From the NCBI GenBank assembly GCA_949775045.1, contig OX459099.1, positions 1,520,501-1,584,500 on the forward strand: a stretch of 64,000 nt of DNA. Direction: 5' to 3'. The notes beneath the pieces were generated by a model. The model saw nothing but the letters and a program-made list of their open reading frames with translations, did not search any database and had not been told where the DNA came from. The DNA is from Metridium senile (lineage: Eukaryota > Cnidaria > Anthozoa > Actiniaria > Metridiidae). Shown piece by piece: positions 1-64,000 of this stretch. Numbering within the stretch: the first letter of the stretch is position 1; each line of letters begins with the position of its first letter. The translations under genes and the position numbers were made by a program.

Positions 1-23
1 TCGTGCATGCTATAGGTATATGT

Positions 24-540
24 TTATGTTATTGGTTGTACTGTTCTCTCCTCAAGTTCTCTACTTTGGACTTCTCTGTACTTCTCCAGCTCCGGCCACC
101 GGAGCCCAGGCTCCCAGCAAGGTTTAGGTTCGTGTTTCCAGAAGGGATTGAGTACCCTCCAGTCCCAGCCCTTTGGCTGAGAACAATACTGACTATACTC
201 TTTTCTTTCAACTTTAACAAACTCATCGCTAGAAATATTAAACCAGTTATCTTTAGTGATGTTCCAATACCTTGCCATATGCTCTGGATAAGCCTGATGA
301 ATACCTAAAATCTCCTTACACATGTTGCTATGTTCTTTTTTTAAGTACTTTCTATAATGCATAAGACGGGAGTTGTCAGGGAGATAGGTGACGTCATAGC
401 CCTCGTGTTCAAGTCTGTTCACCCACATTGCGATCATTTGCCCACCAAAGGGGTGACAGCAAAGAGAATTGTTACGCTTCATAATCTCTTGAACAAGATC
501 CACGGATATGATCAAAAATCCTTCATCCATAGCTACCATC
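24..540 (-). CDS. GT31-type glycosyltransferase, C-terminal exon
   Basis: Minus-strand open frame of about 171 codons ending in TAA at 24-26. The segment begins with a V-A-M-D-E-G-F-L-I-I-S strand followed by D-L-V-Q-E-I, then C-C-H-P-F-G-G and V-T-Y-L-P-D-N. This matches the region after the DxD site in cnidarian beta-1,3-galactosyltransferase-like (GT31) proteins, which are type II Golgi enzymes that add sugars to glycoproteins or glycolipids. The N-terminal half with the DxD motif lies on the same strand at 7637-8244, so this is inferred to be the downstream exon across a 7.1-kb intron. The acceptor is unclear: only AATCAG-type AGs lie upstream, and they fall inside an inverted duplicate at 541-626. 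The gene may therefore be rearranged. Family call is good; the exact exon boundary is uncertain. Confidence 0.6.
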
Positions 541-626
541 TTTGGATCACAACCAAAAGAGGGTTGTCCAATACTGACGAACTGATTCGATTCGTGAACT
601 TGTCTTTCGACCCGTACAGTTGGTGA
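541..626 (+). pseudogene. Inverted copy of GT31 exon end and splice donor
   Basis: The plus strand encodes S-N-T-D-E-L-I-R-F-V-N-L-S-F-D-P-Y-S-W. This is close to the end of the GT31 5' exon on the minus strand (S-N-T-D-E-L-I-P-P-V-N-W-S-Y-D-P-Y-S-W, near 7637-7700). Similarity continues past the donor (CAGTTG then GTGAAACTTATTAATATGCACAG), so both exon end and intron start were copied. It points opposite to the exon at 24-540 and abuts it, which suggests an inversion breakpoint or an inverted paralogue fragment. Confidence 0.55.
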
Positions 627-699
627 AACTTATTAATATGCACAGAATGCACATATCATTAATTAATGATCCGCAACTACAAAGTCCCCATGGTCACTC

Positions 700-1930
700 T
701 ATATTTCATAAGGTACTTTATCATTTATATGTGAATTTTTTGAGAGGGGGTGTGACATATTTAACGAATGGTACCGATCGTACGAATGGTACGAACGGTG
801 AACCATGCCGGGCTTGTTAACTTGGTAAACTTTACTTGGTCCTCCTGTGTCGTACGATTGGTGAAAGTGCGTCTTGGTCACTCTGTGGTAAACTATGCAT
901 ACATTATCACTCTTATCTTGAAGGGGCCACAAAGTGTACCGATCGTACGATCCGTACAGGTCGTACGGTCCGTGAATGCATTTCACGGGTCGTACGATTG
1001 GTGAAAGTTGGTATTGGTCACCCTGTGGTAAATTATGCATATATATTATCAGTCTTGTAACAGGGGCCACAAAGTTTACCGATCGTACGATCCGTACAGG
1101 TCGTACGGTCCGTGAATGCATTTCACGGGTCGTACGATTGGTGAAAGTTGGTCTTGGTCACCCTGTGTGAAAGTTGGTATTGGTCACCCTGTGGTAAACT
1201 ATGCATATATTATCAGTCTTGTAACAGGGGCCACAAAGTGTACCGATCGTACGATCCGTACAGGTCGTACGGTCCGTGAATGCATTTCACGGGTCGTACG
1301 ATTGGTGAAAGTTGGTCTTGGTCACCCTGTGGTAAACTATGCATATATTATCAGTCTTGTTACAGGGGCCACAAAGTTTACCGATCGTACGATCCGTACA
1401 GGTCGTACGGTCCGTGAATGTATTTCACGGGTCGTACGATTGGTGAAAGTTGGTCTTGGTCATCCTGTGTGAAAGTTGGTCTTGGTCACCCTGTGGTAAA
1501 CTATGCATATATTATCAGTCTTGTTACAGGGGCCACAAAGTTTACCGATCGTACGATCCGTACAGGTCGTACGGTCCGTGAATGCATTTCACGGGTCGTA
1601 CGGTTGGTGAAAGTGCTTCTTGGTCACCCTGTGGTAAAGTATGCATATATTATCAGTCTTGTTACAGGGGCCACAAAGTTTACCGATCGTACGATCCGTA
1701 CAGGTCGTACGGTCCGTGAATGCATTTCACGGGTCGTACGATTGGTGAAAATTGGTCTTGGTCACCCTGTGGTAAACTATACAAAGGAGCGGCTGCATGG
1801 CACGCTGCATTGGAAGGGCCAACAAAGTTTACCGTTCGTTCGATTCGTACAGGTCGTACGGTCCGTGAATGCATTTCACGGGTCGTACGATTGGTGAAAG
1901 TTGGTCATGGTTACCCGTGAATGCCTTTCA
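700..1930. repeat. CGTACG-rich satellite, about 140-165-bp units
   Basis: At least seven imperfect copies of a unit containing CCGATCGTACGATCCGTACA, TTTCACGGGTCGTACGATTG, GGTCACCCTGTGGTAAA and GGGGCCACAAAGTTTACC. Some units carry an extra 24-bp internal duplication. The unit resembles the GT31 exon-end/intron-start sequence nearby (GACCCGTACAGTTGGTGAAA). Long open frames across it arise from the repeat and are not genes. Confidence 0.85.
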
Positions 1931-3700
1931 CAACCCGTTCGATTGGTGAATTGTATATAATATGAATATTATCAATGCTTTTATGGCAATCAAAGATCAT
2001 GATCGATTATTCGGTTATAACGAACATTATTTTGCGGGTAAGTTGATTTTTCTATTAGACTTACTTGAATTTAAATATGATAACCGAAGCCATTTAATAT
2101 AATGTTTATTACTTGAATATAGCTTTAATATGTTATAACCGGCGACTAAAACTTGCCTTGTTAAAGTTATAGACTTGATCGAGGTGATGGAGACAGCGCG
2201 TGGATGGCCGTCAAAGTTCTGAGAATATATACCGGGCCTAGAAATGTTTTGTTATAAATAGGATAAGTTTCTGTAATATTGGATACTTGATTCTACAATT
2301 ATAACTTTGTCATTCAAGGAAATAAATTGAATGTCATTTTAACAGCATAGAATTTATAAAGTGAAAATGATATGTTAACTTTGAATTATAATGAAGATGT
2401 GTACGTCTCTATGTGGCTCTCTATGTACGACTTGATCTAAAAGTGGATATCAGCATATGTATTAATTGTGTTTATTTTTTAAGTTTTGTCATGTTTATTC
2501 GATGTATATATGCACTGCTATATATTTCTTGGCTTCTTTATTTTATTAATTTTATTCATTCCATGAATTAAACTTGAATCATAGGGATTTTGCATGTTTG
2601 AGTTAGTGGAATTGAAATATCAAAATTTAAAAACAAAAACTTAACTTATATATTAAGTATGTGTTGCCAATTAATTTAACCTGCTCTATGAAATAAACCA
2701 TGCATGTATGTATGTATAAATTATTTAGTGCGGATTAATAAATAAATAAATAAATAGACAAATATAAATTATATTAAGATATTAAAATATCTTAATTGTA
2801 AGAGTCACAGTAATAATCACAAAAACTCAATTTTCAATTCTTATAAATAAACCTTGTTTGAAAAGAAGCAATGTGAACAAAAAGGCAGATTTACAATTAT
2901 TTTTGTATGAAATGTCTTGTAAAAATGAAAACAGAAACTGATAAACCTTAAACCTTAAACCTGCAAATGTTTGATTAAAAGTAAATAAAAACATTCTTTC
3001 AGCAGCCTAAGTAATCTTGTAGATGTGGTTTTTGTTCTTTTTAACTTCAAATGTTTAAAAGAAGGTACTGAGTACTACCAAGAAGCAGTAGTAATTGAAG
3101 AATTTGGTCAAAAACGAAAAGAGTTGAAGCAGTATGACAAAAAATCTGGTAATAACAGAAGTGCAGCATTAAAAATGTAAGACATTATGAATGATATGTA
3201 AATTTTACGATAGTTAGTAGAGGGAAATGGTTAGGAAGCCCTTTGTTGTATGGTTTTGTGCATGCAGTTTGTTTAAAGCGTGACAGTGCATAATCTTTTG
3301 TTTCGCAATTGTTTTAGGCATATTGGATACGTCTGAGTGAAGACACCAAAAATCATTATTTTGGGTGTTGCTCAAAAATTTTCAAAGATTTAGAAGAAAT
3401 ATTACAATATTCCTGACATTAATGACATAGAAAAAGTTGGTGTTGACTGATTTTGCAATTTTGATTGGGCATAAAGAAAACCTTTGTGCACGGTCAAGAG
3501 CAGTTGAACATTGAAATGCAAATAAAGTACAACCAAAAGGTTACTAACCAGTCCCCTATATAAACTATGGTTTTACTAAACAGAAGGCAGGGAAATGGCA
3601 ATTGAATGGAGGAAAGGTGGTAATTGTGTATTGTTAAGTTGCTAGTGCCACACACATTTTTACTTATATATGACCTAAGTGAGTCATTTAACTGTAAAAA
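1931..3700. other. AT-rich intronic stretch, no clear gene
   Basis: Mostly AT-rich, lying inside the inferred GT31 intron. A short open run at about 3066-3177 ends in a GTAAGA donor-like site, and another follows TTTTAG at about 3320. They could be decayed upstream exons of the KDZ gene that starts at 3767, but the second runs into a stop without a donor. No other feature seen. Confidence 0.4.
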
Positions 3701-3766
3701 TGGTTAGGATATAGATGGTATATTCTTGGTTAACAAATTTTTTAATAATAATGATTTGTTTAATAG

Positions 3767-5885
3767 GAGTGGGTTTGCTTCTGAAAGTGATGGAAATGGA
3801 AATGTATTGCTTTCATGTGGAACAGAGAAAGGCAAGCACAAATGTAAAAACCACAGAACAGCAGGTAAGGAAATTAAGAAATACAAAGGTAGCTGGGTTG
3901 AAAGATGTTGAAATTAAATTAGCTTATTAGAACATATTTGGTAGAGATAGTATTTTGGTTGCTACATATACTGACCTACATGTACATGTACAATAGTATG
4001 GGAATTAGTAAGAAAAACAAGTTTCCTTGTATTTTATGTTAATAATACAGGGTTTGTAGTTATGTATGTGTTTAGAATGTTTTATTTATGATAAATGATT
4101 GTAAATTGTGTTTCAGAGTGAATGAAAAAGAATATTGTCAATGAAAAAACATTGAAAGCTTTATTTGATACTAAATAATTGATGTTGATGTAAATTTATT
4201 TCAGGTATTCTTGCCATTTCAAAACCTTGTGGAGTTGTTGTTAGTTCGAAGGAGTTGTTTGGTTCTGAAAGCAAAAGTCAGGTGTATGCACATTTGCATG
4301 AGCTATTTGCAAAAGAAGAAATGTATGGCATAGGTAAGGTTAAAGTATAGTCATTGTTATGAATAAATGTATAAGTGCATTGAAAAATATGTAGTTTAGG
4401 TGGTTGTTACCAAAGTTAACGTGGATGTTCTGAACTTATTAATTGGAAATTAAGATATTTTGTTAATAATTTTCAAATTTATAATGTAAATTTTGAGAGT
4501 AATTGGGGTCATAGAAAGGGATAGCATTAAAATTGTCACAGAATGATAATGTTGAAAAGAGTCTTTTTAGAGTTGATATATACAGCTATTTTCAAAAAAG
4601 TTGTATCCTTTTTTTAATGTTATAGATTAATATTAAGATTTTATTAACCGAGCGGGAGGTCTGTACAGGAGAATCTTGACCAAGGTTGGAAAGTACAGAC
4701 CAAAGGCAGTGAGGTCTGTACCTGACCAAGGTAAAAATTCTCCTGTACAGATAGACGAAGCTCGGTGAATAAGATGTGAATTTGGTGAAAAAAAATGATG
4801 GACTGTATTATGGCATGGTGTTAATTAATGTAGTTATTATTTTTTTTCTGCAGATACTGTTGTTTATGATGATGCTTGCCACCTTAAAAAGTATGCAGCT
4901 AACCCCATTAGGTCACAATTAACAGAAACTGCAAAGAAACTTGGAACGATGTCAATGTCTGTGGACAAGTTTCACTTTAAGAATCATGTCGACAAGTGGT
5001 GTAAGGTTCACTGTAATCCGTACAATAATATTGAACTGGAGGTAAAGTTATATTTTTAGTGATTAAATATAAAGTGATAAAATAATATTAGCACTATTTT
5101 CATAACTACGTGCCCGATAAAAGTTGGTTTATCAATTTCGGTGTTCCCTGCGCACCCCCTGATGGACATTAATAACAGGTTCCCATTTAAATGCATGCGT
5201 TTGTGAATTGTGTTGTGTGGTACACACATAGAAGAAAAAATGAGAGTATATTATTTCTGAAGTAAACTGCTCTGATTGGTTAATATGTATGTTTGTGAGA
5301 CTTCAAAAAAAAGTTGTCATAACTACAGGTTTACATGGGAAAATACAGACTTAAGTGAGAGAATGTATTTTGATGTTATTTGAGGTTTTAAGAAGTATTT
5401 AGTTTGAGATAATCATGTTACTTTAGTTATATTTATTGTTATACACAGTAAGGGTAGTTTCTGTACAACAGAAGTTGTATAAAGGTTAATATAACTTGAA
5501 CAGTGAATAATTTCTTGAGGGAGATTGTTGGTATTTACAATGGTAAATGGATGTGGTAGAAAGCTAATTTTGTATACATATGTATGCCTTGATATAGTAT
5601 GAAAGTGTTTGTGTGGTGGAAACTGGAAACTCCTCAATATTATGTTAGAGTTTGTGGTATAAGGCATATAAATAAAATGCTATGTATATATTCTTAAGCA
5701 GAACTTGATTTGATTGTGTTCTTTTGTTTCAGAATGTCAACACAGAAGTGTGCGAGCAACTTTTCTCGTGGCTATCGAGATTTTCAACAATGACAAAACA
5801 TATGAATAGATGGAGATTTCTTTTTTTAATATTGTATGTTCTCGACAATCACAATGAAGACAAAATTAGAAATGATTGTTGGTAA
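3767..5885 (+). CDS. KDZ (Kyakuja-Dileera-Zisupton) transposase, C-terminal four exons
   Basis: Four plus-strand exons can be placed by consensus splice sites with matching phases: 3767-3864 (TTTAATAG before, GTAAGG after), 4205-4333 (TTTCAG / GTAAGG), 4854-5041 (CTGCAG / GTAAAG) and 5733-5885 (TTTCAG / stop TAA). Joined in frame they give the KDZ signature order: a Cys/His segment with H-K-C-K-N-H, T-A-G-I-L-A, Y-D-D-A-C-H-L, V-D-K-F-H, N-H-V-D-K-W-C and finally N-T-E-V-C-E-Q-L-F-S-W-L-S-R-F with H-M-N. KDZ transposases mobilise DNA transposons by a DDE mechanism. The N-terminal part was not found, and no terminal repeats were recognised, so it may be a 5'-truncated or host-retained copy. 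No stop interrupts the four exons. It lies in the intron of the minus-strand GT31 gene. Confidence 0.75.
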
Positions 5886-6320
5886 CTGGAATGAAAAATT
5901 TATTATATTTTATGGTAGGATTGCTATTGGTATGGATGTTGTTCCTTAATAATGATTGAAATGTACTTGCACATAAACATTGTTGTTGTATTTATTAAAA
6001 TTGAGGTACCTTTCGTGAAGTTTTATCTTTTGAAATGGTAATTTGTGTTCAAGTATTGATAAATGAAGGATATATTGTAATACTATGAAATATGTATATG
6101 ATAGGCAACTGGCTTTGTCTAGTTTAGTATAGTTACGTCAGTTACCTCGATATAAGAATAGTTTATATTATGTATGATAATTTATAAATTATAAGGTGAA
6201 AATAAAAATGATTGTGACAAATGTTATAATGATTTAATTTATGGATGAAAATATATGAAATGTATGTTTTTGTGGCGGCGTAGTCAGAGTGAGATGCAGT
6301 ATTGCAGAATATCCAAATAT
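5886..6320. other. AT-rich 3' flank of KDZ gene
   Basis: AT-rich sequence between the transposase stop and the 85-bp satellite. Nothing recognisable seen. Confidence 0.4.
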
Positions 6321-7062
6321 GATCTGGTCCAAAGTATATCGTCCAAGTTGTTTGAGTGTTTTGTAAACGGCCAAACACAATTGGATATGATCGATACTAG
6401 TGTTTTGACAAGTCCAAAGTATATCGTTCAAGTTCTCTGAGTGTTTTGTAAACGGCCAAACACAATTGGATATGATCGATACTAGTGTTTTAACAAGTCC
6501 AAAGTATATCGTTCAAGTTCTCTGAGTGTTTTGTAAACGGCCAAACACAATTGGATATGATCGATACTAGTGTTTTAACTAGTCCAAAGTATATCGTTCA
6601 AGCGGTCTGAGCGTTTTGTAAACGGCCAAACACAATTGGATATGATCGATACTAGTGTTTTGACAAGTCCAAAGTATATCGTTTAAGTTCTCTGAGTGTT
6701 TTGTAAACGGCCAAACACAATTGGATATGATCGATACTAGTGTTTTAACAAGTCCAAAGTATATCGTTCAAGTTCTCTGAGTGTTTTGTAAACGGCCAAA
6801 CACAATTGGATATGTTTTAACAAGTCCAAAGTATATCGTTCAAGTTGTTTGAGTGTTTTGTAAACGGCCAAACACAATTGGATATGATCGATACTAGTGT
6901 TTTAACAAGTCCAAAGTATATCGTTCAAGTTCTCTGAGTGTTTTGTAAACGGCCAAACACAATTGGATATGATCGATACTAGTGTTTTAACAAGTCCAAA
7001 GTATATCGTTTAAGTTGTCTGAGTGTTTTGTAAACGGCCAACACAATTGGATATAAGCGGTC
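6321..7062. repeat. 85-bp tandem repeat array
   Basis: About 8.5 head-to-tail copies of an 85-bp unit carrying AGTCCAAAGTATATCGTTCA, TTTTGTAAACGGCCAAACAC and GATATGATCGATACTAGTGT. The spacing of ATATCGTTC is exactly 85 between successive copies (6421, 6506, 6591). One copy near 6810 has an internal deletion. Confidence 0.92.
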
Positions 7063-7240
7063 TGAGTGTTTTCGTTGATATTAGGAGGGATGTTTGTAAG
7101 TGTTGTAGTACTGGTTTGAGTGTTTAGAGAACGAGGCAAACACTAAATGAATCGTTAATATAACGAGGGTTGTTTGTACGTGAATTGGATATGATCGATG
7201 TTATTTACGGGTGTAATAAACAGTGTTTTAACTAAAAAGT

Positions 7241-7524
7241 TAGCGCTTTTTCACGAATCGTACGAATCGATAATGAGATACACGACCCGTACGGGTCGTA
7301 CCAGTCGTACGACCCGTAATGATGGTGAGGGGTGTTACCTCGAGATTGTAATAACACAGGGTAACCATAAACGACTTTGAGGTAGCGCTTTTTCACGAAT
7401 CGTACGAATCGATAATGAGATGCACGACCCGTACGGGTTGTACGAGTCGTACGACCCGTAATGATGGTGAAGGGTGTTACTTCGAGATTTTAATAACACA
7501 GGGTAACCATAAATGACTTTGTAG
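7241..7524. repeat. 142-bp direct duplication
   Basis: Two tandem copies of a 142-bp segment beginning GCGCTTTTTCACGAATCGTA, containing ACGACCCGTACGGGT and ending near a GGGTAACCATAAA string. It shares CGTACG-rich motifs with the 700-1930 satellite and lies just 3' of the GT31 exon donor. Confidence 0.85.
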
Positions 7525-7636
7525 TTGGCAACGTAAGAGATAATGATATGCGCATTCTACGCATAATTAATCTTAAAAGTTACACAGGGTGACCACGTAG
7601 TATAATACCAATTCTGTGCATATTAATAAGATTTAC

Positions 7637-8244
7637 CAACTGTACGGGTCGTAAGACCAGTTCACGGGTGGAATCAGTTCGTCAGTATTGGACATGGATG
7701 AACCAAAATGACCCCAGTACAAGAGCTTCTCATGTTTACGATACTGCAAATCGTTAAACAAGTTATTGAGACACACAAAGTAGTCATCATCAACCTTCAT
7801 GTAGAATGAGAAGTTATAATGCTGGTAGCCCCAGAACATCGCAAAGAGGTATCTATGAGTCAACCAGTAACCTTGCTTCGTCGGCAGAAATACTATATCA
7901 TGATACGTTATATTTTCTTTCTCTAAGTTCATCTTAATTTCTGACTTAATGTTAATACTATCTGTGAAGAACCGATATGCAACGGAGTATTTCTTTACTG
8001 AAGAAATCCACGTTTCGCGTAGTACTTTTCGCCTGATATCAAGATGCCCTGCTACAGGGATATTGATGAAGAGATCGACTTTTGGTCTGTTCAATGGTGT
8101 AACATCGTCTAAGTCGATGATATCTGAAGCGTTTCCACATACCGGTGGAGTAAGCATTGGAGTAGGAGAGAAGTAGTAATAGAAACCAATAACGACTATA
8201 ACTGTCAGTGTTGCTTTGGCGAATAACTTTGGCTTCAGTCTCAT
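7637..8244 (-). CDS. GT31-type glycosyltransferase, N-terminal exon with DxD motif
   Basis: Minus-strand exon starting at ATG 8242-8244 (protein M-R-L-K-P-K-L) and ending at a donor CAGTTG/GTAAAT. Features: short cytoplasmic tail, one membrane anchor at residues about 11-25, a stem, then the GT31 core with F-I-N-I-P-V-A and R-K-V-L-R-E-T-W (residues 59-79) and M-K-V-D-D-D-Y-F. The aspartates at 152-154 bind metal and the UDP-sugar donor in this family. The topology predicts a Golgi type II enzyme, probably a beta-1,3-galactosyl- or N-acetylglucosaminyl-transferase; the acceptor cannot be told. The open frame continues upstream of this ATG only because the adjoining 83-bp repeats lack stops. 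The C-terminal half is inferred at 24-540. Confidence 0.8.
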
Positions 8245-8280
8245 TGTGATGGCAGTTTTGCAGCTGTTTGTTCTGAAATG

Positions 8281-8905
8281 GGAATAGATATGTAAGAAAA
8301 GAATAAGAGCGAGAATGAAATAAAGAATGAATAGATATAAGAATGAGAAATAGATAAAAGCGGGTATGTAGAAAGTAAGAATAGAATAAGAGCGAGAATG
8401 AAATAAAGAATGAATAGATATAAGAATGAGAAATAGATAAAAGCGGGTATGTAGAAAGTAAGAATAGAATAAGAGCGAGAATGAAATGAAGAATGAATAG
8501 ATATAAGAATGAGAAATAGATAAAAGCGGGTATGTAGAAAGTAAGAAAAGAATAAGAGCGAGAATGAAATAAAGAATGAATAGATATAAGAATGAGAAAT
8601 AGATAAAAGCGGGTATGTAGAAAGTAAGATATAAGAGCGAGAATGAAATGAAGAATGAATAGATATAAGAATGAGAAATAGATAAAAGCGGGTATGTAGA
8701 AAGTAAGAATAGAATAAGAGCGAGAATGAAATGAAGAATGAATAGATATAAGAATGAGAAATAGATAAAAGCGGGTATGTAGAAAGTAAGAATAGAATAA
8801 GAGCGAGAATGAAATGAAGAATGAATAGATATAAGAATGAGAAATAGATAAAAGCGAGTATGTAGAAAGTAAGATATAAGAGCGAGAATGAAATGAAGAC
8901 AGAAT
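8281..8905. repeat. 83-bp tandem repeat array upstream of GT31 start
   Basis: About 7.5 copies of a purine-rich 83-bp unit (GAATAAGAGCGAGAATGAAA, GATAAAAGCGGGTATGTAGA). CGGGTATG recurs at 8361, 8444, 8527, 8610, 8689, 8772 and 8855; one spacing is 79. It sits immediately 5' of the GT31 start codon, where a promoter or 5' UTR would be expected. The repeat stays open in more than one frame on the minus strand, giving spurious hydrophobic ORFs. Confidence 0.92.
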
Positions 8906-10200
8906 GAAAACAATAAGGGATGATAATATGAAATGAGAAGAAGAATACTCGATAATGAGGAAGAATCAAAATAAGATCAAATAAAATTTGCATGAAAATA
9001 TTGAAGAATGAGGATAAGAGCAAACGTAGAAAAAGAAATAACTATGACAATAGGAAATAATACTAATGAGAAAAACAATAAAACAAAACATAATATCTAG
9101 AAAAATGTATAAGAATAAGAAAAAGAACTGAAATAGGAATATGAATGTGTTAGTATTAAGTTAGATGAATCTTTAATAATATAAATAATATTAAGTCGAA
9201 AAGTTTATGTCGACATAAATTGATATTTTTTGCGTTTTCAAACCACCACCTTCCCAAAATAGGACAAGAATATGGCGGGATATGCCTGCGTCGACCGATT
9301 AGATCATTAGAATTTGCCCGCGGTGATAAGTTATTTTGGTGATGTAGGTGGTGATCACTAACTTATAACAGTGACTTTTTCTCCGGTTACGTGATGAACG
9401 TAGACTAATTGAGTACAACGAATGAGAACAGGAACAGCTTGTTTAATAAAAATATCGATGACAATGATAATGGTGCGGATAATGATAGCGGTAGAGATGA
9501 GAATGATAATGATAATGAACATGATGGTGATGAGTACCTCTCTTAGTCTAACTCTTTTACTCCGACGAAGGGCTAAAGCTTTTTCTACGGTGTTACAAAT
9601 TTCATTATATTACCTATCGGTGATGATGACAATGACCATGAAGATGATAATGATAATGAACATGATGATAACAATGATGCTACTATAGTAGTGCCGATGA
9701 TGATGATAATAATAAAAACGAGGGTGGTCAGTGGTGGTTTATATGATGATGATTGAAATGACGATGATGATTACGACGATGGTGATTGGTAGACGCGTTT
9801 CTATGACAACGAACCAAGGTTCGTGTAAATAAGTAAAAAGAATTCAGTTTTAAGGAGCCAATTAAGGTTGACGTACACATGCGGTAAAAACATCTTAACT
9901 TTCTCAAAACATTTTAAGTACCACCATTAAAAAGTCGTTAAAACATCTGATATCACATAGGAAATGGCTTTACAACTGGTATATTTAAAATCGTGGAAAG
10001 TTTACACTGCGAGTAGAGGTTCATTCTCTTACCTAAAACGACTACAGGTAAGAGAGAAAGAAATCTCTGCTCGCAGGGTATGGATAGGGGACCCAGGCCC
10101 GCTCTGAAAATCAGGCTAGGTATGGAAAGTTCGACAGAAAAAGAATACGTAATATTTTTTTTAATGTACTTTCCATAGTAAAATATTCAAACGGGCTTGA
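8906..10200. other. Non-coding stretch with simple GATGAT repeats and a foldback fragment
   Basis: AT-rich with GATAATGAT-type simple repeats (9420-9780). About 9545-9615 matches the end of the foldback family at 10466-11745 (ACTCCGACGAAGGGCTAAAG followed by TACGGTGTTACAAATTTCAT). No credible gene. Confidence 0.5.
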
Positions 10201-10337
<137 letters not shown>

Positions 10338-10465
10338 CAATTTTGTCAGGCCATTTTCCAAACGGTTTACAGCAATGCCGGGGGGTTAGCAGACATAATC
10401 AATATATTCGTAAAGAGGTGTTGTTTATTGGCACAAAAACGATACATCTATATTCAAAATAAATA

Positions 10466-11745
10466 GAAATGAACTAGCGAGTAAACTAGTATAGGCTGCG
10501 TCGGTGTTTGTTATAAACGATAGGTAATAGAATGAAATTTGTAACACCGTAAAAAATAGAAATAGAAACTAGCGAGTAAACTAGTATAGGCTGCGTCGGT
10601 GTTTGGTATAAACGATAGGTAATAGAATGAAATTTGTAACACCGTAAAAAATAGAAATAGAAACTAGCGAGTAAACTAGTATAGGCTGCGTCGGTGTTTG
10701 GTATAAACGATAGGTAATAGAATGAAATTTGTAACACCGTAAAAAATGTTGACTTAACTTTACTGACCGCGTTTCGAGCTTTAGCCCTTCGTCGGAGTAA
10801 AAATATATTCTAGTAAGAGTATATAACGTAAAATAACTTAAATGATTATTGAAGTATTATTCATATTTATAATGTAAATTATTGATAGTCCCCTTCACAG
10901 TTCCCTGCGCCAATTTGCAAGGTTGCAGGGCCTTTTCATCAAAGCGAGACGAATGTTAAGCTTGCAATGATCGATAGAGACACGTGAATAATTGTCCCAC
11001 AAGGTGTTAAAAGGTCTCTATCATTGCAAGCTCAACGTTCGTCTCGCTAGCTTCGATGCAAAGGCCCAGCCACCTTTCAAGATGACGCAAGGGTACTAGA
11101 GTACTATTCATAAGTCATTCATAAGTCAGAGTAAACATTTAAATCGATTAAGTATCGTTATCAAACAGTTAACTGAGAAAGCTACCCACTCAAAGCTCGT
11201 TACACACAATACATTGATACCCTGAGAAAATACGTATTAATTATAAAATAACAGTAAAACTTCAAACCAAAAGCAATGCATAACATTTTCTTCTTGAAAG
11301 TTAAAAAATAAGGTACATGACTTGTCCAAATGAAATATAATTATTATTCCAATTAAACTTTTGTCAGTTGAGAAGCGTAGTGTCTCGTCAATTCTTTTCT
11401 TCTTTTTTTCTCTTTTACTCCGACGAAGGGCTAAAGCTCGAAACGTCAGTAAAGTTAAGTTAACATTTTTTACGGTGTTACAAATTTAATTTCATTATAT
11501 TACCTATCGTTTATATCAAACACCGACGCAGCCTATACTAGTTTACTCGCTAGTTTCTATTTCTATTTTTTACGGTGTTACAAATTTCATTCTATCACCT
11601 ATCGTTTATATCAAACACCGACGCAGCCTATACTAGTTTACTCGCTAGTTTCTATTTCTATTTTTTACGGTGTTACAAATTTCATTCTATCACCTATCGT
11701 TTATATCAAACACCGACGCAGCCTATACTAGTTTACTCGCTAATT
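10466..11745. mobile_element. Foldback element with 95-bp tandem repeats in both arms
   Basis: The left arm (10466-10800) has three tandem 95-bp units (CTAGCGAGTAAACTAGTATA, GGCTGCGTCGGTGTTTG) followed by TTTCGAGCTTTAGCCCTTCG. The right arm (11410-11745) is the reverse complement, again with three 95-bp units. Inside is a second inverted repeat at about 10920-11090 (AAAGCGAGACGAATGTTAAG against its complement). No transposase was seen, so it is a non-autonomous foldback-type element. Fragments of the same family occur at about 9545 and 57040. Confidence 0.85.
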
Positions 11746-12435
11746 TCCATTTATAATTCTATTGCCGATTTTAAACTTTATCCTACATCACGAAATAACT
11801 GAAGTGAAAAGAGATAACTCATTTCCCTAGTTTTGTAGAGGTTTTTAAATTGTACGTGATTAGAAAACCATTACAAATGCAATGACGTGATGAATTACAA
11901 TATATACACATTAAATTGAAATCGTTCCCAACTCAAGCAGGTTGTAGATTCAAATGATAATTTTTCTTATCAGTGGTAATAAGTTTACAACTAATAGCTG
12001 AGTTTTCATTTCATCTGTTTTTATGTCTCATTTGGATCAAAAATACAGGTACGTTTAATGTGAAAAGTTGTTTTCTTTCTTAAAACATTTTTTCTATACT
12101 TCTTCTTTCCAGCGACCTAATCCATAGTAGAGCTCGCCGTTTTTAATGTATCTGCTTGAACAGTTTCCGTCTTTCATTAAATAGGTTTTCTTAGTGATCT
12201 CTCGTTAAATACAACAAGTTATTTTTTCCGTTGAAACTTGTTTTGTTCTTCATCTTTGGTTCTTCTTTTTCCTCTTCTTTGACGTTTTCATTGAGCTTTC
12301 TCGAGTGGTTTCTGTCTTGTATCATCTCTTCGCTAATTCTTTTGTCTTCTCGACTGAAAGCAGTCTCACCATCTTATTTTAGGTCTCTTCCTCATATTCG
12401 TGCCGCTAGCACTTCCATTACTATAACCTTTTTTG

Positions 12436-12530
12436 TAGCCTCAGAAAACAGAAGTTCTTCCGCTCCTCTTCCCCCCGCGAAACTTTCGCGGGAAGAAGAG
12501 GAGCGAAAGAACGTCTGTTTTCTCAGGCTA
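12436..12530. repeat. Near-perfect 95-bp hairpin
   Basis: TAGCCTCAGAAAACAG at the left pairs with CTGTTTTCTCAGGCTA at the right, with pairing through the CCGCGAAA/TTTCGCGG centre. It is a short MITE-like inverted repeat with no coding content. Confidence 0.85.
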
Positions 12531-12711
12531 TATATCCCTTTTTCGCTCTTTATCTTCTTATCTTAAACTTGTTTGTTAAACTTGACTTTACTCGTAGAAG
12601 CATGCAATCCCATTTATGATCTTAACTGATTGCATACAATTTGTGAAATATCTAATACTATTTTCCACTTGGTGTATGTATTAAACACTTGTTTGAATAC
12701 AAATGCAGGTA

Positions 12712-12970
12712 CAGTAAAACCCCGCGTATAGAAACCTAAGATTTAAGAACCTGTCAGGGTTAAATTTTCATTTGTTTTGTTGTAAAAGAGAGCCATGTGC
12801 AAAAGCATTGACCTGTATGTAAATAAAATAGGAAGAAAGGTGTTGTAATGATGAAGTGAGTGATGCTAATAGAACCTAGATAGCCTGATTTCAAGTTAAG
12901 CACCATTTATAGAAGAACCTGTTCAGACTGACTTGGAAAAATCTAGGTCCATATACGCGGGGTTTTACTG
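12712..12970. mobile_element. 259-bp MITE, pogo/Tc1-like ends, TA duplication
   Basis: Left end CAGTAAAACCCCGCGTATA and right end TATACGCGGGGTTTTACTG are inverted repeats, each flanked by TA (12710-12711 and 12971-12972). CAGT ends with TA duplications are typical of pogo/Tigger-type non-autonomous elements. No ORF. Confidence 0.85.
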
Positions 12971-13499
12971 TATTCAGTTTTCTCAAAACTTCAAACCGAA
13001 AATATAAAGTAGTACTATAGTTATGTCTATATTTAAGGATTCGTGACCAAAACGTTAATATTCTAAAATGGTAACCTAAAATACAAACGGTAAAATATTT
13101 TTTTTGCATGCAAACAGAAACAGTTTTTTACGTAGAGTAATAAATAAATAATTATAATGAATAATGCTCAAAAGCTTTCGTATTTTCAAATTAAAAGAGA
13201 AAACAAAGCATGACACGCAAAAGTCTGATCATGTTTGCGTCATATGAAATGTATGTTTAGCTGGCCAGTCCAGAACAACAAGTGTTCACAATGGTGTGAA
13301 AGGCTGGTCAGTCCAGAGCAATAAGTGTCCATATTGGTGTGAAAGGCTTGTTAGTCCAGAACAATAATTAAAGACCAATGGTCACCACCTACCAGCATGC
13401 ACCGCGCGAAAGACTGAATTTCTTGGACCATAAAAAATCGCACATTCAGAGATTTTACGATATGAGGGGTATTTACTCTCGTACTAAACCGTTTAGCGT

Positions 13500-13740
13500 T
13501 TTATCTTTTTTGTTGTTGTTGTTTTCTAGTGAAACGAATGAATACGAACAAATTATAACAAAATGATAAAACAACGCAACGCATGATCGTTAGTATTTTT
13601 TTGTTTTCTCGTGAAACGAATGAATGCGAATGAATTATACTGAACAAAATAAAACAACGCAACGCATGATGGTAAGTATTTTTTTTGTTTTCTCGTGAAA
13701 CGAATGAATTATAACAAAATAAAACAACGCAACGCATGAT
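13500..13740. repeat. Degenerate tandem repeat, about 60-110-bp units
   Basis: Three copies containing TTTTCTCGTGAAACGAATGA and AAAACAACGCAACGCATGAT with variable internal length. The adjoining 13255-13370 has another short repeat (CCAGTCCAGAACAA...GGTGTGAAAGGC). Confidence 0.8.
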
Positions 13741-14239
13741 GGTAAGTGACGTACCATAGGTCTGTCCAAATAGGTTGTCATATTTCGATTCGGTGCTTTT
13801 TACTTATTTCATTGCGTTTCCTGTAAAATAAATGAATTTCACATCGAGAGATGAGATTAGTCAGTCCAGGACAATAGTTATACAAATTGTCCGCCGTATT
13901 TAATACGATTTAGTGTGTGGTGCGAGGGAAATCAGTCTTATTTGTTGACTATATTGAATGATTAGTGACTGCTTACAACAGCTGAGATAACACTCCTTTG
14001 GCCAATTATTTTTTTATATTATTCTTCATTCTATATCAGGTTATGTTAATTTTTTTTAAATTGATTGTTATTGATAAGAACTTTTAATTGATAAAAATTG
14101 TTTTTGCGTATTCTTATTCTCTCTCTCTCTTCGTTCTTCTCGGGAGAAAACAGTTTATAAGGTAACTTGCTAGTGAGGGGTATGAAAATATTATTAGGCT
14201 GAAGAAACAAAGTTTTTATCCCATAATTGGTTATCAACT

Positions 14240-14445
14240 AAAGGCCCATTTGCTTCAACATCCGCTCGATTTTGTTGAATGGCAATGTTGAAGCCATTTG
14301 TCACCCCATTTCAACATTGTCATTGAAACCGTTTGTCCCCTTACGCTCAACATCGTTCAATTGCAACAACCATTCTACAGCGTTCAAGAAAATCGAACCA
14401 ATGTTAAAGAAAATGTTGAAGCCGTTTGCCCGGGCCAAACCTAAG
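14240..14445. mobile_element. MITE of the GGCCC...TGTTGAA family, copy 1
   Basis: Starts AAGGCCCATTTGCTTCAACA and ends TGTTGAAGCCGTTTGCCCGG then GCC. The ends are inverted repeats, and the body alternates TTCAACAT and ATGTTGAA. Two more copies are at 49205-49395 and 49612-49826. No coding potential. Confidence 0.75.
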
Positions 14446-15545
14446 ACAACTTTGTCGTAATTATTAGTAAGAGAAAAACTGGGAATAATATCTATTAAAT
14501 TCGCTAGTTATCTTACATTATTATTAATCAAATTCAACTAGATTTTGAATCAAATGATTTCAAGATTTTGAAATAGAAGTTAGACGCAACTACATGCGGA
14601 CATAAAATAATTATTTTATTTGTTATATATTTTATTCAATTTATTTCGCTTTTCTTTCATGTTTATATATATGTTTTTTTCTTTGTCAACTATTATTATT
14701 TCTTAATATACTTTTGGACTTTTTAACGTAAAATCAATAGTGTTACTGAATAACTTTTTCTTAATAGACATAGACTTCTTATGGATTGTTCAATAAAGAT
14801 TATTATTTTATTAATCAAATTCTATCTTTGTTTTGAAAGTTTTTAAAGGGCCAGGCGAAAGTTCATCACAACAACTCCACATCAAGAATAAAGACAACTA
14901 TTTGTTAAACTATAAAGTGGGTTGCGTTGGTGTTTCTCAATAAGCAGCTAGCCGGACCTGGAGTAAGCTACGTCAGAGTTAAAGGACATTCAATTGGAGC
15001 AAAACGTACAAACTGAACTAAGGTGTTTTACATCCGGGTTTCCGCTGGAAAATTATTCAGTGTTACCATATACATCAACAAGATGTTGAACTAATGTAGA
15101 CTGCGTCCAAACACTGAGTTGTACTAAAACGTATACTAGGTAAGAACCAGTTAAACTAGCGAGGACTGTGTTGTTGTTTTTCTGCGAAAACGGCAAGAGT
15201 ATGATAAAAACAAATAACGATAACAAGCTGTTGAAATCGTGAAAACAGTTGGAGTAAAAACATACGACAGCAGGCAGCGACGGCTGTGTTGGCGCGGACT
15301 GGTAACAACTGGAATTATTACACAACAAGAAGAGTGCTAAAAGAGTCCTAAGTATCGATGGAAGAGAAAGAGAAGAGCTATACGAATTATTAACCGCCAC
15401 AACAATAAAGAGCCGAGGGCTATGGTCCAAAGCTGTCACGTTTTCTTATGCCCACTTTAAAAATGTATATAAAATTGTTAAGTGCACTATGAAAAGTCAG
15501 TTTCATCCTATTATTGTCGTATAGAATATATAGTTCCTTATAACT
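14446..15545. other. Upstream region of GPCR, no recognised feature
   Basis: AT-rich sequence, then a segment with loosely repeated stretches. The minus-strand open frame at 15053-15439 has no recognisable domain and is not called. The GPCR promoter should lie here, but no clear box was identified. Confidence 0.4.
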
Positions 15546-16817
15546 ATGTCTACCAATACTTCTCGACGTTGCCATTTCTTAACGTTCAACACGAATAAAA
15601 TCGAGCAGGTCAAAAATGTCTACATGGTAGCAGCTACACTGGACGCCATACTCATTCTACCGACTATCGTCCTCAATGTTCTGTTAATAGTTTCTCTGTA
15701 TCGCTCGAGTGAGATTCGTAAACCATCAACTAAACTTCTCTTTTGTCTGGCCATGTCTGATGTCCTTGTAGGGTTGGTAATAGAGCCAGCGCTTTTGGCG
15801 AAGAAGATCGCAGAGTTAAACCACGATTTTAGTACATACTGCTTCACTGGAATGATCACTTATGTCGCTGGAGGGACTCTTACGACCGTCTCATTCTTTA
15901 CCCTAACGGTTATAGCTGTAGATAGGTACCTTGTGATCCACACAGGGACTAAATACAGAACTATAGTCACTAATACGAGAGTCAAACTAACGGGATTAAT
16001 TGTATGGATTTCTGCGTTGATTCTGATGACAGCACAACTTTATTCTCCAAGGTCAGTCTACTTTAAACTGTCAGCATTTGTTGCTGTTTTGTGGGTCGTT
16101 CTAGCATCACTGTGTTATATAAAGTGTTTCATGACTCTAAGAAAGTGTCAGCGAATAACCGGAAGCCTGAATGAAGCAGGAGCTACAAAGCAAAAGCTGA
16201 CAAGTGTCTTTACTTATAAGAAATCTATGCACACCATGGCGTACGTTTTTCTAGTGTTCAACCTCTGTTATTTACCTTTTGTTTGTACTGCTGTTTCAGC
16301 AGTCATCTTGGGCGAGTCTGCAGCTATTTGGGGTGCAGAGAGCATTGCGTCGGTATTCATTTATGGAAATTCTTGTATAAATCCAGTGATTTTATTCTTG
16401 AGGATGAAAGAAATACGAAAAGCAGTGGCCACAACTATGTCGGTTCATTCTCATCATGGCATGCAAAAAGGTAATCCTCGTTGCAATCGCCATCAACTTG
16501 CAACAAAAGGTATCTTTAATCATAATCATGATCCCTGTCACCACACTGACAAAAAAGATAATGATAATAATCACCGTTGCAATCGCCATCAACTTGCAAC
16601 AAAAGACATCTTTAATCATCATCGTGATACCTGTCACAACATTGACAAAAAAGAGAATGATAATAATCATGATCATCACTGTGATTTTTCGCAACACTTT
16701 CTACATTGTGACCACGTTAATGTAAACGCCGCCTATCATAATAACCCTCATCATCATCGCGATGATGATGATCTTTTTGGTCGCTGTTACCATAAAAACG
16801 AACATCAACATAAGTGA
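15546..16817 (+). CDS. Class A (rhodopsin-like) GPCR with histidine-rich C-tail
   Basis: Single-exon gene of 423 codons. Seven hydrophobic segments occupy residues about 27-295. Diagnostic motifs are L-A-M-S-D in TM2 (68-72), the D-R-Y motif at 126-128, F-N-L-C-Y-L-P in TM6 and N-P-V-I-L in TM7 (279-283). It is a plasma-membrane receptor that would signal through G proteins; the ligand cannot be assigned, though it resembles the expanded amine/melanocortin/adenosine-like receptors of cnidarians. The cytoplasmic tail (from about residue 300) is unusual: a repeated module (R-C-N-R-H-Q-L-A-T-K followed by I-F-N-H and D-K-K-x-N-D-N-N-H) gives a His/Asn/Asp-rich region that could bind metal. The frame ends with TGA at 16815-16817, but similar repeats continue in the same frame beyond it. 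Confidence 0.88.
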   Translation: MSTNTSRRCHFLTFNTNKIEQVKNVYMVAATLDAILILPTIVLNVLLIVSLYRSSEIRKPSTKLLFCLAMSDVLVGLVIEPALLAKKIAELNHDFSTYCFTGMITYVAGGTLTTVSFFTLTVIAVDRYLVIHTGTKYRTIVTNTRVKLTGLIVWISALILMTAQLYSPRSVYFKLSAFVAVLWVVLASLCYIKCFMTLRKCQRITGSLNEAGATKQKLTSVFTYKKSMHTMAYVFLVFNLCYLPFVCTAVSAVILGESAAIWGAESIASVFIYGNSCINPVILFLRMKEIRKAVATTMSVHSHHGMQKGNPRCNRHQLATKGIFNHNHDPCHHTDKKDNDNNHRCNRHQLATKDIFNHHRDTCHNIDKKENDNNHDHHCDFSQHFLHCDHVNVNAAYHNNPHHHRDDDDLFGRCYHKNEHQHK

Positions 16818-17162
16818 ACACCTATCCAACAAATCCATTCAAATTGTGACCAAGTTAATATGGAAGTCACTTCTGATCATCATCAAGACCATACTCTTCC
16901 TGGTCCCTGTTACCATACTGGGATAGACATCAATGATGACCATGACCACCATTATGATAATCTTAGCCAACAAATCCATTCAAATTGTGATCAAGTTAAT
17001 ATGGAAGTCACTTCTGATCATCATCATGATCACTCTCTTCAGCAGCATCATCATCACCAAGACCTTTCCCACGTTAGAATAGAAAGCATCGGTGGTCAAA
17101 CAAAGCAGATAAAGCATTGCTGTATCAAAACAATTGAGCTACAAGTCCAACGACTAAGATAG
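16818..17162 (+). pseudogene. In-frame continuation of GPCR His-rich tail beyond TGA
   Basis: Reading on from the TGA at 16815 in the same frame gives about 114 further codons to TAG. They contain two copies of a module Q-Q-I-H-S-N-C-D-Q-V-N-M-E-V-T-S-D-H-H and more His runs. The first copy begins right after the stop, so the repeat straddles it. This suggests a tail truncated by a recent nonsense mutation, readthrough, or a sequencing error. The ATG at 16860 lies inside the repeat and is not a convincing independent start. Confidence 0.55.
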
Positions 17163-17164
17163 TC

Positions 17165-18577
17165 ATTTCAGTAATATTAAAGTGTCCTAATATATATCAC
17201 GTGATCAAAATACACTTTCCCTGCGAATCTAAGTAAGGACATATTCATCCTACGTACTTAAAAACGGCACTAAAAATATAAAAATATAAAATATAAAAAT
17301 ATATAAAAATATAAAAATATAATAATAATAATAATATAAAAATGCATATTATTATTATTATTTATTATAAAGAGGAGGGAAGAGTGCAACATGAGCAACT
17401 GATTATTTAGCCTGTCCCCGTAGGGGGGAAGGGTGGGGGCGGCTGTAAACAGGCTACTGATTATTCAAGCTACCTTCAATTCCAGTTAAATCTAGTAGGT
17501 ACTAAATCGATCTACCCCATCTCACTAACACTTCCTCTACCCCTCCCCCAAGCCTATTCACATAACCCTTCAGTACTAAATCGATCTACCCCATCTCACT
17601 AACACTTCCTCTACCCCTCCCCCAAGCCTATTCACATAACCCTTCAGAGCAACTACAGTTTCCCCTTAGGCTCATATAATTTATAATTTTGTCAGCTATA
17701 ATTTATGTGATGCAAAAACACGTGACAAAATAAGAACAGTTGGTGGTCACGGTGGTCATAGTGGTCGTGGTGGTCGTGGTGGTCATAGTGGGTGATCGAT
17801 TTCACTCGAGTACAAACCCTCATAAGTCACCTCTTTGTCAGTATCACGACATCAACCTTTGTGAACAGGCAAATACTATTGGCATTAGTGTGCAAGAGTC
17901 CGAGAACAATAGAAAAAATAACAAAAGGCTGAGGAGTACTTGCCAGCAAACCTTTGAAGTACATGATCTATAAAACTATTTAATGGACTTTTATCAAAAT
18001 GAGATGATAGTCAATGAGCAAAGACTAAAGATTGAGGCTACACTAAAAAGTGATCAAACCCTGGAAAGAAATATTTATAGAAGATTTGTAATATCTGAAA
18101 ACTAGCTAGAGTGCTGTTAGGAAAGCTATTTAAAATATATTGCAAACAGTGCATGCAATTGTTTACATGTCTTAGAGATTAAAGAGGATAGAATTTTAGA
18201 TTGAGAATTAATATTACATTGCAGCATTATATAATATCACAGGTGTTCGATCGAGCTGCACTTTATTAACAGGAGTTTGGTCATTATAACTTTCTGAACT
18301 ACAATCAATAATCATCTATTGTTTCAACATGTTTCAAGTGAGACTGTTGTTTCGATTTAAATTTCGGTGAAATATATAAGTAATTGGTAAAGATAAGACC
18401 TGAATAACGATAAAATGAAGTGAGGCTAGAAGTATTGATTAAACAAAGTTTATTCATTGCGATTAGGCAAGTAAAACGAGATCATTGATCATGCAGTGAT
18501 TGTTGAACTGATCCATATATTTTGTTTAGGATATAAACACATTTAAAAGAATAGAAGTATAATAATATATAACGTAC
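17165..18577. other. Intergenic AT-rich region
   Basis: Simple AAAATAT and AATAAT repeats at 17270-17370, a GTGGTC simple repeat at 17740-17790, and otherwise AT-rich sequence. No gene supported. Confidence 0.4.
17500..17647. repeat. 74-bp tandem duplication
   Basis: TACTAAATCGATCTACCCCA through CACATAACCCTTCAG occurs twice in direct tandem with period 74 and no visible differences, so it is recent. Confidence 0.93.
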
Positions 18578-18762
18578 TAGAGTGGTTTTCATTAACCCGT
18601 GAAACAAAGTGTAATAGAGAAAGAGTAATTAAGTGTATTAATGTGTAATAGTGCTATTGAACAAATGATTATAAAACACAAAGTTAAAGTTAAAGTGTAA
18701 TAAAGTGTAATAAAGCATATTACGCTAAAGTGTGTTTCACGGGTTAATGAAAATCACTCTAA
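18578..18762. mobile_element. MITE with 28-bp inverted ends, copy A
   Basis: The ends TAGAGTGGTTTTCATTAACC and GGTTAATGAAAATCACTCTA are inverted repeats; the interior has GTGTAATA repeats. A related element starts 34 bp further on. Confidence 0.8.
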
Positions 18763-18795
18763 AAACAAGACTAGTGATATTACTCTATATGATTG

Positions 18796-18951
18796 TAGAG
18801 TAAACGCACTTAATCCATGAGACAAAAATAGTACAAAATAGGTGCTAAATTATGCTAATTCCTTTGTTCTCTATTGTCTCATCAACACTTTTTAGCAGTA
18901 ATTAGTAATATTTGTTTCACGGATTTAGTACGTCTACTCTATTAAGATTAT
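18796..18951. mobile_element. MITE with inverted ends, copy B
   Basis: The ends TAGAGTAAACGCACTTAATC and GGATTTAGTACGTCTACTCTA are imperfect inverted repeats, related to copy A by TAGAGT termini and a TTTCACGG motif. No ORF. Confidence 0.7.
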
Positions 18952-19106
18952 GATATTAAAGTTAGATGATACTACTTACCTCAAAGATCGAATACGCTGA
19001 CTATATATTTTGGTCGTAGTAAATTGTTATCTTGTATTACGCTGATTTCAAAATAGTTGGCATCAACATCGCATCTACAAATAAAGTAAACTCGAAACTC
19101 GTAATT

Positions 19107-20240
19107 ATAATAATAATAATAATAAATAAATTATATTTTATTGAGCGCTAATTCCCCATGGTTCAACTGCGCTTTACAAATGTATTATATTAAAGTTTTG
19201 GAAACATTAACTTAATTTTTATTGTATTATGTTTAATTGGACTATATAAAAATGATAAGAGTAATGTATTTATATAAAACTATATAAAAATTTAAAGATA
19301 ATGTAGAATATTTTGGTTTCAGAATGAAACGACTAATAAAATGCTTGCTTAAAAAGCCAGGTTTTAACCTCACGTTTGAACTGTAAGAGTGAAATACTGG
19401 AAGATCTTATGTTCTGTTCCATAGTTCAGGTAATTAGGTTTTGTTAAAAGATTTTGAGACTTTGATCTTAAGGAACGTGATGGCACATAAGGTTGCACCA
19501 AGTCAAATAGATAAGATGGGGTCTGATTATGTAAAACTTTAAAAGTAAGTAGTAGTCATCAGCATACAAATGAAAGTTGATGTTGAACTTCTGCATTATA
19601 TCCCCAATTGGTGCAGTGTATAAAAGTAATAAAATGGGTCCCAGAATAGAGCCTTGGGGTACACCGCATTCTAGAAGTTGAGAAGAAGATGAAGCACCGT
19701 TAACTTTCACTCGAAAGCATCTATCACTGAGGTAGGATTTAAACCATTGAAGAGCTTTTCCATTTATGCCGTATCTAGTCAAAAGCCTCTCAAGAAGAAT
19801 GTTATGATCTACTAAGATACTACTGCAGATTGTTTGTCAATAGCTTAAAGAATATCATTGTGAACTCTCAATAGTGCTGTTTCAACACTATGGAATTTTT
19901 TGTAGGCTGATTGAAATTTTTCATGAAGATCGTTTTTCTCCAAGTGCTCTACTAGTTGAGAGGCAACCACCTTTTCTAAAACCTTTGAGAGAAATGTCAA
20001 GTTTGATATTGGTCTGAAACTTGAAAATTGATCTTGAGGCAGACTCTGTTTTTTGATGACTGGTCACTACTACTATCGCTTCCTTTAAATTGTTAGGCAC
20101 TGTTGCAGTATTTAAAGATAAGTTGACAATTTTTGTAATGGAAGGAAGGAGCATTTCAATGATTCTTTTGAGAATAACACCGGGCAGAGGATTATCGTCT
20201 TTATTGCTTGATTTTTTCTCAATAAACCAAAAATACACAG
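19107..20240 (-). pseudogene. Decayed CR1/L2/jockey-like LINE reverse transcriptase
   Basis: Read on the minus strand, 20238-19921 encodes N-P-L-P-G-V-I-L-K-R-I-I and N-N-L-K-E-A. The gap region encodes S-A-Y-K-K-F-H-S-V-E-T-A-L-L with a stop. 19782-19468 encodes L-T-R-Y-G-I, A-L-Q-W-F-K-S-Y-L-S, G-V-P-Q-G-S-I-L-G-P and H-L-Y-A-D-D. These are RT blocks of a non-LTR retrotransposon that copies its RNA at a chromosomal nick. Stops, a deletion in the catalytic loop region and frame changes make it dead. The left boundary is an AATAAT-type tail at 19107-19130, consistent with a LINE 3' end. The 5' portion is missing. Confidence 0.8.
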
Positions 20241-20585
20241 CTATATACTTAGAATAACTACATTTAAATCCTATATGTTTACTTTCAAAATTAAAACTGG
20301 TTTATTATGCGCGGTTGTAACATATACTCAAGCGGCTCGGGGATCACTTCGGGTCCCGGGATCACTTCGGGTCCTGGGATCACTTCGGGTCCTGTACAGC
20401 TCTCTAAACGAGTCAACTATGTGAATCGAAATTAAACGACTCTAGCTGTAATCATCGTCTTTATTGCTTGGGTTATTTTTTTTCACAGTAAACCTAAAAT
20501 ACACAGCTATATTCTTTAGAACTAGTTGAACTACATTTAAATCCAATATGTTTACTTTCAAAATTAAAACTGGTTTATATTATGA
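20190..20585. repeat. Direct duplication flanking TTCGGGTCC repeats
   Basis: ATCGTCTTTATTGCTTG...AATACACAGCTATAT...CAAAATTAAAACTGGTTTAT occurs at 20190-20310 and again at 20451-20585. Between them are three 18-bp copies of ATCACTTCGGGTCC. The first copy overlaps the LINE remnant, so the duplication post-dates that insertion. Confidence 0.75.
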
Positions 20586-20911
20586 GATAACACTAATTGT
20601 TATATATAGAAGCCAATATGTAACTTAGTTGACCTCAACGCTTTGTAAAACCCGAGAGAACCACCACCAACAATGATTCCATAACACAACGACACTCAAT
20701 TAATAATAATTGATAACTGGCAAAATTCGAGTGAGTATCAATTCTTATCAATTGCTGATACAATTACTAAATTGATATCAATTATTAGTATAAACCTACT
20801 AGTGGTCTATCACGTATCCTGCATTCTGATTGGCTACTCTACTAATGGTCTATTGAGTGATAGACCACTATTAGCGAAAAGGGCCGGTTTTGTAAACTTT
20901 GAAAACGTTTC

Positions 20912-21040
20912 TGTCAATATTTGGGCTCCCTGTGTTAGACCCTCGTGGTCTTTAGTAAACGTGCCAGTCGGCCATATTGGATTCCAGCTGTACATGTCTT
21001 GTCGTTCTCTCTCTTTTCTCATTCACTACCACGTGAAACA
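20912..21040 (+). repeat. 5' LTR (129 bp)
   Basis: Begins TGTCAATATTTGGGCTCCC and ends CACTACCACGTGAAACA. No difference from the copy at 25379-25507 was seen on reading through. Unusually short for a gypsy LTR. Confidence 0.95.
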
Positions 21041-21137
21041 TGGCGGCAGCTGCGGGATTTATCCTCTGAAGAGACCCTGGTGACTTTATGGTCTTTACGG
21101 ACGACTCAGTGCGTAAATTTTAGCGAAATTCTTCGAA

Positions 21138-23108
21138 ATGTCCGACGACGAAGTTGGATCGTCACCGAGTGCGAGTAGTGGCGTTTCTGGACCTCAACAG
21201 TCCCCTCCTGTAGCCTTAGCACAACCTATTTTCTCTGTTAAGCCTCCGGAACCACTTAAATTTGGCAAAGACAGCGTCAACAACTGGAAATTGTGGAAGC
21301 AATTATGGCATCATTACTGTATTGTGTCAAACCTGGATGCACACACACCAGCGTTTAAAAAGTCCCTTCTAATATCTACTATGGGTATCGAAGCGTTGCA
21401 GAAATACAATGGCTGTGATCCCGACGACAAGGATACCTCTGACGACATAATCAACAAGCTTGACAAACATATAATGGGCGAACCCAACGAAACTTTCGAA
21501 AGATACAAGTTCAATACCAGAATTCAAGGTCAAGATGAGTCGATAGATGATTACATTACAGCCTTGAAAACACTCATCAAACCCTGCAACTACTGTGATT
21601 GCATTAGAGACAGTCTCCTCAGAGACCGTATTGTTCTTGGTGTAAACAACGAGAGAACAAGAACCCGTCTTCTTCAAGAAAGAAAACTCACTCTGAACAA
21701 GTGCCTAGATATCTGTAAAAGCTTTGAAACCTCAACAAGTCAACTTAAAGTGTTAGCTGGAAAAGAAGTAAACAGAGTGGACAGAAAACCAAGAGAATTA
21801 ACTAACAAGCCACGCAGTCAAAAATTCACAACTCAAGGAGCCAAACCTCGACCAAGTCAAATATTGTGCAAATTCTGTGCACAAAATCACCCCCCGAAAA
21901 AGGAACTATGCCCCGCCTGGGGTAAAGAGTGTAATAAATGCAAGAAGATGAACCACTTTAGTAAGTGTTGCCCACCTCAAGTAAAGAAGAGACTCTATGG
22001 AGTTGATGCTCAGTCTGACTCTGAGTCTGAAGAAGAAATAATCTCTGCTGTTTCAACGACCCAGTCAATCAACTCTGTATCAGCAGGTCCTATATATGCT
22101 GAGATGGAACTGAAAGGCAACCCTGTCAAGTTTCAAGTGGACTGTGGAGCCACAGTCAATGTCATCCCTGCAAAGTATGTTGACCAAGCTCTAGAAAAGT
22201 CAAAGAGTATCCTCTACATGTACAACGAGAGCAAACTTATCCCTCTCGGACAGTGCCGACTATCCCTCAGAAATGTTGCAACCAGAAAGAAGTACAGTGT
22301 AGAATTTGTAGTAGTCAAGGAAGATCTCACCCCGCTCCTCAGCCGGAAAGCAGCTGAACGGATGAATCTAATCACAGTAAACTACGAAAACTTCAAGCAG
22401 TTGCACTCAGTGACCCCAAGGACTGACAACATGCTACACAAATATAGCTCTGTCTTCAATGACAGCACCTTAGGAGACTTACCAGGTAAAGTTAGCATTG
22501 TTGTTGATGAACATGCCAAGCCAGTTCAGTGCCCACCACGAAAAGTTCCTATCGCTGTTAAATCAAAGCTCAAAGAGGAACTCTCTAAGTTAGTTAACCT
22601 ACAGGTTATCACTCCTGTAACTGAACCAACCGACTGGTGTTCACAAATCTCAGTACAGTCAAAGAAGAATGGAAACTTAAGAGTCTGTCTGGATCCTCGA
22701 TCACTCAACGAAGTGCTCTGTCGTGAGCGATATCCTCTGCTAACCATGGATGATGTTCTGCCTCAGCTAGCTAATGCCAAACTCTTCAGCAAAGTTGATC
22801 TATCTCATGGTTACTGGCACTGTACTCTAGATGACCAAAGTAGTCATCTGACAACCTTTATTACGCCATTTGGCCGGTATCGGTGGCTTCGCCTACCATT
22901 TGGCTTGAACGTCAGCTCAGAAATCTTTCAGCGCAAGCTTGATGAATCCCTGGAGGGATTGGACGGTGTTGTCTGTGTTGCTGATGACATACTTGTCTAT
23001 GGAGACTCAGAAGAAAGCCACAACAAAAATCTTGAAACCCTTCTAAAAACCTGCCAGCAAAAGAACATCAAACTTAACAAGAAAAAAAAGTGTCTTCAAA
23101 ACTACTGA
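21138..23108 (+). CDS. Gag-protease-reverse transcriptase of Ty3/gypsy element
   Basis: 656 codons from the first ATG after the LTR. Residues 1-240 are a gag-like matrix/capsid region (W-K-L-W-K-Q-L-W, H-I-M-G-E). A Cys-rich zinc knuckle lies at about 245-280 (C-K-F-C, C-P-A-W, C-N-K-C). An aspartic protease site is V-D-C-G-A-T-V-N-V-I-P at about 334. The RT follows, with L-D-P-R-S-L-N, S-K-V-D-L-S-H-G-Y-W, L-P-F-G-L and catalytic V-A-D-D at about 614-617. Gag and pol share a frame. The frame ends early because of eight A residues at 23082-23089; the next frame continues the RT thumb, so the stop is due to a single extra base or a sequencing error. Confidence 0.93.
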   Translation: MSDDEVGSSPSASSGVSGPQQSPPVALAQPIFSVKPPEPLKFGKDSVNNWKLWKQLWHHYCIVSNLDAHTPAFKKSLLISTMGIEALQKYNGCDPDDKDTSDDIINKLDKHIMGEPNETFERYKFNTRIQGQDESIDDYITALKTLIKPCNYCDCIRDSLLRDRIVLGVNNERTRTRLLQERKLTLNKCLDICKSFETSTSQLKVLAGKEVNRVDRKPRELTNKPRSQKFTTQGAKPRPSQILCKFCAQNHPPKKELCPAWGKECNKCKKMNHFSKCCPPQVKKRLYGVDAQSDSESEEEIISAVSTTQSINSVSAGPIYAEMELKGNPVKFQVDCGATVNVIPAKYVDQALEKSKSILYMYNESKLIPLGQCRLSLRNVATRKKYSVEFVVVKEDLTPLLSRKAAERMNLITVNYENFKQLHSVTPRTDNMLHKYSSVFNDSTLGDLPGKVSIVVDEHAKPVQCPPRKVPIAVKSKLKEELSKLVNLQVITPVTEPTDWCSQISVQSKKNGNLRVCLDPRSLNEVLCRERYPLLTMDDVLPQLANAKLFSKVDLSHGYWHCTLDDQSSHLTTFITPFGRYRWLRLPFGLNVSSEIFQRKLDESLEGLDGVVCVADDILVYGDSEESHNKNLETLLKTCQQKNIKLNKKKKCLQNY

Positions 23109-25215
23109 AGTCGAGTTTCTTGGCCATGTGGTGACCAGCCAAGGCCTTAAACCTGATCCCAAGAAGGTGGAAGCCATTCTGCAAATGGAAAACCCAACTG
23201 ATGTTGCTGGAGTCCGTCGTCTGCAAGGAACTGTCACTTACCTTGCAAAGTTCTTACCACAACTGTCGACTGTCCTGGAACCCATCAGAAGGCTCACTCG
23301 TCAAGAGGAACAGTGGGAATGGACAGAAGAACAAGACAAAGCCATGTCTGAGCTGAAAAAGCTTGTCACAACAGCTCCAGTGCTTGCCTATTATGACCCT
23401 GCAAAGGAACTTACAATACAATGTGATGCTTCGAGCACGGGACTGGGAGCTGTATTACTGCAGGATGAACACCCTCTTGCTTATGCCAGTCGAGCATTGT
23501 CTGACACCGAAACTGGTTATGCGCAAATTGAAAAGGAGTGCCTGGCAATAGTGTTCTCAATGGAAAGATTCCACCAATACACATTTGGCAGGAAGACAAC
23601 AGTCCACACCGACCATAAGCCTCTTGAGATGATTGTCAGAAAGCCTCTACACAAAGCCCCGAAGCGCTTGCAAGGTATGCTTCTAAGGCTTCTACAGTAT
23701 GATACAGAAGTCATCTACAAGAAAGGTACAGAAATGCATATTGCTGATATGTTATCAAGAGCATACCTTCCTCTGGATCCTCACCACAAAGACCAATTCT
23801 CTCAAGTCAATGCTGTGTGTCATCTCAGGATCAGTGAGCAACGATTAAGAGATCTTCAACAAGCGACAAAAATGGACAAGACCCTAGCCATACTGAAGAA
23901 TGTTATCCTGCAAGGGTGGCCAGACTCCAAGCAAAGTCTGCCAACGCAAGTCACCCCTTACTTCTCATACAGAGAAGAACTTACTGTCCATGATGGACTC
24001 GTATTCAAAGGGGAGCGTGTCATCGTCCCTGAAAGTCTTCGCAAACCCTTCAAAGAGCAGCTGCACAGCTCACACCTAGGAGGAGAAAGCATGTTGAGAA
24101 GAGCACGCGAGTGTCTCTTCTGGCCAAACATGGCATCTGACATCAAGCAGATAGCAGACACGTGCGAAGCGTGTCAGACTTTTCCCAAAACGCAGCAGAA
24201 AGAACCGCTGATATCCATTGAAACAGAGTACCCCTGGGAAAAGGTAGGAGCAGATATCTTCACCCTGCAGAAGAAAGATTACTTAGTCACCGTAGACTAC
24301 TTTAGTGGATTCTGGGAGGTAGACCTTCTACGATCAGTCACCTCTACCACTGTCATTAACAGGCTTAAACAACACTTCGCAAGGAATGGAATTCCCTCGG
24401 TCCTGATAAGCGATAACGGCCCACAATTCGCATCACAAGAGTTTCTTGATTTTACATCAAACTGGGACTTTGAACACTGTACCTCTTCGCCACATCACCC
24501 TAATGCTAATGGAAAGGTGGAATCAGCAGTAAAGGCCGCTGAGAAGATGCTAACAAAATGTGCAATGTCTCGCACTGACCCATGTATTGCACTTCTGGAA
24601 ATACGCAACACTCCAACACAAGGAGCAGGAACCAGCCCAGCTCAAAGGCTACTCAACCGGCGAACGAGAACCCTCATACCTGCAACAGACAACAAGCTAG
24701 CGCCAAAAGGAACTGAATATATGCTTGACTCCATGAAGATGAAGCACAACAAAGGCCTGCAAACTAATCAGTACAATAAGGGTGCACGAGAACTACCAAG
24801 CTTAGAAGAAGGTGATACTGTCCGACTCAAACCATACAAGCTAGGTCAGAAGGAGTGGCAGAAAGGTATTGTGACAAAGAGACTTGACGAAAGGTCATAT
24901 GAAGTCGAAACGACATCAGGGACACTAAGAAGAAACAGAGTCCACCTGAAGAAGACTTCCGAATCACCACCTGTGACAGAAGCAGAGAACTACCTGATGG
25001 CACCTACAGCCACAGAACCATCTGAATCGTGTGCGCCCACAAGCAAGCAGCAACCAGTACAGCAGTCTCAACCGCCTCAAAGACCAGCCACTGCACAAGA
25101 AAGTACACCTCCGCTACAAGCTTCTGGACAAGAAGCCACACCCGAGCTCAGGAGATCAAGCAGAGCAACCAAGACACCTACTCATCTCAAGGACTATGTC
25201 ACAGATAAGAAATGA
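23089..25215 (+). CDS. RT thumb, RNase H and integrase of Ty3/gypsy element
   Basis: Continuation of pol in the +1 frame relative to 21138-23108; it has no plausible start codon of its own. It opens with the connection region (G-L-K-P-D-P-K-K). RNase H follows: D-A-S-S-T-G-L-G-A-V-L-L, E-K-E-C-L-A and T-D-H-K-P-L. Then come the integrase zinc domain (H-S-S-H-L-G-G and C-E-A-C-Q) and the catalytic triad: D in G-A-D-I-F, D in S-D-N-G-P-Q-F and E in N-G-K-V-E-S, the last two separated by 35 residues as is usual. The C-terminal region is Pro/Gln-rich, with a basic tail and no chromodomain that I recognise. Confidence 0.92.
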   Translation, partial: SVFKTTEVEFLGHVVTSQGLKPDPKKVEAILQMENPTDVAGVRRLQGTVTYLAKFLPQLSTVLEPIRRLTRQEEQWEWTEEQDKAMSELKKLVTTAPVLAYYDPAKELTIQCDASSTGLGAVLLQDEHPLAYASRALSDTETGYAQIEKECLAIVFSMERFHQYTFGRKTTVHTDHKPLEMIVRKPLHKAPKRLQGMLLRLLQYDTEVIYKKGTEMHIADMLSRAYLPLDPHHKDQFSQVNAVCHLRISEQRLRDLQQATKMDKTLAILKNVILQGWPDSKQSLPTQVTPYFSYREELTVHDGLVFKGERVIVPESLRKPFKEQLHSSHLGGESMLRRARECLFWPNMASDIKQIADTCEACQTFPKTQQKEPLISIETEYPWEKVGADIFTLQKKDYLVTVDYFSGFWEVDLLRSVTSTTVINRLKQHFARNGIPSVLISDNGPQFASQEFLDFTSNWDFEHCTSSPHHPNANGKVESAVKAAEKMLTKCAMSRTDPCIALLEIRNTPTQGAGTSPAQRLLNRRTRTLIPATDNKLAPKGTEYMLDSMKMKHNKGLQTNQYNKGARELPSLEEGDTVRLKPYKLGQKEWQKGIVTKRLDERSYEVETTSGTLRRNRVHLKKTSESPPVTEAENYLMAPTATEPSESCAPTSKQQPVQQSQPPQRPATAQESTPPLQASGQEATPELRRSSRATKTPTHLKDYVTDKK

Positions 25216-25365
25216 CATTGCTTTATTGACATTATGTTTATACTCAGAGACACATATATATCACAAGAGTATGTAACTTCAAAGATGTTTAGTTAATACA
25301 CCGTTTGTAATTTTCATAGATATCCTTTATGTATCAGTTAAATCACTTGTAACATTATACTTGTT

Positions 25366-25378
25366 AAAGGAGAAGGGA
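25366..25378 (+). promoter_or_regulatory. Polypurine tract
   Basis: AAAGGAGAAGGGA lies directly against the 3' LTR, where plus-strand DNA synthesis is primed in LTR elements. Confidence 0.85.
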
Positions 25379-25507
25379 TGTCAATATTTGGGCTCCCTGT
25401 GTTAGACCCTCGTGGTCTTTAGTAAACGTGCCAGTCGGCCATATTGGATTCCAGCTGTACATGTCTTGTCGTTCTCTCTCTTTTCTCATTCACTACCACG
25501 TGAAACA
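25379..25507 (+). repeat. 3' LTR (129 bp)
   Basis: Same sequence as 20912-21040, followed by the target duplication GTTTC at 25508-25512. Confidence 0.95.
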
Positions 25508-25512
25508 GTTTC

Positions 25513-26378
25513 TTGTTTCTTCTATTTCTTGTAATAGCTTAGTACTAAATGTAATGCTTTTCCATAAATCGTAAATTGCAAATACGAGCAAGAAAATGAC
25601 AAAAAAGCACATCATTTTGATGTTTTGTGAATGAATTTTCACTTGAAGAGCGCGCGCTACTGACGCCATCACACGATTCTTCAGTTTGATTGAGAAAGCC
25701 AGTTTAAAAAACTTTTCTTGGACTTTTCTTTATTCCTCCGTTGTTCAAATATGTATAGTAGTTTTAGCAGTAAAAATATGCTATTTTCAGCCGTTAAAAC
25801 AAAAGTCTTGAGGAAGAAAATGACTAAAACTGTGGAGAATTTCGATGTGTTTTGAATACATTTTCACTCGCCGTCACGCGTCATTGAGCGCGCGCTCGGT
25901 ATTTTCACTTTCGATTATCTGTCATTTTTTCAAAATAAAACAATTATTAATTAATACTCATGGTCCAATTATTACTCCAATTATTACTCGAAGACTCGGC
26001 CTCGTGGGCTATTGACTCGTAGACCATTCGGGCTGCGGATAATCAATTTTTATCAATTGGTTACGCCGGGTGAATAACAGTCTTGGTCGTGTCTTCTGTA
26101 GTGAGAAATTTGCGAATTTTGCAATCGTACAATACAATGGTACTAAATGGAACCAATAATGTCCCTCTATTAAGTAACTATAGTTAAGCTACGGATAACA
26201 ATTGCCCAAGGACCATAATAGAACCCATATTATGAATTACAAATATATAACTTCTATTTGCCTAATACTTTATAATCAAACGTACCAAATGGATATTGAC
26301 AGAGGTCCTCCTTGATATATTCCTTCGGCGAGTAGATTGACTCGAACTGGTGTACTTATGTGGTGCAGGTTTTTGTGC
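25513..26378. other. Intergenic flank of the gypsy insertion
   Basis: AT-rich with GCGCGCGCT-containing inverted stretches near 25650 and 25890 that suggest an older element into which the retrotransposon inserted. No gene seen. Confidence 0.35.
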
Positions 26379-27575
26379 ATGATACCAAGGGAGCACGGCA
26401 GACTGTTGTTTGTGGTTTGGATATATTCGTTCTTTTGAAGGTTTTAAATTACAACCATCTTTTCAAGTTTTTAATTACATAAACGGCTTTTTTCGTCAAT
26501 CGACTGACCAGTTAAAATGCGGGCACAACTATCATTGCCGAGCGAGTCCCGTAGGGACGAGTAATGTACGAGTGTCACCCGAGAGTTGTAACTCCCCGCG
26601 AGCCCCGTAGGGGTGAGGGGGAATGAAGCCGTTGAAATTCTGCAGTATGATGCTCGTAGCACGTTGCTAAGAACATTTCCGTTGCTGGGAACATTTTGTA
26701 AAGACGAGAATAATCGAAATCGTAAAACCAGATACGAAGAACAGGTCAAACAGGGAAAGACGCATTTCCATGAACAAGCAGATTTACATAACAAACTTAA
26801 CTTATTTGAATATTCAACGATTTTCAAATTTGAATATATATTGGCTCCTATATACAACTGATTTTTTGTGGTTCCTTACATTCATGTCCTTATAATAATG
26901 TGTAAAGAAGAAGAGAAGGTCGCATGGCAAAAAAGATCTGTATTAGTATCCTTGTAAAGTTATTAAGCTGCAGGGAAAATCAGGTTGCATCTCACGTGTT
27001 GCGCTCCATTTCATGAAGACGTATACTGTTACTGTTATATTTACTCGCATGATATCAGAATTATTAAACTAAACTAGACATTTTCCTCCTATTTTTGGAG
27101 TACTGCTGCTTGAAGCTCATATTATTTTATTGATTTTGAGCTTACAATATGACCATAACAACTCGAAATTCTATTAAAAATCCGAACGTAAACATTTGGG
27201 TTTAATATCAGCGAAGAGATCAACAAGAAGGTCAAGGCTTGTATTTCATACATTAATCGTTTCCGCTTTCGTTTCCGTTTCCAAGGAAACTGCTACGAGC
27301 ATCAGGAGAAGACACACCCCCAAAAACGTCTATTCTCGATTCGTGATTGGCTGATCATTCCACCGCTTCACTCCCCCCTCGTCCCTTCGGGACTCGCTCG
27401 CAGAGGCAGGCGCGCCCGCATTTTTCCCTTGCTGGCGGATAGTCCCATTAATCTGCCAATTTAGCTGTTGATGTAATTTAAAACGTTGAAAAGATCGTTG
27501 TAATTTAAAACCTTCAAAAGATCGAATATATCCAAACCACAAACAACAGTCTGCCGTGCTCCCTTGATGATACCT
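26379..27575. mobile_element. Foldback element, arms of about 230-260 bp
   Basis: The left arm carries ACCAAGGGAGCACGGCAGAC, GTTTGTGGTTTGGATATATT and CGAGTCCCGTAGGGACGAG. The right arm holds their complements (AATATATCCAAACCACAAAC, GTCTGCCGTGCTCCCTTG). Arms are diverged, so it is older. No transposase. ORFs in both arms reading M/C-W-F-G-Y-I-R-S-F are mirror images, not genes. Confidence 0.75.
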
Positions 27576-28908
27576 TGTGACTCGAATATAAAACAAGAGA
27601 GTCTCTTGAGATGTTTCAATTACAGCCACAGGGAACCCACAAATTTCATACCCCAAAAAGGTATGATTGACACTTGATTTTCACGCAATTTCAAATAGCC
27701 AAAGGTCCCAAAGCAGTTTGCCAGCTTTGCACAACTGAAGTTTCGCTACTGAAGTTTCGCTCGGCACAAAATGGTAAGTTTTCAATGAAGATTCTGTGCT
27801 TTTTCACGACAAAACTTTACACTTAAGGACTTCTTAAGTATAGGTAAAGCTATAGGACATGTTTACAATGTTTTTGTTGTTGTGAAAAGTTCATATTTTA
27901 TGCACAAAAATTGCAAAAACTTTCGTAAAATGTCTATACAGTTTCAAAGCTTAACAATTCTATTGTTCACTTCTAAAGCGCGAATTTTTATACATTTTAC
28001 AATAGCTATTTTGTAATTCGACACGATAAGCAGTTAGTATCGGTATTCGGCATTCAATATAATAAGTCGGGCGTTTTACCTTTTAGCCTATCTATCTATC
28101 TGTCACGTCGCCCGATTTCACGCTCATAGAGCGTCTAGTTCATTTTACGACCAAAAGAGAAAATCTCTTGTGCAATATAAACCGCTTACTAAAATTGGAA
28201 TATTGTGGAATATTCTAGTTTCAATTTTGTTTGCTTATTTATTTGTTGTTGTTTTTTTGCTTATTTATTTATTTGTTGTTTGTTTATTTGTTTGTTTGGC
28301 TATTTGTTATTTGTTTGTTTACTGATTTGCTTGTTTATTTGTTTATTTGTTTATTTATTTGTTGTTTGTTTGTTTGCTTATGTATTTATTATTTGTTTGT
28401 TTGCATATTTATTTGTTGTTTGTTTGTTTGTTTGCTTATTTATTTTTTGTTTGTTTGTTTGCTTATTTATTTTTTGTTTGTTTGTTTGCTTATTTATTTT
28501 GTTGTTTGTTTGTTTGCTTATTTGTTTTGTTGTTTGTTTGTTTGCTTATTTATTTTGTTGTTTGATTGTTTGCTTATTTATTTGTTGTTTGGTTGGTTGA
28601 TTATTTGTTTGTTTCTTAGTTGTTTATTAGCTTGCTAGTTTGTTTATCTGTTTATTTGATCCTATCATAAAAGCAATTATACAAACACTTTGCTGATTAT
28701 TCAGGATCAAAGACATGTTCGTGTTCACATGCAGATGGTTTTCTGGCTCACGTACATATTCCGCCAACCAGTAAGTACAATATTGTAATTCCTTGTGATA
28801 TATTGAACTAATATGAGTACCATTATTTATATGTGCTGCGGACAGCCATTATTATCATTATCACTCTCATTGTCGCTATTATTAGCATTCATCATTGTCA
28901 TCATCTTC
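27576..28908. other. Non-coding, with a TTTGTTTA/TTTATTTG low-complexity run at 28205-28660
   Basis: No gene recognised. The run of about 450 bp is an imperfect TTTG/TTTA repeat; its Phe/Leu/Cys/Tyr-rich open frames in several phases are compositional artefacts. Confidence 0.6.
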
Positions 28909-29042
28909 AATAGGTGAGCGTAGTGTTTATAATCAATAGTGATATTGATTTTATAATGGAAATTAAAGGTATTGAATTACAACGTTTCGGTTTCATGATG
29001 AAACCATCGTCAGGTAAAACTAAATTATGCAAATACATCAAT

Positions 29043-30493
29043 TTAAGGAGGTTCGGTACCCTTCGCAAATTGACGACCTCTCATTTTTAACGGGCCATAT
29101 CTTTTGATTCGGTGAGCAACAAGATACGAAACTTTGCAAGCAAATACACATTGCTTTGAACTTTAGCCCAGTATACTGAAGTTTGTTTACATCGGAACGT
29201 CCATAGCAACGAAAATGGGACCCTCCGGAATTCACAAAACGTTAAATATCTCTCGTATAAGGTAAATTTTAATAAAACCCACGCCAGTGCATGTAGATTA
29301 GGCCTAGTGCCTTAACTTTACAAAGTTAAAACAAAATCAAATTGAGAGTTTTTGTTCTGTAGCGAGGTAAAGTTTTCAATAAAAAAAAATGCACTTTTTA
29401 AGAAGCTGCCCGTTTCTAAATTTCAAATCTCGGACTTAAAAAGCCGTAGGGAAATAATTTTTACAGCAAACTTTAGATTATTTTATACTCGTGTAATCCT
29501 GAAAATTTAAATTCAATCAGTATTTTAAAACACCGATTCTTCTATTTGTTTGTAAAGGGCTTTTATGCGAGCGTCAGTATTGTAATAACTTTCTCCGCGT
29601 TTTCTGTCACGATTTCAAAAATCTGAGATAAATTTTTTTTATATTTTTTGACTATCAGAAGTTCACCATATTTTCAAGTACAACTTTAAATTTTAAAGCG
29701 ATTGAAATATTTTGAGGCGGTCAAATAAAATTCTAAACTTGGGTATATTTGCAGCGGATGTTTTGTTTTTATTTTAAAAAAGCGAAACGAAGGCAAATAT
29801 ACCCAAGTTCAGAATATTATTTGACCGCCTCAAAATATTTCAATCGCTTTAAAATTTAAAAGTGTACTTGAAAATATGGTGAACTTCTGATAGCGAACAA
29901 ATAAAAAAAATTATATCTCAGATTTTTGAAATCGCGATAGAAAACGCGGAGAAAGTGTGGTATAATAATGATGCGCGCAAAAATCCCTTTATAAACAAAT
30001 AGAAAAATCGTTGTTTTAAAAAGCTGAATGAGCCCAAATTTTCAGGGTTACACGAGTATAAAATAATCTAAAGTTTGATGTAAAAATTATTTTCCCGCGG
30101 CTTTTTAAGTCCGAGTTTTGAAATTTAGAAAGGCAGCTTCTTATAAATGCATTTTTTTATTGAAAACTTTGCCTCGCTACAGAACAAAAACTCTCAATTT
30201 GATTTTGTTTAAACTTTTTAAAGTTGAGGCACTAGACCTAATGTACATGCACAAGCGTGGGTTTTATTAGAATTTACCTTATACGAGAGATATTTAGCGT
30301 TTTGTAAATTCCGGGGGTCGCATTTTTGTTGCTATGGACGCTCCGATGTAAACAAACTTTATACTTGGATAAAGTTCAAAGCAATGTGTCTTTGCTTGCA
30401 TAGTTTCATATCTTGTTGTTCACTGAATCAAAAGATATGGCCCGTTCAAAATGAGAGGTCGTCAAGTTTGCGAAGGGTACCGAGCCTCCTTAA
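29043..30493. mobile_element. 1.45-kb palindromic element in TTAA sites
   Basis: Starts TTAAGGAGGTTCGGTACCCT and ends AGGGTACCGAGCCTCCTTAA. The arms of about 700 bp pair almost to the centre (AAGCGAAACG loop near 29790), with scattered mismatches. TTAA at both ends is the target type of piggyBac-like elements. No ORF of interest. A related 543-bp copy is at 30731. Confidence 0.88.
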
Positions 30494-30546
30494 ACTGAGT
30501 GTTTAAACAAGTGTTTAGTGTTTACAAGTGTTGGTATTGTGTTGGT

Positions 30547-30715
30547 ATCTTTACCTTCCTTGTTTTTTGTCCCATTTCAGATCACGTGATGCTACCCTTG
30601 AGAATTGTTTCTTTCACATGTAAATGATATAACACGTTTATCATAAAAGAACAAATCTCAAGGGAATGTCACGTGGTCTGAAATGGGCAATTTACATATG
30701 GAGGTAAAGAGGTCT
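30547..30715. mobile_element. Short MITE with inverted ends
   Basis: TCTTTACC...CCCATTTCAGATCACGTG at the left pairs with CACGTGGTCTGAAATGGG...GGTAAAGA at the right. It interrupts the 28909-31368 MITE between GTTGGTAT and CTATTTGCC. Confidence 0.75.
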
Positions 30716-30730
30716 ATTTGCCAACCACTT

Positions 30731-31273
30731 TTAAGGAGGCTCGAAATGGTTTTTGGAGCGCGCGCGCAATATTGCCAATTTTACAAGACCCCTCTGACGC
30801 GTACAAAATATATTTTTATTAATAACAACACAATGAAATGGTAGATTTTTTTTATTTTTTGGCAATTTGTTCCAATTAAGGTTTAGATTTAGTAGATCTA
30901 TTTTAAGTAATGAAAAACCATTTATATCTAGAAAAAAATCATTTTTTTAATATTTTAAAGGTTTCACATTACAGATTTTTTTTTATTTTTCCTCAGTTGC
31001 AAGAACAGGTAGGGAACTAGACATGTACAAGTTTAAAAACTTTCACCTAAAGGATTTGGAGCTTTAATAAAGGAATTTCAGGTCTTTTTTGCAGCAGCCT
31101 GCTGTTGTCATGACAACGTCAAACGCAATAATTTAAAAAAAATGATATCCTAGATCCATAAGCTTTGAAATGATATATCGGTTAACTGTGTAGCTTCACA
31201 ATCATGCTGCATGAAATGCAATATAAAGTAGGTATATAGATATATATACAGAAATCATTTCGAGCCTCCTTAA
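30731..31273. mobile_element. 543-bp TTAA-flanked MITE
   Basis: Starts TTAAGGAGGCTCGAAATG and ends CATTTCGAGCCTCCTTAA. The relative at 45611-45776 reads GCCAACCATTTTAACGATA where this copy reads GCCAACCACTT-TTAA...TTAA-TATCACGATA. That is the unoccupied site and shows duplication of TTAA on insertion. Confidence 0.88.
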
Positions 31274-31528
31274 TATCACGATATATTTTTAAACTGTCTT
31301 TGTTCTAATAACAATGGCTGATTGATAAAACAATAACAAAATACGTCACTGTACGTCCACCTGCTATCAGTGTTATTATCATTATTACTTCCTTCAAAAT
31401 CATCATCATCATCATTATCAGCATCATATATTATTATTATTAAAATTGTTCGTGAAATATGTGGCGTACTGATCTTGTTAAATATAAACCGTTTAACTAT
31501 GGTAGGAGTAAGTAAAATTTCTTCTCAG

Positions 31529-31913
31529 TATAGACCGATGTCATAAAAATGGCTGCCACTAATTATCATATGTCTTAAAATTTGTTTTTAGCGAAAGGAA
31601 GACTATCAAATGATAGAAACCTAAGTTATTAATAACATATTAAAGTTTGAAAAATTTCTGATGAAGTTATAAGGATTAAAAAAATACTGAAAACACCAAA
31701 ACGATGCATTTTATAATTAGGACTCAGTAGAACATTACATTCAAATCTTTACATATTTATTCCACCATAACTTCGTTCACATTTTGTCCGGGGCTGTAAA
31801 ACTTTCCAAAATTGTTTATTTTTGGTAGTTCTTAGATATGCCAGTGAAAAAATATTCATATCTGACTTAATTCTGAAAAACACAATGGCAGGCATTTATG
31901 ACATCGGTCTATA
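31529..31913. mobile_element. Tc1/mariner-type MITE, TA duplication
   Basis: Ends TATAGACCGATGTCATAAA and TTTATGACATCGGTCTATA. It interrupts a degenerate tandem repeat (AACTATGGTNGGAGTAAGT, CTTCTCAGTA); an empty unit nearby reads CTTCTCAGTAATAACTTTT. Insertion at TA is therefore visible. Confidence 0.85.
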
Positions 31914-32470
31914 AGTACTTTTTTTAATTTCGTGTGAGTCAGAACGTATTGATCTTGTTTAATATAAACCATTTAACTATGGTTGGAGTAAGTTAATTTT
32001 CTTCTCAGTAATAACTTTTTTTTATTTATTGTGAGTCAGAACGTACTGCATGGTCTTGTTAAACCATTGACTTCGTTGGAATCAGTAAAAATGATGTTGT
32101 TAAAATTTTTTTCAGTAATTTATTTTTTTACTTTCATTCCAAGTGGTTCTAAACCTTCATAAAAACTCTTTCAACGCACTAAGTCAAACTTTTAAAACTC
32201 TTTTAAGGTTTTAAGGAACTAGTCTCTTATTAGACCTTATCAAACCTAAAGTTCGTAATTTATTTTTTTCTAATTTTCGTCATTTATTGTCAGTATTTAT
32301 TTTTAAGCACAAGGAGTAATTTATAACAGTCAAGGTTCTAGGCCAACTTCTTTGCATGGGAGGCTTTATAATTAGCTTCATTTGAATGGCATTTCCCCAC
32401 CAACTATTGCAATATTACAAATATATATATATCAGTATATGTTGTAGTTTCTATTGTCAATATTGTCATA

Positions 32471-32718
32471 ATTACACAATACGTTATTGAAATAATTGTA
32501 AAGAAAGGGATCATGCAGGGAGAAGGGGAAACACGGAACCTCGAAATAAACTGGCAGATGGGAGAAAAATGCACTGGAGAAAATAATGAATCTAAATTAC
32601 ACAAAACGTTATTGAAATAATTGTAAAGAAAGGGATCATGCAGGGAGAAGGGGAAACACGGAACCTCGAAATAAACTGGCAGATGGGAGAAAAAAGCACT
32701 GGAGAAAATAATCAATCT
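32471..32718. repeat. 125-bp tandem duplication
   Basis: Two adjacent copies containing ATTGTAAAGAAAGGGATCAT, GAAACACGGAACCTCGAAAT and AACTGGCAGATGGGAGAAAA, period 125, with very few differences. Confidence 0.92.
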
Positions 32719-33145
32719 AAATTTTTCTTTATTTTTTTTTATCTCGGAATACAATTGCCCATATATATTAAAATTGGGACTGCAGTTGCAGTTCTGTCTC
32801 TCAACCATTTTTACATGCAATTAAGCTTAGTTACTCGATATTAAATTTGCTTCATTAATATTCATTCATAGTTACTATTCACCACCCTACCCCATTGTTC
32901 TCTCTCTGCACTAAATCACTGATTGCTGAGTACCCGCGTCTGAAAGCAAAGATATCTAGTTATGTTGCAGTTCGCACTCTGCAATATCAAACATATTGCA
33001 GTTCGCACTCTGCAATATCAAACATATTGCAGTGTGTTTTGTTAAGTGTGTATAACTAATAATTTCCATTCTAGTAAGCATCATCAGACTTATAATTTAT
33101 TAAATAATTTACTAGATAGCGATTTTTGGTGAAAAAAGACTTTGA

Positions 33146-33224
33146 GTACCAATGCCAGGATTCGAACCGAGACCTTCTGCATTGCTGGATCCGCGCTTTA
33201 AGCCATTATGCTACCCAGGCAACC
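33146..33224 (-). tRNA. tRNA-like sequence (SINE or tRNA pseudogene)
   Basis: The minus strand contains GGGTAGCATAATGGCTTAAA (A-box-like) and, about 30 bp on, GGTTCGAATCC (a perfect B box). The T and acceptor stems pair imperfectly and no clean anticodon loop can be drawn, so a functional tRNA is unlikely. A tRNA-derived SINE head or a decayed tRNA gene fits better. Confidence 0.45.
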
Positions 33225-33450
33225 GATGGAAAACTTGCAACAAAAACACGTTTAATGTCATCAAGTTCATTAGCATTCCTCTAAATAGAATTGATGAAAT
33301 TATAACTAATTAGAGTTTGGTAAGCCTATTGTTATTATATTCAAAGAGACAAGAAACCGCTGATTATTATGCAACAAAGAGAACAATAATGGGACAGGCT
33401 ATTGAATGATAATTACATTTTCATTGGCTGATCGATAATATTATAACTAA

Positions 33451-33933
33451 TTAAGCGGCGTTTACACGAGCAATTTTTCCAAGTATCCTTGACAATTTTC
33501 ATTGCTCGTGTAGACGATCAGCAAGATTTCCTTGACAATTTTATATTGACAAGGTTTCCTTGCTCGTGTAGATGATGAACAAGTTTTCCTTGACAAGTTT
33601 AGGTTGTGCCCACAATGCCTTGCAATCAGCAGAGTACTAACATAATATTGGTTCCAGTCCCTTGTCGAGTAAAAAACAAAATGATTTATTTTGAATGATC
33701 GTACGAAAAGACTGGGAACTAATCTCATTAATATTCCTTGCAACATTTTCCTTGTTGTCCGTCTACACGAGCAAACTTCATCCTTGACAATTTTTCCTTG
33801 TCAAGGAAAAGCCAACATGCTAGCTTTTCCTTGTCAAGGAAAAATTGTTCATTTTACTCCATCTACACGAGCAATTTTTCCTTGTCAAGGAAAACTTGTC
33901 AAGGAAAAAATTGCTCGTGTAAACGCCGCTTTA
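33451..33933. mobile_element. MITE with GCGGCGTTTACACGAGCAA ends
   Basis: AAGCGGCGTTTACACGAGCA at the left and TGCTCGTGTAAACGCCGCTT at the right are inverted repeats. The interior repeats CCTTGACAA/TTGTCAAGG many times. Flanks are TTAA on the left and TTTA on the right. No coding potential. Confidence 0.85.
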
Positions 33934-34169
33934 GTCTAGAGTTTGGTAAGCCTATTGTTCAAAGAGACAGCAAACCGCCGATAATTATAATGCAACAAAG
34001 AGAACAATAATGGGGCAGGCTACTGAATGATAAATACACTTTCATTGGCTGATAACTAGTTAAAGTTTGGTAAGCCTATTTTTATTATATTCAAAAACAC
34101 AAGAAACCGCCGATTACTGTGCAAGAGAGAGAACAATGGGGCAGGGTGGTGAATAGTAACTATATACGA

Positions 34170-34262
34170 TAGTCACTTCGGCCGGCCAGCAATATTAGAT
34201 ATATTGCAGTCAGCTTCGGGCTGCGCCCTCAGCTGACTGCAATATATCTAATATTGCTGCCG
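34170..34262. repeat. Perfect-arm hairpin with ATATTGCAGTCAGCT
   Basis: CAGCAATATTAGATATATTG and CAATATATCTAATATTGCTG pair around a short CGGGCTGCGCCC loop. Related ATATTGCAG strings occur at 32950-33040. Confidence 0.8.
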
Positions 34263-35443
34263 GCCTCAGTAACTATCTAATACTTATATCCTTATTTAGT
34301 CTCTTTTTATTACTTAATGTGTTTCAAAATCGTTACTCATAATATTCAATATAAATGCTTAAATGTCGGTGGAAAAGTGATACACTTTTCACATTGGATT
34401 TCCATCATTGTAGTTTTCCCATTGAAACCTTTTTCATGGAATTATGTTTTTTCATGAAAAATATGTTTGGCTGTTAGCCGTTTCTCACCACGCACAGCGG
34501 ATCCCTGCACGAGATGTAATTGATATTCAAAGCTATATATATAAAGCATCTTTTAAACAGTTTCTATCGAGTCTTTATTTCACTTTGAATTGAACCATTT
34601 CAATAGCTTGAGGGGAGATGAACGGACCAGGGAGTGAGAAACACTGTTCAAATACCTCGAAATAGATATTAGGGAGATGGCGGAAGAAATCACTGAAAAA
34701 GATAGGGAGGGAAAAATATTCAAAAACATTTGTGAAGGTATATAAAACGCCGCTATGAAAAAATGTGAAAAAAGGGATAATATTTAGTACTAATAGTACC
34801 AGATACTAATAAGCATACGTGCATGTTTACCGTTATTAGAATTTCTAGGAGTTGCATGTGTTCAAAATATTAAATTTTCTGAGTAAGAATAACAAATAAA
34901 ACAATGTTACAGAAGTAATGACAAATTAATACTGGTACTATCAAATCTGCCTTTGTGCCGGTAAATCGGAAAACCCTATTTTATTTATCTTGTGTTAACA
35001 AAGATGTATTGTATTCTATTAGGGATATTTGAATGTCTTTTCATCTTTCAACTACTAATTAATACATTATATACATTTTTCATATAAATACTATTGAATT
35101 GGTAAGTCAATTTAACTGTGGTCATAATTGCACGATACTTTATAAATATTTGATTACAACCATTGGCAAAAAGAAATTGTAATAATAATAATACTTTATT
35201 TCCCAAAAAAATGTACCTGAGTCACTACCATTTGCGTCTGTTCAATTCTCTTCGTGTGAGGTATCTACATTCGAATATTGATATTCAGGAAAGATGACAT
35301 TTATAATATTTGCACATCGATAAGGTAAAATCATAAATATTCAAAGCAAAATTAATCATCACAACGAAGCTGTACGTACACCAAGCCATGAAATGGAATT
35401 CAACATTTGAATAATAAGAAATTGGAACTGAGTTTTACTCAAA
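34263..35443. other. Upstream region of the split GPCR
   Basis: AT-rich. An AATAATAATACTTTATTTCCC string at 35180-35205 resembles a LINE 3' tail. No other gene supported; the GPCR promoter was not recognised. Confidence 0.4.
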
Positions 35444-35964
35444 ATGTCTTGGTCAATCAACCAAGAAGTTGAAAACACCTTCATCGTCGTATTTACGATT
35501 CTAGCAGTTGTAGATATTGTTGGAAATGCTTTAGTTATTTTAGTTGTACAACGGTTTACAAATATGCAAACACCGAATAACTATCTGCTCGTTCACCTTG
35601 CGATTTGTGACGTCTTATTTGGCGTTTTTGTCCTCCTTTTTCGGTTTCTAAACGGTGTTTACGAGCATCCTAAAGGAATAGGTGGTGATTTGCTGTGCAA
35701 ACTCTTCACTACCGGAACTCTTGCCTGGCTCCCGGCCTGTGCAAGTGTATACACACTTGTGGCAATTGCATGGGAAAGGTACAACGCAATTATGAAGCCA
35801 CATGCTCCAAGATTCTCGAAAAGAAAACTCAAAATTGTAGTTGCTTTGTGTTGGTTAGGATCAGCTGTTATTAATATTCCTCAAAAAATATCATATGTCT
35901 ACGACCCTAACTTGAAAACATGCGCTCACCATATTCCATGGATGGAAAAACTGGACTCTATGGT
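35444..35964 (+). pseudogene. Class A GPCR, 5' half (TM1-TM4), split by element
   Basis: Codons 1-174 of a rhodopsin-family receptor. Visible: TM1 with G-N-A-L-V-I-L, TM2 with H-L-A-I-C-D, the extracellular C85, the TM3 motif W-E-R-Y-N (110-114) and TM4 with C-W-L-G-S. A second extracellular Cys sits at 160. The frame is intact up to the target duplication TATGGT, where a 6.1-kb element cuts it between extracellular loop 2 and TM5. The remainder is at 42071-42548; together they span 332 codons in one frame. It closely resembles the intact receptor on the minus strand at 47482-48543, so the two are probably tandem paralogues of a peptide- or amine-type receptor. On this haplotype the gene is presumably disrupted. 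Confidence 0.88.
35959..35964. other. Target-site duplication, left copy
   Basis: TATGGT directly before the element's AGTAGTTTTG terminus; an identical copy is at 42065-42070. Six-bp duplications are the known signature of Polinton/Maverick integration. Confidence 0.93.
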
Positions 35965-36238
35965 AGTAGTTTTGTTTGGATGATTCGACCCCTTTTTTCG
36001 AGCGACTAGGAGTGAATTGGAGCGAATTGTGAGTGACCACATAAATTAACTTGAGTGTCTGACTTAGTTTATTCAAGTGACTTAATTTATTCAATGGTTT
36101 GACGTCAAACATTGAGTGAATTGGTGAATTAATTTATTCAATCGTCATGGTAACCCAATAACACAAGCGGGCAAGTCTGAACAGTTCTTTTGTTCCACAG
36201 AATAGATATATAGCGCGGGAGTTTTGAAATTATTATTA
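35965..36238. repeat. Left terminal inverted repeat (274 bp)
   Basis: Reads AGTAGTTTTGTTTGGATGAT at its start and ends near GAAATTATTATTA. It matches the complement of 41801-42064 nearly throughout, differing by a 10-bp insertion near 36005 and a few substitutions. It contains GACGTCAAAC and repeated AATTTATTCAA/AGTGACTTAA strings. Confidence 0.93.
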
Positions 36239-36290
36239 CTCTTCAAGAAATATTTATTTAAGCTCAAACGAAGTTACTACTGCAGAGAAA

Positions 36291-36713
36291 ATGGCAAGTT
36301 TATTCAAGCTAGGTGAGAGAGGTTATCATGCTACCGTCAAAGAATTCCAAGGAAAGATTAGAGTGCATATCCGAAAATATATTGATATCGAAGAAAGAAA
36401 AAACATTCCTACGAAATTTGGAATTGCACTATCGATCGAAGAGTTTGAGGAACTGAAAAAAGTGATGGACGATTTAACCGAAATGTTGGATGTTATGATT
36501 GATACTTGTTCAATGACCACACAACCAGGAGATGACGAAGAATTATTGTCAGCGATTGAAAATGAACAACCAAATCTACCAAGGAATCAAAGTACACCAA
36601 AAAACTGTAAAAGACCTGAAGTAATAAACGAACCACCGAAGAAAAAACTATTTACGAATGCTATCTCTTGTTTTAGAACCGGAGGAAAACTTAAATCTTC
36701 ATTTAGAAACTAG
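36291..36713 (+). CDS. PC4-like single-stranded-DNA-binding protein
   Basis: 140 codons from the first ATG after the left terminal repeat. Residues about 15-65 carry the pattern of the transcriptional coactivator PC4/p15 C-terminal domain: F-Q-G-K-I-R-V-H-I-R-K-Y, then G-I-A-L-S-I-E-E-F-E-E-L-K-K, giving a four-stranded sheet plus helix. In that family the domain dimerises and binds ssDNA or melted duplex. The C-terminal half is hydrophilic with a basic P-P-K-K-K-L patch. Its place in a viral-type element suggests a role in replication or late transcription, which is inference. An AATAAA signal lies at about 36781. Confidence 0.6.
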   Translation: MASLFKLGERGYHATVKEFQGKIRVHIRKYIDIEERKNIPTKFGIALSIEEFEELKKVMDDLTEMLDVMIDTCSMTTQPGDDEELLSAIENEQPNLPRNQSTPKNCKRPEVINEPPKKKLFTNAISCFRTGGKLKSSFRN

Positions 36714-37403
36714 AATTGATTACTTGTAAATCCTTTTTGATATATAAGTCAATGTTGTGTAATTACCTGTAAGTTTTCTCAATAAAATACTTTTATAAAG
36801 TGAAAAAAGTTGTTTTGTTTATTTTCTCATCACAAAGTGAGGACATTTTGAGAATAGTTTTTCCATCTTCAAGGATTTGAAGTCGTTTGAATCCACACTG
36901 TTATTGATAAGAAGTCTTGAAAAAAGGATCCAAGTGAAAAGCGTGTAATTATGAATAATGAGTTTTCTTATGTTTGCTATTGTTTGTTAATCCTTCTTTT
37001 TGTGCTCATGTCCGTCTTTGTTTATCTTAAGCTAATTGATATTCAAACTTGGCACCAGTCCCCAGTAAACCACACAGGGAAACCAAGGGTCACCTCTTAT
37101 TAGTAATTGATGCAGATCATGAGTTGCTATCAATTTTTGTTTTTGTTTTTAAAAAATATTTATTACACTTATTAATCATAAGATCAACAACAACAACAAC
37201 AAAAATTCTGTTTACAATTTGGATTTAACAAATATTGAGGGATATAGAATTAAGAGTATAATTGTACGCGCTTCGCTACCCTCCGAAATCTCTCCGAAGT
37301 AAGGTTAAGTAGAGATATTTAGATCATACTTAGCGGAAAATTTCAGAAATGATATAATTAATAAAAAAGAAGACTTTTTCACAGTTTGTGGGATTATTAA
37401 TGT
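36714..37403. other. Non-coding spacer in the element
   Basis: AT-rich, between two genes whose 3' ends converge. AATAAA at about 36781 serves the plus-strand gene. No further gene recognised. Confidence 0.5.
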
Positions 37404-38240
37404 CTATTCTTCATCATCATTAGAGCGATTATTAGGGTGGTGACTAATACCACCACAATCATTGCATGACACCAAGATACTTTTTACAGTATCATGATTA
37501 AGTGGAAAATGATGCTTACAAATAGGACAATTGACTACTTGATTTAAACGAGGAGGTCTCAAAGAAGCATCGTGCCACTGACATCTAGGGCAACCAACGA
37601 TACTGTTAACATCAATATTGTAATCTCCACAATGAGCACAAGCATTTTTTTTCTCTTTTTCGTCATTTTCTTCTTCTTCTTCTTGTTCTTCTTCTTCAAA
37701 GTTTGTATTTCCTCCATCTTGATTTCCATTATCTTCACCATCGGAATCTTCTTCTCCTTCTTCTTCTTCCGCTCTCTCTTCGTCATCGGAAGTCATTCTT
37801 TCGTTATTCTGTTCATTTTCAAATTTTTCCTGTTCTTTTTTCAGCACTTCATTCAAAACCTTTTTATTTTTGACCCACTTTTTGTTTATTCCGAGTTCTG
37901 CCAGCCCATCCTCAAATGACTTGAGACCGCGAGGCTCTGAAATTTCTTTGTTATAGGGGAGAAGCACATATTCTATAAGATCCACAATATTGGTTCTAGA
38001 AATGCGACGCTGATTTCGCAGAAGCTCATCGCCCGGAGTCCAAAACAAAATGTTTCTAGAAGTGGCCATACTGTGCAAAAGTTCTGATGCATGTTGTTGA
38101 GAAACTGATCCTGGGAGATCTTGTAAAACCAATTTTATAATAGGTTCATCATCATCATCATCTTCATTGTCACTCAATTCATCAGGGTCTTCTTCCTCGA
38201 AATCTGAATATTCTTCGTCATTTTCTCGCTTTCTCTTCAT
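37404..38240 (-). CDS. Acidic protein with C-terminal zinc-ribbon cluster
   Basis: 278 codons from the first true ATG at 38240; the open frame extends three codons further but only to a TTG. Residues 1-35 are Lys/Arg then Asp/Glu-rich. A conserved-looking core follows with L-H-S-M-A-T-S-R-N-I-L-F-W, L-L-R-N-Q-R-R-I and D-L-I-E-Y-V-L-L-P-Y-N. About 150-200 is almost pure Glu/Asp. The last 80 residues hold four CxxC pairs (C-A-H-C, C-P-R-C, C-P-I-C, C-N-D-C), enough for two zinc ribbons. I recognise the core as a type that accompanies packaging-ATPase genes in cnidarian virus-like elements, but its function is unknown to me. Its stop lies near an inverted duplicate of its own 3' end at 40728-40840. 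Confidence 0.7.
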   Translation of the reverse strand: MKRKRENDEEYSDFEEEDPDELSDNEDDDDDEPIIKLVLQDLPGSVSQQHASELLHSMATSRNILFWTPGDELLRNQRRISRTNIVDLIEYVLLPYNKEISEPRGLKSFEDGLAELGINKKWVKNKKVLNEVLKKEQEKFENEQNNERMTSDDEERAEEEEGEEDSDGEDNGNQDGGNTNFEEEEQEEEEENDEKEKKNACAHCGDYNIDVNSIVGCPRCQWHDASLRPPRLNQVVNCPICKHHFPLNHDTVKSILVSCNDCGGISHHPNNRSNDDEE

Positions 38241-38305
38241 TTTGAACAAGTTACTCCTACCAATTACTAAAACAAATGACTTTCTAGAAGAAGGAGCTTC
38301 TGAAT

Positions 38306-38623
38306 TTATATTAAAAGTCCAGTCAGAAAAGGGATTAGCAAATCGGGAATAAATGAGCCACCCTCTTGAACAAGAATTTGTTTCTTTTTCTTGTAAGAAA
38401 TATTCGGATCTTGAATACTTTTGATGGATTCTTTGTAGGGGATCAACATTGTAAGGTCATGATTATTCAGCGGAACATATCCCTTGCAAACATTGTGTGC
38501 TGCTTGGACTATGGCATGGACCTGTTCTGGAGTTGCAGTATCAAGTAAGAATTGTCGTTGATGATGTGGACAGGAAACTAACAGTTGAAGATAGCCACGA
38601 TTCCTCTTTACTACTTGAGACAT
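38306..38623 (-). CDS. Small basic GG-motif protein of Polinton/adinto-like elements
   Basis: 105 codons from ATG at 38623. The middle contains H-A-I-V-Q-A-A-H-N-V-C-K-G-Y-V-P-L and the end K-K-K-K-Q-I-L-V-Q-E-G-G-S-F-I-P followed by a hydrophobic stretch F-L-T-G-L-L-I. The helical N-terminus, the lysine run before V-Q-x-G-G and the hydrophobic end are typical of a short-protein family in virus-like elements of cnidarians and other invertebrates. The GG resembles an adenovirus-type maturation cleavage site, suggesting a minor virion protein (inference), although no protease gene is present here. A TATA-like box lies 35-42 nt upstream, and the next gene starts 65 nt downstream. Confidence 0.65.
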   Translation of the reverse strand: MSQVVKRNRGYLQLLVSCPHHQRQFLLDTATPEQVHAIVQAAHNVCKGYVPLNNHDLTMLIPYKESIKSIQDPNISYKKKKQILVQEGGSFIPDLLIPFLTGLLI

Positions 38624-38657
38624 GATGACCGAATGACCTGAGTTTGAGTTGAGAGTT

Positions 38658-38667
38658 ATATTTATAC
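38658..38667 (-). promoter_or_regulatory. TATA box for minus-strand genes
   Basis: The minus strand reads GGTATAAATATAAC about 40 nt before the ATG at 38623. With the plus-strand TATA at 39288 it makes a divergent promoter pair around the minisatellite. Confidence 0.6.
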
Positions 38668-38753
38668 CATTTCGATCATTAACAAAGAGCTATATTTACC
38701 AGGCTACATTAACTATACCTCAAATGTAGGTTATAATATATCTGTGTTATACT

Positions 38754-39245
38754 CGGTTTCAGTATAAGCTATAGGCTACAATAGGTTACAGTTCTAGGCT
38801 ACAGTAGGCTACAGGTGTAGGCTACAATAGGCTACAGGTGTAGGTTACAGGTGTAGGCTACAGTAGGCTACAGGTGTACGCTACAGTAGGCTACAATAGG
38901 CTACAGGTGTACGCTACAGGTGTACGCTACAGTTGTAGGCTACAGTTGTAGCCTACAGTAGGCTACAGGTGTAGGCTACAGTTGTAGGCTACAGTTGTAG
39001 GCTACAATATGTTATAATTGTAGGCTACAGTTGTAGGCTACAGTAGGCTACAGGTGTAGGCTACAGTTGTAGGCTACAGTTGTAGGCTACAGTTGTAGGC
39101 TACAGTTGTAGGCTACAGTAGGCTACAGGTGTAGGCTACAGTTGTAGCCTACAGTAGGCTACAAGTGTAGGATACAGTAGACTACATTTGTAGGCTACAA
39201 TATGCTACAGGTGCATGTTACAGGTGTACGCTACAGTAGGCTACA
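38754..39245. repeat. 12-13-bp minisatellite between divergent promoters
   Basis: About 35-40 imperfect copies of TAGGCTACAGTTG / TAGGCTACAGGTG. It lies centrally between the minus-strand and plus-strand transcription units of the element. Confidence 0.92.
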
Positions 39246-39287
39246 GGTATTGGTTTTACTTAGTGGCCAGGCCTTCAATTAAAATGA

Positions 39288-39295
39288 TATATAAT
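39288..39295 (+). promoter_or_regulatory. TATA box upstream of zinc-finger/ATPase frames
   Basis: TATATAAT about 40 nt before ATG 39335, which is then the first AUG of the predicted transcript. Confidence 0.55.
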
Positions 39296-39334
39296 TGATC
39301 TCAGAAGGGCCATTTGGTCATTTGGTCAGAGACC

Positions 39335-39406
39335 ATGAAACGAAACTGTCCTATTTGTAAGGAGCCTAAAGCAAACCTTTGGAGTCATTTAAAAGGAGTA
39401 CATTAG
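39335..39406 (+). CDS. C2H2 zinc-finger micro-ORF overlapping ATPase frame
   Basis: 23 codons from the first ATG after the TATA box, ending TAG. Residues form C5-x2-C8-x9-H18-x4-H23, the pattern of one zinc finger (M-K-R-N-C-P-I-C at the start, W-S-H-L-K-G-V-H at the end). The ATPase frame lies in the -1 phase and has no ATG before its P-loop. T-TTA-AAA, which fits the X-XXY-YYZ rule for -1 slippage, is at 39388-39394 in the finger's own frame. It could be a leader peptide, the start of an ATPase fusion made by frameshifting, or a remnant of a gene broken by an indel. Confidence 0.5.
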   Translation: MKRNCPICKEPKANLWSHLKGVH

Positions 39407-40662
39407 GAGGAATTAATTCAGATTTCAACCAAAAAGAAAAAGAGTGCAAACCATTCTATTTAAAGCACCCCTTTACTTGTATGGTTTCTGGAATGACCGG
39501 ATGTGGAAAAACCACTTGGGTACAAAATGTATTGGAACATAAAAGCCGTATGATTACCCCAACGCCCCAGAGAATAATATGGTGTTATACAAGATGGCAG
39601 CCGGCCTATATGGAAATGATGCAGACTATACCTGGAATTGAATTTGTGAAAGGAATTCCCTCTAATATCGAAAGCGATGATTATTTTAATGTCAATGTGC
39701 GCAATCTCATCGTCATTGATGATCAAATGAGTTCCGCCAGTAACGACAAACAGGTTATCAACTTGTTTACCCAGGGCTCCCATCATCGCAACCTTAGTGT
39801 TATCTACTTGGTTCAAAATCTCTTTCATCAGAGCAAAGGAAACAGGGATATCAGCTTAAATTGTCACTACTTGGTAATATTCAAAAACCCCAGAGATAAA
39901 CTTCAAATTTTCACATTGGCCAAGCAAATGTACCCAAGAAAAACCGAATATTTTCTTCAGAAGTATGAAGAGGCGGTGAGCAGACCTTTTGGATACCTAC
40001 TCATCGATTTAAAAACAACCACTCCAGATGATTGTAGACTTAGAACCAATATTCTGCCTGACGAAAAGCAACAGCCAGAAGATTCATCCGTAGATAAGGT
40101 ATCGAAGGAATTGATCAAATACCTCAAGCAACAAAGTATTGTTCTTCCTCCCATCGCGTCAAAAGTACAAAATTTGCAAGATCAAATGGTTGATACATTG
40201 AATGATTCCAACCTCAGTGTTGATCAAAAAGCTCGTGAGTATGTCAACCTCCAAAATGATTTTCTTCAATACAAGAAAAAGTTGAATTCAACTCCTTCGC
40301 CACTTCCCCGACCTTCTTCCAATTCAATGCCACCTGTTCCTATGGACCCACCAACTGAATCAATGCCGCCCCCATTTCACGAAAATGGTATCAGCCAATC
40401 AGAGGTTTCTACACCATTACCTACTCCTTCAATTTCAAATTATCAACCCTTTACCCCAGTGCAAACTCTGGTTCCTGAAGGGTTATTAACACCACCTCCG
40501 AGTTCATCACCTGGTGAAAGAAAACGAAAGCGACCTCGATTTGACCAGATCAAGAATATGTTGGATGATGATGCCCATAAAGTTCAAGGACCCTATTTAA
40601 AAGCTTATCGTACACGGCGATCTATGAGAATAAGGAATCGCTTTAATCCTTTATTAGACTGA
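39379..40662 (+). CDS. A32-like (FtsK/HerA superfamily) genome-packaging ATPase
   Basis: 427 codons counted from a TTG; the first in-frame ATG (39481) is inside the P-loop strand, so the true start is not ATG in this frame. Walker A G-M-T-G-C-G-K-T at residues 38-45, a W-C-Y motif after it, Walker B N-L-I-V-I-D-D-Q at about 109-116, and a conserved H-H-R-N-L-S-V-I-Y-L-V-Q-N strand. Residues about 310-375 are Pro/Ser-rich and the end is basic. This ATPase type pumps DNA into icosahedral capsids in Polinton-like elements, adintoviruses and large DNA viruses. Presence without capsid genes suggests packaging in trans, or decay. Upstream context is the overlapping zinc-finger ORF. AATAAA lies near 40851. 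Confidence 0.88.
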   Translation: MESFKRSTLGGINSDFNQKEKECKPFYLKHPFTCMVSGMTGCGKTTWVQNVLEHKSRMITPTPQRIIWCYTRWQPAYMEMMQTIPGIEFVKGIPSNIESDDYFNVNVRNLIVIDDQMSSASNDKQVINLFTQGSHHRNLSVIYLVQNLFHQSKGNRDISLNCHYLVIFKNPRDKLQIFTLAKQMYPRKTEYFLQKYEEAVSRPFGYLLIDLKTTTPDDCRLRTNILPDEKQQPEDSSVDKVSKELIKYLKQQSIVLPPIASKVQNLQDQMVDTLNDSNLSVDQKAREYVNLQNDFLQYKKKLNSTPSPLPRPSSNSMPPVPMDPPTESMPPPFHENGISQSEVSTPLPTPSISNYQPFTPVQTLVPEGLLTPPPSSSPGERKRKRPRFDQIKNMLDDDAHKVQGPYLKAYRTRRSMRIRNRFNPLLD

Positions 40663-40727
40663 ACAGTGGTGATTCTTTCAGTTGAATACTTAACCACCAG
40701 TAACAGGCAATTGTGCAACTATAAATT

Positions 40728-40840
40728 AGTAGTCAATTGTCTTAATCATGATACTGTAAAAAGTATCCCGGTGTCATGTAATGATTGTGGTGGCATTAGT
40801 CACCACCCTAATAATTGTTCTAGTGATGATGAAGAATAGT
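40728..40840 (+). repeat. Inverted duplicate of the acidic gene's 3' end
   Basis: The plus strand repeats the coding end of the 37404-38240 gene (TTAATCATGATACTGTAAAA, TCATGTAATGATTGTGGTGG, GATGATGAAGAATAG) with about eight substitutions in 100 bp and one 24-bp deletion. It still encodes C-N-D-C-G-G-I-S-H-H-P. It is in opposite orientation to the parent gene, 3.3 kb away. Confidence 0.85.
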
Positions 40841-40880
40841 AATAAATTATTCAACAAACTGAGTGTTCGAGTCGGTGACG

Positions 40881-41751
40881 TTAACCGTCAAAATCGTCAG
40901 ACTCCCAATCCACCCAAAAGCTGTTATTATTGTTCTTATAGGTGAGGGTTATTTGAGCCAAACTCGGTTCCTCATGCTTTCCGGTGGCCACAACAGGACA
41001 CTCATAATACAACAGAAGTTTGTACAGTTCACGTGCTTGTTTTTCATGCAGCGGTAATGTGCCGGGATCCAACCGATATTGACCGAAGTAAAAGTCATAA
41101 AACTCGTTGTACAATTCCTCGTAATGGTCTTTCAAAATGCCTATGAAAAACCTTTCATACGAGAGTCGTGACGACGCCAGGACACGGTCCTTTTCATCAA
41201 AAAATGTCACAGAGACCACGCACCCCAACGTTTCGATGTCACGGTCGGTTCGATCCCAACGGCGAGTCTGCCCCTGACCCGATTTTGGGTTCGCCCTCAC
41301 AAAGTCGATCAAACTCTGAAACTCCCTGTCGGCATGGATGACCTCCCGAGGCGGTTGCACAAGATGTCGGATCACGTCAATTATGTCTTCCGTCATGGTG
41401 AAGCTTTTGATTCTTCGGGCCCCGAGATTGCAGAAAAATCGACTCTCGTAACCTTCTTTGACAGGACGACCGAGAGAGTCCAGGAGTGGGTTCGTTCGCA
41501 TGTTGTACACAATAACGTGATAGTGGTCGCCAAAAAAAATATGGTTGGGGTCCTTGAGATGGCTGACCAACAAGTATTCTGTGAGGGAAAAAAAAAATGA
41601 GCCACGCCTTTGATGTCAACGTTCTATTCCCCAAACTACTTACGTTGAGTGAGCTCTTCACGACAATATTCTTATATTCCCTCAAAGGCGGCAACTGTAA
41701 AGCAGAAAAATGCAGAGCGCCGTGACATGTTCTCTCCTCGAAGTCTGCCAC
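40881..41751 (-). CDS. Unknown protein, possible HUH-type Rep domain, frame break at T10
   Basis: Two minus-strand frames. ATG 41751 runs to a run of ten Ts (41588-41597), beyond which the homologous-looking frame continues to a stop at 40881 (about 230 codons). The second part starts near Y-L-L-V-S-H-L and has G-D-H-Y-H-V-I-V-Y, i.e. H-hydrophobic-H flanked by beta-strand residues. Then come R-R-I-K-S-F and H-L-V-Q-P-P-R-E-V-I, an order seen in parvovirus/densovirus-type replication nickases. No SF3 helicase follows. Either one T is extra, or a GTAAGT (41641) to TTTTCCCTCACAG (41579) intron exists; that intron would change frame, so the homopolymer indel fits better. The HUH call rests on weak motif similarity. 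The last residues are acidic (D-D-F-D-G). Confidence 0.4.
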
Positions 41752-41800
41752 AGCAGTATATTAGACTATGGTTGGGAAGATTGAAGGAAAGGTTGAAGGT

Positions 41801-42064
41801 TAATAATAATTTCAAAACTCCCGCGCTATATATCTATTCTGTGGAACAAAAGAACTGTTCAGACTTGCCCGCTTGCGTTATTGGGTTACCATGACGATTG
41901 AATAAATTAATTCACCAATTCACTCAATGTTTGACGTCAAACCATTGAATAAATTAAGTCACTTGAATAAATTAAGTCAGACACTCAAGTTAATTTATTT
42001 GGTCACTCACAATTCGCTCCAAGTCACTCGAAAAAAGGGGTCGAATCATCCAAACAAAACTACT
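41801..42064. repeat. Right terminal inverted repeat (264 bp)
   Basis: Complement of 35965-36238, ending ATCCAAACAAAACTACT. Lacks the 10-bp insertion of the left copy. Confidence 0.93.
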
Positions 42065-42070
42065 TATGGT
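42065..42070. other. Target-site duplication, right copy
   Basis: TATGGT, identical to 35959-35964, joined directly to the element's CT terminus. Confidence 0.93.
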
Positions 42071-42548
42071 ATGGTTATTATGCGTCGGCACTCTACCTAT
42101 TGTTATTATGACTGTACTTTATGGAAGAGTTATTTTCTCTTTGTGGGGAATTTCAAACAGTCCTGATAATGTTGCTCAGAGATCGTTGATACAATCTCGA
42201 AAAAGAATTACTAAATCTGGAATAACTGTCACTGTCTTCTTCATGGTATGTTGGATGCCTAATTTACTAAGCTATACTGTCATTACTCATAAAGACTTGC
42301 CTTATGTCGCCTCTAAAGAAAACTCGGTGGTTTTGTGGAGGCATTCTACTATCTTTTTACTGCTTTTAAACTCGAGCCTTAATCCTTTTATCTACGAACT
42401 ACCTGATAAACGGTTCAGACGATGTTTGAGAGACTTGTTTAAATGTGTCTGTAAAAGGAGGAGGCCGAATCGTATTCACTTAGATAGCAATGAAGAAATT
42501 AAAATGAAGAACATAAGGAGAGAAGGGATGACAAAACGTACAGAATAG
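42071..42548 (+). pseudogene. Class A GPCR, 3' half (TM5-TM7 and tail)
   Basis: Resumes the receptor frame interrupted at 35964: W-L-L-C-V-G-T-L-P opens TM5, matching W-L-V-C-V-G-N-L-P in the paralogue at 47482-48543. It continues with R-K-R-I-T-K-S before TM6, the TM6 motif V-C-W-M-P-N, the TM7 motif L-N-P-F-I-Y and a basic cytoplasmic tail, ending TAG. No stop or frameshift within it. The ATG at 42066 is created by the target duplication and is not the gene's start. Confidence 0.88.
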
Positions 42549-43595
42549 ACAAAAAAGCTATAAACATGAGGAAAGGAGCACATGGTTTTGTGGCAGGGTT
42601 CGCTGAATTCATATATCTAAACGACAAAAAAACATCTTAGTATTGGCAATGCAATGCAGGAATGAAATGAAGATCAAGTTGATGCAGGAAAAGAATAACA
42701 TAACATCTTAGTATCGGCCTCAATGCCATGCAGGAATGAAATGAAGATCAAGTTGATGCAGGAAAAGAAGAAAATAGCGAAACGTTGCGCAAAAAAATAC
42801 ATTGCCCATAAACTTGATTACAGGATATTAGGAATCTAAACTTAAGATCAACAAGGTTAAATACTGAACCACTATCCACAACTGTATACCATGTATACGT
42901 AAGTACTATAATATACAATATGAGTTGCCGATCTGACACGAATATTGTATAGTACTTATGAAACTCCAACATTAGTTCTTTAGTATTTTACTAAAATTGT
43001 CAAGATAAAAGAAAATCTGGCCGAGAAAATTCAAGTTAAAACTTATGCAAATCAGGACGAATCTGTATCGGATATACAACCTCCGTCACAGATGTGAATT
43101 CTTTTGCTCATTAATTATTCATGAATTTTATAATAGAACAAACAGATTACTCTCTAGAGCGTCTATACTCTATGGAATAGGTTACCCAATAATATAATTA
43201 TAAGATCTGACCACAACTTCAACCACTTTAAGACTTTATCTAAAGACCCTGTCGGAGTCTGTGACGTCATCATAGGAACACCATCTTGAGATAAGTATGG
43301 CATTAGGGGGGAAATAAGTAGTTATTTATTCGCTTTTTGGAAAGGATTTTCAGACTTTAATAACAAATTCGCTCCGAATTTAGCCAGAGGTTGTTAATTA
43401 TATTCTTACATGACAATGACGTCACAGCAGGATTTCTATCCTATACGTTTTTGACAACGTACTGTCCATTTTAAAAAACAGGTACAAAAATATTTTTTCT
43501 GGAATTGTTTCATTGCTCATATTAAATGTCGTATATTTAAGAGTACTTAAAAACTGTGTAGGTGATATAGACACGTTAATTCAGTCATTTTTCTT
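42549..43595. other. 3' flank of split GPCR
   Basis: AT-rich. A short repeat (ATGCAGGAATGAAATGAAGA, CAAGTTGATGCAGGAAAAGA) occurs twice at 42650-42770. No gene. Confidence 0.4.
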
Positions 43596-43852
43596 TTAAG
43601 CTTAGTTTTCACTAGCGACGCAAGCACAAGCGCAAACACAAGAGACCTTATTTCGTCGTGAAAACCGCAGTGACAACGCAAGCGCAAGATATCAAAAAGT
43701 TTCCTTTTTTGCGTTTGCGCTTGTGCTTGCGCGTGGAACTAGTTAATAGTTGCGCTTGCGCTTATTCACGTCTCGTTTTCACTTTGAAATTAACCCTTGT
43801 GTTTGCGCTTGCGTTGCGTTGCGTCGCGTCGCTAGTGAAAACCAGGCTTTAA
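43596..43852. mobile_element. TTAA-flanked MITE, GCGCTTGCG-rich
   Basis: TTAA-GCTTAGTTTTCACTAGCGAC at the left and GTCGCTAGTGAAAACCAGGCT-TTAA at the right; the interior is rich in CAAGCGCAA/TTGCGCTTG. Confidence 0.85.
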
Positions 43853-44061
43853 CAAGCTTTTAAACAAACTTGCAACAAACAAACGAAAATAAGACAGTTT
43901 TAAGATGTTTTAATTAAATTCCACAATAACATGTACAAACAATATTTTATTTTTTTTACTGGCCGATATTGATCCAGCTATATTTAACGTTTTATTATAT
44001 AAAATATTTCAGTTGTAATAAGGTTTTTGAAGTTTTATATTTATATTACATATACACCTCT

Positions 44062-44246
44062 GATTGCAAGAACGTTGTCCTGACTTTTGTAATTTAGTGG
44101 GAAAGGAATTAATTAAAAGACAAAAGAAGATCACTCAAGCAGAAATCTTTCTTTAAGGTAAAGTTCAGCTTGAGTGATCTTCTTTTGTTTTCTAATTAAT
44201 TCCTTTCCCACTAAATTACAAAAGTCAGAAAACGTTCTTGCAATTA
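44062..44246. mobile_element. 185-bp hairpin MITE
   Basis: ATTGCAAGAACGTT...CTTTTGTAATTTAGTGGGAA pairs with TTCCCACTAAATTACAAAAG...AACGTTCTTGCAAT almost perfectly, with a short loop near 44150. Confidence 0.88.
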
Positions 44247-44268
44247 TGTGTATCATTAATTTCGGGTC

Positions 44269-44912
44269 TAAGGCCACGTTTACACGAATCCGGATACTTT
44301 TGAAACTGCATACTTTTTGATGCGAATCGGCCTATCGTCCCGGGGGGGGGGGGGGGGGGTACTCCGCTACGATTTGGGTAGGGGTGTTTCGCTGGGATCC
44401 TAAAACGGTTACCCTGTTTATGACAGAAAAAAACAAATTCTTATACCCTGTTTATGACAAGTGATAAAAATGGGACCCTGTTTATGACAGTTTAGGACCA
44501 TGTTTATGCCGCGAAAACGTGCTGAATTTCCAGAAAGACGAAAGACCGCGCTGCTCATCATATTACCTAATTACTATACCTGATTATGACAAAAAAAAAA
44601 TAAGGAAATTGGGAAATGGGGTAAATATATACCCTGTTCATGACAGAAAACTAAAAAAACCATACCCTGTTTATGACAGAAAGCTCGAAAAACCATACCC
44701 TGTTCAGCGGATCATCCCCGTATAGTAAAAATATGGGAGTACCCCCCCCCCCCCCCCCCCCTACCCCCCGGGCCTATCGTCCACACGAATCCATTGAATC
44801 CGGTCACGGCAACCGCATACTTTTACTTGAATCCTCCGGATACGCGGATTCGTGTGGACGCAAATATTTGTATGCGGTTTCAGCCGGATCGGATTCGTGT
44901 AGACGAGGCCTA
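44269..44912. mobile_element. MITE (GTTTACACGAATCCGGA family), copy 1, interrupted
   Basis: The left end TAAGGCCACGTTTACACGAA and right end TTCGTGTAGACGAGGCCTAA are inverted repeats. It is split at 44341 by another element. An uninterrupted inverted copy is at 45027-45226. Confidence 0.82.
44341..44770. mobile_element. 430-bp C/G-run MITE nested in another MITE
   Basis: Begins with a C and about 18 Gs then TACTCC, and ends GGAGTACCC with a long C run and G. It is flanked by GGCCTATCGTCC on both sides (44329-44340 and 44771-44782), a target duplication of up to 12 bp depending on the true boundary. The interior has six copies of ACCCTGTTTATGACA. Confidence 0.88.
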
Positions 44913-45026
44913 AAAGTGTGTAATACTTTTCACTATTTACCACTGAATAGTGTTGATTAAACAATAGAGAACAATAGAATTAGCATAATTTAGCAGTATT
45001 TAATGGTATTTATGTTGCACACTTTC

Positions 45027-45226
45027 AGGCCTCGTCTACACGAATCCGATTCGGCTGAAACCGCATAGAAATATTTGCGTCCACACGAATCCGCGTATCC
45101 GGAGGATTCAAGTAAAAGTATGCGGTTTCGGTGACCGGATTCACTGGACTCGTATGGACGATAGGCCGATTCGCATCAAAAAGTATGCGGTTTCAAAAGT
45201 ATCCGGATCCGTGCAGACGGGGTCTC
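45027..45226. mobile_element. MITE (GTTTACACGAATCCGGA family), copy 2
   Basis: Inverted relative to copy 1 and without the nested element; contains CGTCCACACGAATCCGCG and CGATAGGCCGATTCGCATCA, giving the empty target site. Confidence 0.82.
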
Positions 45227-45229
45227 AAT

Positions 45230-46140
45230 GTTTGTACTCTATAGGAACCAGGCTCTCTAACTAGGTCAACAACAGAGAAAATGAACTGTACTGTACTGTA
45301 ATTGTATATTCATGTTAAATTTGCAACCTGGTTCACAAAATAAAACTAAAACCCTCCTCATCAAAAATCGAAAAAATATGTCCTCAATTATATTCAGTAT
45401 TGCAAACAAAAATATGACTTCAATATTCTGTCATGTCAGTAACATTTGAGAAGTAAATGAGTTAATAAAATCATTTGAAATACATATTATTAGGGCATAC
45501 TGAATGGCGAAGGCTTGTCGTTTTTTATTACTATTTGGATATTTCGTCATTTATCCAAGAAGTTTTAGTTTGTTTGTTTTTTCTCTCATCAGAAAAGCTT
45601 GTAAAATCCCTGCTATAGGTGAGTGTAGTCAGTTTACAAGTGTTGGTATTGTGATGCTAATTTGCCAACCATTTTAACGATATAATTTTTAATTTTCTTT
45701 GTTCTAATGACAATGATTGGTTGGCAAAACTATAACAAAATACGTCACTGTAAGGCCACCTATAGCAGGGTAACCCCCAAGGATTCGTATATGGACTCTA
45801 GAGCTGTCTGCACAGAATCCGATCCACTAACCACTTTCACTAGCCTCCTCCGCAGAAGACTGCGATGCCGAAGGTCTTTCCTTTTCTCTTCCTCGAAACC
45901 CCTCAGACCGGCAGCAACGCAGGCAACCAAAGCAGGCGTCTCTATTCTGTTTACTTTTTCGTTTTTTTATATATTGGGCTCCCTGTCTCGAATATGACCG
46001 GGATGCCCCACAGGGCACCAATTCCTCTCGGTCAAAAAAATGACAAAGGGATCCCATGAAAGGGTGAACGGGAGGACGAGGCTACCCTTTTACACACCAC
46101 CTGTCTGGTCTAAGGTGTTGATTTTGACGATTTATATACA
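45230..46140. other. Intergenic stretch around a 166-bp MITE
   Basis: Apart from the MITE at 45611-45776 nothing coding was recognised; ORFs near 45707-46059 lack any family features. Confidence 0.4.
45611..45776. mobile_element. MITE, uninterrupted member of the 28909-31368 family
   Basis: GCTATAGGTGAGTGTAGTCA...AACAAAATACGTCACTGTAA then GGCCACCTATAGC; the ends are inverted repeats. Serves as the empty-site reference for the TTAA elements. Confidence 0.8.
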
Positions 46141-46300
46141 ATCTATTTGTTTATTTGTTTATTTGTTTATTTGTTTATTTGTTTATTTGTTTATTTGTTT
46201 ATTTGTTTATTTGTTTATTTGTTTATTTGTTTATTTGTTTATTTGTTTATTTGTTTATTTGTTTATTTGTTTATTTGTTTATTTTTTTTTTTTTTTTTAT
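46141..46300. repeat. (TTTATTTG)n simple repeat
   Basis: About 18 copies of an 8-bp unit ending in a T run. The adjacent 46320-46450 holds two copies of a 63-bp unit with AAAATTTACAATTAAAGAGT. Confidence 0.93.
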
Positions 46301-46885
46301 TAATAACTAACAACAAAGAAAAAAAACACACAAAATTTACAATTAAAGAGTGCCACAATAAATGTGACACACGAGAAAAACACACACACACAAAATTTAC
46401 AATTAAAGAGTGCCACAATAAATGTGACACACGGGAAAAAACACACACACAAAAAAACTTTATTTGGATATTTTAATAAGCATTAACATAAATAACTGAT
46501 TTACATGACCGTGTAACTTTCTTAAGCCTGAACCTCGCATCTTTGAAGGACAATTACTGTTCCTGAAATAGTTGAGGAAAAGATACTTCTTTGAATTGAA
46601 CTATAGTATTACTTAAATTAATTCAAATGGATTTTGTACATTTTGGTATTTACAATTTAATATTGTACAATAGTAATACTGAGCTCACCTTAAATTTCAG
46701 GAAACGTATATATTTCAAAGTTATTTTATATATAGTCTTTAATTTGTTACTTTGATTGATGTCATTTTTATTGACGGCAATGAAACATGCAGATCTATTT
46801 TCCCGGGGAAGACTCACGGTAAAATTATCAGGTGTTGTATCTCTTAGCGGTAAAAATCAGCATTACTCCAGTTGCACGTTATCTA

Positions 46886-47076
46886 CACTGCAAAAACGGC
46901 TGAGTAGATACACCTCACTATATTGAGTTAATTAATCATGCATTCAGGATGACACTTTATATTTAACTTCACTTTTACTCACTATAGAGCTGGGTTAACT
47001 CACCGATAAAGTGTTATCCTGAATGCATGATTAACTCAATATCGTGGGGTGTATCTACTCAGCCGTTTTTGCAGTG
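46886..47076. mobile_element. 191-bp TA-flanked MITE
   Basis: CACTGCAAAAACGGCTGAGT and ACTCAGCCGTTTTTGCAGTG are perfect inverted ends between TA duplications; pairing continues well inward (ATCATGCATTCAGGAT against its complement). Confidence 0.9.
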
Positions 47077-47481
47077 TAGTACCGCTGTGCTGTTTGATAA
47101 AAGGCGTATTTGCACAAGCAATGCAAAGCCTCGGTTTGTTCTAACAAATATTCACAAATTCCAAGCCAAGCACAGGAAAATACTACCGCTAGTTGAAAAA
47201 AAGGCGCAGGGATTGTCTGATTTCAGAATCAAATCAAATGTGTTTTTGATTGTTAGGTAATACCAGTTTTTCTTCCCTTGCTTGACATCTGTGAATATTG
47301 TGACAGCATGCAAATCGAGGCTTAGCCGCTGCAAATGCACTTTTTGCGAAAACGCTGCTGTTGTTGTTGTTGTTATTATTATTATTATTGTTGTTATTGT
47401 TGTTGTTGTTGTTGTTTTTGTTGTTGTTGGACCAAGCTGTCATCATTTATCCTTGGATTTGGGATGCAGTCCTCGATTGTT

Positions 47482-48543
47482 TCATTTTCTTGTTTCATCG
47501 ACGGATTGCTTTGCATTGCAATTCGTTTGTTCCTCGATATTCTTTTCATCGTTATTATTATTTTGTGTTTTTAATTCACGATCGGTTTGCATGGCTGTAT
47601 TATCTCTACCAAGAACTGATATATTTGTTCTTTTTCTAGTCAGCAACCGACGCAAGCATTTTCTAAATTTTGTATACTGAAGCGCATAAACAAACGGGTT
47701 GACAGCTGAGTTCAAAAAGACTAAAGTATGCGTAATGGCGTTGAAAGCGGGTAATATTGTCTCAAGATCATTCAGCGGAGACTCGCTCGCTGGCCGCATT
47801 TGTGAATACGTGAAGTATATGAGGTTAGGATTCCAGCAGATGAATCCAATCACCGCGACTATTACAACCGTCTTTGTTATTCTTCTACGTGACATCAACA
47901 ATGAACGTTGATTGACATGAATGGGCATTGTAGGCCACCACAGAACTTTGATAACTCTTGCATAAAGTATCATCATTAGAAAAAAAGGTAGATTACCAAC
48001 GCAAACCAGCCAAATTACCGAGTCAAGTTTCGGTGCCCATGTTTGCCCGTAATTTGTCCAATTATAGTCACATGCTTTGATTGTAGGATTATATTCCAAC
48101 GCTAACGTCTCGAGTAAACACACCATACAGCTCATTATCCAGCAAATTACGATCATACACCTGATTGTTTTCTTGGAAAATCTTCTCTTCAGAGGATAGA
48201 CTACAGCATTGTATCTCTCCCATGCTATTGCAATAATAGTATAAGTACTAGCGCAGGCTGCTATCCAGCCCACATTTCCAAAAGTCACAAATTTACAGAG
48301 AATATCTCCAGCTAATCCACTTGGGTGTACGTACTTCCCTGTCCAAGTTATTCGACGTGGAAAAATGAACATACCAAAGAGCATGTCAGATACGGCAAGG
48401 TGAACGATTAGATAGTTCATAGGTGTTCTCATGTAGGGAAATCGATACACAACGTAGCAAACGATGCTATTTCCAGTGACGTTAACCACTATCAAGAATG
48501 TGAAGACCGATTGTAAAACAATTTGAACTTCGTGGGAGTACAT
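47482..48543 (-). CDS. Class A GPCR, intact (paralogue of the split receptor)
   Basis: 353 codons, single exon, start ATG 48543. TM1 N-V-T-G-N-S (21-26), TM2 H-L-A-V-S-D, disulphide cysteines C83 and C158, TM3 W-E-R-Y-N (108-112), TM4 C-W-I-M-S, TM6 C-W-N-P (236-239), TM7 N-P-F-V-Y (282-286). The third loop R-S-L-L-M-S-R-R-R-I-T-K is basic. The tail has an Asn run encoded by a repeat. It is a plasma-membrane receptor of the rhodopsin family with peptide-receptor-like spacing; the ligand is unknown. Its TM5 start (K-L-D-S-V-I-W-L-V-C-V-G) confirms what the split receptor encoded across its insertion site. Confidence 0.92.
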   Translation of the reverse strand: MYSHEVQIVLQSVFTFLIVVNVTGNSIVCYVVYRFPYMRTPMNYLIVHLAVSDMLFGMFIFPRRITWTGKYVHPSGLAGDILCKFVTFGNVGWIAACASTYTIIAIAWERYNAVVYPLKRRFSKKTIRCMIVICWIMSCMVCLLETLALEYNPTIKACDYNWTNYGQTWAPKLDSVIWLVCVGNLPFFLMMILYARVIKVLWWPTMPIHVNQRSLLMSRRRITKTVVIVAVIGFICWNPNLIYFTYSQMRPASESPLNDLETILPAFNAITHTLVFLNSAVNPFVYALQYTKFRKCLRRLLTRKRTNISVLGRDNTAMQTDRELKTQNNNNDEKNIEEQTNCNAKQSVDETRK

Positions 48544-49204
48544 ATTGTTTCACGGTTGGATATCAAAACTGCAAGGAAATAATAGGAAACATAGTTTGTT
48601 AACTGAAAAAAAAATAATGAAAAACAACCTGGTTTGTATATGCTAATTTTTTTTTTTAAAGAGTAGCACAGAGAAGAAAACAAGAAGGAGAGGTGAGAAA
48701 AAGAAAAGAAAAGAAAGAGGACAAAATAGAAGAGAAGAGAAGCTAGAGAAGAAAAGGAAAGAGAATACTAAAATTTGGGAAGAGGAAAAATGGAAGAAAA
48801 ACAAACAGAAAGAAAATAAAAAAATTCTATCAAAAATAATATATAAACATTTCAGTTCAGTTGACGATAACCCACAATTATTTGTGAATGTTACGCTTAG
48901 TTTAGAGCGTTTCTTTCAAGTACAAACATATATTTACGTGGAATTCCTTTCAGATAAATGTAATAATGTTACATGCAAAAGATAAGGAAACTTATAAATA
49001 GGGCATCTCTCAAGGTAATTTCCGGAATTCAAATCTCGTTTTAAATACAAAATCGGCCAAAATATGCTATGAATAAATCGATAACAAGAGAAGAAATATC
49101 GACATCCTGATAATGAGGACGACGAAGAACCTCTCACTCCGAAAGACCCGCACTAACCGACTAGCTACACTTGTTTCTTCAAACTAATGCATTATGAATA
49201 TATA
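48544..49204. other. Upstream of minus-strand GPCR
   Basis: A purine-rich run (GAAAAGGAAAGAGAA type) at 48655-48830, otherwise AT-rich. No gene or clear promoter identified. Confidence 0.4.
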
Positions 49205-49395
49205 GGCCCGGGCAAACGGCTTCAACATTTGCTTCAACATCCGCTGTTCGATTTTGTTGAATGGCAATGTTGAAGCCGTTTGACACCCCATTTCAACATT
49301 GTTGGAACCGTTTGCCCCCTACGTTCAACAACGATACAGCGTTCAAAAAAATCGAACAAATGTTGAAGCAAATGTTGAAGCCGTTTGCCTGGGCC
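49205..49395. mobile_element. MITE of the GGCCC...TGTTGAA family, copy 2
   Basis: Starts GGCCCGGGCAAACGGCTTCA and ends TGAAGCCGTTTGCCTGGGCC, near-perfect inverted ends; same interior as 14240-14445. Confidence 0.88.
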
Positions 49396-49611
49396 CTAAT
49401 CCCTTGTATACATATAATATACAAAATACATATGTTATAAAAACTTTACACAACTCAACCAGAACATCAAGATATTTAAAGTATATAAACATCTTATCAT
49501 CACACAATTTTTCGCACTTTTGAATAATGTCCTGTACAATAATCACTTGCAATCATATTCACTTAATCACATACACGCAAATAATTCGTTATCAAAAAGC
49601 ATTAAATATAA

Positions 49612-49826
49612 AGGCCCGGTCAAATTGTTTCAACATTTGCTTCAACATCCATTCGATTTTGTTGAATGGCAATGTTCAAACGCTTTTAAACTCTTTCAAC
49701 ATCAATTCAACATCGATTCAACTCGTTTCAACGATGTTGAAAGAGTTTAAAAGCGTTTGAACATTGCCATTCAACAAAATCGAACGGATGTTGAAGCAAA
49801 TGTTAAAACCGTTTGCCTGGACCTTA
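49612..49826. mobile_element. MITE of the GGCCC...TGTTGAA family, copy 3
   Basis: Starts AAGGCCCGGTCAAATTGTTT and ends AAACCGTTTGCCTGGACCTT. The centre is palindromic (AAACGCTTTTAAACTCTTTC against its complement). Confidence 0.85.
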
Positions 49827-50218
49827 ACATTGTTAAACTAAGTCTAACACTATACCATGTCTCACCTTTAGATTCAACTCCATCCAACTGAAGATCGCGA
49901 TTTTAGACTAGTTTGTAGATGTCGGCTTCTCTTCAAAACTCTTTAGTGTCTAACCACCTTGCGCAGCCTGAAGCACCCAGTTGGCAGGTAAACCGTATGT
50001 AAATGATAAATTAATACAAATTCCAAGTAAATTACGCCAGGTGTTTCTAAGGAAACAAAATGGATTTTAGAATCACAACACAATGTTTAAAAATACCTTA
50101 CATAAGACAGGTGAATCGTTCGATGACTCCTTGTATACAATACAATACAATACAATAACTTTATTTAACGAGGGATACATAATAACCTTTAAACAGTTTT
50201 CTAACTTACGGCCCTTAT

Positions 50219-50498
50219 TGTCAGTATATCAGTATATCAGTATATCAGTATATCAGTATATCAGTATATCAGTATATCAGTATATCAGTATATCAGTATA
50301 TCAGTATATCAGTATATCAGTATATCAGTATATCAGTATATCAGTATATCAGTATATCAGTATATCAGTATATCAGTATATCAGTATATCAGTATATCAG
50401 TATATCAGTATATCAGTATATCAGTATATCAGTATATCAGTATATCAGTATATCAGTATATCAGTATATCAGTATATCAGTATATCAGTATATCAGTA
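50219..50498. repeat. (AGTATATC)35 perfect 8-bp array
   Basis: About 280 bp of unbroken TCAGTATA units. The open frame it creates reads a cyclic Y-Q-Y-I-S-I-S-V and is an artefact. Confidence 0.97.
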
Positions 50499-51039
50499 AT
50501 AAATAAAATATTAAATAGAGAAGAAAAATAAAAATAGTTATGCCAGTTTACATCAAGACAAGATATCAAAAGTCATTTAAAAAACACTTCCAATATTAAC
50601 GACGAGTATAAATTACTGAACGAATTTTAGTTTGACATTTAGTTTTCGCAGTCCGTTCGCATTAAGTTTTCCGAGAAAGACATGTATCTCAAAACTTGAG
50701 CATTCTGACATACTTACATACTTAGTTGCGAATAGTTCTTGTAAAATCAGTTGATATTTTGTCATTAAGCATTTCAAGCGCTTGCTAACCCTAAGAGTAT
50801 CTTTCTGAGGCAGTATGAGTGATAGCGGCAATTTATACACATTGAACAATAAAATATATTGCTTCCTATCTGAAAAAAAACCCTGAAATTATAACCAAGA
50901 GAGTTTGACTTCGCAATGAAAAAACTTGCTAGTTCACCACACGAAATTAGTAAGGCCGGATATTATTGATGAGCAAAACTGGTAATTGCGGAGATTGAGA
51001 GAAACGTTATAAAAACTAGTGAGAACTGTATCTGTTTTT

Positions 51040-52550
51040 CAATATTTTATTATGGACAAGTGTATAAGTTATAATTTTTTCTCAGTAAATGTCAATGTAT
51101 TTTACGGTGTATATGCCATGTTTTAATTCTTTTTCCGGCTGCGGTCAACTATAGATTTTCATTCTTTATTTAATTATTTCCTATATATCATGACTTTGTC
51201 CTCTATACACAAAAAAACTTGTTAGTAAACCACGAAAGAAAGGCCGGATATTAAATGATAAGAAAACCTGGTAACTTATAAAGAAATTGCGAAGTTGGAG
51301 AAAAACGTTGTGAAAACCAGTGAGAACTAGGATATTTGAATGGGTGTTCCCTAGCCTCTTGCTGATCAAAACTGAATGCTTACTCGCAGTTTGAATGCGC
51401 GTTTGTTCCTTTTCTTAGTCTCTTGCTGATCAAAACTGAATGCTTACTCGCATTTTGAATGCGCGTTTGTTCTTTTTCCTAGCCTCTTGCTGATCAAAAC
51501 TGAATGCTTACTCGCATTTTGAATGCGCGTTTGTTCTTTTTCCTAGCCTCTTGCTGATCAAAACTGAATGCTTACTCGCATTTTGAATGCGCGTTTGTTC
51601 TTTTTCCTAGCCTCTTGCTGATCAAAACTGAATGCTTACTCGCATTTTGAATGCGCGTTTGTTCTTTTTCCTAGCCTCTTGCTGATCAAAACTGAATGCT
51701 TACTCGCATTTTGAATGCGCGTTTGTTTCTTTTCTTTCATGCTGATCAAAACTGAATGCTTACTCGCAGTTTGAATGCGCGTTTGTTTCTTTTCTTAGTC
51801 TCTTGCTGATCAAAACTGAATGCTTACTCGCATTTTTAATGCGTGTTTGTTCCTTTTCTTAGCCTCTTGCTGATCAAAACTTAATGCTTACTCGCAGTTT
51901 GAATGCGCGTTTGTTCCTTTTCCTAGTCTCTTGCTGATCAAAACTGAATGCTTACTCGCAGTTTGAATGCGTGTTTGTTCCTTTTCCTAGCCTGCACCCC
52001 GCCATTAAACGAGGATACATAACTGACCTCTGTCGGAAAGAACAGTATTAACAACTGAAACGTAAGTACATAAGATCAATGATTTATTATGGACAGGTGT
52101 ATAAGTTACCATTTTTGCTTAGTAAATACTAATGTATTTTACGGTGTATATGCCATGTTTTAATTCTTTTTCTGCGGTCAACTATAGATTTTCATTCTTT
52201 ATTGAATTGCTTCTTATACACAAAAAAACTTGTTAGTAAACCACGAAAGTAAGGCCGGATATTAAATGATAAGAAACCTGGTAACCTGGTAACTAGGATA
52301 TTTGAATGAGTGTTCGTTCCTTTTCCTAGCCTCTTGCTGATCAAAACTGAATGCTTACTCCAGTTTGAATGCGTATTTGTTCCTTTTCCTAGCCTCTTGC
52401 TGATCAAAACTGAATGCTTACTCGCAGTTTGAATGCGCGTTTGTTCCTTTTCCTAGCCTCTTGCTGATCAAAACTGAATGCTTACTCGCAGTTTGAATGC
52501 GTGTTTGTTCCTTTTCCTAGCCTCTTGCTGATCAAAACTGAATGAATGAA
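51040..52550. repeat. 64-bp minisatellite with higher-order duplication
   Basis: About ten 64-bp units (TTGCTGATCAAAACTGAATG, CTTACTCGCATTTTGAATGC) from 51350 to 51990. A second copy of the left flank (TTACGGTGTATATGCCATGT, AAACTTGTTAGTAAACCACG) follows at 52090-52320, then more units to 52550. Unit spacing is 64 at 51361, 51425, 51489, 51553, 51617 and 51681; one is 60. Confidence 0.93.
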
Positions 52551-52838
52551 TGTTTTCAACCATCACTCCCCGTCGGAGCTCTTCCGTGAGGTTCACTACC
52601 ACTACATTCCATATTTACAACACACATCTCTGCTCACATGTTGATTTTTACGGAGGGAGGAAAACCGGCATGGATGAGAACAACACATCAAACAAACTCT
52701 ATTCACTTGCCAATCGAACCATGAATGCAGGTTACAGTGGTGAAAGGCCAGCGCTCTCACCGCTAGGACACTCATGCCACACACTCTCTCTATATATATA
52801 TATATATCTATGTGTGTGTGTGTATTAACAGTAGGTTA

Positions 52839-52953
<115 letters not shown>

Positions 52954-52954
52954 T

Positions 52955-54052
52955 ATGCTGTATAAAACCACTAAGATCAAGACAGCACACTACTTAACAA
53001 CGAGTGCTGACCCACATGTCCAACTTGTCTCATCTTTCCAATTGTACAAGGAAAAGAAGTCTCTAAAGTCCATAATAAAGGATGCAAAAACGTATGCACA
53101 CCAACTAAACCTGGACATAAGATATGACTCCAAAGAAAAAACAACCACCATCACTTCAAGTAGCGCTAGTGCAGAAGTATCTAAATGCCAGCCAAGATAC
53201 ATTAAATCAATACTTAGGAAAGAAACAGAGAAGAAACTGGAGGAGGAGGTAAAGCAACAACCGTGGGTTGGACAGTACCTTACTACGCAATGGAAAGACC
53301 AAGATCTAGAGAAAGAAAGCTACAATATAAACAAGATATGGAAAAACATCCCTGATGTTGTCTACAGTGTATATACCAGTATCTTTCAACAACTAATAAC
53401 AACAAAGACTTACCAACGAAAGAAACTAAACAATAGAGAAGGCGATTTAATCTGCAGACTATGCCATCAAAAAGAAGAAACAATTCCACACCTATTCTCA
53501 AACTGCTCAGGTATCGCTCAATCTTTATACACGGCAAGGCATGACCGTATGCTTCGCCCTGTGTACCATCAAATCCTATCACATTTTGGGTTTACAGAAC
53601 AAGACGACAATACACCGTGGCACAAACAATCACTCCCAAAAAGCTGCATAGAAAATGACGAAGCCAAAATACTGTGGAACATCCCAATACATCTAGACAT
53701 TGCCCCAAAAAATGGCGCAAACAAACCAGACATTACAATAATGGACAAGAAGACCAAGACGTGGCTGATCATCGAAGGAACCGTATGCAACATCGGTCGC
53801 ATAACTGAAAGAGATCTTCAGAAAACAGAAAAGTATATAGACTTAAGAACAGGATTAAAGAGACTCTATCCTAACTATAACGTAGTGCAAGTAAACGTCG
53901 TCCTAGACTTCCTAGCAGGCTACCAAAAACAACTGGTAACTGAGCTAAGTAAAATAGGACTCGAAAAAGTAAACCAACTAGCCAAAAAGTGCCAGAAATG
54001 GATAATTTCGCAAAATTGTGAAATCGTGAAGGCCTTATATACCCGTTCATAA
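52955..54052 (+). pseudogene. 3' part of R2/NeSL-like retrotransposon ORF (zinc finger plus restriction-like endonuclease)
   Basis: An open frame of 365 codons to a TAA, beginning at the edge of the AAT array, so it is 5'-truncated (RT missing). Residues about 167-185 form a CCHC finger, C-R-L-C-H with H-L-F-S-N-C. After it comes a restriction-like endonuclease: K-P-D-I-T-I-M-D at about 256, then W-L-I-I-E-G-T (E274) and a Lys-containing helix, then V-V-Q-V-N-V-V-L-D-F-L. In site-specific and NeSL-type LINEs this nuclease nicks the target for priming of reverse transcription. No stop disrupts it. A 100-bp 3' UTR and a further AAT tail follow. Confidence 0.75.
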
Positions 54053-54151
54053 GTTAACACTGTTGTAATCGGCACCAAAACTGAATATTGCCTAGAAAAT
54101 TTCCGCAATACTCATTACATGTAAACCAAGAAAAGTTTAAATAAACGATAC

Positions 54152-54152
<1 letters not shown>

Positions 54153-54209
<57 letters not shown>

Positions 54210-54215
54210 TTAATA
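54153..54215. repeat. (AAT)n tail after retrotransposon
   Basis: About 20 AAT units with one TAT break at the end of the 3' UTR, then GATGAT repeats. Likely the 3' tail of the element. Confidence 0.9.
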
Positions 54216-54508
54216 ATAATAATAATGATGATGATGATTCTGATGATGATGATGATAATAATAATAATGGCTTTTATTTTGACACGATCAAATTACAGCG
54301 TTGCTGATGTGGTCGTGTGTTACCAATATAATATATTGGTATATAATATATTGGTATTAATAAATAACTTTTTAGTTATAAATGCGAATTATTTTTGGCA
54401 ATCCTTGCTGTTCATCTTCGTCATTATTATGACATCATTTATATTGATTTAAAAAGTTTGACATTATGTATTAGGGAATTTTAAACGCAATTGCAATTGA
54501 AAATCCCT

Positions 54509-54810
54509 TACAGCAGTTCTCAGTCACACGTGCACCGCTCGCATAAAAAGCACCGCAACGTGAAGTTGGTGGACGTCAATCAAACTGTGTTTACAAGACG
54601 CATGGTGTTTTTACTTCAGTCGGGTTGCAAAACACGTCTGAATTCCTACAACAACCTCTTCGTCGGATTCAGACATGTTTAATTTCGCAGCCCGACTGAA
54701 GTAAAAACACCATGCGTCTTGTAAACACTTTGATTGACGACCACCAACTTCACGTTTTATAGCGGTGCTCTTTATGCGAGCGGTGCACGTGTGACTGAGA
54801 ACCGCTGTAC
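54509..54810. mobile_element. 302-bp MITE, long inverted arms
   Basis: TACAGCAGTTCTCAGTCACA and TGTGACTGAGAACCGCTGTA at the ends; arms of about 130 bp include ACCGCTCGCATAAA, CAAGACGCATGGTG and their complements. Confidence 0.88.
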
Positions 54811-55332
54811 ATATTCAAGGGCTCCAACGGGAATCGATCCTATTCATACTCGTCGTACAATGTTGTCAAATATATTTCTATATTATTGTTATTGAAAATC
54901 GAAAGTTGTGCCAAAAACGTGACATGTATCTAAAGTACTTCCAAAAAAATAGTTATAATAATAGTGATATATTGTTATTATTTGAGTTCACATGTATTTC
55001 CTAGTTCATTTAAAATGTTCATATTATATTTCCATGTCCAATACAATAGAAATCATAAACATGGACAGTATTTATATATGACTAATGTACCAAAAATGTG
55101 ATATTAACTCTGTTAAAAAAAATCGCTGTTGAATTTTGTCGAGTATTGAAGTCTATACTTTATTACTATAGCGAGTTGACTGTGTCGCTGAAACTATTTT
55201 TCTATCAGCTTAAAAAAGAATTAAAAAGTTACGGACTTTTCGAACGTCAATCGATCCTTTGTACTATGCATGAGAAATCTGAGAAGTATACAAATACACC
55301 TATATATTAGTTAAAAAATCTTTGTCGCAATC

Positions 55333-55557
55333 TACTGTCCACACTCTGAAGCCTGCAAAGTATGTCGGTAGTTCTTCTTATATTATCGATTTATTGATAG
55401 CATATTTTGGTTGTACGTGTTTATGTTATATGGGCATCACAAGTTGTTGCAGTGGTATATGATGAAACGAATATTTCTTGAAAAAAAAATGTAATAAATC
55501 ACAAATTATGTTCATATTACCGACCAGCATCCTTTGCAGTTTTTAGAGTGTGGACTG
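55333..55557. mobile_element. MITE-like inverted repeat
   Basis: TACTGTCCACACTCTGAAGC and AGAGTGTGGACTGTCG are complementary ends, with a second pair TGCAAAGTATGTCGGTA/TACCGACCAGCATCCTTTGCA inside. Confidence 0.7.
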
Positions 55558-55559
55558 TC

Positions 55560-57035
55560 GGCTTCGGGTGCGTCGACGATTTTTGAAATGAGTTTATACA
55601 AACCTTATAAATGCTGTAATTCTTTAAAGACCGAATCGAAAATGGCGACCTGCTGTTGTTCTTAGCTAACAAGCCTCGTGTTCATGTGATTGAACACAAT
55701 GGAGGCTTTGCATATATGAGAGACTAGCCAGTCAAGAAGAATAGTTATACAAATTGGTCCCCTTTTTTCAAATACAGTCTATATCAAGGCATTTTCCTTA
55801 TCATGAAGATATTAGTAGAAATCCAAGCAAACTAAATTTCACTCTTAAGGAGCGAAGGCTCTCGAACCCTGAAAACTTGACTACTATAGATGTTTTCTGT
55901 ACCTTCTAGTGCTTCAAAATTTCTAAGAGTAAAGCATTTAGTTCAAATACACTGAGTGTTCATAAATTATCTTCATTCTAATATATTCGCTTAAGGGATG
56001 TGAACAAAAAAAATGTTTTTAAAATGTGTTCATGCATATTCGAGTGTCCTCGATTTACATCGAAACCTAGTAGTTTCACTGGAGAAGTATCACGTGCATG
56101 AATTTGTTAACTTGGCAACATATATCGGAACACTAATATAGCCTTAAGGGGTTTTTCAAGTGTATTTCTATTATATAGAAACTTCCTTTCTTTGCATGTA
56201 ACATTAGCTTTTATGTTTTGATGACTCTTTGATCACTAGTAAAGAGTGCTTTCATTAAGCATAAAAAAATAATTTGTATTGCATAATAAACGAAAAAACA
56301 CTCAGCAGAATGTAGAATAGAAGACTCTACATTGACGCAAAAACTCAATACGAAGCAGGAGTTAGAACGTTCGATCGATCGAAGTTTTGTCCTCATTCTT
56401 TCACGGTTAAAACTCCGATTCGTCTATTAGTACTTAAGTCATTCGTGCACAAGTAGAAATGTTTTCGAAGTACACGTACGTTGAATGGGAGGAAGTGGAG
56501 TGCCATACTTATTTGAAGTGCTCTATGTCTTTAGTTATTGTATAGTTAAAAACACGTCAAAATTCATCAAAATTATAGATTTTTAACCTTAATTCTAAAA
56601 CATATATTTACATCATTTTAACTATGGATAACGAACTTAATCATTTTTGTTTTTTTCATCATGTCATATGTCATGTTTTGTATACATTTCAATGCAAATT
56701 TTATTATTGAAATATTACACTTGAGCTTTCTCTTTCCTTGGATGATTACGTGGTAAAATAACGTCTTCCGCTGCATGGCTTATCGTATCCCCTTACGAAC
56801 ATTTCGTACAGAGATGGCCATCAATTGACCATTAATTGAGTCATAATTGACTAACAATAGGTGATGCAGTATAGTCAACCTCTAGGCCTTATCCGAGGGT
56901 CTTCTCTGGGTCCTTGCGTCGCCTTAAACCGCCATATATCGCCTATATTTACACGTTTTTTGCTAAATATTTCTTAGATCGTCTATGATTATATTGCCTA
57001 AGATTGCTTAAAATGTATTTAATATAAATGGAAAT
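55560..57035. other. Intergenic, nothing recognised
   Basis: AT-rich with no ORF showing family features and no obvious repeat structure. Confidence 0.4.
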
Positions 57036-57039
57036 TAAC

Positions 57040-57245
57040 GAGTAAGCTAGTTTAGGCTGCGTCGGTGTTTATATAAACGATAAGTAATAGCCGGAAAAAT
57101 AAATTTCAGTGTAACACTTAACTTAGCTTTGCTGACGAGCTTTAGCCCTTCGTCGTAGTAAAAAGAAAGGGCTAAAGCTCGAAGCGTCAGTACAGATAAG
57201 TCAACATTTTTTACGGTGTTACAAATTTCATTCTATTGCCTAAAA
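57040..57245. mobile_element. Solo ends of the 95-bp foldback family
   Basis: TTAGGCTGCGTCGGTGTTTA...GAGCTTTAGCCCTTCGTCG immediately faces AGGGCTAAAGCTCGAAGCGT...TACGGTGTTACAAATTTCAT. Two arm ends of the 10466-11745 family meet head to head with the interior lost. Confidence 0.75.
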
Positions 57246-57979
57246 TTTCTTCCGTTCTCCCAATTGTTACCATATGAAGAATTATAGTGAGTAGTAGTCA
57301 GCTTCATTCGCTTTTGCTTTAACTTGGAACTTTGGAAAGTTAACTCCCTAATAATCCTACTTATTGCCATTAAATCTTCTCTTGTAACAGCCTTATAAAT
57401 ACGAGGATAACTAGACCGAATATGCGAGTATTTGAGCTTTTTTTTTCTTTCTAAAACAACAATAACAATTACAGCTTTTGGAACGCATTTTGCAGAGCCT
57501 CAATGCCTTTACAGAAAATACGGTGTATCGATATACTTTCTTTTGGTTTTCTTTTTTCCGAGTGGTAATCAAGTCTCTGCTGATCTTATATTATCTTGTT
57601 ATAAGCGTTGTATAGAGGGATTACCAAAGGTTTATTATAAAAGAATGTTTGTTTTTCAGAGCGTATTCCACAAATCAATCCAACCTTTTTGTTATTCTAT
57701 TCAATCTACCGTAAACTTACGAATAACGCTAAGACGTTCACTTATGAGTTAATTCTCTTAATACTTATTCCCTCCAACAAGATGAGTTTCTCTCTGAATC
57801 CATCCAAGATTACTTATTCGCTTCATTGTAACTAACGTTAGTTATAAGTAGACAAAGTTGCAGACTATTTTGAGGCTAAATGATAAAAATAACACCACAG
57901 GGGCTCCTTCAAGTGTGACCGAGAACTAGCCTGCGTCACATCCGGACTTTTTCTCGGTTAAGTCCGTATGTGAAACAAT
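57246..57979. other. Intergenic, no recognised gene
   Basis: The open frame at 57432-57752 has no recognisable family features and is not called. Confidence 0.35.
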
Positions 57980-58825
57980 GCTACAAACCGTGTTCTGGAC
58001 CCCCAGCTGACTAGCACGGATATAAGAAGCGATTTCTGATTGGCTCATGCCTTCTTCGATTCTAACATGCTCGCTGATTGGTCAAAAGCTTGTCATAACT
58101 ACCTTTCATCGCGCCAAGTCCAAAGTTTTAATGCTACACATGGTTTTGACCTTTGACATGTGTAGTTGTTTTAACGAAATTTACTGCAAAGTTTATGATT
58201 CAAAAAGACAGATTTATCACGAGCAGCAAAGGAAAATTCAATATTTGATTAGCATTTTATTTCTATTGAGAGAAAATCTCTAGAAGTATGTCAAGCTTGT
58301 TTGAAGAATTATAAAACACAATTTGTCTATAAACGAGCAAACTATTGGGCTTATCTCACACAGCACAAGCAATAAAATAAATCTAACAATACCTTCAAAG
58401 TTAAGTTAGTTTATTGACTTTGTCGCTCATCCATGAGAATAAGCATAATACTCGATCGATAAACGTGGTGTCTCTTCCAATGGATGATGTTGTTCACATC
58501 TGATCAGCATTATAAAATATCACAAATCTTCGATATAGCGTGTCGGAAGGTCGATTAAAACATCATTCTGCTCAAAAAGGCTTTGATACTCTCCTTTCAT
58601 TCAGGCAAAAGGATACTAACTCGTAGCTTAGCAAAAGGTTTTCAATTTAAAATTGATTTTCGATAACTACAAACGGCTGCTTGTTTTGTTTATATTTTGT
58701 CACATGTGCGTAGAAGGATATCCAAACCAATCAGCGAGCATGTTAGAATCGAAGAAGGCATGAGCCAATCAGAAATCGCTTCTTATATCCGTGCTAGTCA
58801 GCTGGGGTCCAGAACACGGTTTGTG
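57980..58825. mobile_element. Foldback element with about 100-bp arms
   Basis: ACCGTGTTCTGGACCCCCAG, AGAAGCGATTTCTGATTGGC and TCGATTCTAACATGCTCGCT on the left are complementary to the right end (AGCGAGCATGTTAGAATCGA, GCCAATCAGAAATCGCTTCT, GGTCCAGAACACGGT). Confidence 0.85.
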
Positions 58826-58829
58826 CACA

Positions 58830-61800
58830 GGGAGCCCAAGCTCATCACTTTTACAGTAAATGTATGGAGTCGCGAGATATCCTTTCGCTGTGCCTCAAAT
58901 ATACAATAATAAAAACTTTTTTTTACGTAGATAGTTGTGTATAATTGTTTTCTAGTCTGTGACCGAGTTTTAGCTCAATTAGAGCGATTTTGACGAAAAT
59001 ACCCCAGAAAGACAAAGAAGAAGACAAGGGTGGAAACAAATCGAGCCGAGCCGAGACGATCGATCTTACTTCTCACCTAAATTCGAGTGCTAAATGAAAC
59101 TCTACACTAATTCGAACCACATAATGAGAAAGACTGATAAATTTCCTAAATATATATGTAGGTTGAGTCAAAATCGGTTATGGTTAGCCGGAGTAAGGAC
59201 TCGACAAACACGAAAAGTTCGAACCAAAACCGCCGAAAACATCCGTTCGAATAGTACCTTGGACACCAAACCGCTCCCGGGTCCCCTAAGTCAAGTTTTT
59301 GACATGTTCAAAAAAAATTCATCAGCTTCATCTTCAATATGAAGTAGTCCTTTGCTTCTGTACTGCCTAGGAGCAACAGAAGACAGACAGTAGACCGGTG
59401 AGACGAGAGAGATAAGATAGTATAGGATGAGATGAGATGAGATGAAACAAAAACAATTCAGAGGAGAACTAGAAAGGGCGAGATGAGATGGAATGAATTG
59501 GCATAAAAATATTAAAAGTAGTTGCTGCATCCGAGAGCATGTGAGAACTGAATTTATCAGTTAAATAAAGCTCGATTGAATGATTGATTGCAAATCAGCT
59601 GCATTCAAGACTAATTAAAAGAAATTCGAAACTCCCTGATATTTGAAAATATTATTTGTTATAGCACAGAGCGCAAAAGGTAAACTTTTTGCATTCTTCT
59701 CAGTTTGAACGGGAAAGCTGTCTGGTATAATAAGGCGTGTGAAAAATCGTTTAGCAGAAAAAAGCGTGTACAAAGTATGTGAATATAAACAGGAGCAAAC
59801 AACGTGCTATATTGATTCACCTAAAATTAGTTAATAATTAATATAGTTAAATGAAAAGATTTTGTTGGACTCAAGTCAAATCATATCTTTAATAAGATCA
59901 TTAAAATTGTCTTGTTTCTACCATACTGACTTTTCTGACACTTTATTATTTTGAGGAAATCCGCTGACCGGAAAAATACATACTTCCAAAAGGAACAACG
60001 TATATTGAGACTCGTTCTTGCTTTTAAAGAAGCTATTTCTCATTAAATAACTACGATACACCATGCATCACGAAAGGTTTGAATTTACTGAAAACATGTA
60101 AAAGAGTTTTGAAATTGTAATAGCTTGTCTAAATCATAACAGATATTTTAATATCTGTTTAAAATTAGTACATGCTCAGTAAATCCGATTTACTTCGATT
60201 AAATTGTTAATATAGTCGTAAACTACATAAATAATGAAGACAATCGGATTGAATTTCTTTTTATGACAATATGAAAGGCTTTGCAACCATTAAAAACAAT
60301 TGCTTGGCTGACTTTATTGTAAACGATTAGACTAATGAATGATACAGTCATAAAGACATCATATAGAGTCCGTTTGTTTTATACACTTGTTTGTTTAAGT
60401 TGTCTTTGCATTATTAATATTGTAAATACGACCTATAATGTCTTTTCAATGCTCCTTTGGACATTTTTGAGATGATTATGTATTTTATTGATTGTTTTGA
60501 AATTTTCAAAAATATGCAAATTTTTGAAAATGAGTATGTTTGACACTTGACTGTGAAAAACATATTTAATATCCCAAACATTTTATTGCTTTTAGACAAA
60601 GTTAAAGGATGGTATTCAATAGTTATGTCTCAATTTTGCTGTTATATTGTTGATCATGGGAGATATTCACTCACAAAATAGCCCAAAATGAGGTGTGATT
60701 GAAAAAGTGAAAAACTCATCTTCTTCTCGGTGTTGCCATGACAACCAGGCTTACGGTAGAGTCTTGCAATATACATGGTTGGAAAGCCCATAGTCACTTT
60801 GATGAGCAGCAGAGATATAATTTTGTTTGAGGTTGTTTTTATAATTTTATGAGAGTTCAAAGTTTGGGTTGAAAATTCCATGTTTTAGCTGAAAATGGCC
60901 TAAAACCGAGGGGGGTGGGTAACTCCACTATTATGCAATCGTTTGCTCCCATATTTGCACCACATACTATACTCATCAACCCCTATCTATGTGCTAAATA
61001 TGAGCCAATTCCGTGATTTGAGGTTTATCACCTCCTGCCTGGTTCTTACGTGGACACTCTCTTAAGAGCGTTCCTCTGAGAATATCGACCATAGGTGTGC
61101 AAAATGCCCAGAAACCGAATTTCTCACACTTTGCTCAAAGATAGCCCTCGATGTCCGTATCACAGAAATAATAGTGAAAGTTTCAACAGATTGTTATTTT
61201 AGGAGAAATTCGACATTTTAGGTTTGAAGGCTTGATAAGGCGATTTCCCGGCATCACACGTACTCCGCGAGAAATGCATTTTCAAAGTGTAAACAAAATT
61301 GAATTTTGTAACTGTATAGCTCTTTTAAAAGATCGATAAACACTTGTTATTTCAGCAGTAAAATAATTGTTTTTTATTTAGAATTGAAAATTTAATGGAA
61401 TTTTGAATTTGACCTAAATTTAGTCGATTTTCAATGCCTGAAAATAGAACAAATTGAGGAGTCAAAAAACCAACTTGTTACATGACTTTATGAAATAAAC
61501 AAATGTTCCTGTGAAAGAGCATCCTTTTAGCTTTTAGAAAATGTAAAAACATTTTTGGGCTACTAGAATTTCGACATTCTAGAGCTCCTCGAAAAGGCAT
61601 TGTGGACGCTAAAAATAGCATGTGTCACGGTGACGTGCGTGACATCGTGACACACAAACGTCTGATTAATTATGCTAATAAAAACATTTCAATGGATTTC
61701 TGTCACAATTTTAATGCATTTTAACCCTTTTTATTTCTTTAGAACAATATTTTGTATATATAGACATTTTATATAATTTTTGATACTTTTATTTTAGTAT

Positions 61801-61955
61801 TTTATTTGTTAGGCATTGCCAAGTCCTCATTTCGTTTTGAGTAACATTACTAAATTAAGAAACGAAGCAATTCCGTAGAATTGAGGCTTCAAATATACAC
61901 TATATCTATACTTAAATATGTCTATAGTTAAAATACATTGGTAAAGTTTTTGAAT
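58830..61955. other. 3.1-kb intergenic stretch, no recognised feature
   Basis: AT-rich with GAGATGAGAT simple runs at 59400-59490. No ORF with family features, no large repeat. Confidence 0.4.
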
Positions 61956-61957
61956 TG

Positions 61958-64000
61958 AAATGAAATTAAAAGCAGCGCTGTGCTGTAAAAATAATTAGCT
62001 AAATATATGTGCATAAATTTAATTGTTCTGCTTCAATAATTTGAGCGTGACCTTTTATTTATAGTATCACTAAAAGTGTGCAATATTCTGTACTATTTGC
62101 CACTAAATAGTGTTGATTAAACAATAGAGAGCAAAAGAATAACAAACAAAAAAACATATAAAAAAACGCAAAAAAAAAGAGAATTGAAGATAAAAGATAA
62201 ACAATGAACTGAAAAGAACAACAATGTCCAGAGAAATAACGAAAACATGAAAATATAATAACGCATAATCGATCACCAAAGCTTGGTGAATGTCCGCAGG
62301 CATAATGCCCTAAAAACAAAGCTAATTTCACCATACCGTAAGTCCTCTAAAAGCCACGTGGGGGCTTTTTATTTCAAGCACGTTAGAGAGGGGGGCGGTT
62401 AAAGGAGAGGGGGGCAGTTAAAGGAATGGGGGGCTTAATAGAGGGGAGGGGCTTATTAATTTGACCGGAAATTTAGATGATGATGATTTTTTAATCAAAA
62501 TACAGTAGACAATCTGGAATAAAAACAAGTCATACATCACAAAAAATTGAAGAGTAGACCTAAGAAACTAAAACACATGAGGTTTAAGATCATACAGCTG
62601 AAAATAAGGAACAAGATTTTGTTTTTTGTTCCGTCAGTGATAACACTAAAAGTGTGCAACATATGATACTACTAAATACTGCTAAATTATGCAAATTCTT
62701 TTGTTCTCTATTGTTTAATCAACACTATTTAGTGGTAAATTACGGTGGCCCATAAATGTCACGGCAAAACTTTATTACTCACGGCAAATCTTTTATTATT
62801 CACGACAAATCTGTTATTATTCACGGCAAATCTTTTATTATTCACGACAAATCTGTTATTATTCACGGCAAAACTTTCAGTTACTAACGGCAAAACTTAC
62901 GAAAACAAAACTGAAGCTGCGGCATTCCTGTGTAAAATTCAAGATAGCGGATGAAGTAGTACCGTTAGTCTCCCTCGCAGCCGTTCTTAGTGTCGAGCTT
63001 CCTAGGGTAATGAAGTAGATGATCACGGCTCGAATCTTTGTTTTATAGAGGATACGGGTATGAAAAAGTTTTCCATATGTTCAGAACGCAACTTAAGATA
63101 AACATGGGTCCAATTAGCACACTAAAAGAAAGCTGTAGCAGTAAAAACTGCAATGTAACATTGAGTTCGAATCGCAAAAACTAAGAAACGCTACAATGTC
63201 AATTTGTAAAAGCGATGAACTGATAAGCATTGACCTGGGCGTAGTGTGGGACTTAAAAATGTGAAAGAATAACCGAAACCTTAAAAAGAAGGATGAAAAA
63301 GTGGAAAATATAATTAGATATATAATAAAACGAGTAATGTAAATAGATTAATGAAGTAATATGGAAAATGAAAAACAAAAAAATTGGGCATGGATGGTGG
63401 AATATAGAATAATGGGAGAAAGAAAGAACCAGTAATAAAAAATATGATAAAAAATATAAATAAAAACAAAGAAGAAATATATGGGTAAATGGGTTAAATA
63501 GAATAAAAAATCAAAAAAAAGTATTTTAAAAGACACTCATGAAATAAGCGGGGATGCATGGGAGGGGGAAGAGGAATGGCGAAAATATGACCGAAAAAGG
63601 TGAACTATTATTGCTTTAAAAGCACGAAAAACAAGGATGGCATGGAGGAATATATGAAAAGGAAATGATGTGTGGTAATGATATAAATTTGTTGTAAAAA
63701 ATATAAAGTAAACAATAAAAAAATAGATATGTAAATAAATGCATGAATAGATGAATAAATAAATGATATGCCACAAGCAATAAAAGATTTGCCGTGAATA
63801 ATAAAAGATTTGCCGTGACATTTATGGGCCACCGGTACCGTAGTAAATAGTACAAAGTATTGCACACTTTTAGTGTTTGTACTGTACCAGATACTATAAA
63901 TAAAAGGTCACGCTCAAATTATTGAAGCAGAACAATTAAATTTATGCACATATATTTAGCTAATTATTTTTACAGCACAGCGCTGCTTTTAATTTCATTT
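61958..64000. mobile_element. Large inverted repeat, cut by window edge
   Basis: 61958-62125 (AAATGAAATTAAAAGCAGCG, GAGCGTGACCTTTTATTTAT, AAAAGTGTGCAATA) is the complement of 63835-64000. The pairing runs up to the last base of the window, so the right arm continues beyond it. Between the arms lies a second inverted pair. Confidence 0.85.
62744..63833. mobile_element. Inner foldback with TTGCCGTGA repeats
   Basis: GGTGGCCCATAAATGTCACG and CGTGACATTTATGGGCCACC are perfect inverted ends. The left arm carries five copies of a 26-30-bp unit (TTATTATTCACGGCAAATCT), the right arm two. Interior is AT-rich with no gene. Confidence 0.87.

What the first reader, a model, noticed from the sequence alone, without database searches (positions are those of the whole stretch)
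35959..42070. Complete 6.1-kb virus-derived element captured with exact ends and 6-bp target duplication
Seen: inverted repeats of 274 and 264 bp with AG...CT termini, TATGGT on both sides, and a packaging-type ATPase among five or six genes. Known: Polintons/Mavericks make 6-bp duplications and have AG-starting ends, and A32-like ATPases mark them and adintoviruses. The element is only 6,100 bp, so it does not match a standard Polinton. Inference: a compact Polinton/adinto-like lineage or satellite that may be undescribed.
Basis: partly seen in the sequence, partly recalled or inferred. Interest (0 to 1): 0.92.

Follow-up and report, generated by a model that had tools for sequence, protein, structure and literature searches.

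The report
Capsid-less satellite of animal Polinton viruses
A 6-kb virus-like element in an animal genome, probably a coral or anemone relative, appears to be a parasite of larger resident Polinton viruses: it shares their DNA ends and carries its own packaging-type genes, but has no coat, polymerase or integrase gene.

Summary
In detail: a 6,100-bp element (35965-42064) with 282/272-nt inverted repeats (AGTAGT...ACTACT) and a TATGGT duplication interrupts a GPCR exon. It is neither a lone copy nor an internal deletion. In this genome 19 copies were read at both ends, and all 19 have perfect 6-bp duplications. Larger Polintons (14.8-17.5 kb) have near-identical ends. Window element and 17.5-kb Polinton share 844 bp at the left end (99.4%), including a PC4-like gene; beyond that, ATPase and small protein are only 50% and 28% identical. 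A second, 4.6-kb family has the same three-gene core (Zn-ribbon protein, small protein, long ATPase) with other ends. Of 34 Polinton-type ATPase hits 32 have capsid and integrase hits within 10 kb; of 63 satellite-type hits none has either. Satellite ATPases form one clade (100/100); the core shows purifying selection. Best reading: a long-lived lineage of capsid-less Polinton satellites that borrows replication, integration and capsids from helpers and supplies its own packaging motor. Helper dependence is inferred, not shown. Ten paper searches listed no such satellite of animal Polintons.

The parts
35444..35964 (+). host GPCR exon, left part, including the first copy of the TATGGT target duplication (35959-35964)
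   Evidence: joined flanks give one open GPCR frame; paralogue at 47482-48543 uninterrupted
35965..36246 (+). left terminal inverted repeat, 282 nt, starts AGTAGT
   Evidence: 40 scored genome matches of 103 candidates; near-identical to ends of 14.8-17.5-kb Polintons
36291..36713 (+). PC4-like protein (single-stranded-DNA-binding/transcription coactivator family), 140 aa; identical protein in helper Polinton
   Evidence: Pfam PF02229 1.2e-9; PDB PC4 1.6e-5; 140/140 aa in L061
36951..37103 (+). doubtful 50-aa frame with a hydrophobic stretch
   Evidence: no family match
37382..37502 (+). inner inverted repeat, left arm (121 nt), probable relic of an older terminal repeat
   Evidence: in the older relative L083/L077 this repeat is at least 231 nt and runs on outward
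37404..38249 (-). acidic protein with 8 conserved cysteines (Zn-ribbon-like), 281 aa; N-terminal half related to the C-terminal half of the Polinton 263-aa protein
   Evidence: 8 Cys invariant in 15 aligned sequences; hhalign probability 94.8
38306..38623 (-). small protein, 105 aa, homologue of the 110-aa protein next to the ATPase in Polintons
   Evidence: 28% identity, 2.6e-12; 38.5% to satB
38771..39248 (.). central tandem-repeat array (TAGGCTACAGTTG-type units); turning point of the palindromic copy that was read
   Evidence: counterpart in satB L065:2996-3270
39379..40662 (+). A32/FtsK-type packaging ATPase with C-terminal extension homologous to the N-terminus of the Polinton 263-aa protein; the N-terminus of this copy differs from the 475-aa frame of other copies
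   Evidence: Pfam Pox_A32 1.8e-5
40741..40861 (-). inner inverted repeat, right arm (duplicates the Zn gene's 3' end)
40881..41573 (-). orphan 230-aa frame (U230), no ATG at its start, a 3' splice-site-like tract just upstream
   Evidence: 49 genome matches; no homologue; PDB best E 0.34
41793..42064 (-). right terminal inverted repeat, 272 nt, ends ACTACT
42065..42548 (+). second copy of TATGGT (42065-42070) and the rest of the host GPCR exon

Best explanation
The element (family 'satA') is a capsid-less, integrating DNA satellite of Polinton (Maverick) viruses. Proposed working: its ends, nearly identical to those of resident 14.8-17.5-kb Polintons, are recognised by the Polinton's polymerase and integrase, so it is copied as linear DNA and inserted with a 6-bp duplication. 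The genes it keeps are a diverged version of the Polinton packaging/core cassette (long ATPase, small protein, Zn-ribbon protein). Their most likely job is to load satellite rather than helper DNA into helper capsids. Shown: the anatomy, copies, duplications, end sharing, lack of polymerase, integrase, protease and capsid genes, single-clade ATPase, purifying selection. Inferred: copying by the helper polymerase, packaging in helper capsids, redirection by the satellite motor.
For: 19 of 19 two-ended copies have perfect 6-bp duplications; 17 of 19 are 6,100-6,200 bp. The ends and 844 bp match the 17.5-kb Polinton at 99.4%, but ATPase is 49.5% and small protein 28% identical. satB (4.6 kb, TSD AAAGAG) has the same three genes in the same order and strands. 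Of 19 protein queries from two Polintons, only ATPase, small protein and 263/257-aa protein match satA or satB at E <= 0.01. MCP and integrase hits within 10 kb: 32 of 34 Polinton-type, 0 of 24 satB-type, 0 of 39 satA-type ATPase hits. Satellite ATPases form one clade, 100/100. Ka/Ks 0.24-0.26 (ATPase), 0.31 (Zn), 0.27 (small protein). Two palindromic copies have correct 6-bp duplications; the one read lacks ATPase and U230, and neither has a U230 hit, so those genes are not needed in cis for insertion. An older relative keeps only the core and has other ends. 115 of 120 listed database ATPases carry the fused domain.
Against: No particle, transcript or extrachromosomal form was examined. No relatives in IMG/VR. 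Redirection of packaging is an idea, not a result. satB's link to a helper is only 23 terminal nt plus a 68-bp stretch. The helper 'PolB' label rests on position and motifs that I recalled (DANNLYG, TDTDS): Pfam, PDB and PHROGs gave no polymerase match, only an endonuclease VII stretch. In the helper A copy read, that region is split over frames.
Confidence: 0.75

Rival explanations
1. An ordinary non-autonomous Polinton: integrase in trans moves anything with the right ends, and the internal genes are passengers without a role in its spread.
For: The palindromic copy read lacks ATPase and U230 and was still inserted exactly; L064 has satB-type sequence at its ends and other contents.
Against: Ka/Ks of 0.24-0.31 over the three core genes; the same three genes in the same layout in two families with different ends; one ATPase clade and a fused architecture in 115 of 120 listed database homologues. 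Ka/Ks between close copies is higher (0.41, and 0.97 on 9 changes), which fits this rival or low numbers.
Confidence: 0.15
2. Internal deletion derivative of a resident Polinton.
For: Shared ends and PC4 gene with the 17.5-kb element; Polinton ATPase and small protein are distant homologues.
Against: Core proteins only 28-50% identical to those of the Polinton with matching ends; gene order and strands differ; no MCP or integrase hit within 10 kb of 63 satellite-type ATPase hits.
Confidence: 0.03
3. An autonomous transposon in its own right, U230 or the Zn protein being a recombinase or replication protein.
For: U230 is also in another small element (L064) and has an HYH tripeptide in frame.
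Against: The satB copy read lacks U230 and so does the palindrome read, yet both have exact insertions; no family match; the HYH lies upstream of the first ATG of the frame.
Confidence: 0.03
4. A satellite kept because it protects the host by interfering with its helper (virophage-like defence).
For: Would follow if the satellite motor competes with the helper's; helper and satellite both have several near-identical copies.
Against: No data on interference; recent insertions, one of them in a GPCR exon, look like selfish spread.
Confidence: 0.04

Closest known systems
Polintons/Mavericks (Polintoviruses), including adintovirus-like animal forms
   Same: 6-bp duplication; (AGT)2...(ACT)2 ends as reported for vertebrate Mavericks (PMC8097293, passages seen); packaging ATPase family (PMC4028283, passages seen)
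   Different: 6.1 or 4.6 kb against 15-20 kb; no polymerase, integrase, protease or capsid protein found; ATPase fused to part of the Polinton 263-aa protein
Transpovirons of Mimiviridae (PMC7031253, abstract and passages seen)
   Same: About 7-kb DNA with 380-520-nt terminal repeats, a zinc-finger protein, no DNA polymerase, found in virophage and giant-virus particles
   Different: Their core helicase is absent here; hosts are giant viruses and virophages; here the element is integrated in an animal genome with 6-bp duplications and encodes a packaging-type ATPase
Phage satellites such as PICIs (capsid hijack described in PMC6431247, passages seen) and P4 (recalled)
   Same: Proposed logic: small integrated element using helper capsids and altering packaging
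   Different: Unrelated genes (recalled); packaging hijack is not demonstrated here
Virophages (Lavidaviridae)
   Same: Dependence on a larger DNA virus; kinship to Polintons (PMC4028283, passages)
   Different: Virophages encode their own capsid (recalled); this element has none that matches the resident Polinton capsids

Membership tests
Polinton/Maverick (autonomous) | terminal inverted repeats with AG/AGT start and 6-bp duplication | tested here: met
   motif in PMC8097293
Polinton/Maverick (autonomous) | RVE integrase | tested here: not met
   two helper integrases do not match satA or satB; 0 of 63 satellite-type ATPase hits within 10 kb of an integrase hit
Polinton/Maverick (autonomous) | protein-primed PolB | tested here: not met
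   helper B polymerase-like protein and three of the helper A pieces do not match satA or satB at E <= 0.01; no Pfam polymerase match in the element
Polinton/Maverick (autonomous) | double jelly-roll MCP and penton | tested here: not met
   helper MCPs and the 252/259-aa proteins (penton by position only) do not match; MCP hits within 10 kb of 0 of 63
Polinton/Maverick (autonomous) | A32/FtsK-like packaging ATPase | tested here: met
   Pox_A32 1.8e-5; 49.5% to Polinton ATPase
Internal-deletion Polinton | interior colinear and near-identical to a resident full-length element | tested here: not met
   apart from the repeats and the left 844 bp only a 27-nt match; tested against one helper A copy
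Satellite of a helper virus | cannot multiply without helper | not testable with these tools
   gene content and shared ends only
Satellite of a helper virus | cis signals shared with a co-resident helper | tested here: met
   satA and helper A ends 94-99% alike; satB shares 23 terminal nt with helper B
Transpoviron | core helicase | tested here: not met
   the ATPase is in the A32 group; a PF01443 match just below its cut-off covers the P-loop only
Adintovirus | MCP, penton, PolB and integrase (definition recalled) | tested here: not met

The most novel reading that the evidence does not exclude
Animal DNA viruses of the Polinton kind have their own satellites: one old clade, spread through hexacorals, which gave up capsid, polymerase and integrase, kept and remodelled the packaging motor to load itself into helper capsids, and changes helper by swapping its DNA ends.
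Probability: 0.5. Interest if true: 0.92.

Novelty: new variant of a known kind. Interest (0 to 1): 0.83.

Why it matters
Polintons are thought to be integrated viruses, but Maverick particles had not been observed as of 2021 (start of the abstract of PMC8097293, listing). A satellite that keeps a packaging-type motor under purifying selection while having no capsid gene is indirect evidence that capsids are, or recently were, made and that packaging is contested. It would extend the satellite-helper contest known from phages and giant viruses to animal DNA viruses. It also gives a testable system: shared ends, palindromic by-products, and end replacement between helper and satellite.

Tried and rejected
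Internal deletion of a 17.5-kb Polinton: rejected. Lone copy or assembly join: rejected. HUH endonuclease idea for U230 (an HYH tripeptide): not supported; no Pfam match, PDB best E 0.34, and the tripeptide precedes the first ATG. Spliced N-terminus for U230: a GTAAGT and a CACAG tract are there, but by hand the joined frame meets a stop upstream (sequence); left open. Free viral forms in IMG/VR: none by three scans. U230 homologues in the protein collection: none of 89 candidates. Structure prediction of U230: not run, so no fold search. GPCR paralogue search in the genome: not completed. Family support for the helper polymerase: not found.

Selection to bear in mind. The 120 database ATPases are the best 120 of 647 with the satA query, so they lean to the satellite side. 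Tree 1 used 56 of them: every second row of the 111 that were at least 300 aa long. Tree 2 used 16 of the 120, 4 of 6 own-genome satellite rows and 8 of 11 helper-A-type rows, plus helper B. The 34/24/39 ATPase classes were sorted by me, by identity, from the 101 rows; 4 second pieces of genes already counted were dropped; fragments and broken copies are included. Searches used only part of the MCP and integrase lists; one search repeated the test with all 107 and 111 rows and the counts did not change. One search scored 98 of 738 candidates and one search scored 40 of 103, so copy counts are lower bounds. The 19 copies are those for which both a left-end and a U230 locus had been fetched. In one search one helper A polymerase piece (with the low-complexity stretch) was left out.
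Full report
What is there. The element lies at 35965-42064 of the window, flanked by TATGGT on both sides, with arms of 282 and 272 nt that differ by one 10-nt gap and 6 mismatches. It sits in the coding exon of a GPCR; removing it with one target copy gives one open frame, and a paralogue at 47482-48543 reads through the same place uninterrupted. Its frames, left to right, are: PC4-like (+), Zn-ribbon acidic protein (-), small 105-aa protein (-), a tandem-repeat array, ATPase (+) and an orphan 230-aa frame, U230 (-). A 121-nt inner inverted repeat brackets the Zn-small-ATPase core.

A family, not an accident. The left repeat has 40 scored matches among 103 candidates in the 389-Mb genome. Of the 30 left-end loci fetched, 19 belong to satA copies, 4 to two palindromic copies and 7 have the left-end type of the larger elements. 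19 of 19 copies with both ends fetched have perfect 6-bp duplications, 18 different 6-mers (TATATA twice, in two copies 100 kb apart). 17 of 19 are 6,100-6,200 bp; the others are 6,783 and 12,017 bp. Over the first 1,782 bp the copies are a median 99.8% identical pairwise, minimum 98.4%, so the spread is recent.

The likely helper. The same ends bound four 17.5-kb intervals and one of 14.8 kb, and all five contain an MCP hit and an integrase hit. One 17.5-kb copy, read in two pieces, has the duplication CCTGGG. It codes for the PC4-like protein, polymerase-like pieces, ATPase, a 110-aa small protein, a 263-aa protein, an adenovirus-type protease (Peptidase_C5 1.9e-4, just over the cut-off), a double-jelly-roll-like protein (1.4e-3, under the cut-off) and an integrase with chromodomain (rve 1.6e-9). 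Its MCP is present in 10 copies at 100% (rounded) identity. The window element matches its first 844 bp at 99.4%, with an identical PC4 protein, but its ATPase is only 49.5% and its small protein 28% identical. So the ends are shared and the interior is not.

The polymerase label. I call the 1,026-aa frame of helper B (L080:2808-5888) PolB because of its place and of DANNLYG and TDTDS motifs (motifs recalled). Pfam, PDB and PHROGs gave no polymerase match to it, only an endonuclease VII stretch. Helper A's pieces match it weakly (25-31%). That Polintons carry a protein-primed PolB is from PMC4028283 (passages).

A second satellite family. L065 holds a 4,576-bp element (satB) with repeats of 558 and 568 nt, the same AGTAG start, duplication AAAGAG and three genes in the same order and strands as in the window: Zn protein (31%), small protein (38.5%), ATPase (50% over 339 aa). 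Its repeat search (40 of 175 candidates scored) gives pairs mostly 3.7-5.0 kb apart, one of 9.4 kb. Searching the terminal 19 nt also finds pairs 10.3, 13.4 and 14.1 kb apart. The 14.1-kb one was read: a second Polinton (helper B) with the polymerase-like protein in one frame, ATPase, small protein, 257-aa protein, protease (C5 0.0042, under the cut-off), an MCP 42% identical to helper A's, integrase with chromodomain, and duplication AGTACA. It shares 23 terminal nt and a 68-bp stretch (90%) with satB. satB's link to a helper is thus weaker than satA's.

What the satellites lack. Of 19 proteins or pieces of the two Polintons, only ATPase, small protein and the 263/257-aa protein match satA or satB at E <= 0.01; polymerase-like, protease, MCP, 148-aa, 252/259-aa and integrase proteins do not. 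Genome-wide, sorting the 101 ATPase hits into 34 Polinton-type, 24 satB-type and 39 satA-type (4 second pieces dropped), an MCP hit lies within 8 or 10 kb for 32 of 34, 0 of 24 and 0 of 39, and an integrase hit within 10 kb for 32 of 34, 0 of 24 and 0 of 39; the two Polinton-type misses are the same in both tests (with partial lists gave the same counts).

Origin of the core. The helper's 263-aa protein appears to be split in the satellites: its N-terminal part corresponds to the ATPase's C-terminal extension (hhalign probability 96.6) and its C-terminal part to the N-terminal half of the Zn protein (94.8). The C2H2 finger at the N-terminus of many satellite ATPases (51 of 120 listed ones by a simple motif) is not specific, since helper B's ATPase has one too (by eye). 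In the tree with helper B as outgroup, the 20 satellite-type ATPases form one clade (100/100); 7 of 8 helper-A-type ATPases form its sister group (96/96) and one (L071) falls outside both (92/86). An earlier quick tree of 73 rows gave the same split. Helper B is a very long branch, so the root is unsure. One clade and one rearranged architecture suggest a single origin.

Selection and reach. Against older relatives at C12:3477681 and C3:4855713, Ka/Ks is 0.24-0.26 for the ATPase; against the first it is 0.31 for the Zn protein and 0.27 for the small protein. Between those two relatives it is 0.41. For U230 it is 0.48 on few changes and about 1 against a degenerate copy; between two close satB copies it is 0.97 on 9 changes, which says little. 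Database homologues: 647 for the ATPase and 90 for the Zn protein, with names from Oculina, Actinostola, Actinia and Exaiptasia where named; the source species of the window was not identified. Five contig lengths occur in both lists, four of them over 100 kb (570661, 958424, 1025186, 3127703), suggesting the genes lie together in other species; this rests on list values, not on read contigs. 115 of the 120 listed ATPases contain the fused domain.

How it seems to move. Two copies are palindromes with two left ends. The one read is 6,243 bp and 99.8% symmetric, turning in the central repeat array; both have correct 6-bp duplications (AATATA, GGCCAC). The one read lacks the ATPase and U230; the other has no U230 hit (all 52 candidates scored), and its ATPase was not checked. 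Such mirror forms are expected from terminal strand-displacement copying of linear DNA (general knowledge of adenovirus-type replication, recalled). The older relative keeps the core at 90-91% but lacks the window's left end and PC4, and its similarity stops before U230; its own repeat lies where the window's inner repeat lies and runs on outward (right side read for only about 70 bp). The window family therefore looks like an old satellite core given new ends from the current helper. L064 carries satB-type end sequence and a piece of satA's right end, another sign of exchange.

Mechanism. Helper polymerase and integrase acting on shared ends is the most likely route (inferred; strong for the integrase, moderate for the polymerase). 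Packaging into helper capsids with a satellite-coded motor is the most likely reason to keep these three genes (inferred, moderate). Interference with the helper is possible but untested.

Novelty. Ten paper searches over open-access PMC listed no satellite of animal Polintons. I saw passages of six papers and only listings of the rest. Subscription papers and repeat databases such as Repbase were not searched, so a catalogue entry for this family as a non-autonomous Polinton could exist. I rate it a new variant of a known kind.

Noticed in passing
window 21138-25215: Gypsy-type retroelement (by eye) with gag-pol split over two frames (21138-23108, 23128-25215).
   Followed up: no
window 15546-16817, 35444-42548, 47482-48543: Three GPCR-like genes with long single exons; the finding's element disrupts one of them.
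   Followed up: partly
L064, left end at 1456: Small element with satB-type repeat (94-95%) carrying a 207-aa C2H2 protein, a U230 homologue and a piece of satA's right end: a third gene combination; its right terminus does not match.
   Followed up: partly
L082; G000 C6:13722861-13729257: Palindromic, doubly left-ended satA copies inserted with correct duplications; probably by-products of linear DNA replication caught in a genome.
   Followed up: partly
G000: Many distinct Polinton lineages in one genome (MCPs at about 100, 97-99, 84, 69, 50, 45, 42 and 39% to helper A), many with open frames.
   Followed up: no
L061 4043-8532: Polymerase-like region of this helper A copy lies in several frames and contains a low-complexity stretch; helper B (L080:2808-5888) has a 1,026-aa frame with an endonuclease VII match inside it.
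   Followed up: partly
window 41573-41650: The U230 frame has no ATG at its start and is preceded by a polypyrimidine-CACAG tract and a GTAAGT roughly 65-70 nt upstream.
   Followed up: partly
L063 and G000 C10:8034109 / 8047970: Distant U230 relative (63%) present twice in inverted orientation 13.9 kb apart, perhaps inside long terminal repeats of another element.
   Followed up: no
window 38771-39248 and L065 2996-3270: Both satellite families have a tandem array with TAGGCTA/TAGCCT-type units between the small protein and the ATPase; possibly a cis signal.
   Followed up: partly
window 52955-54052: 365-aa open frame that looks like the end of a non-LTR reverse transcriptase (by eye).
   Followed up: no
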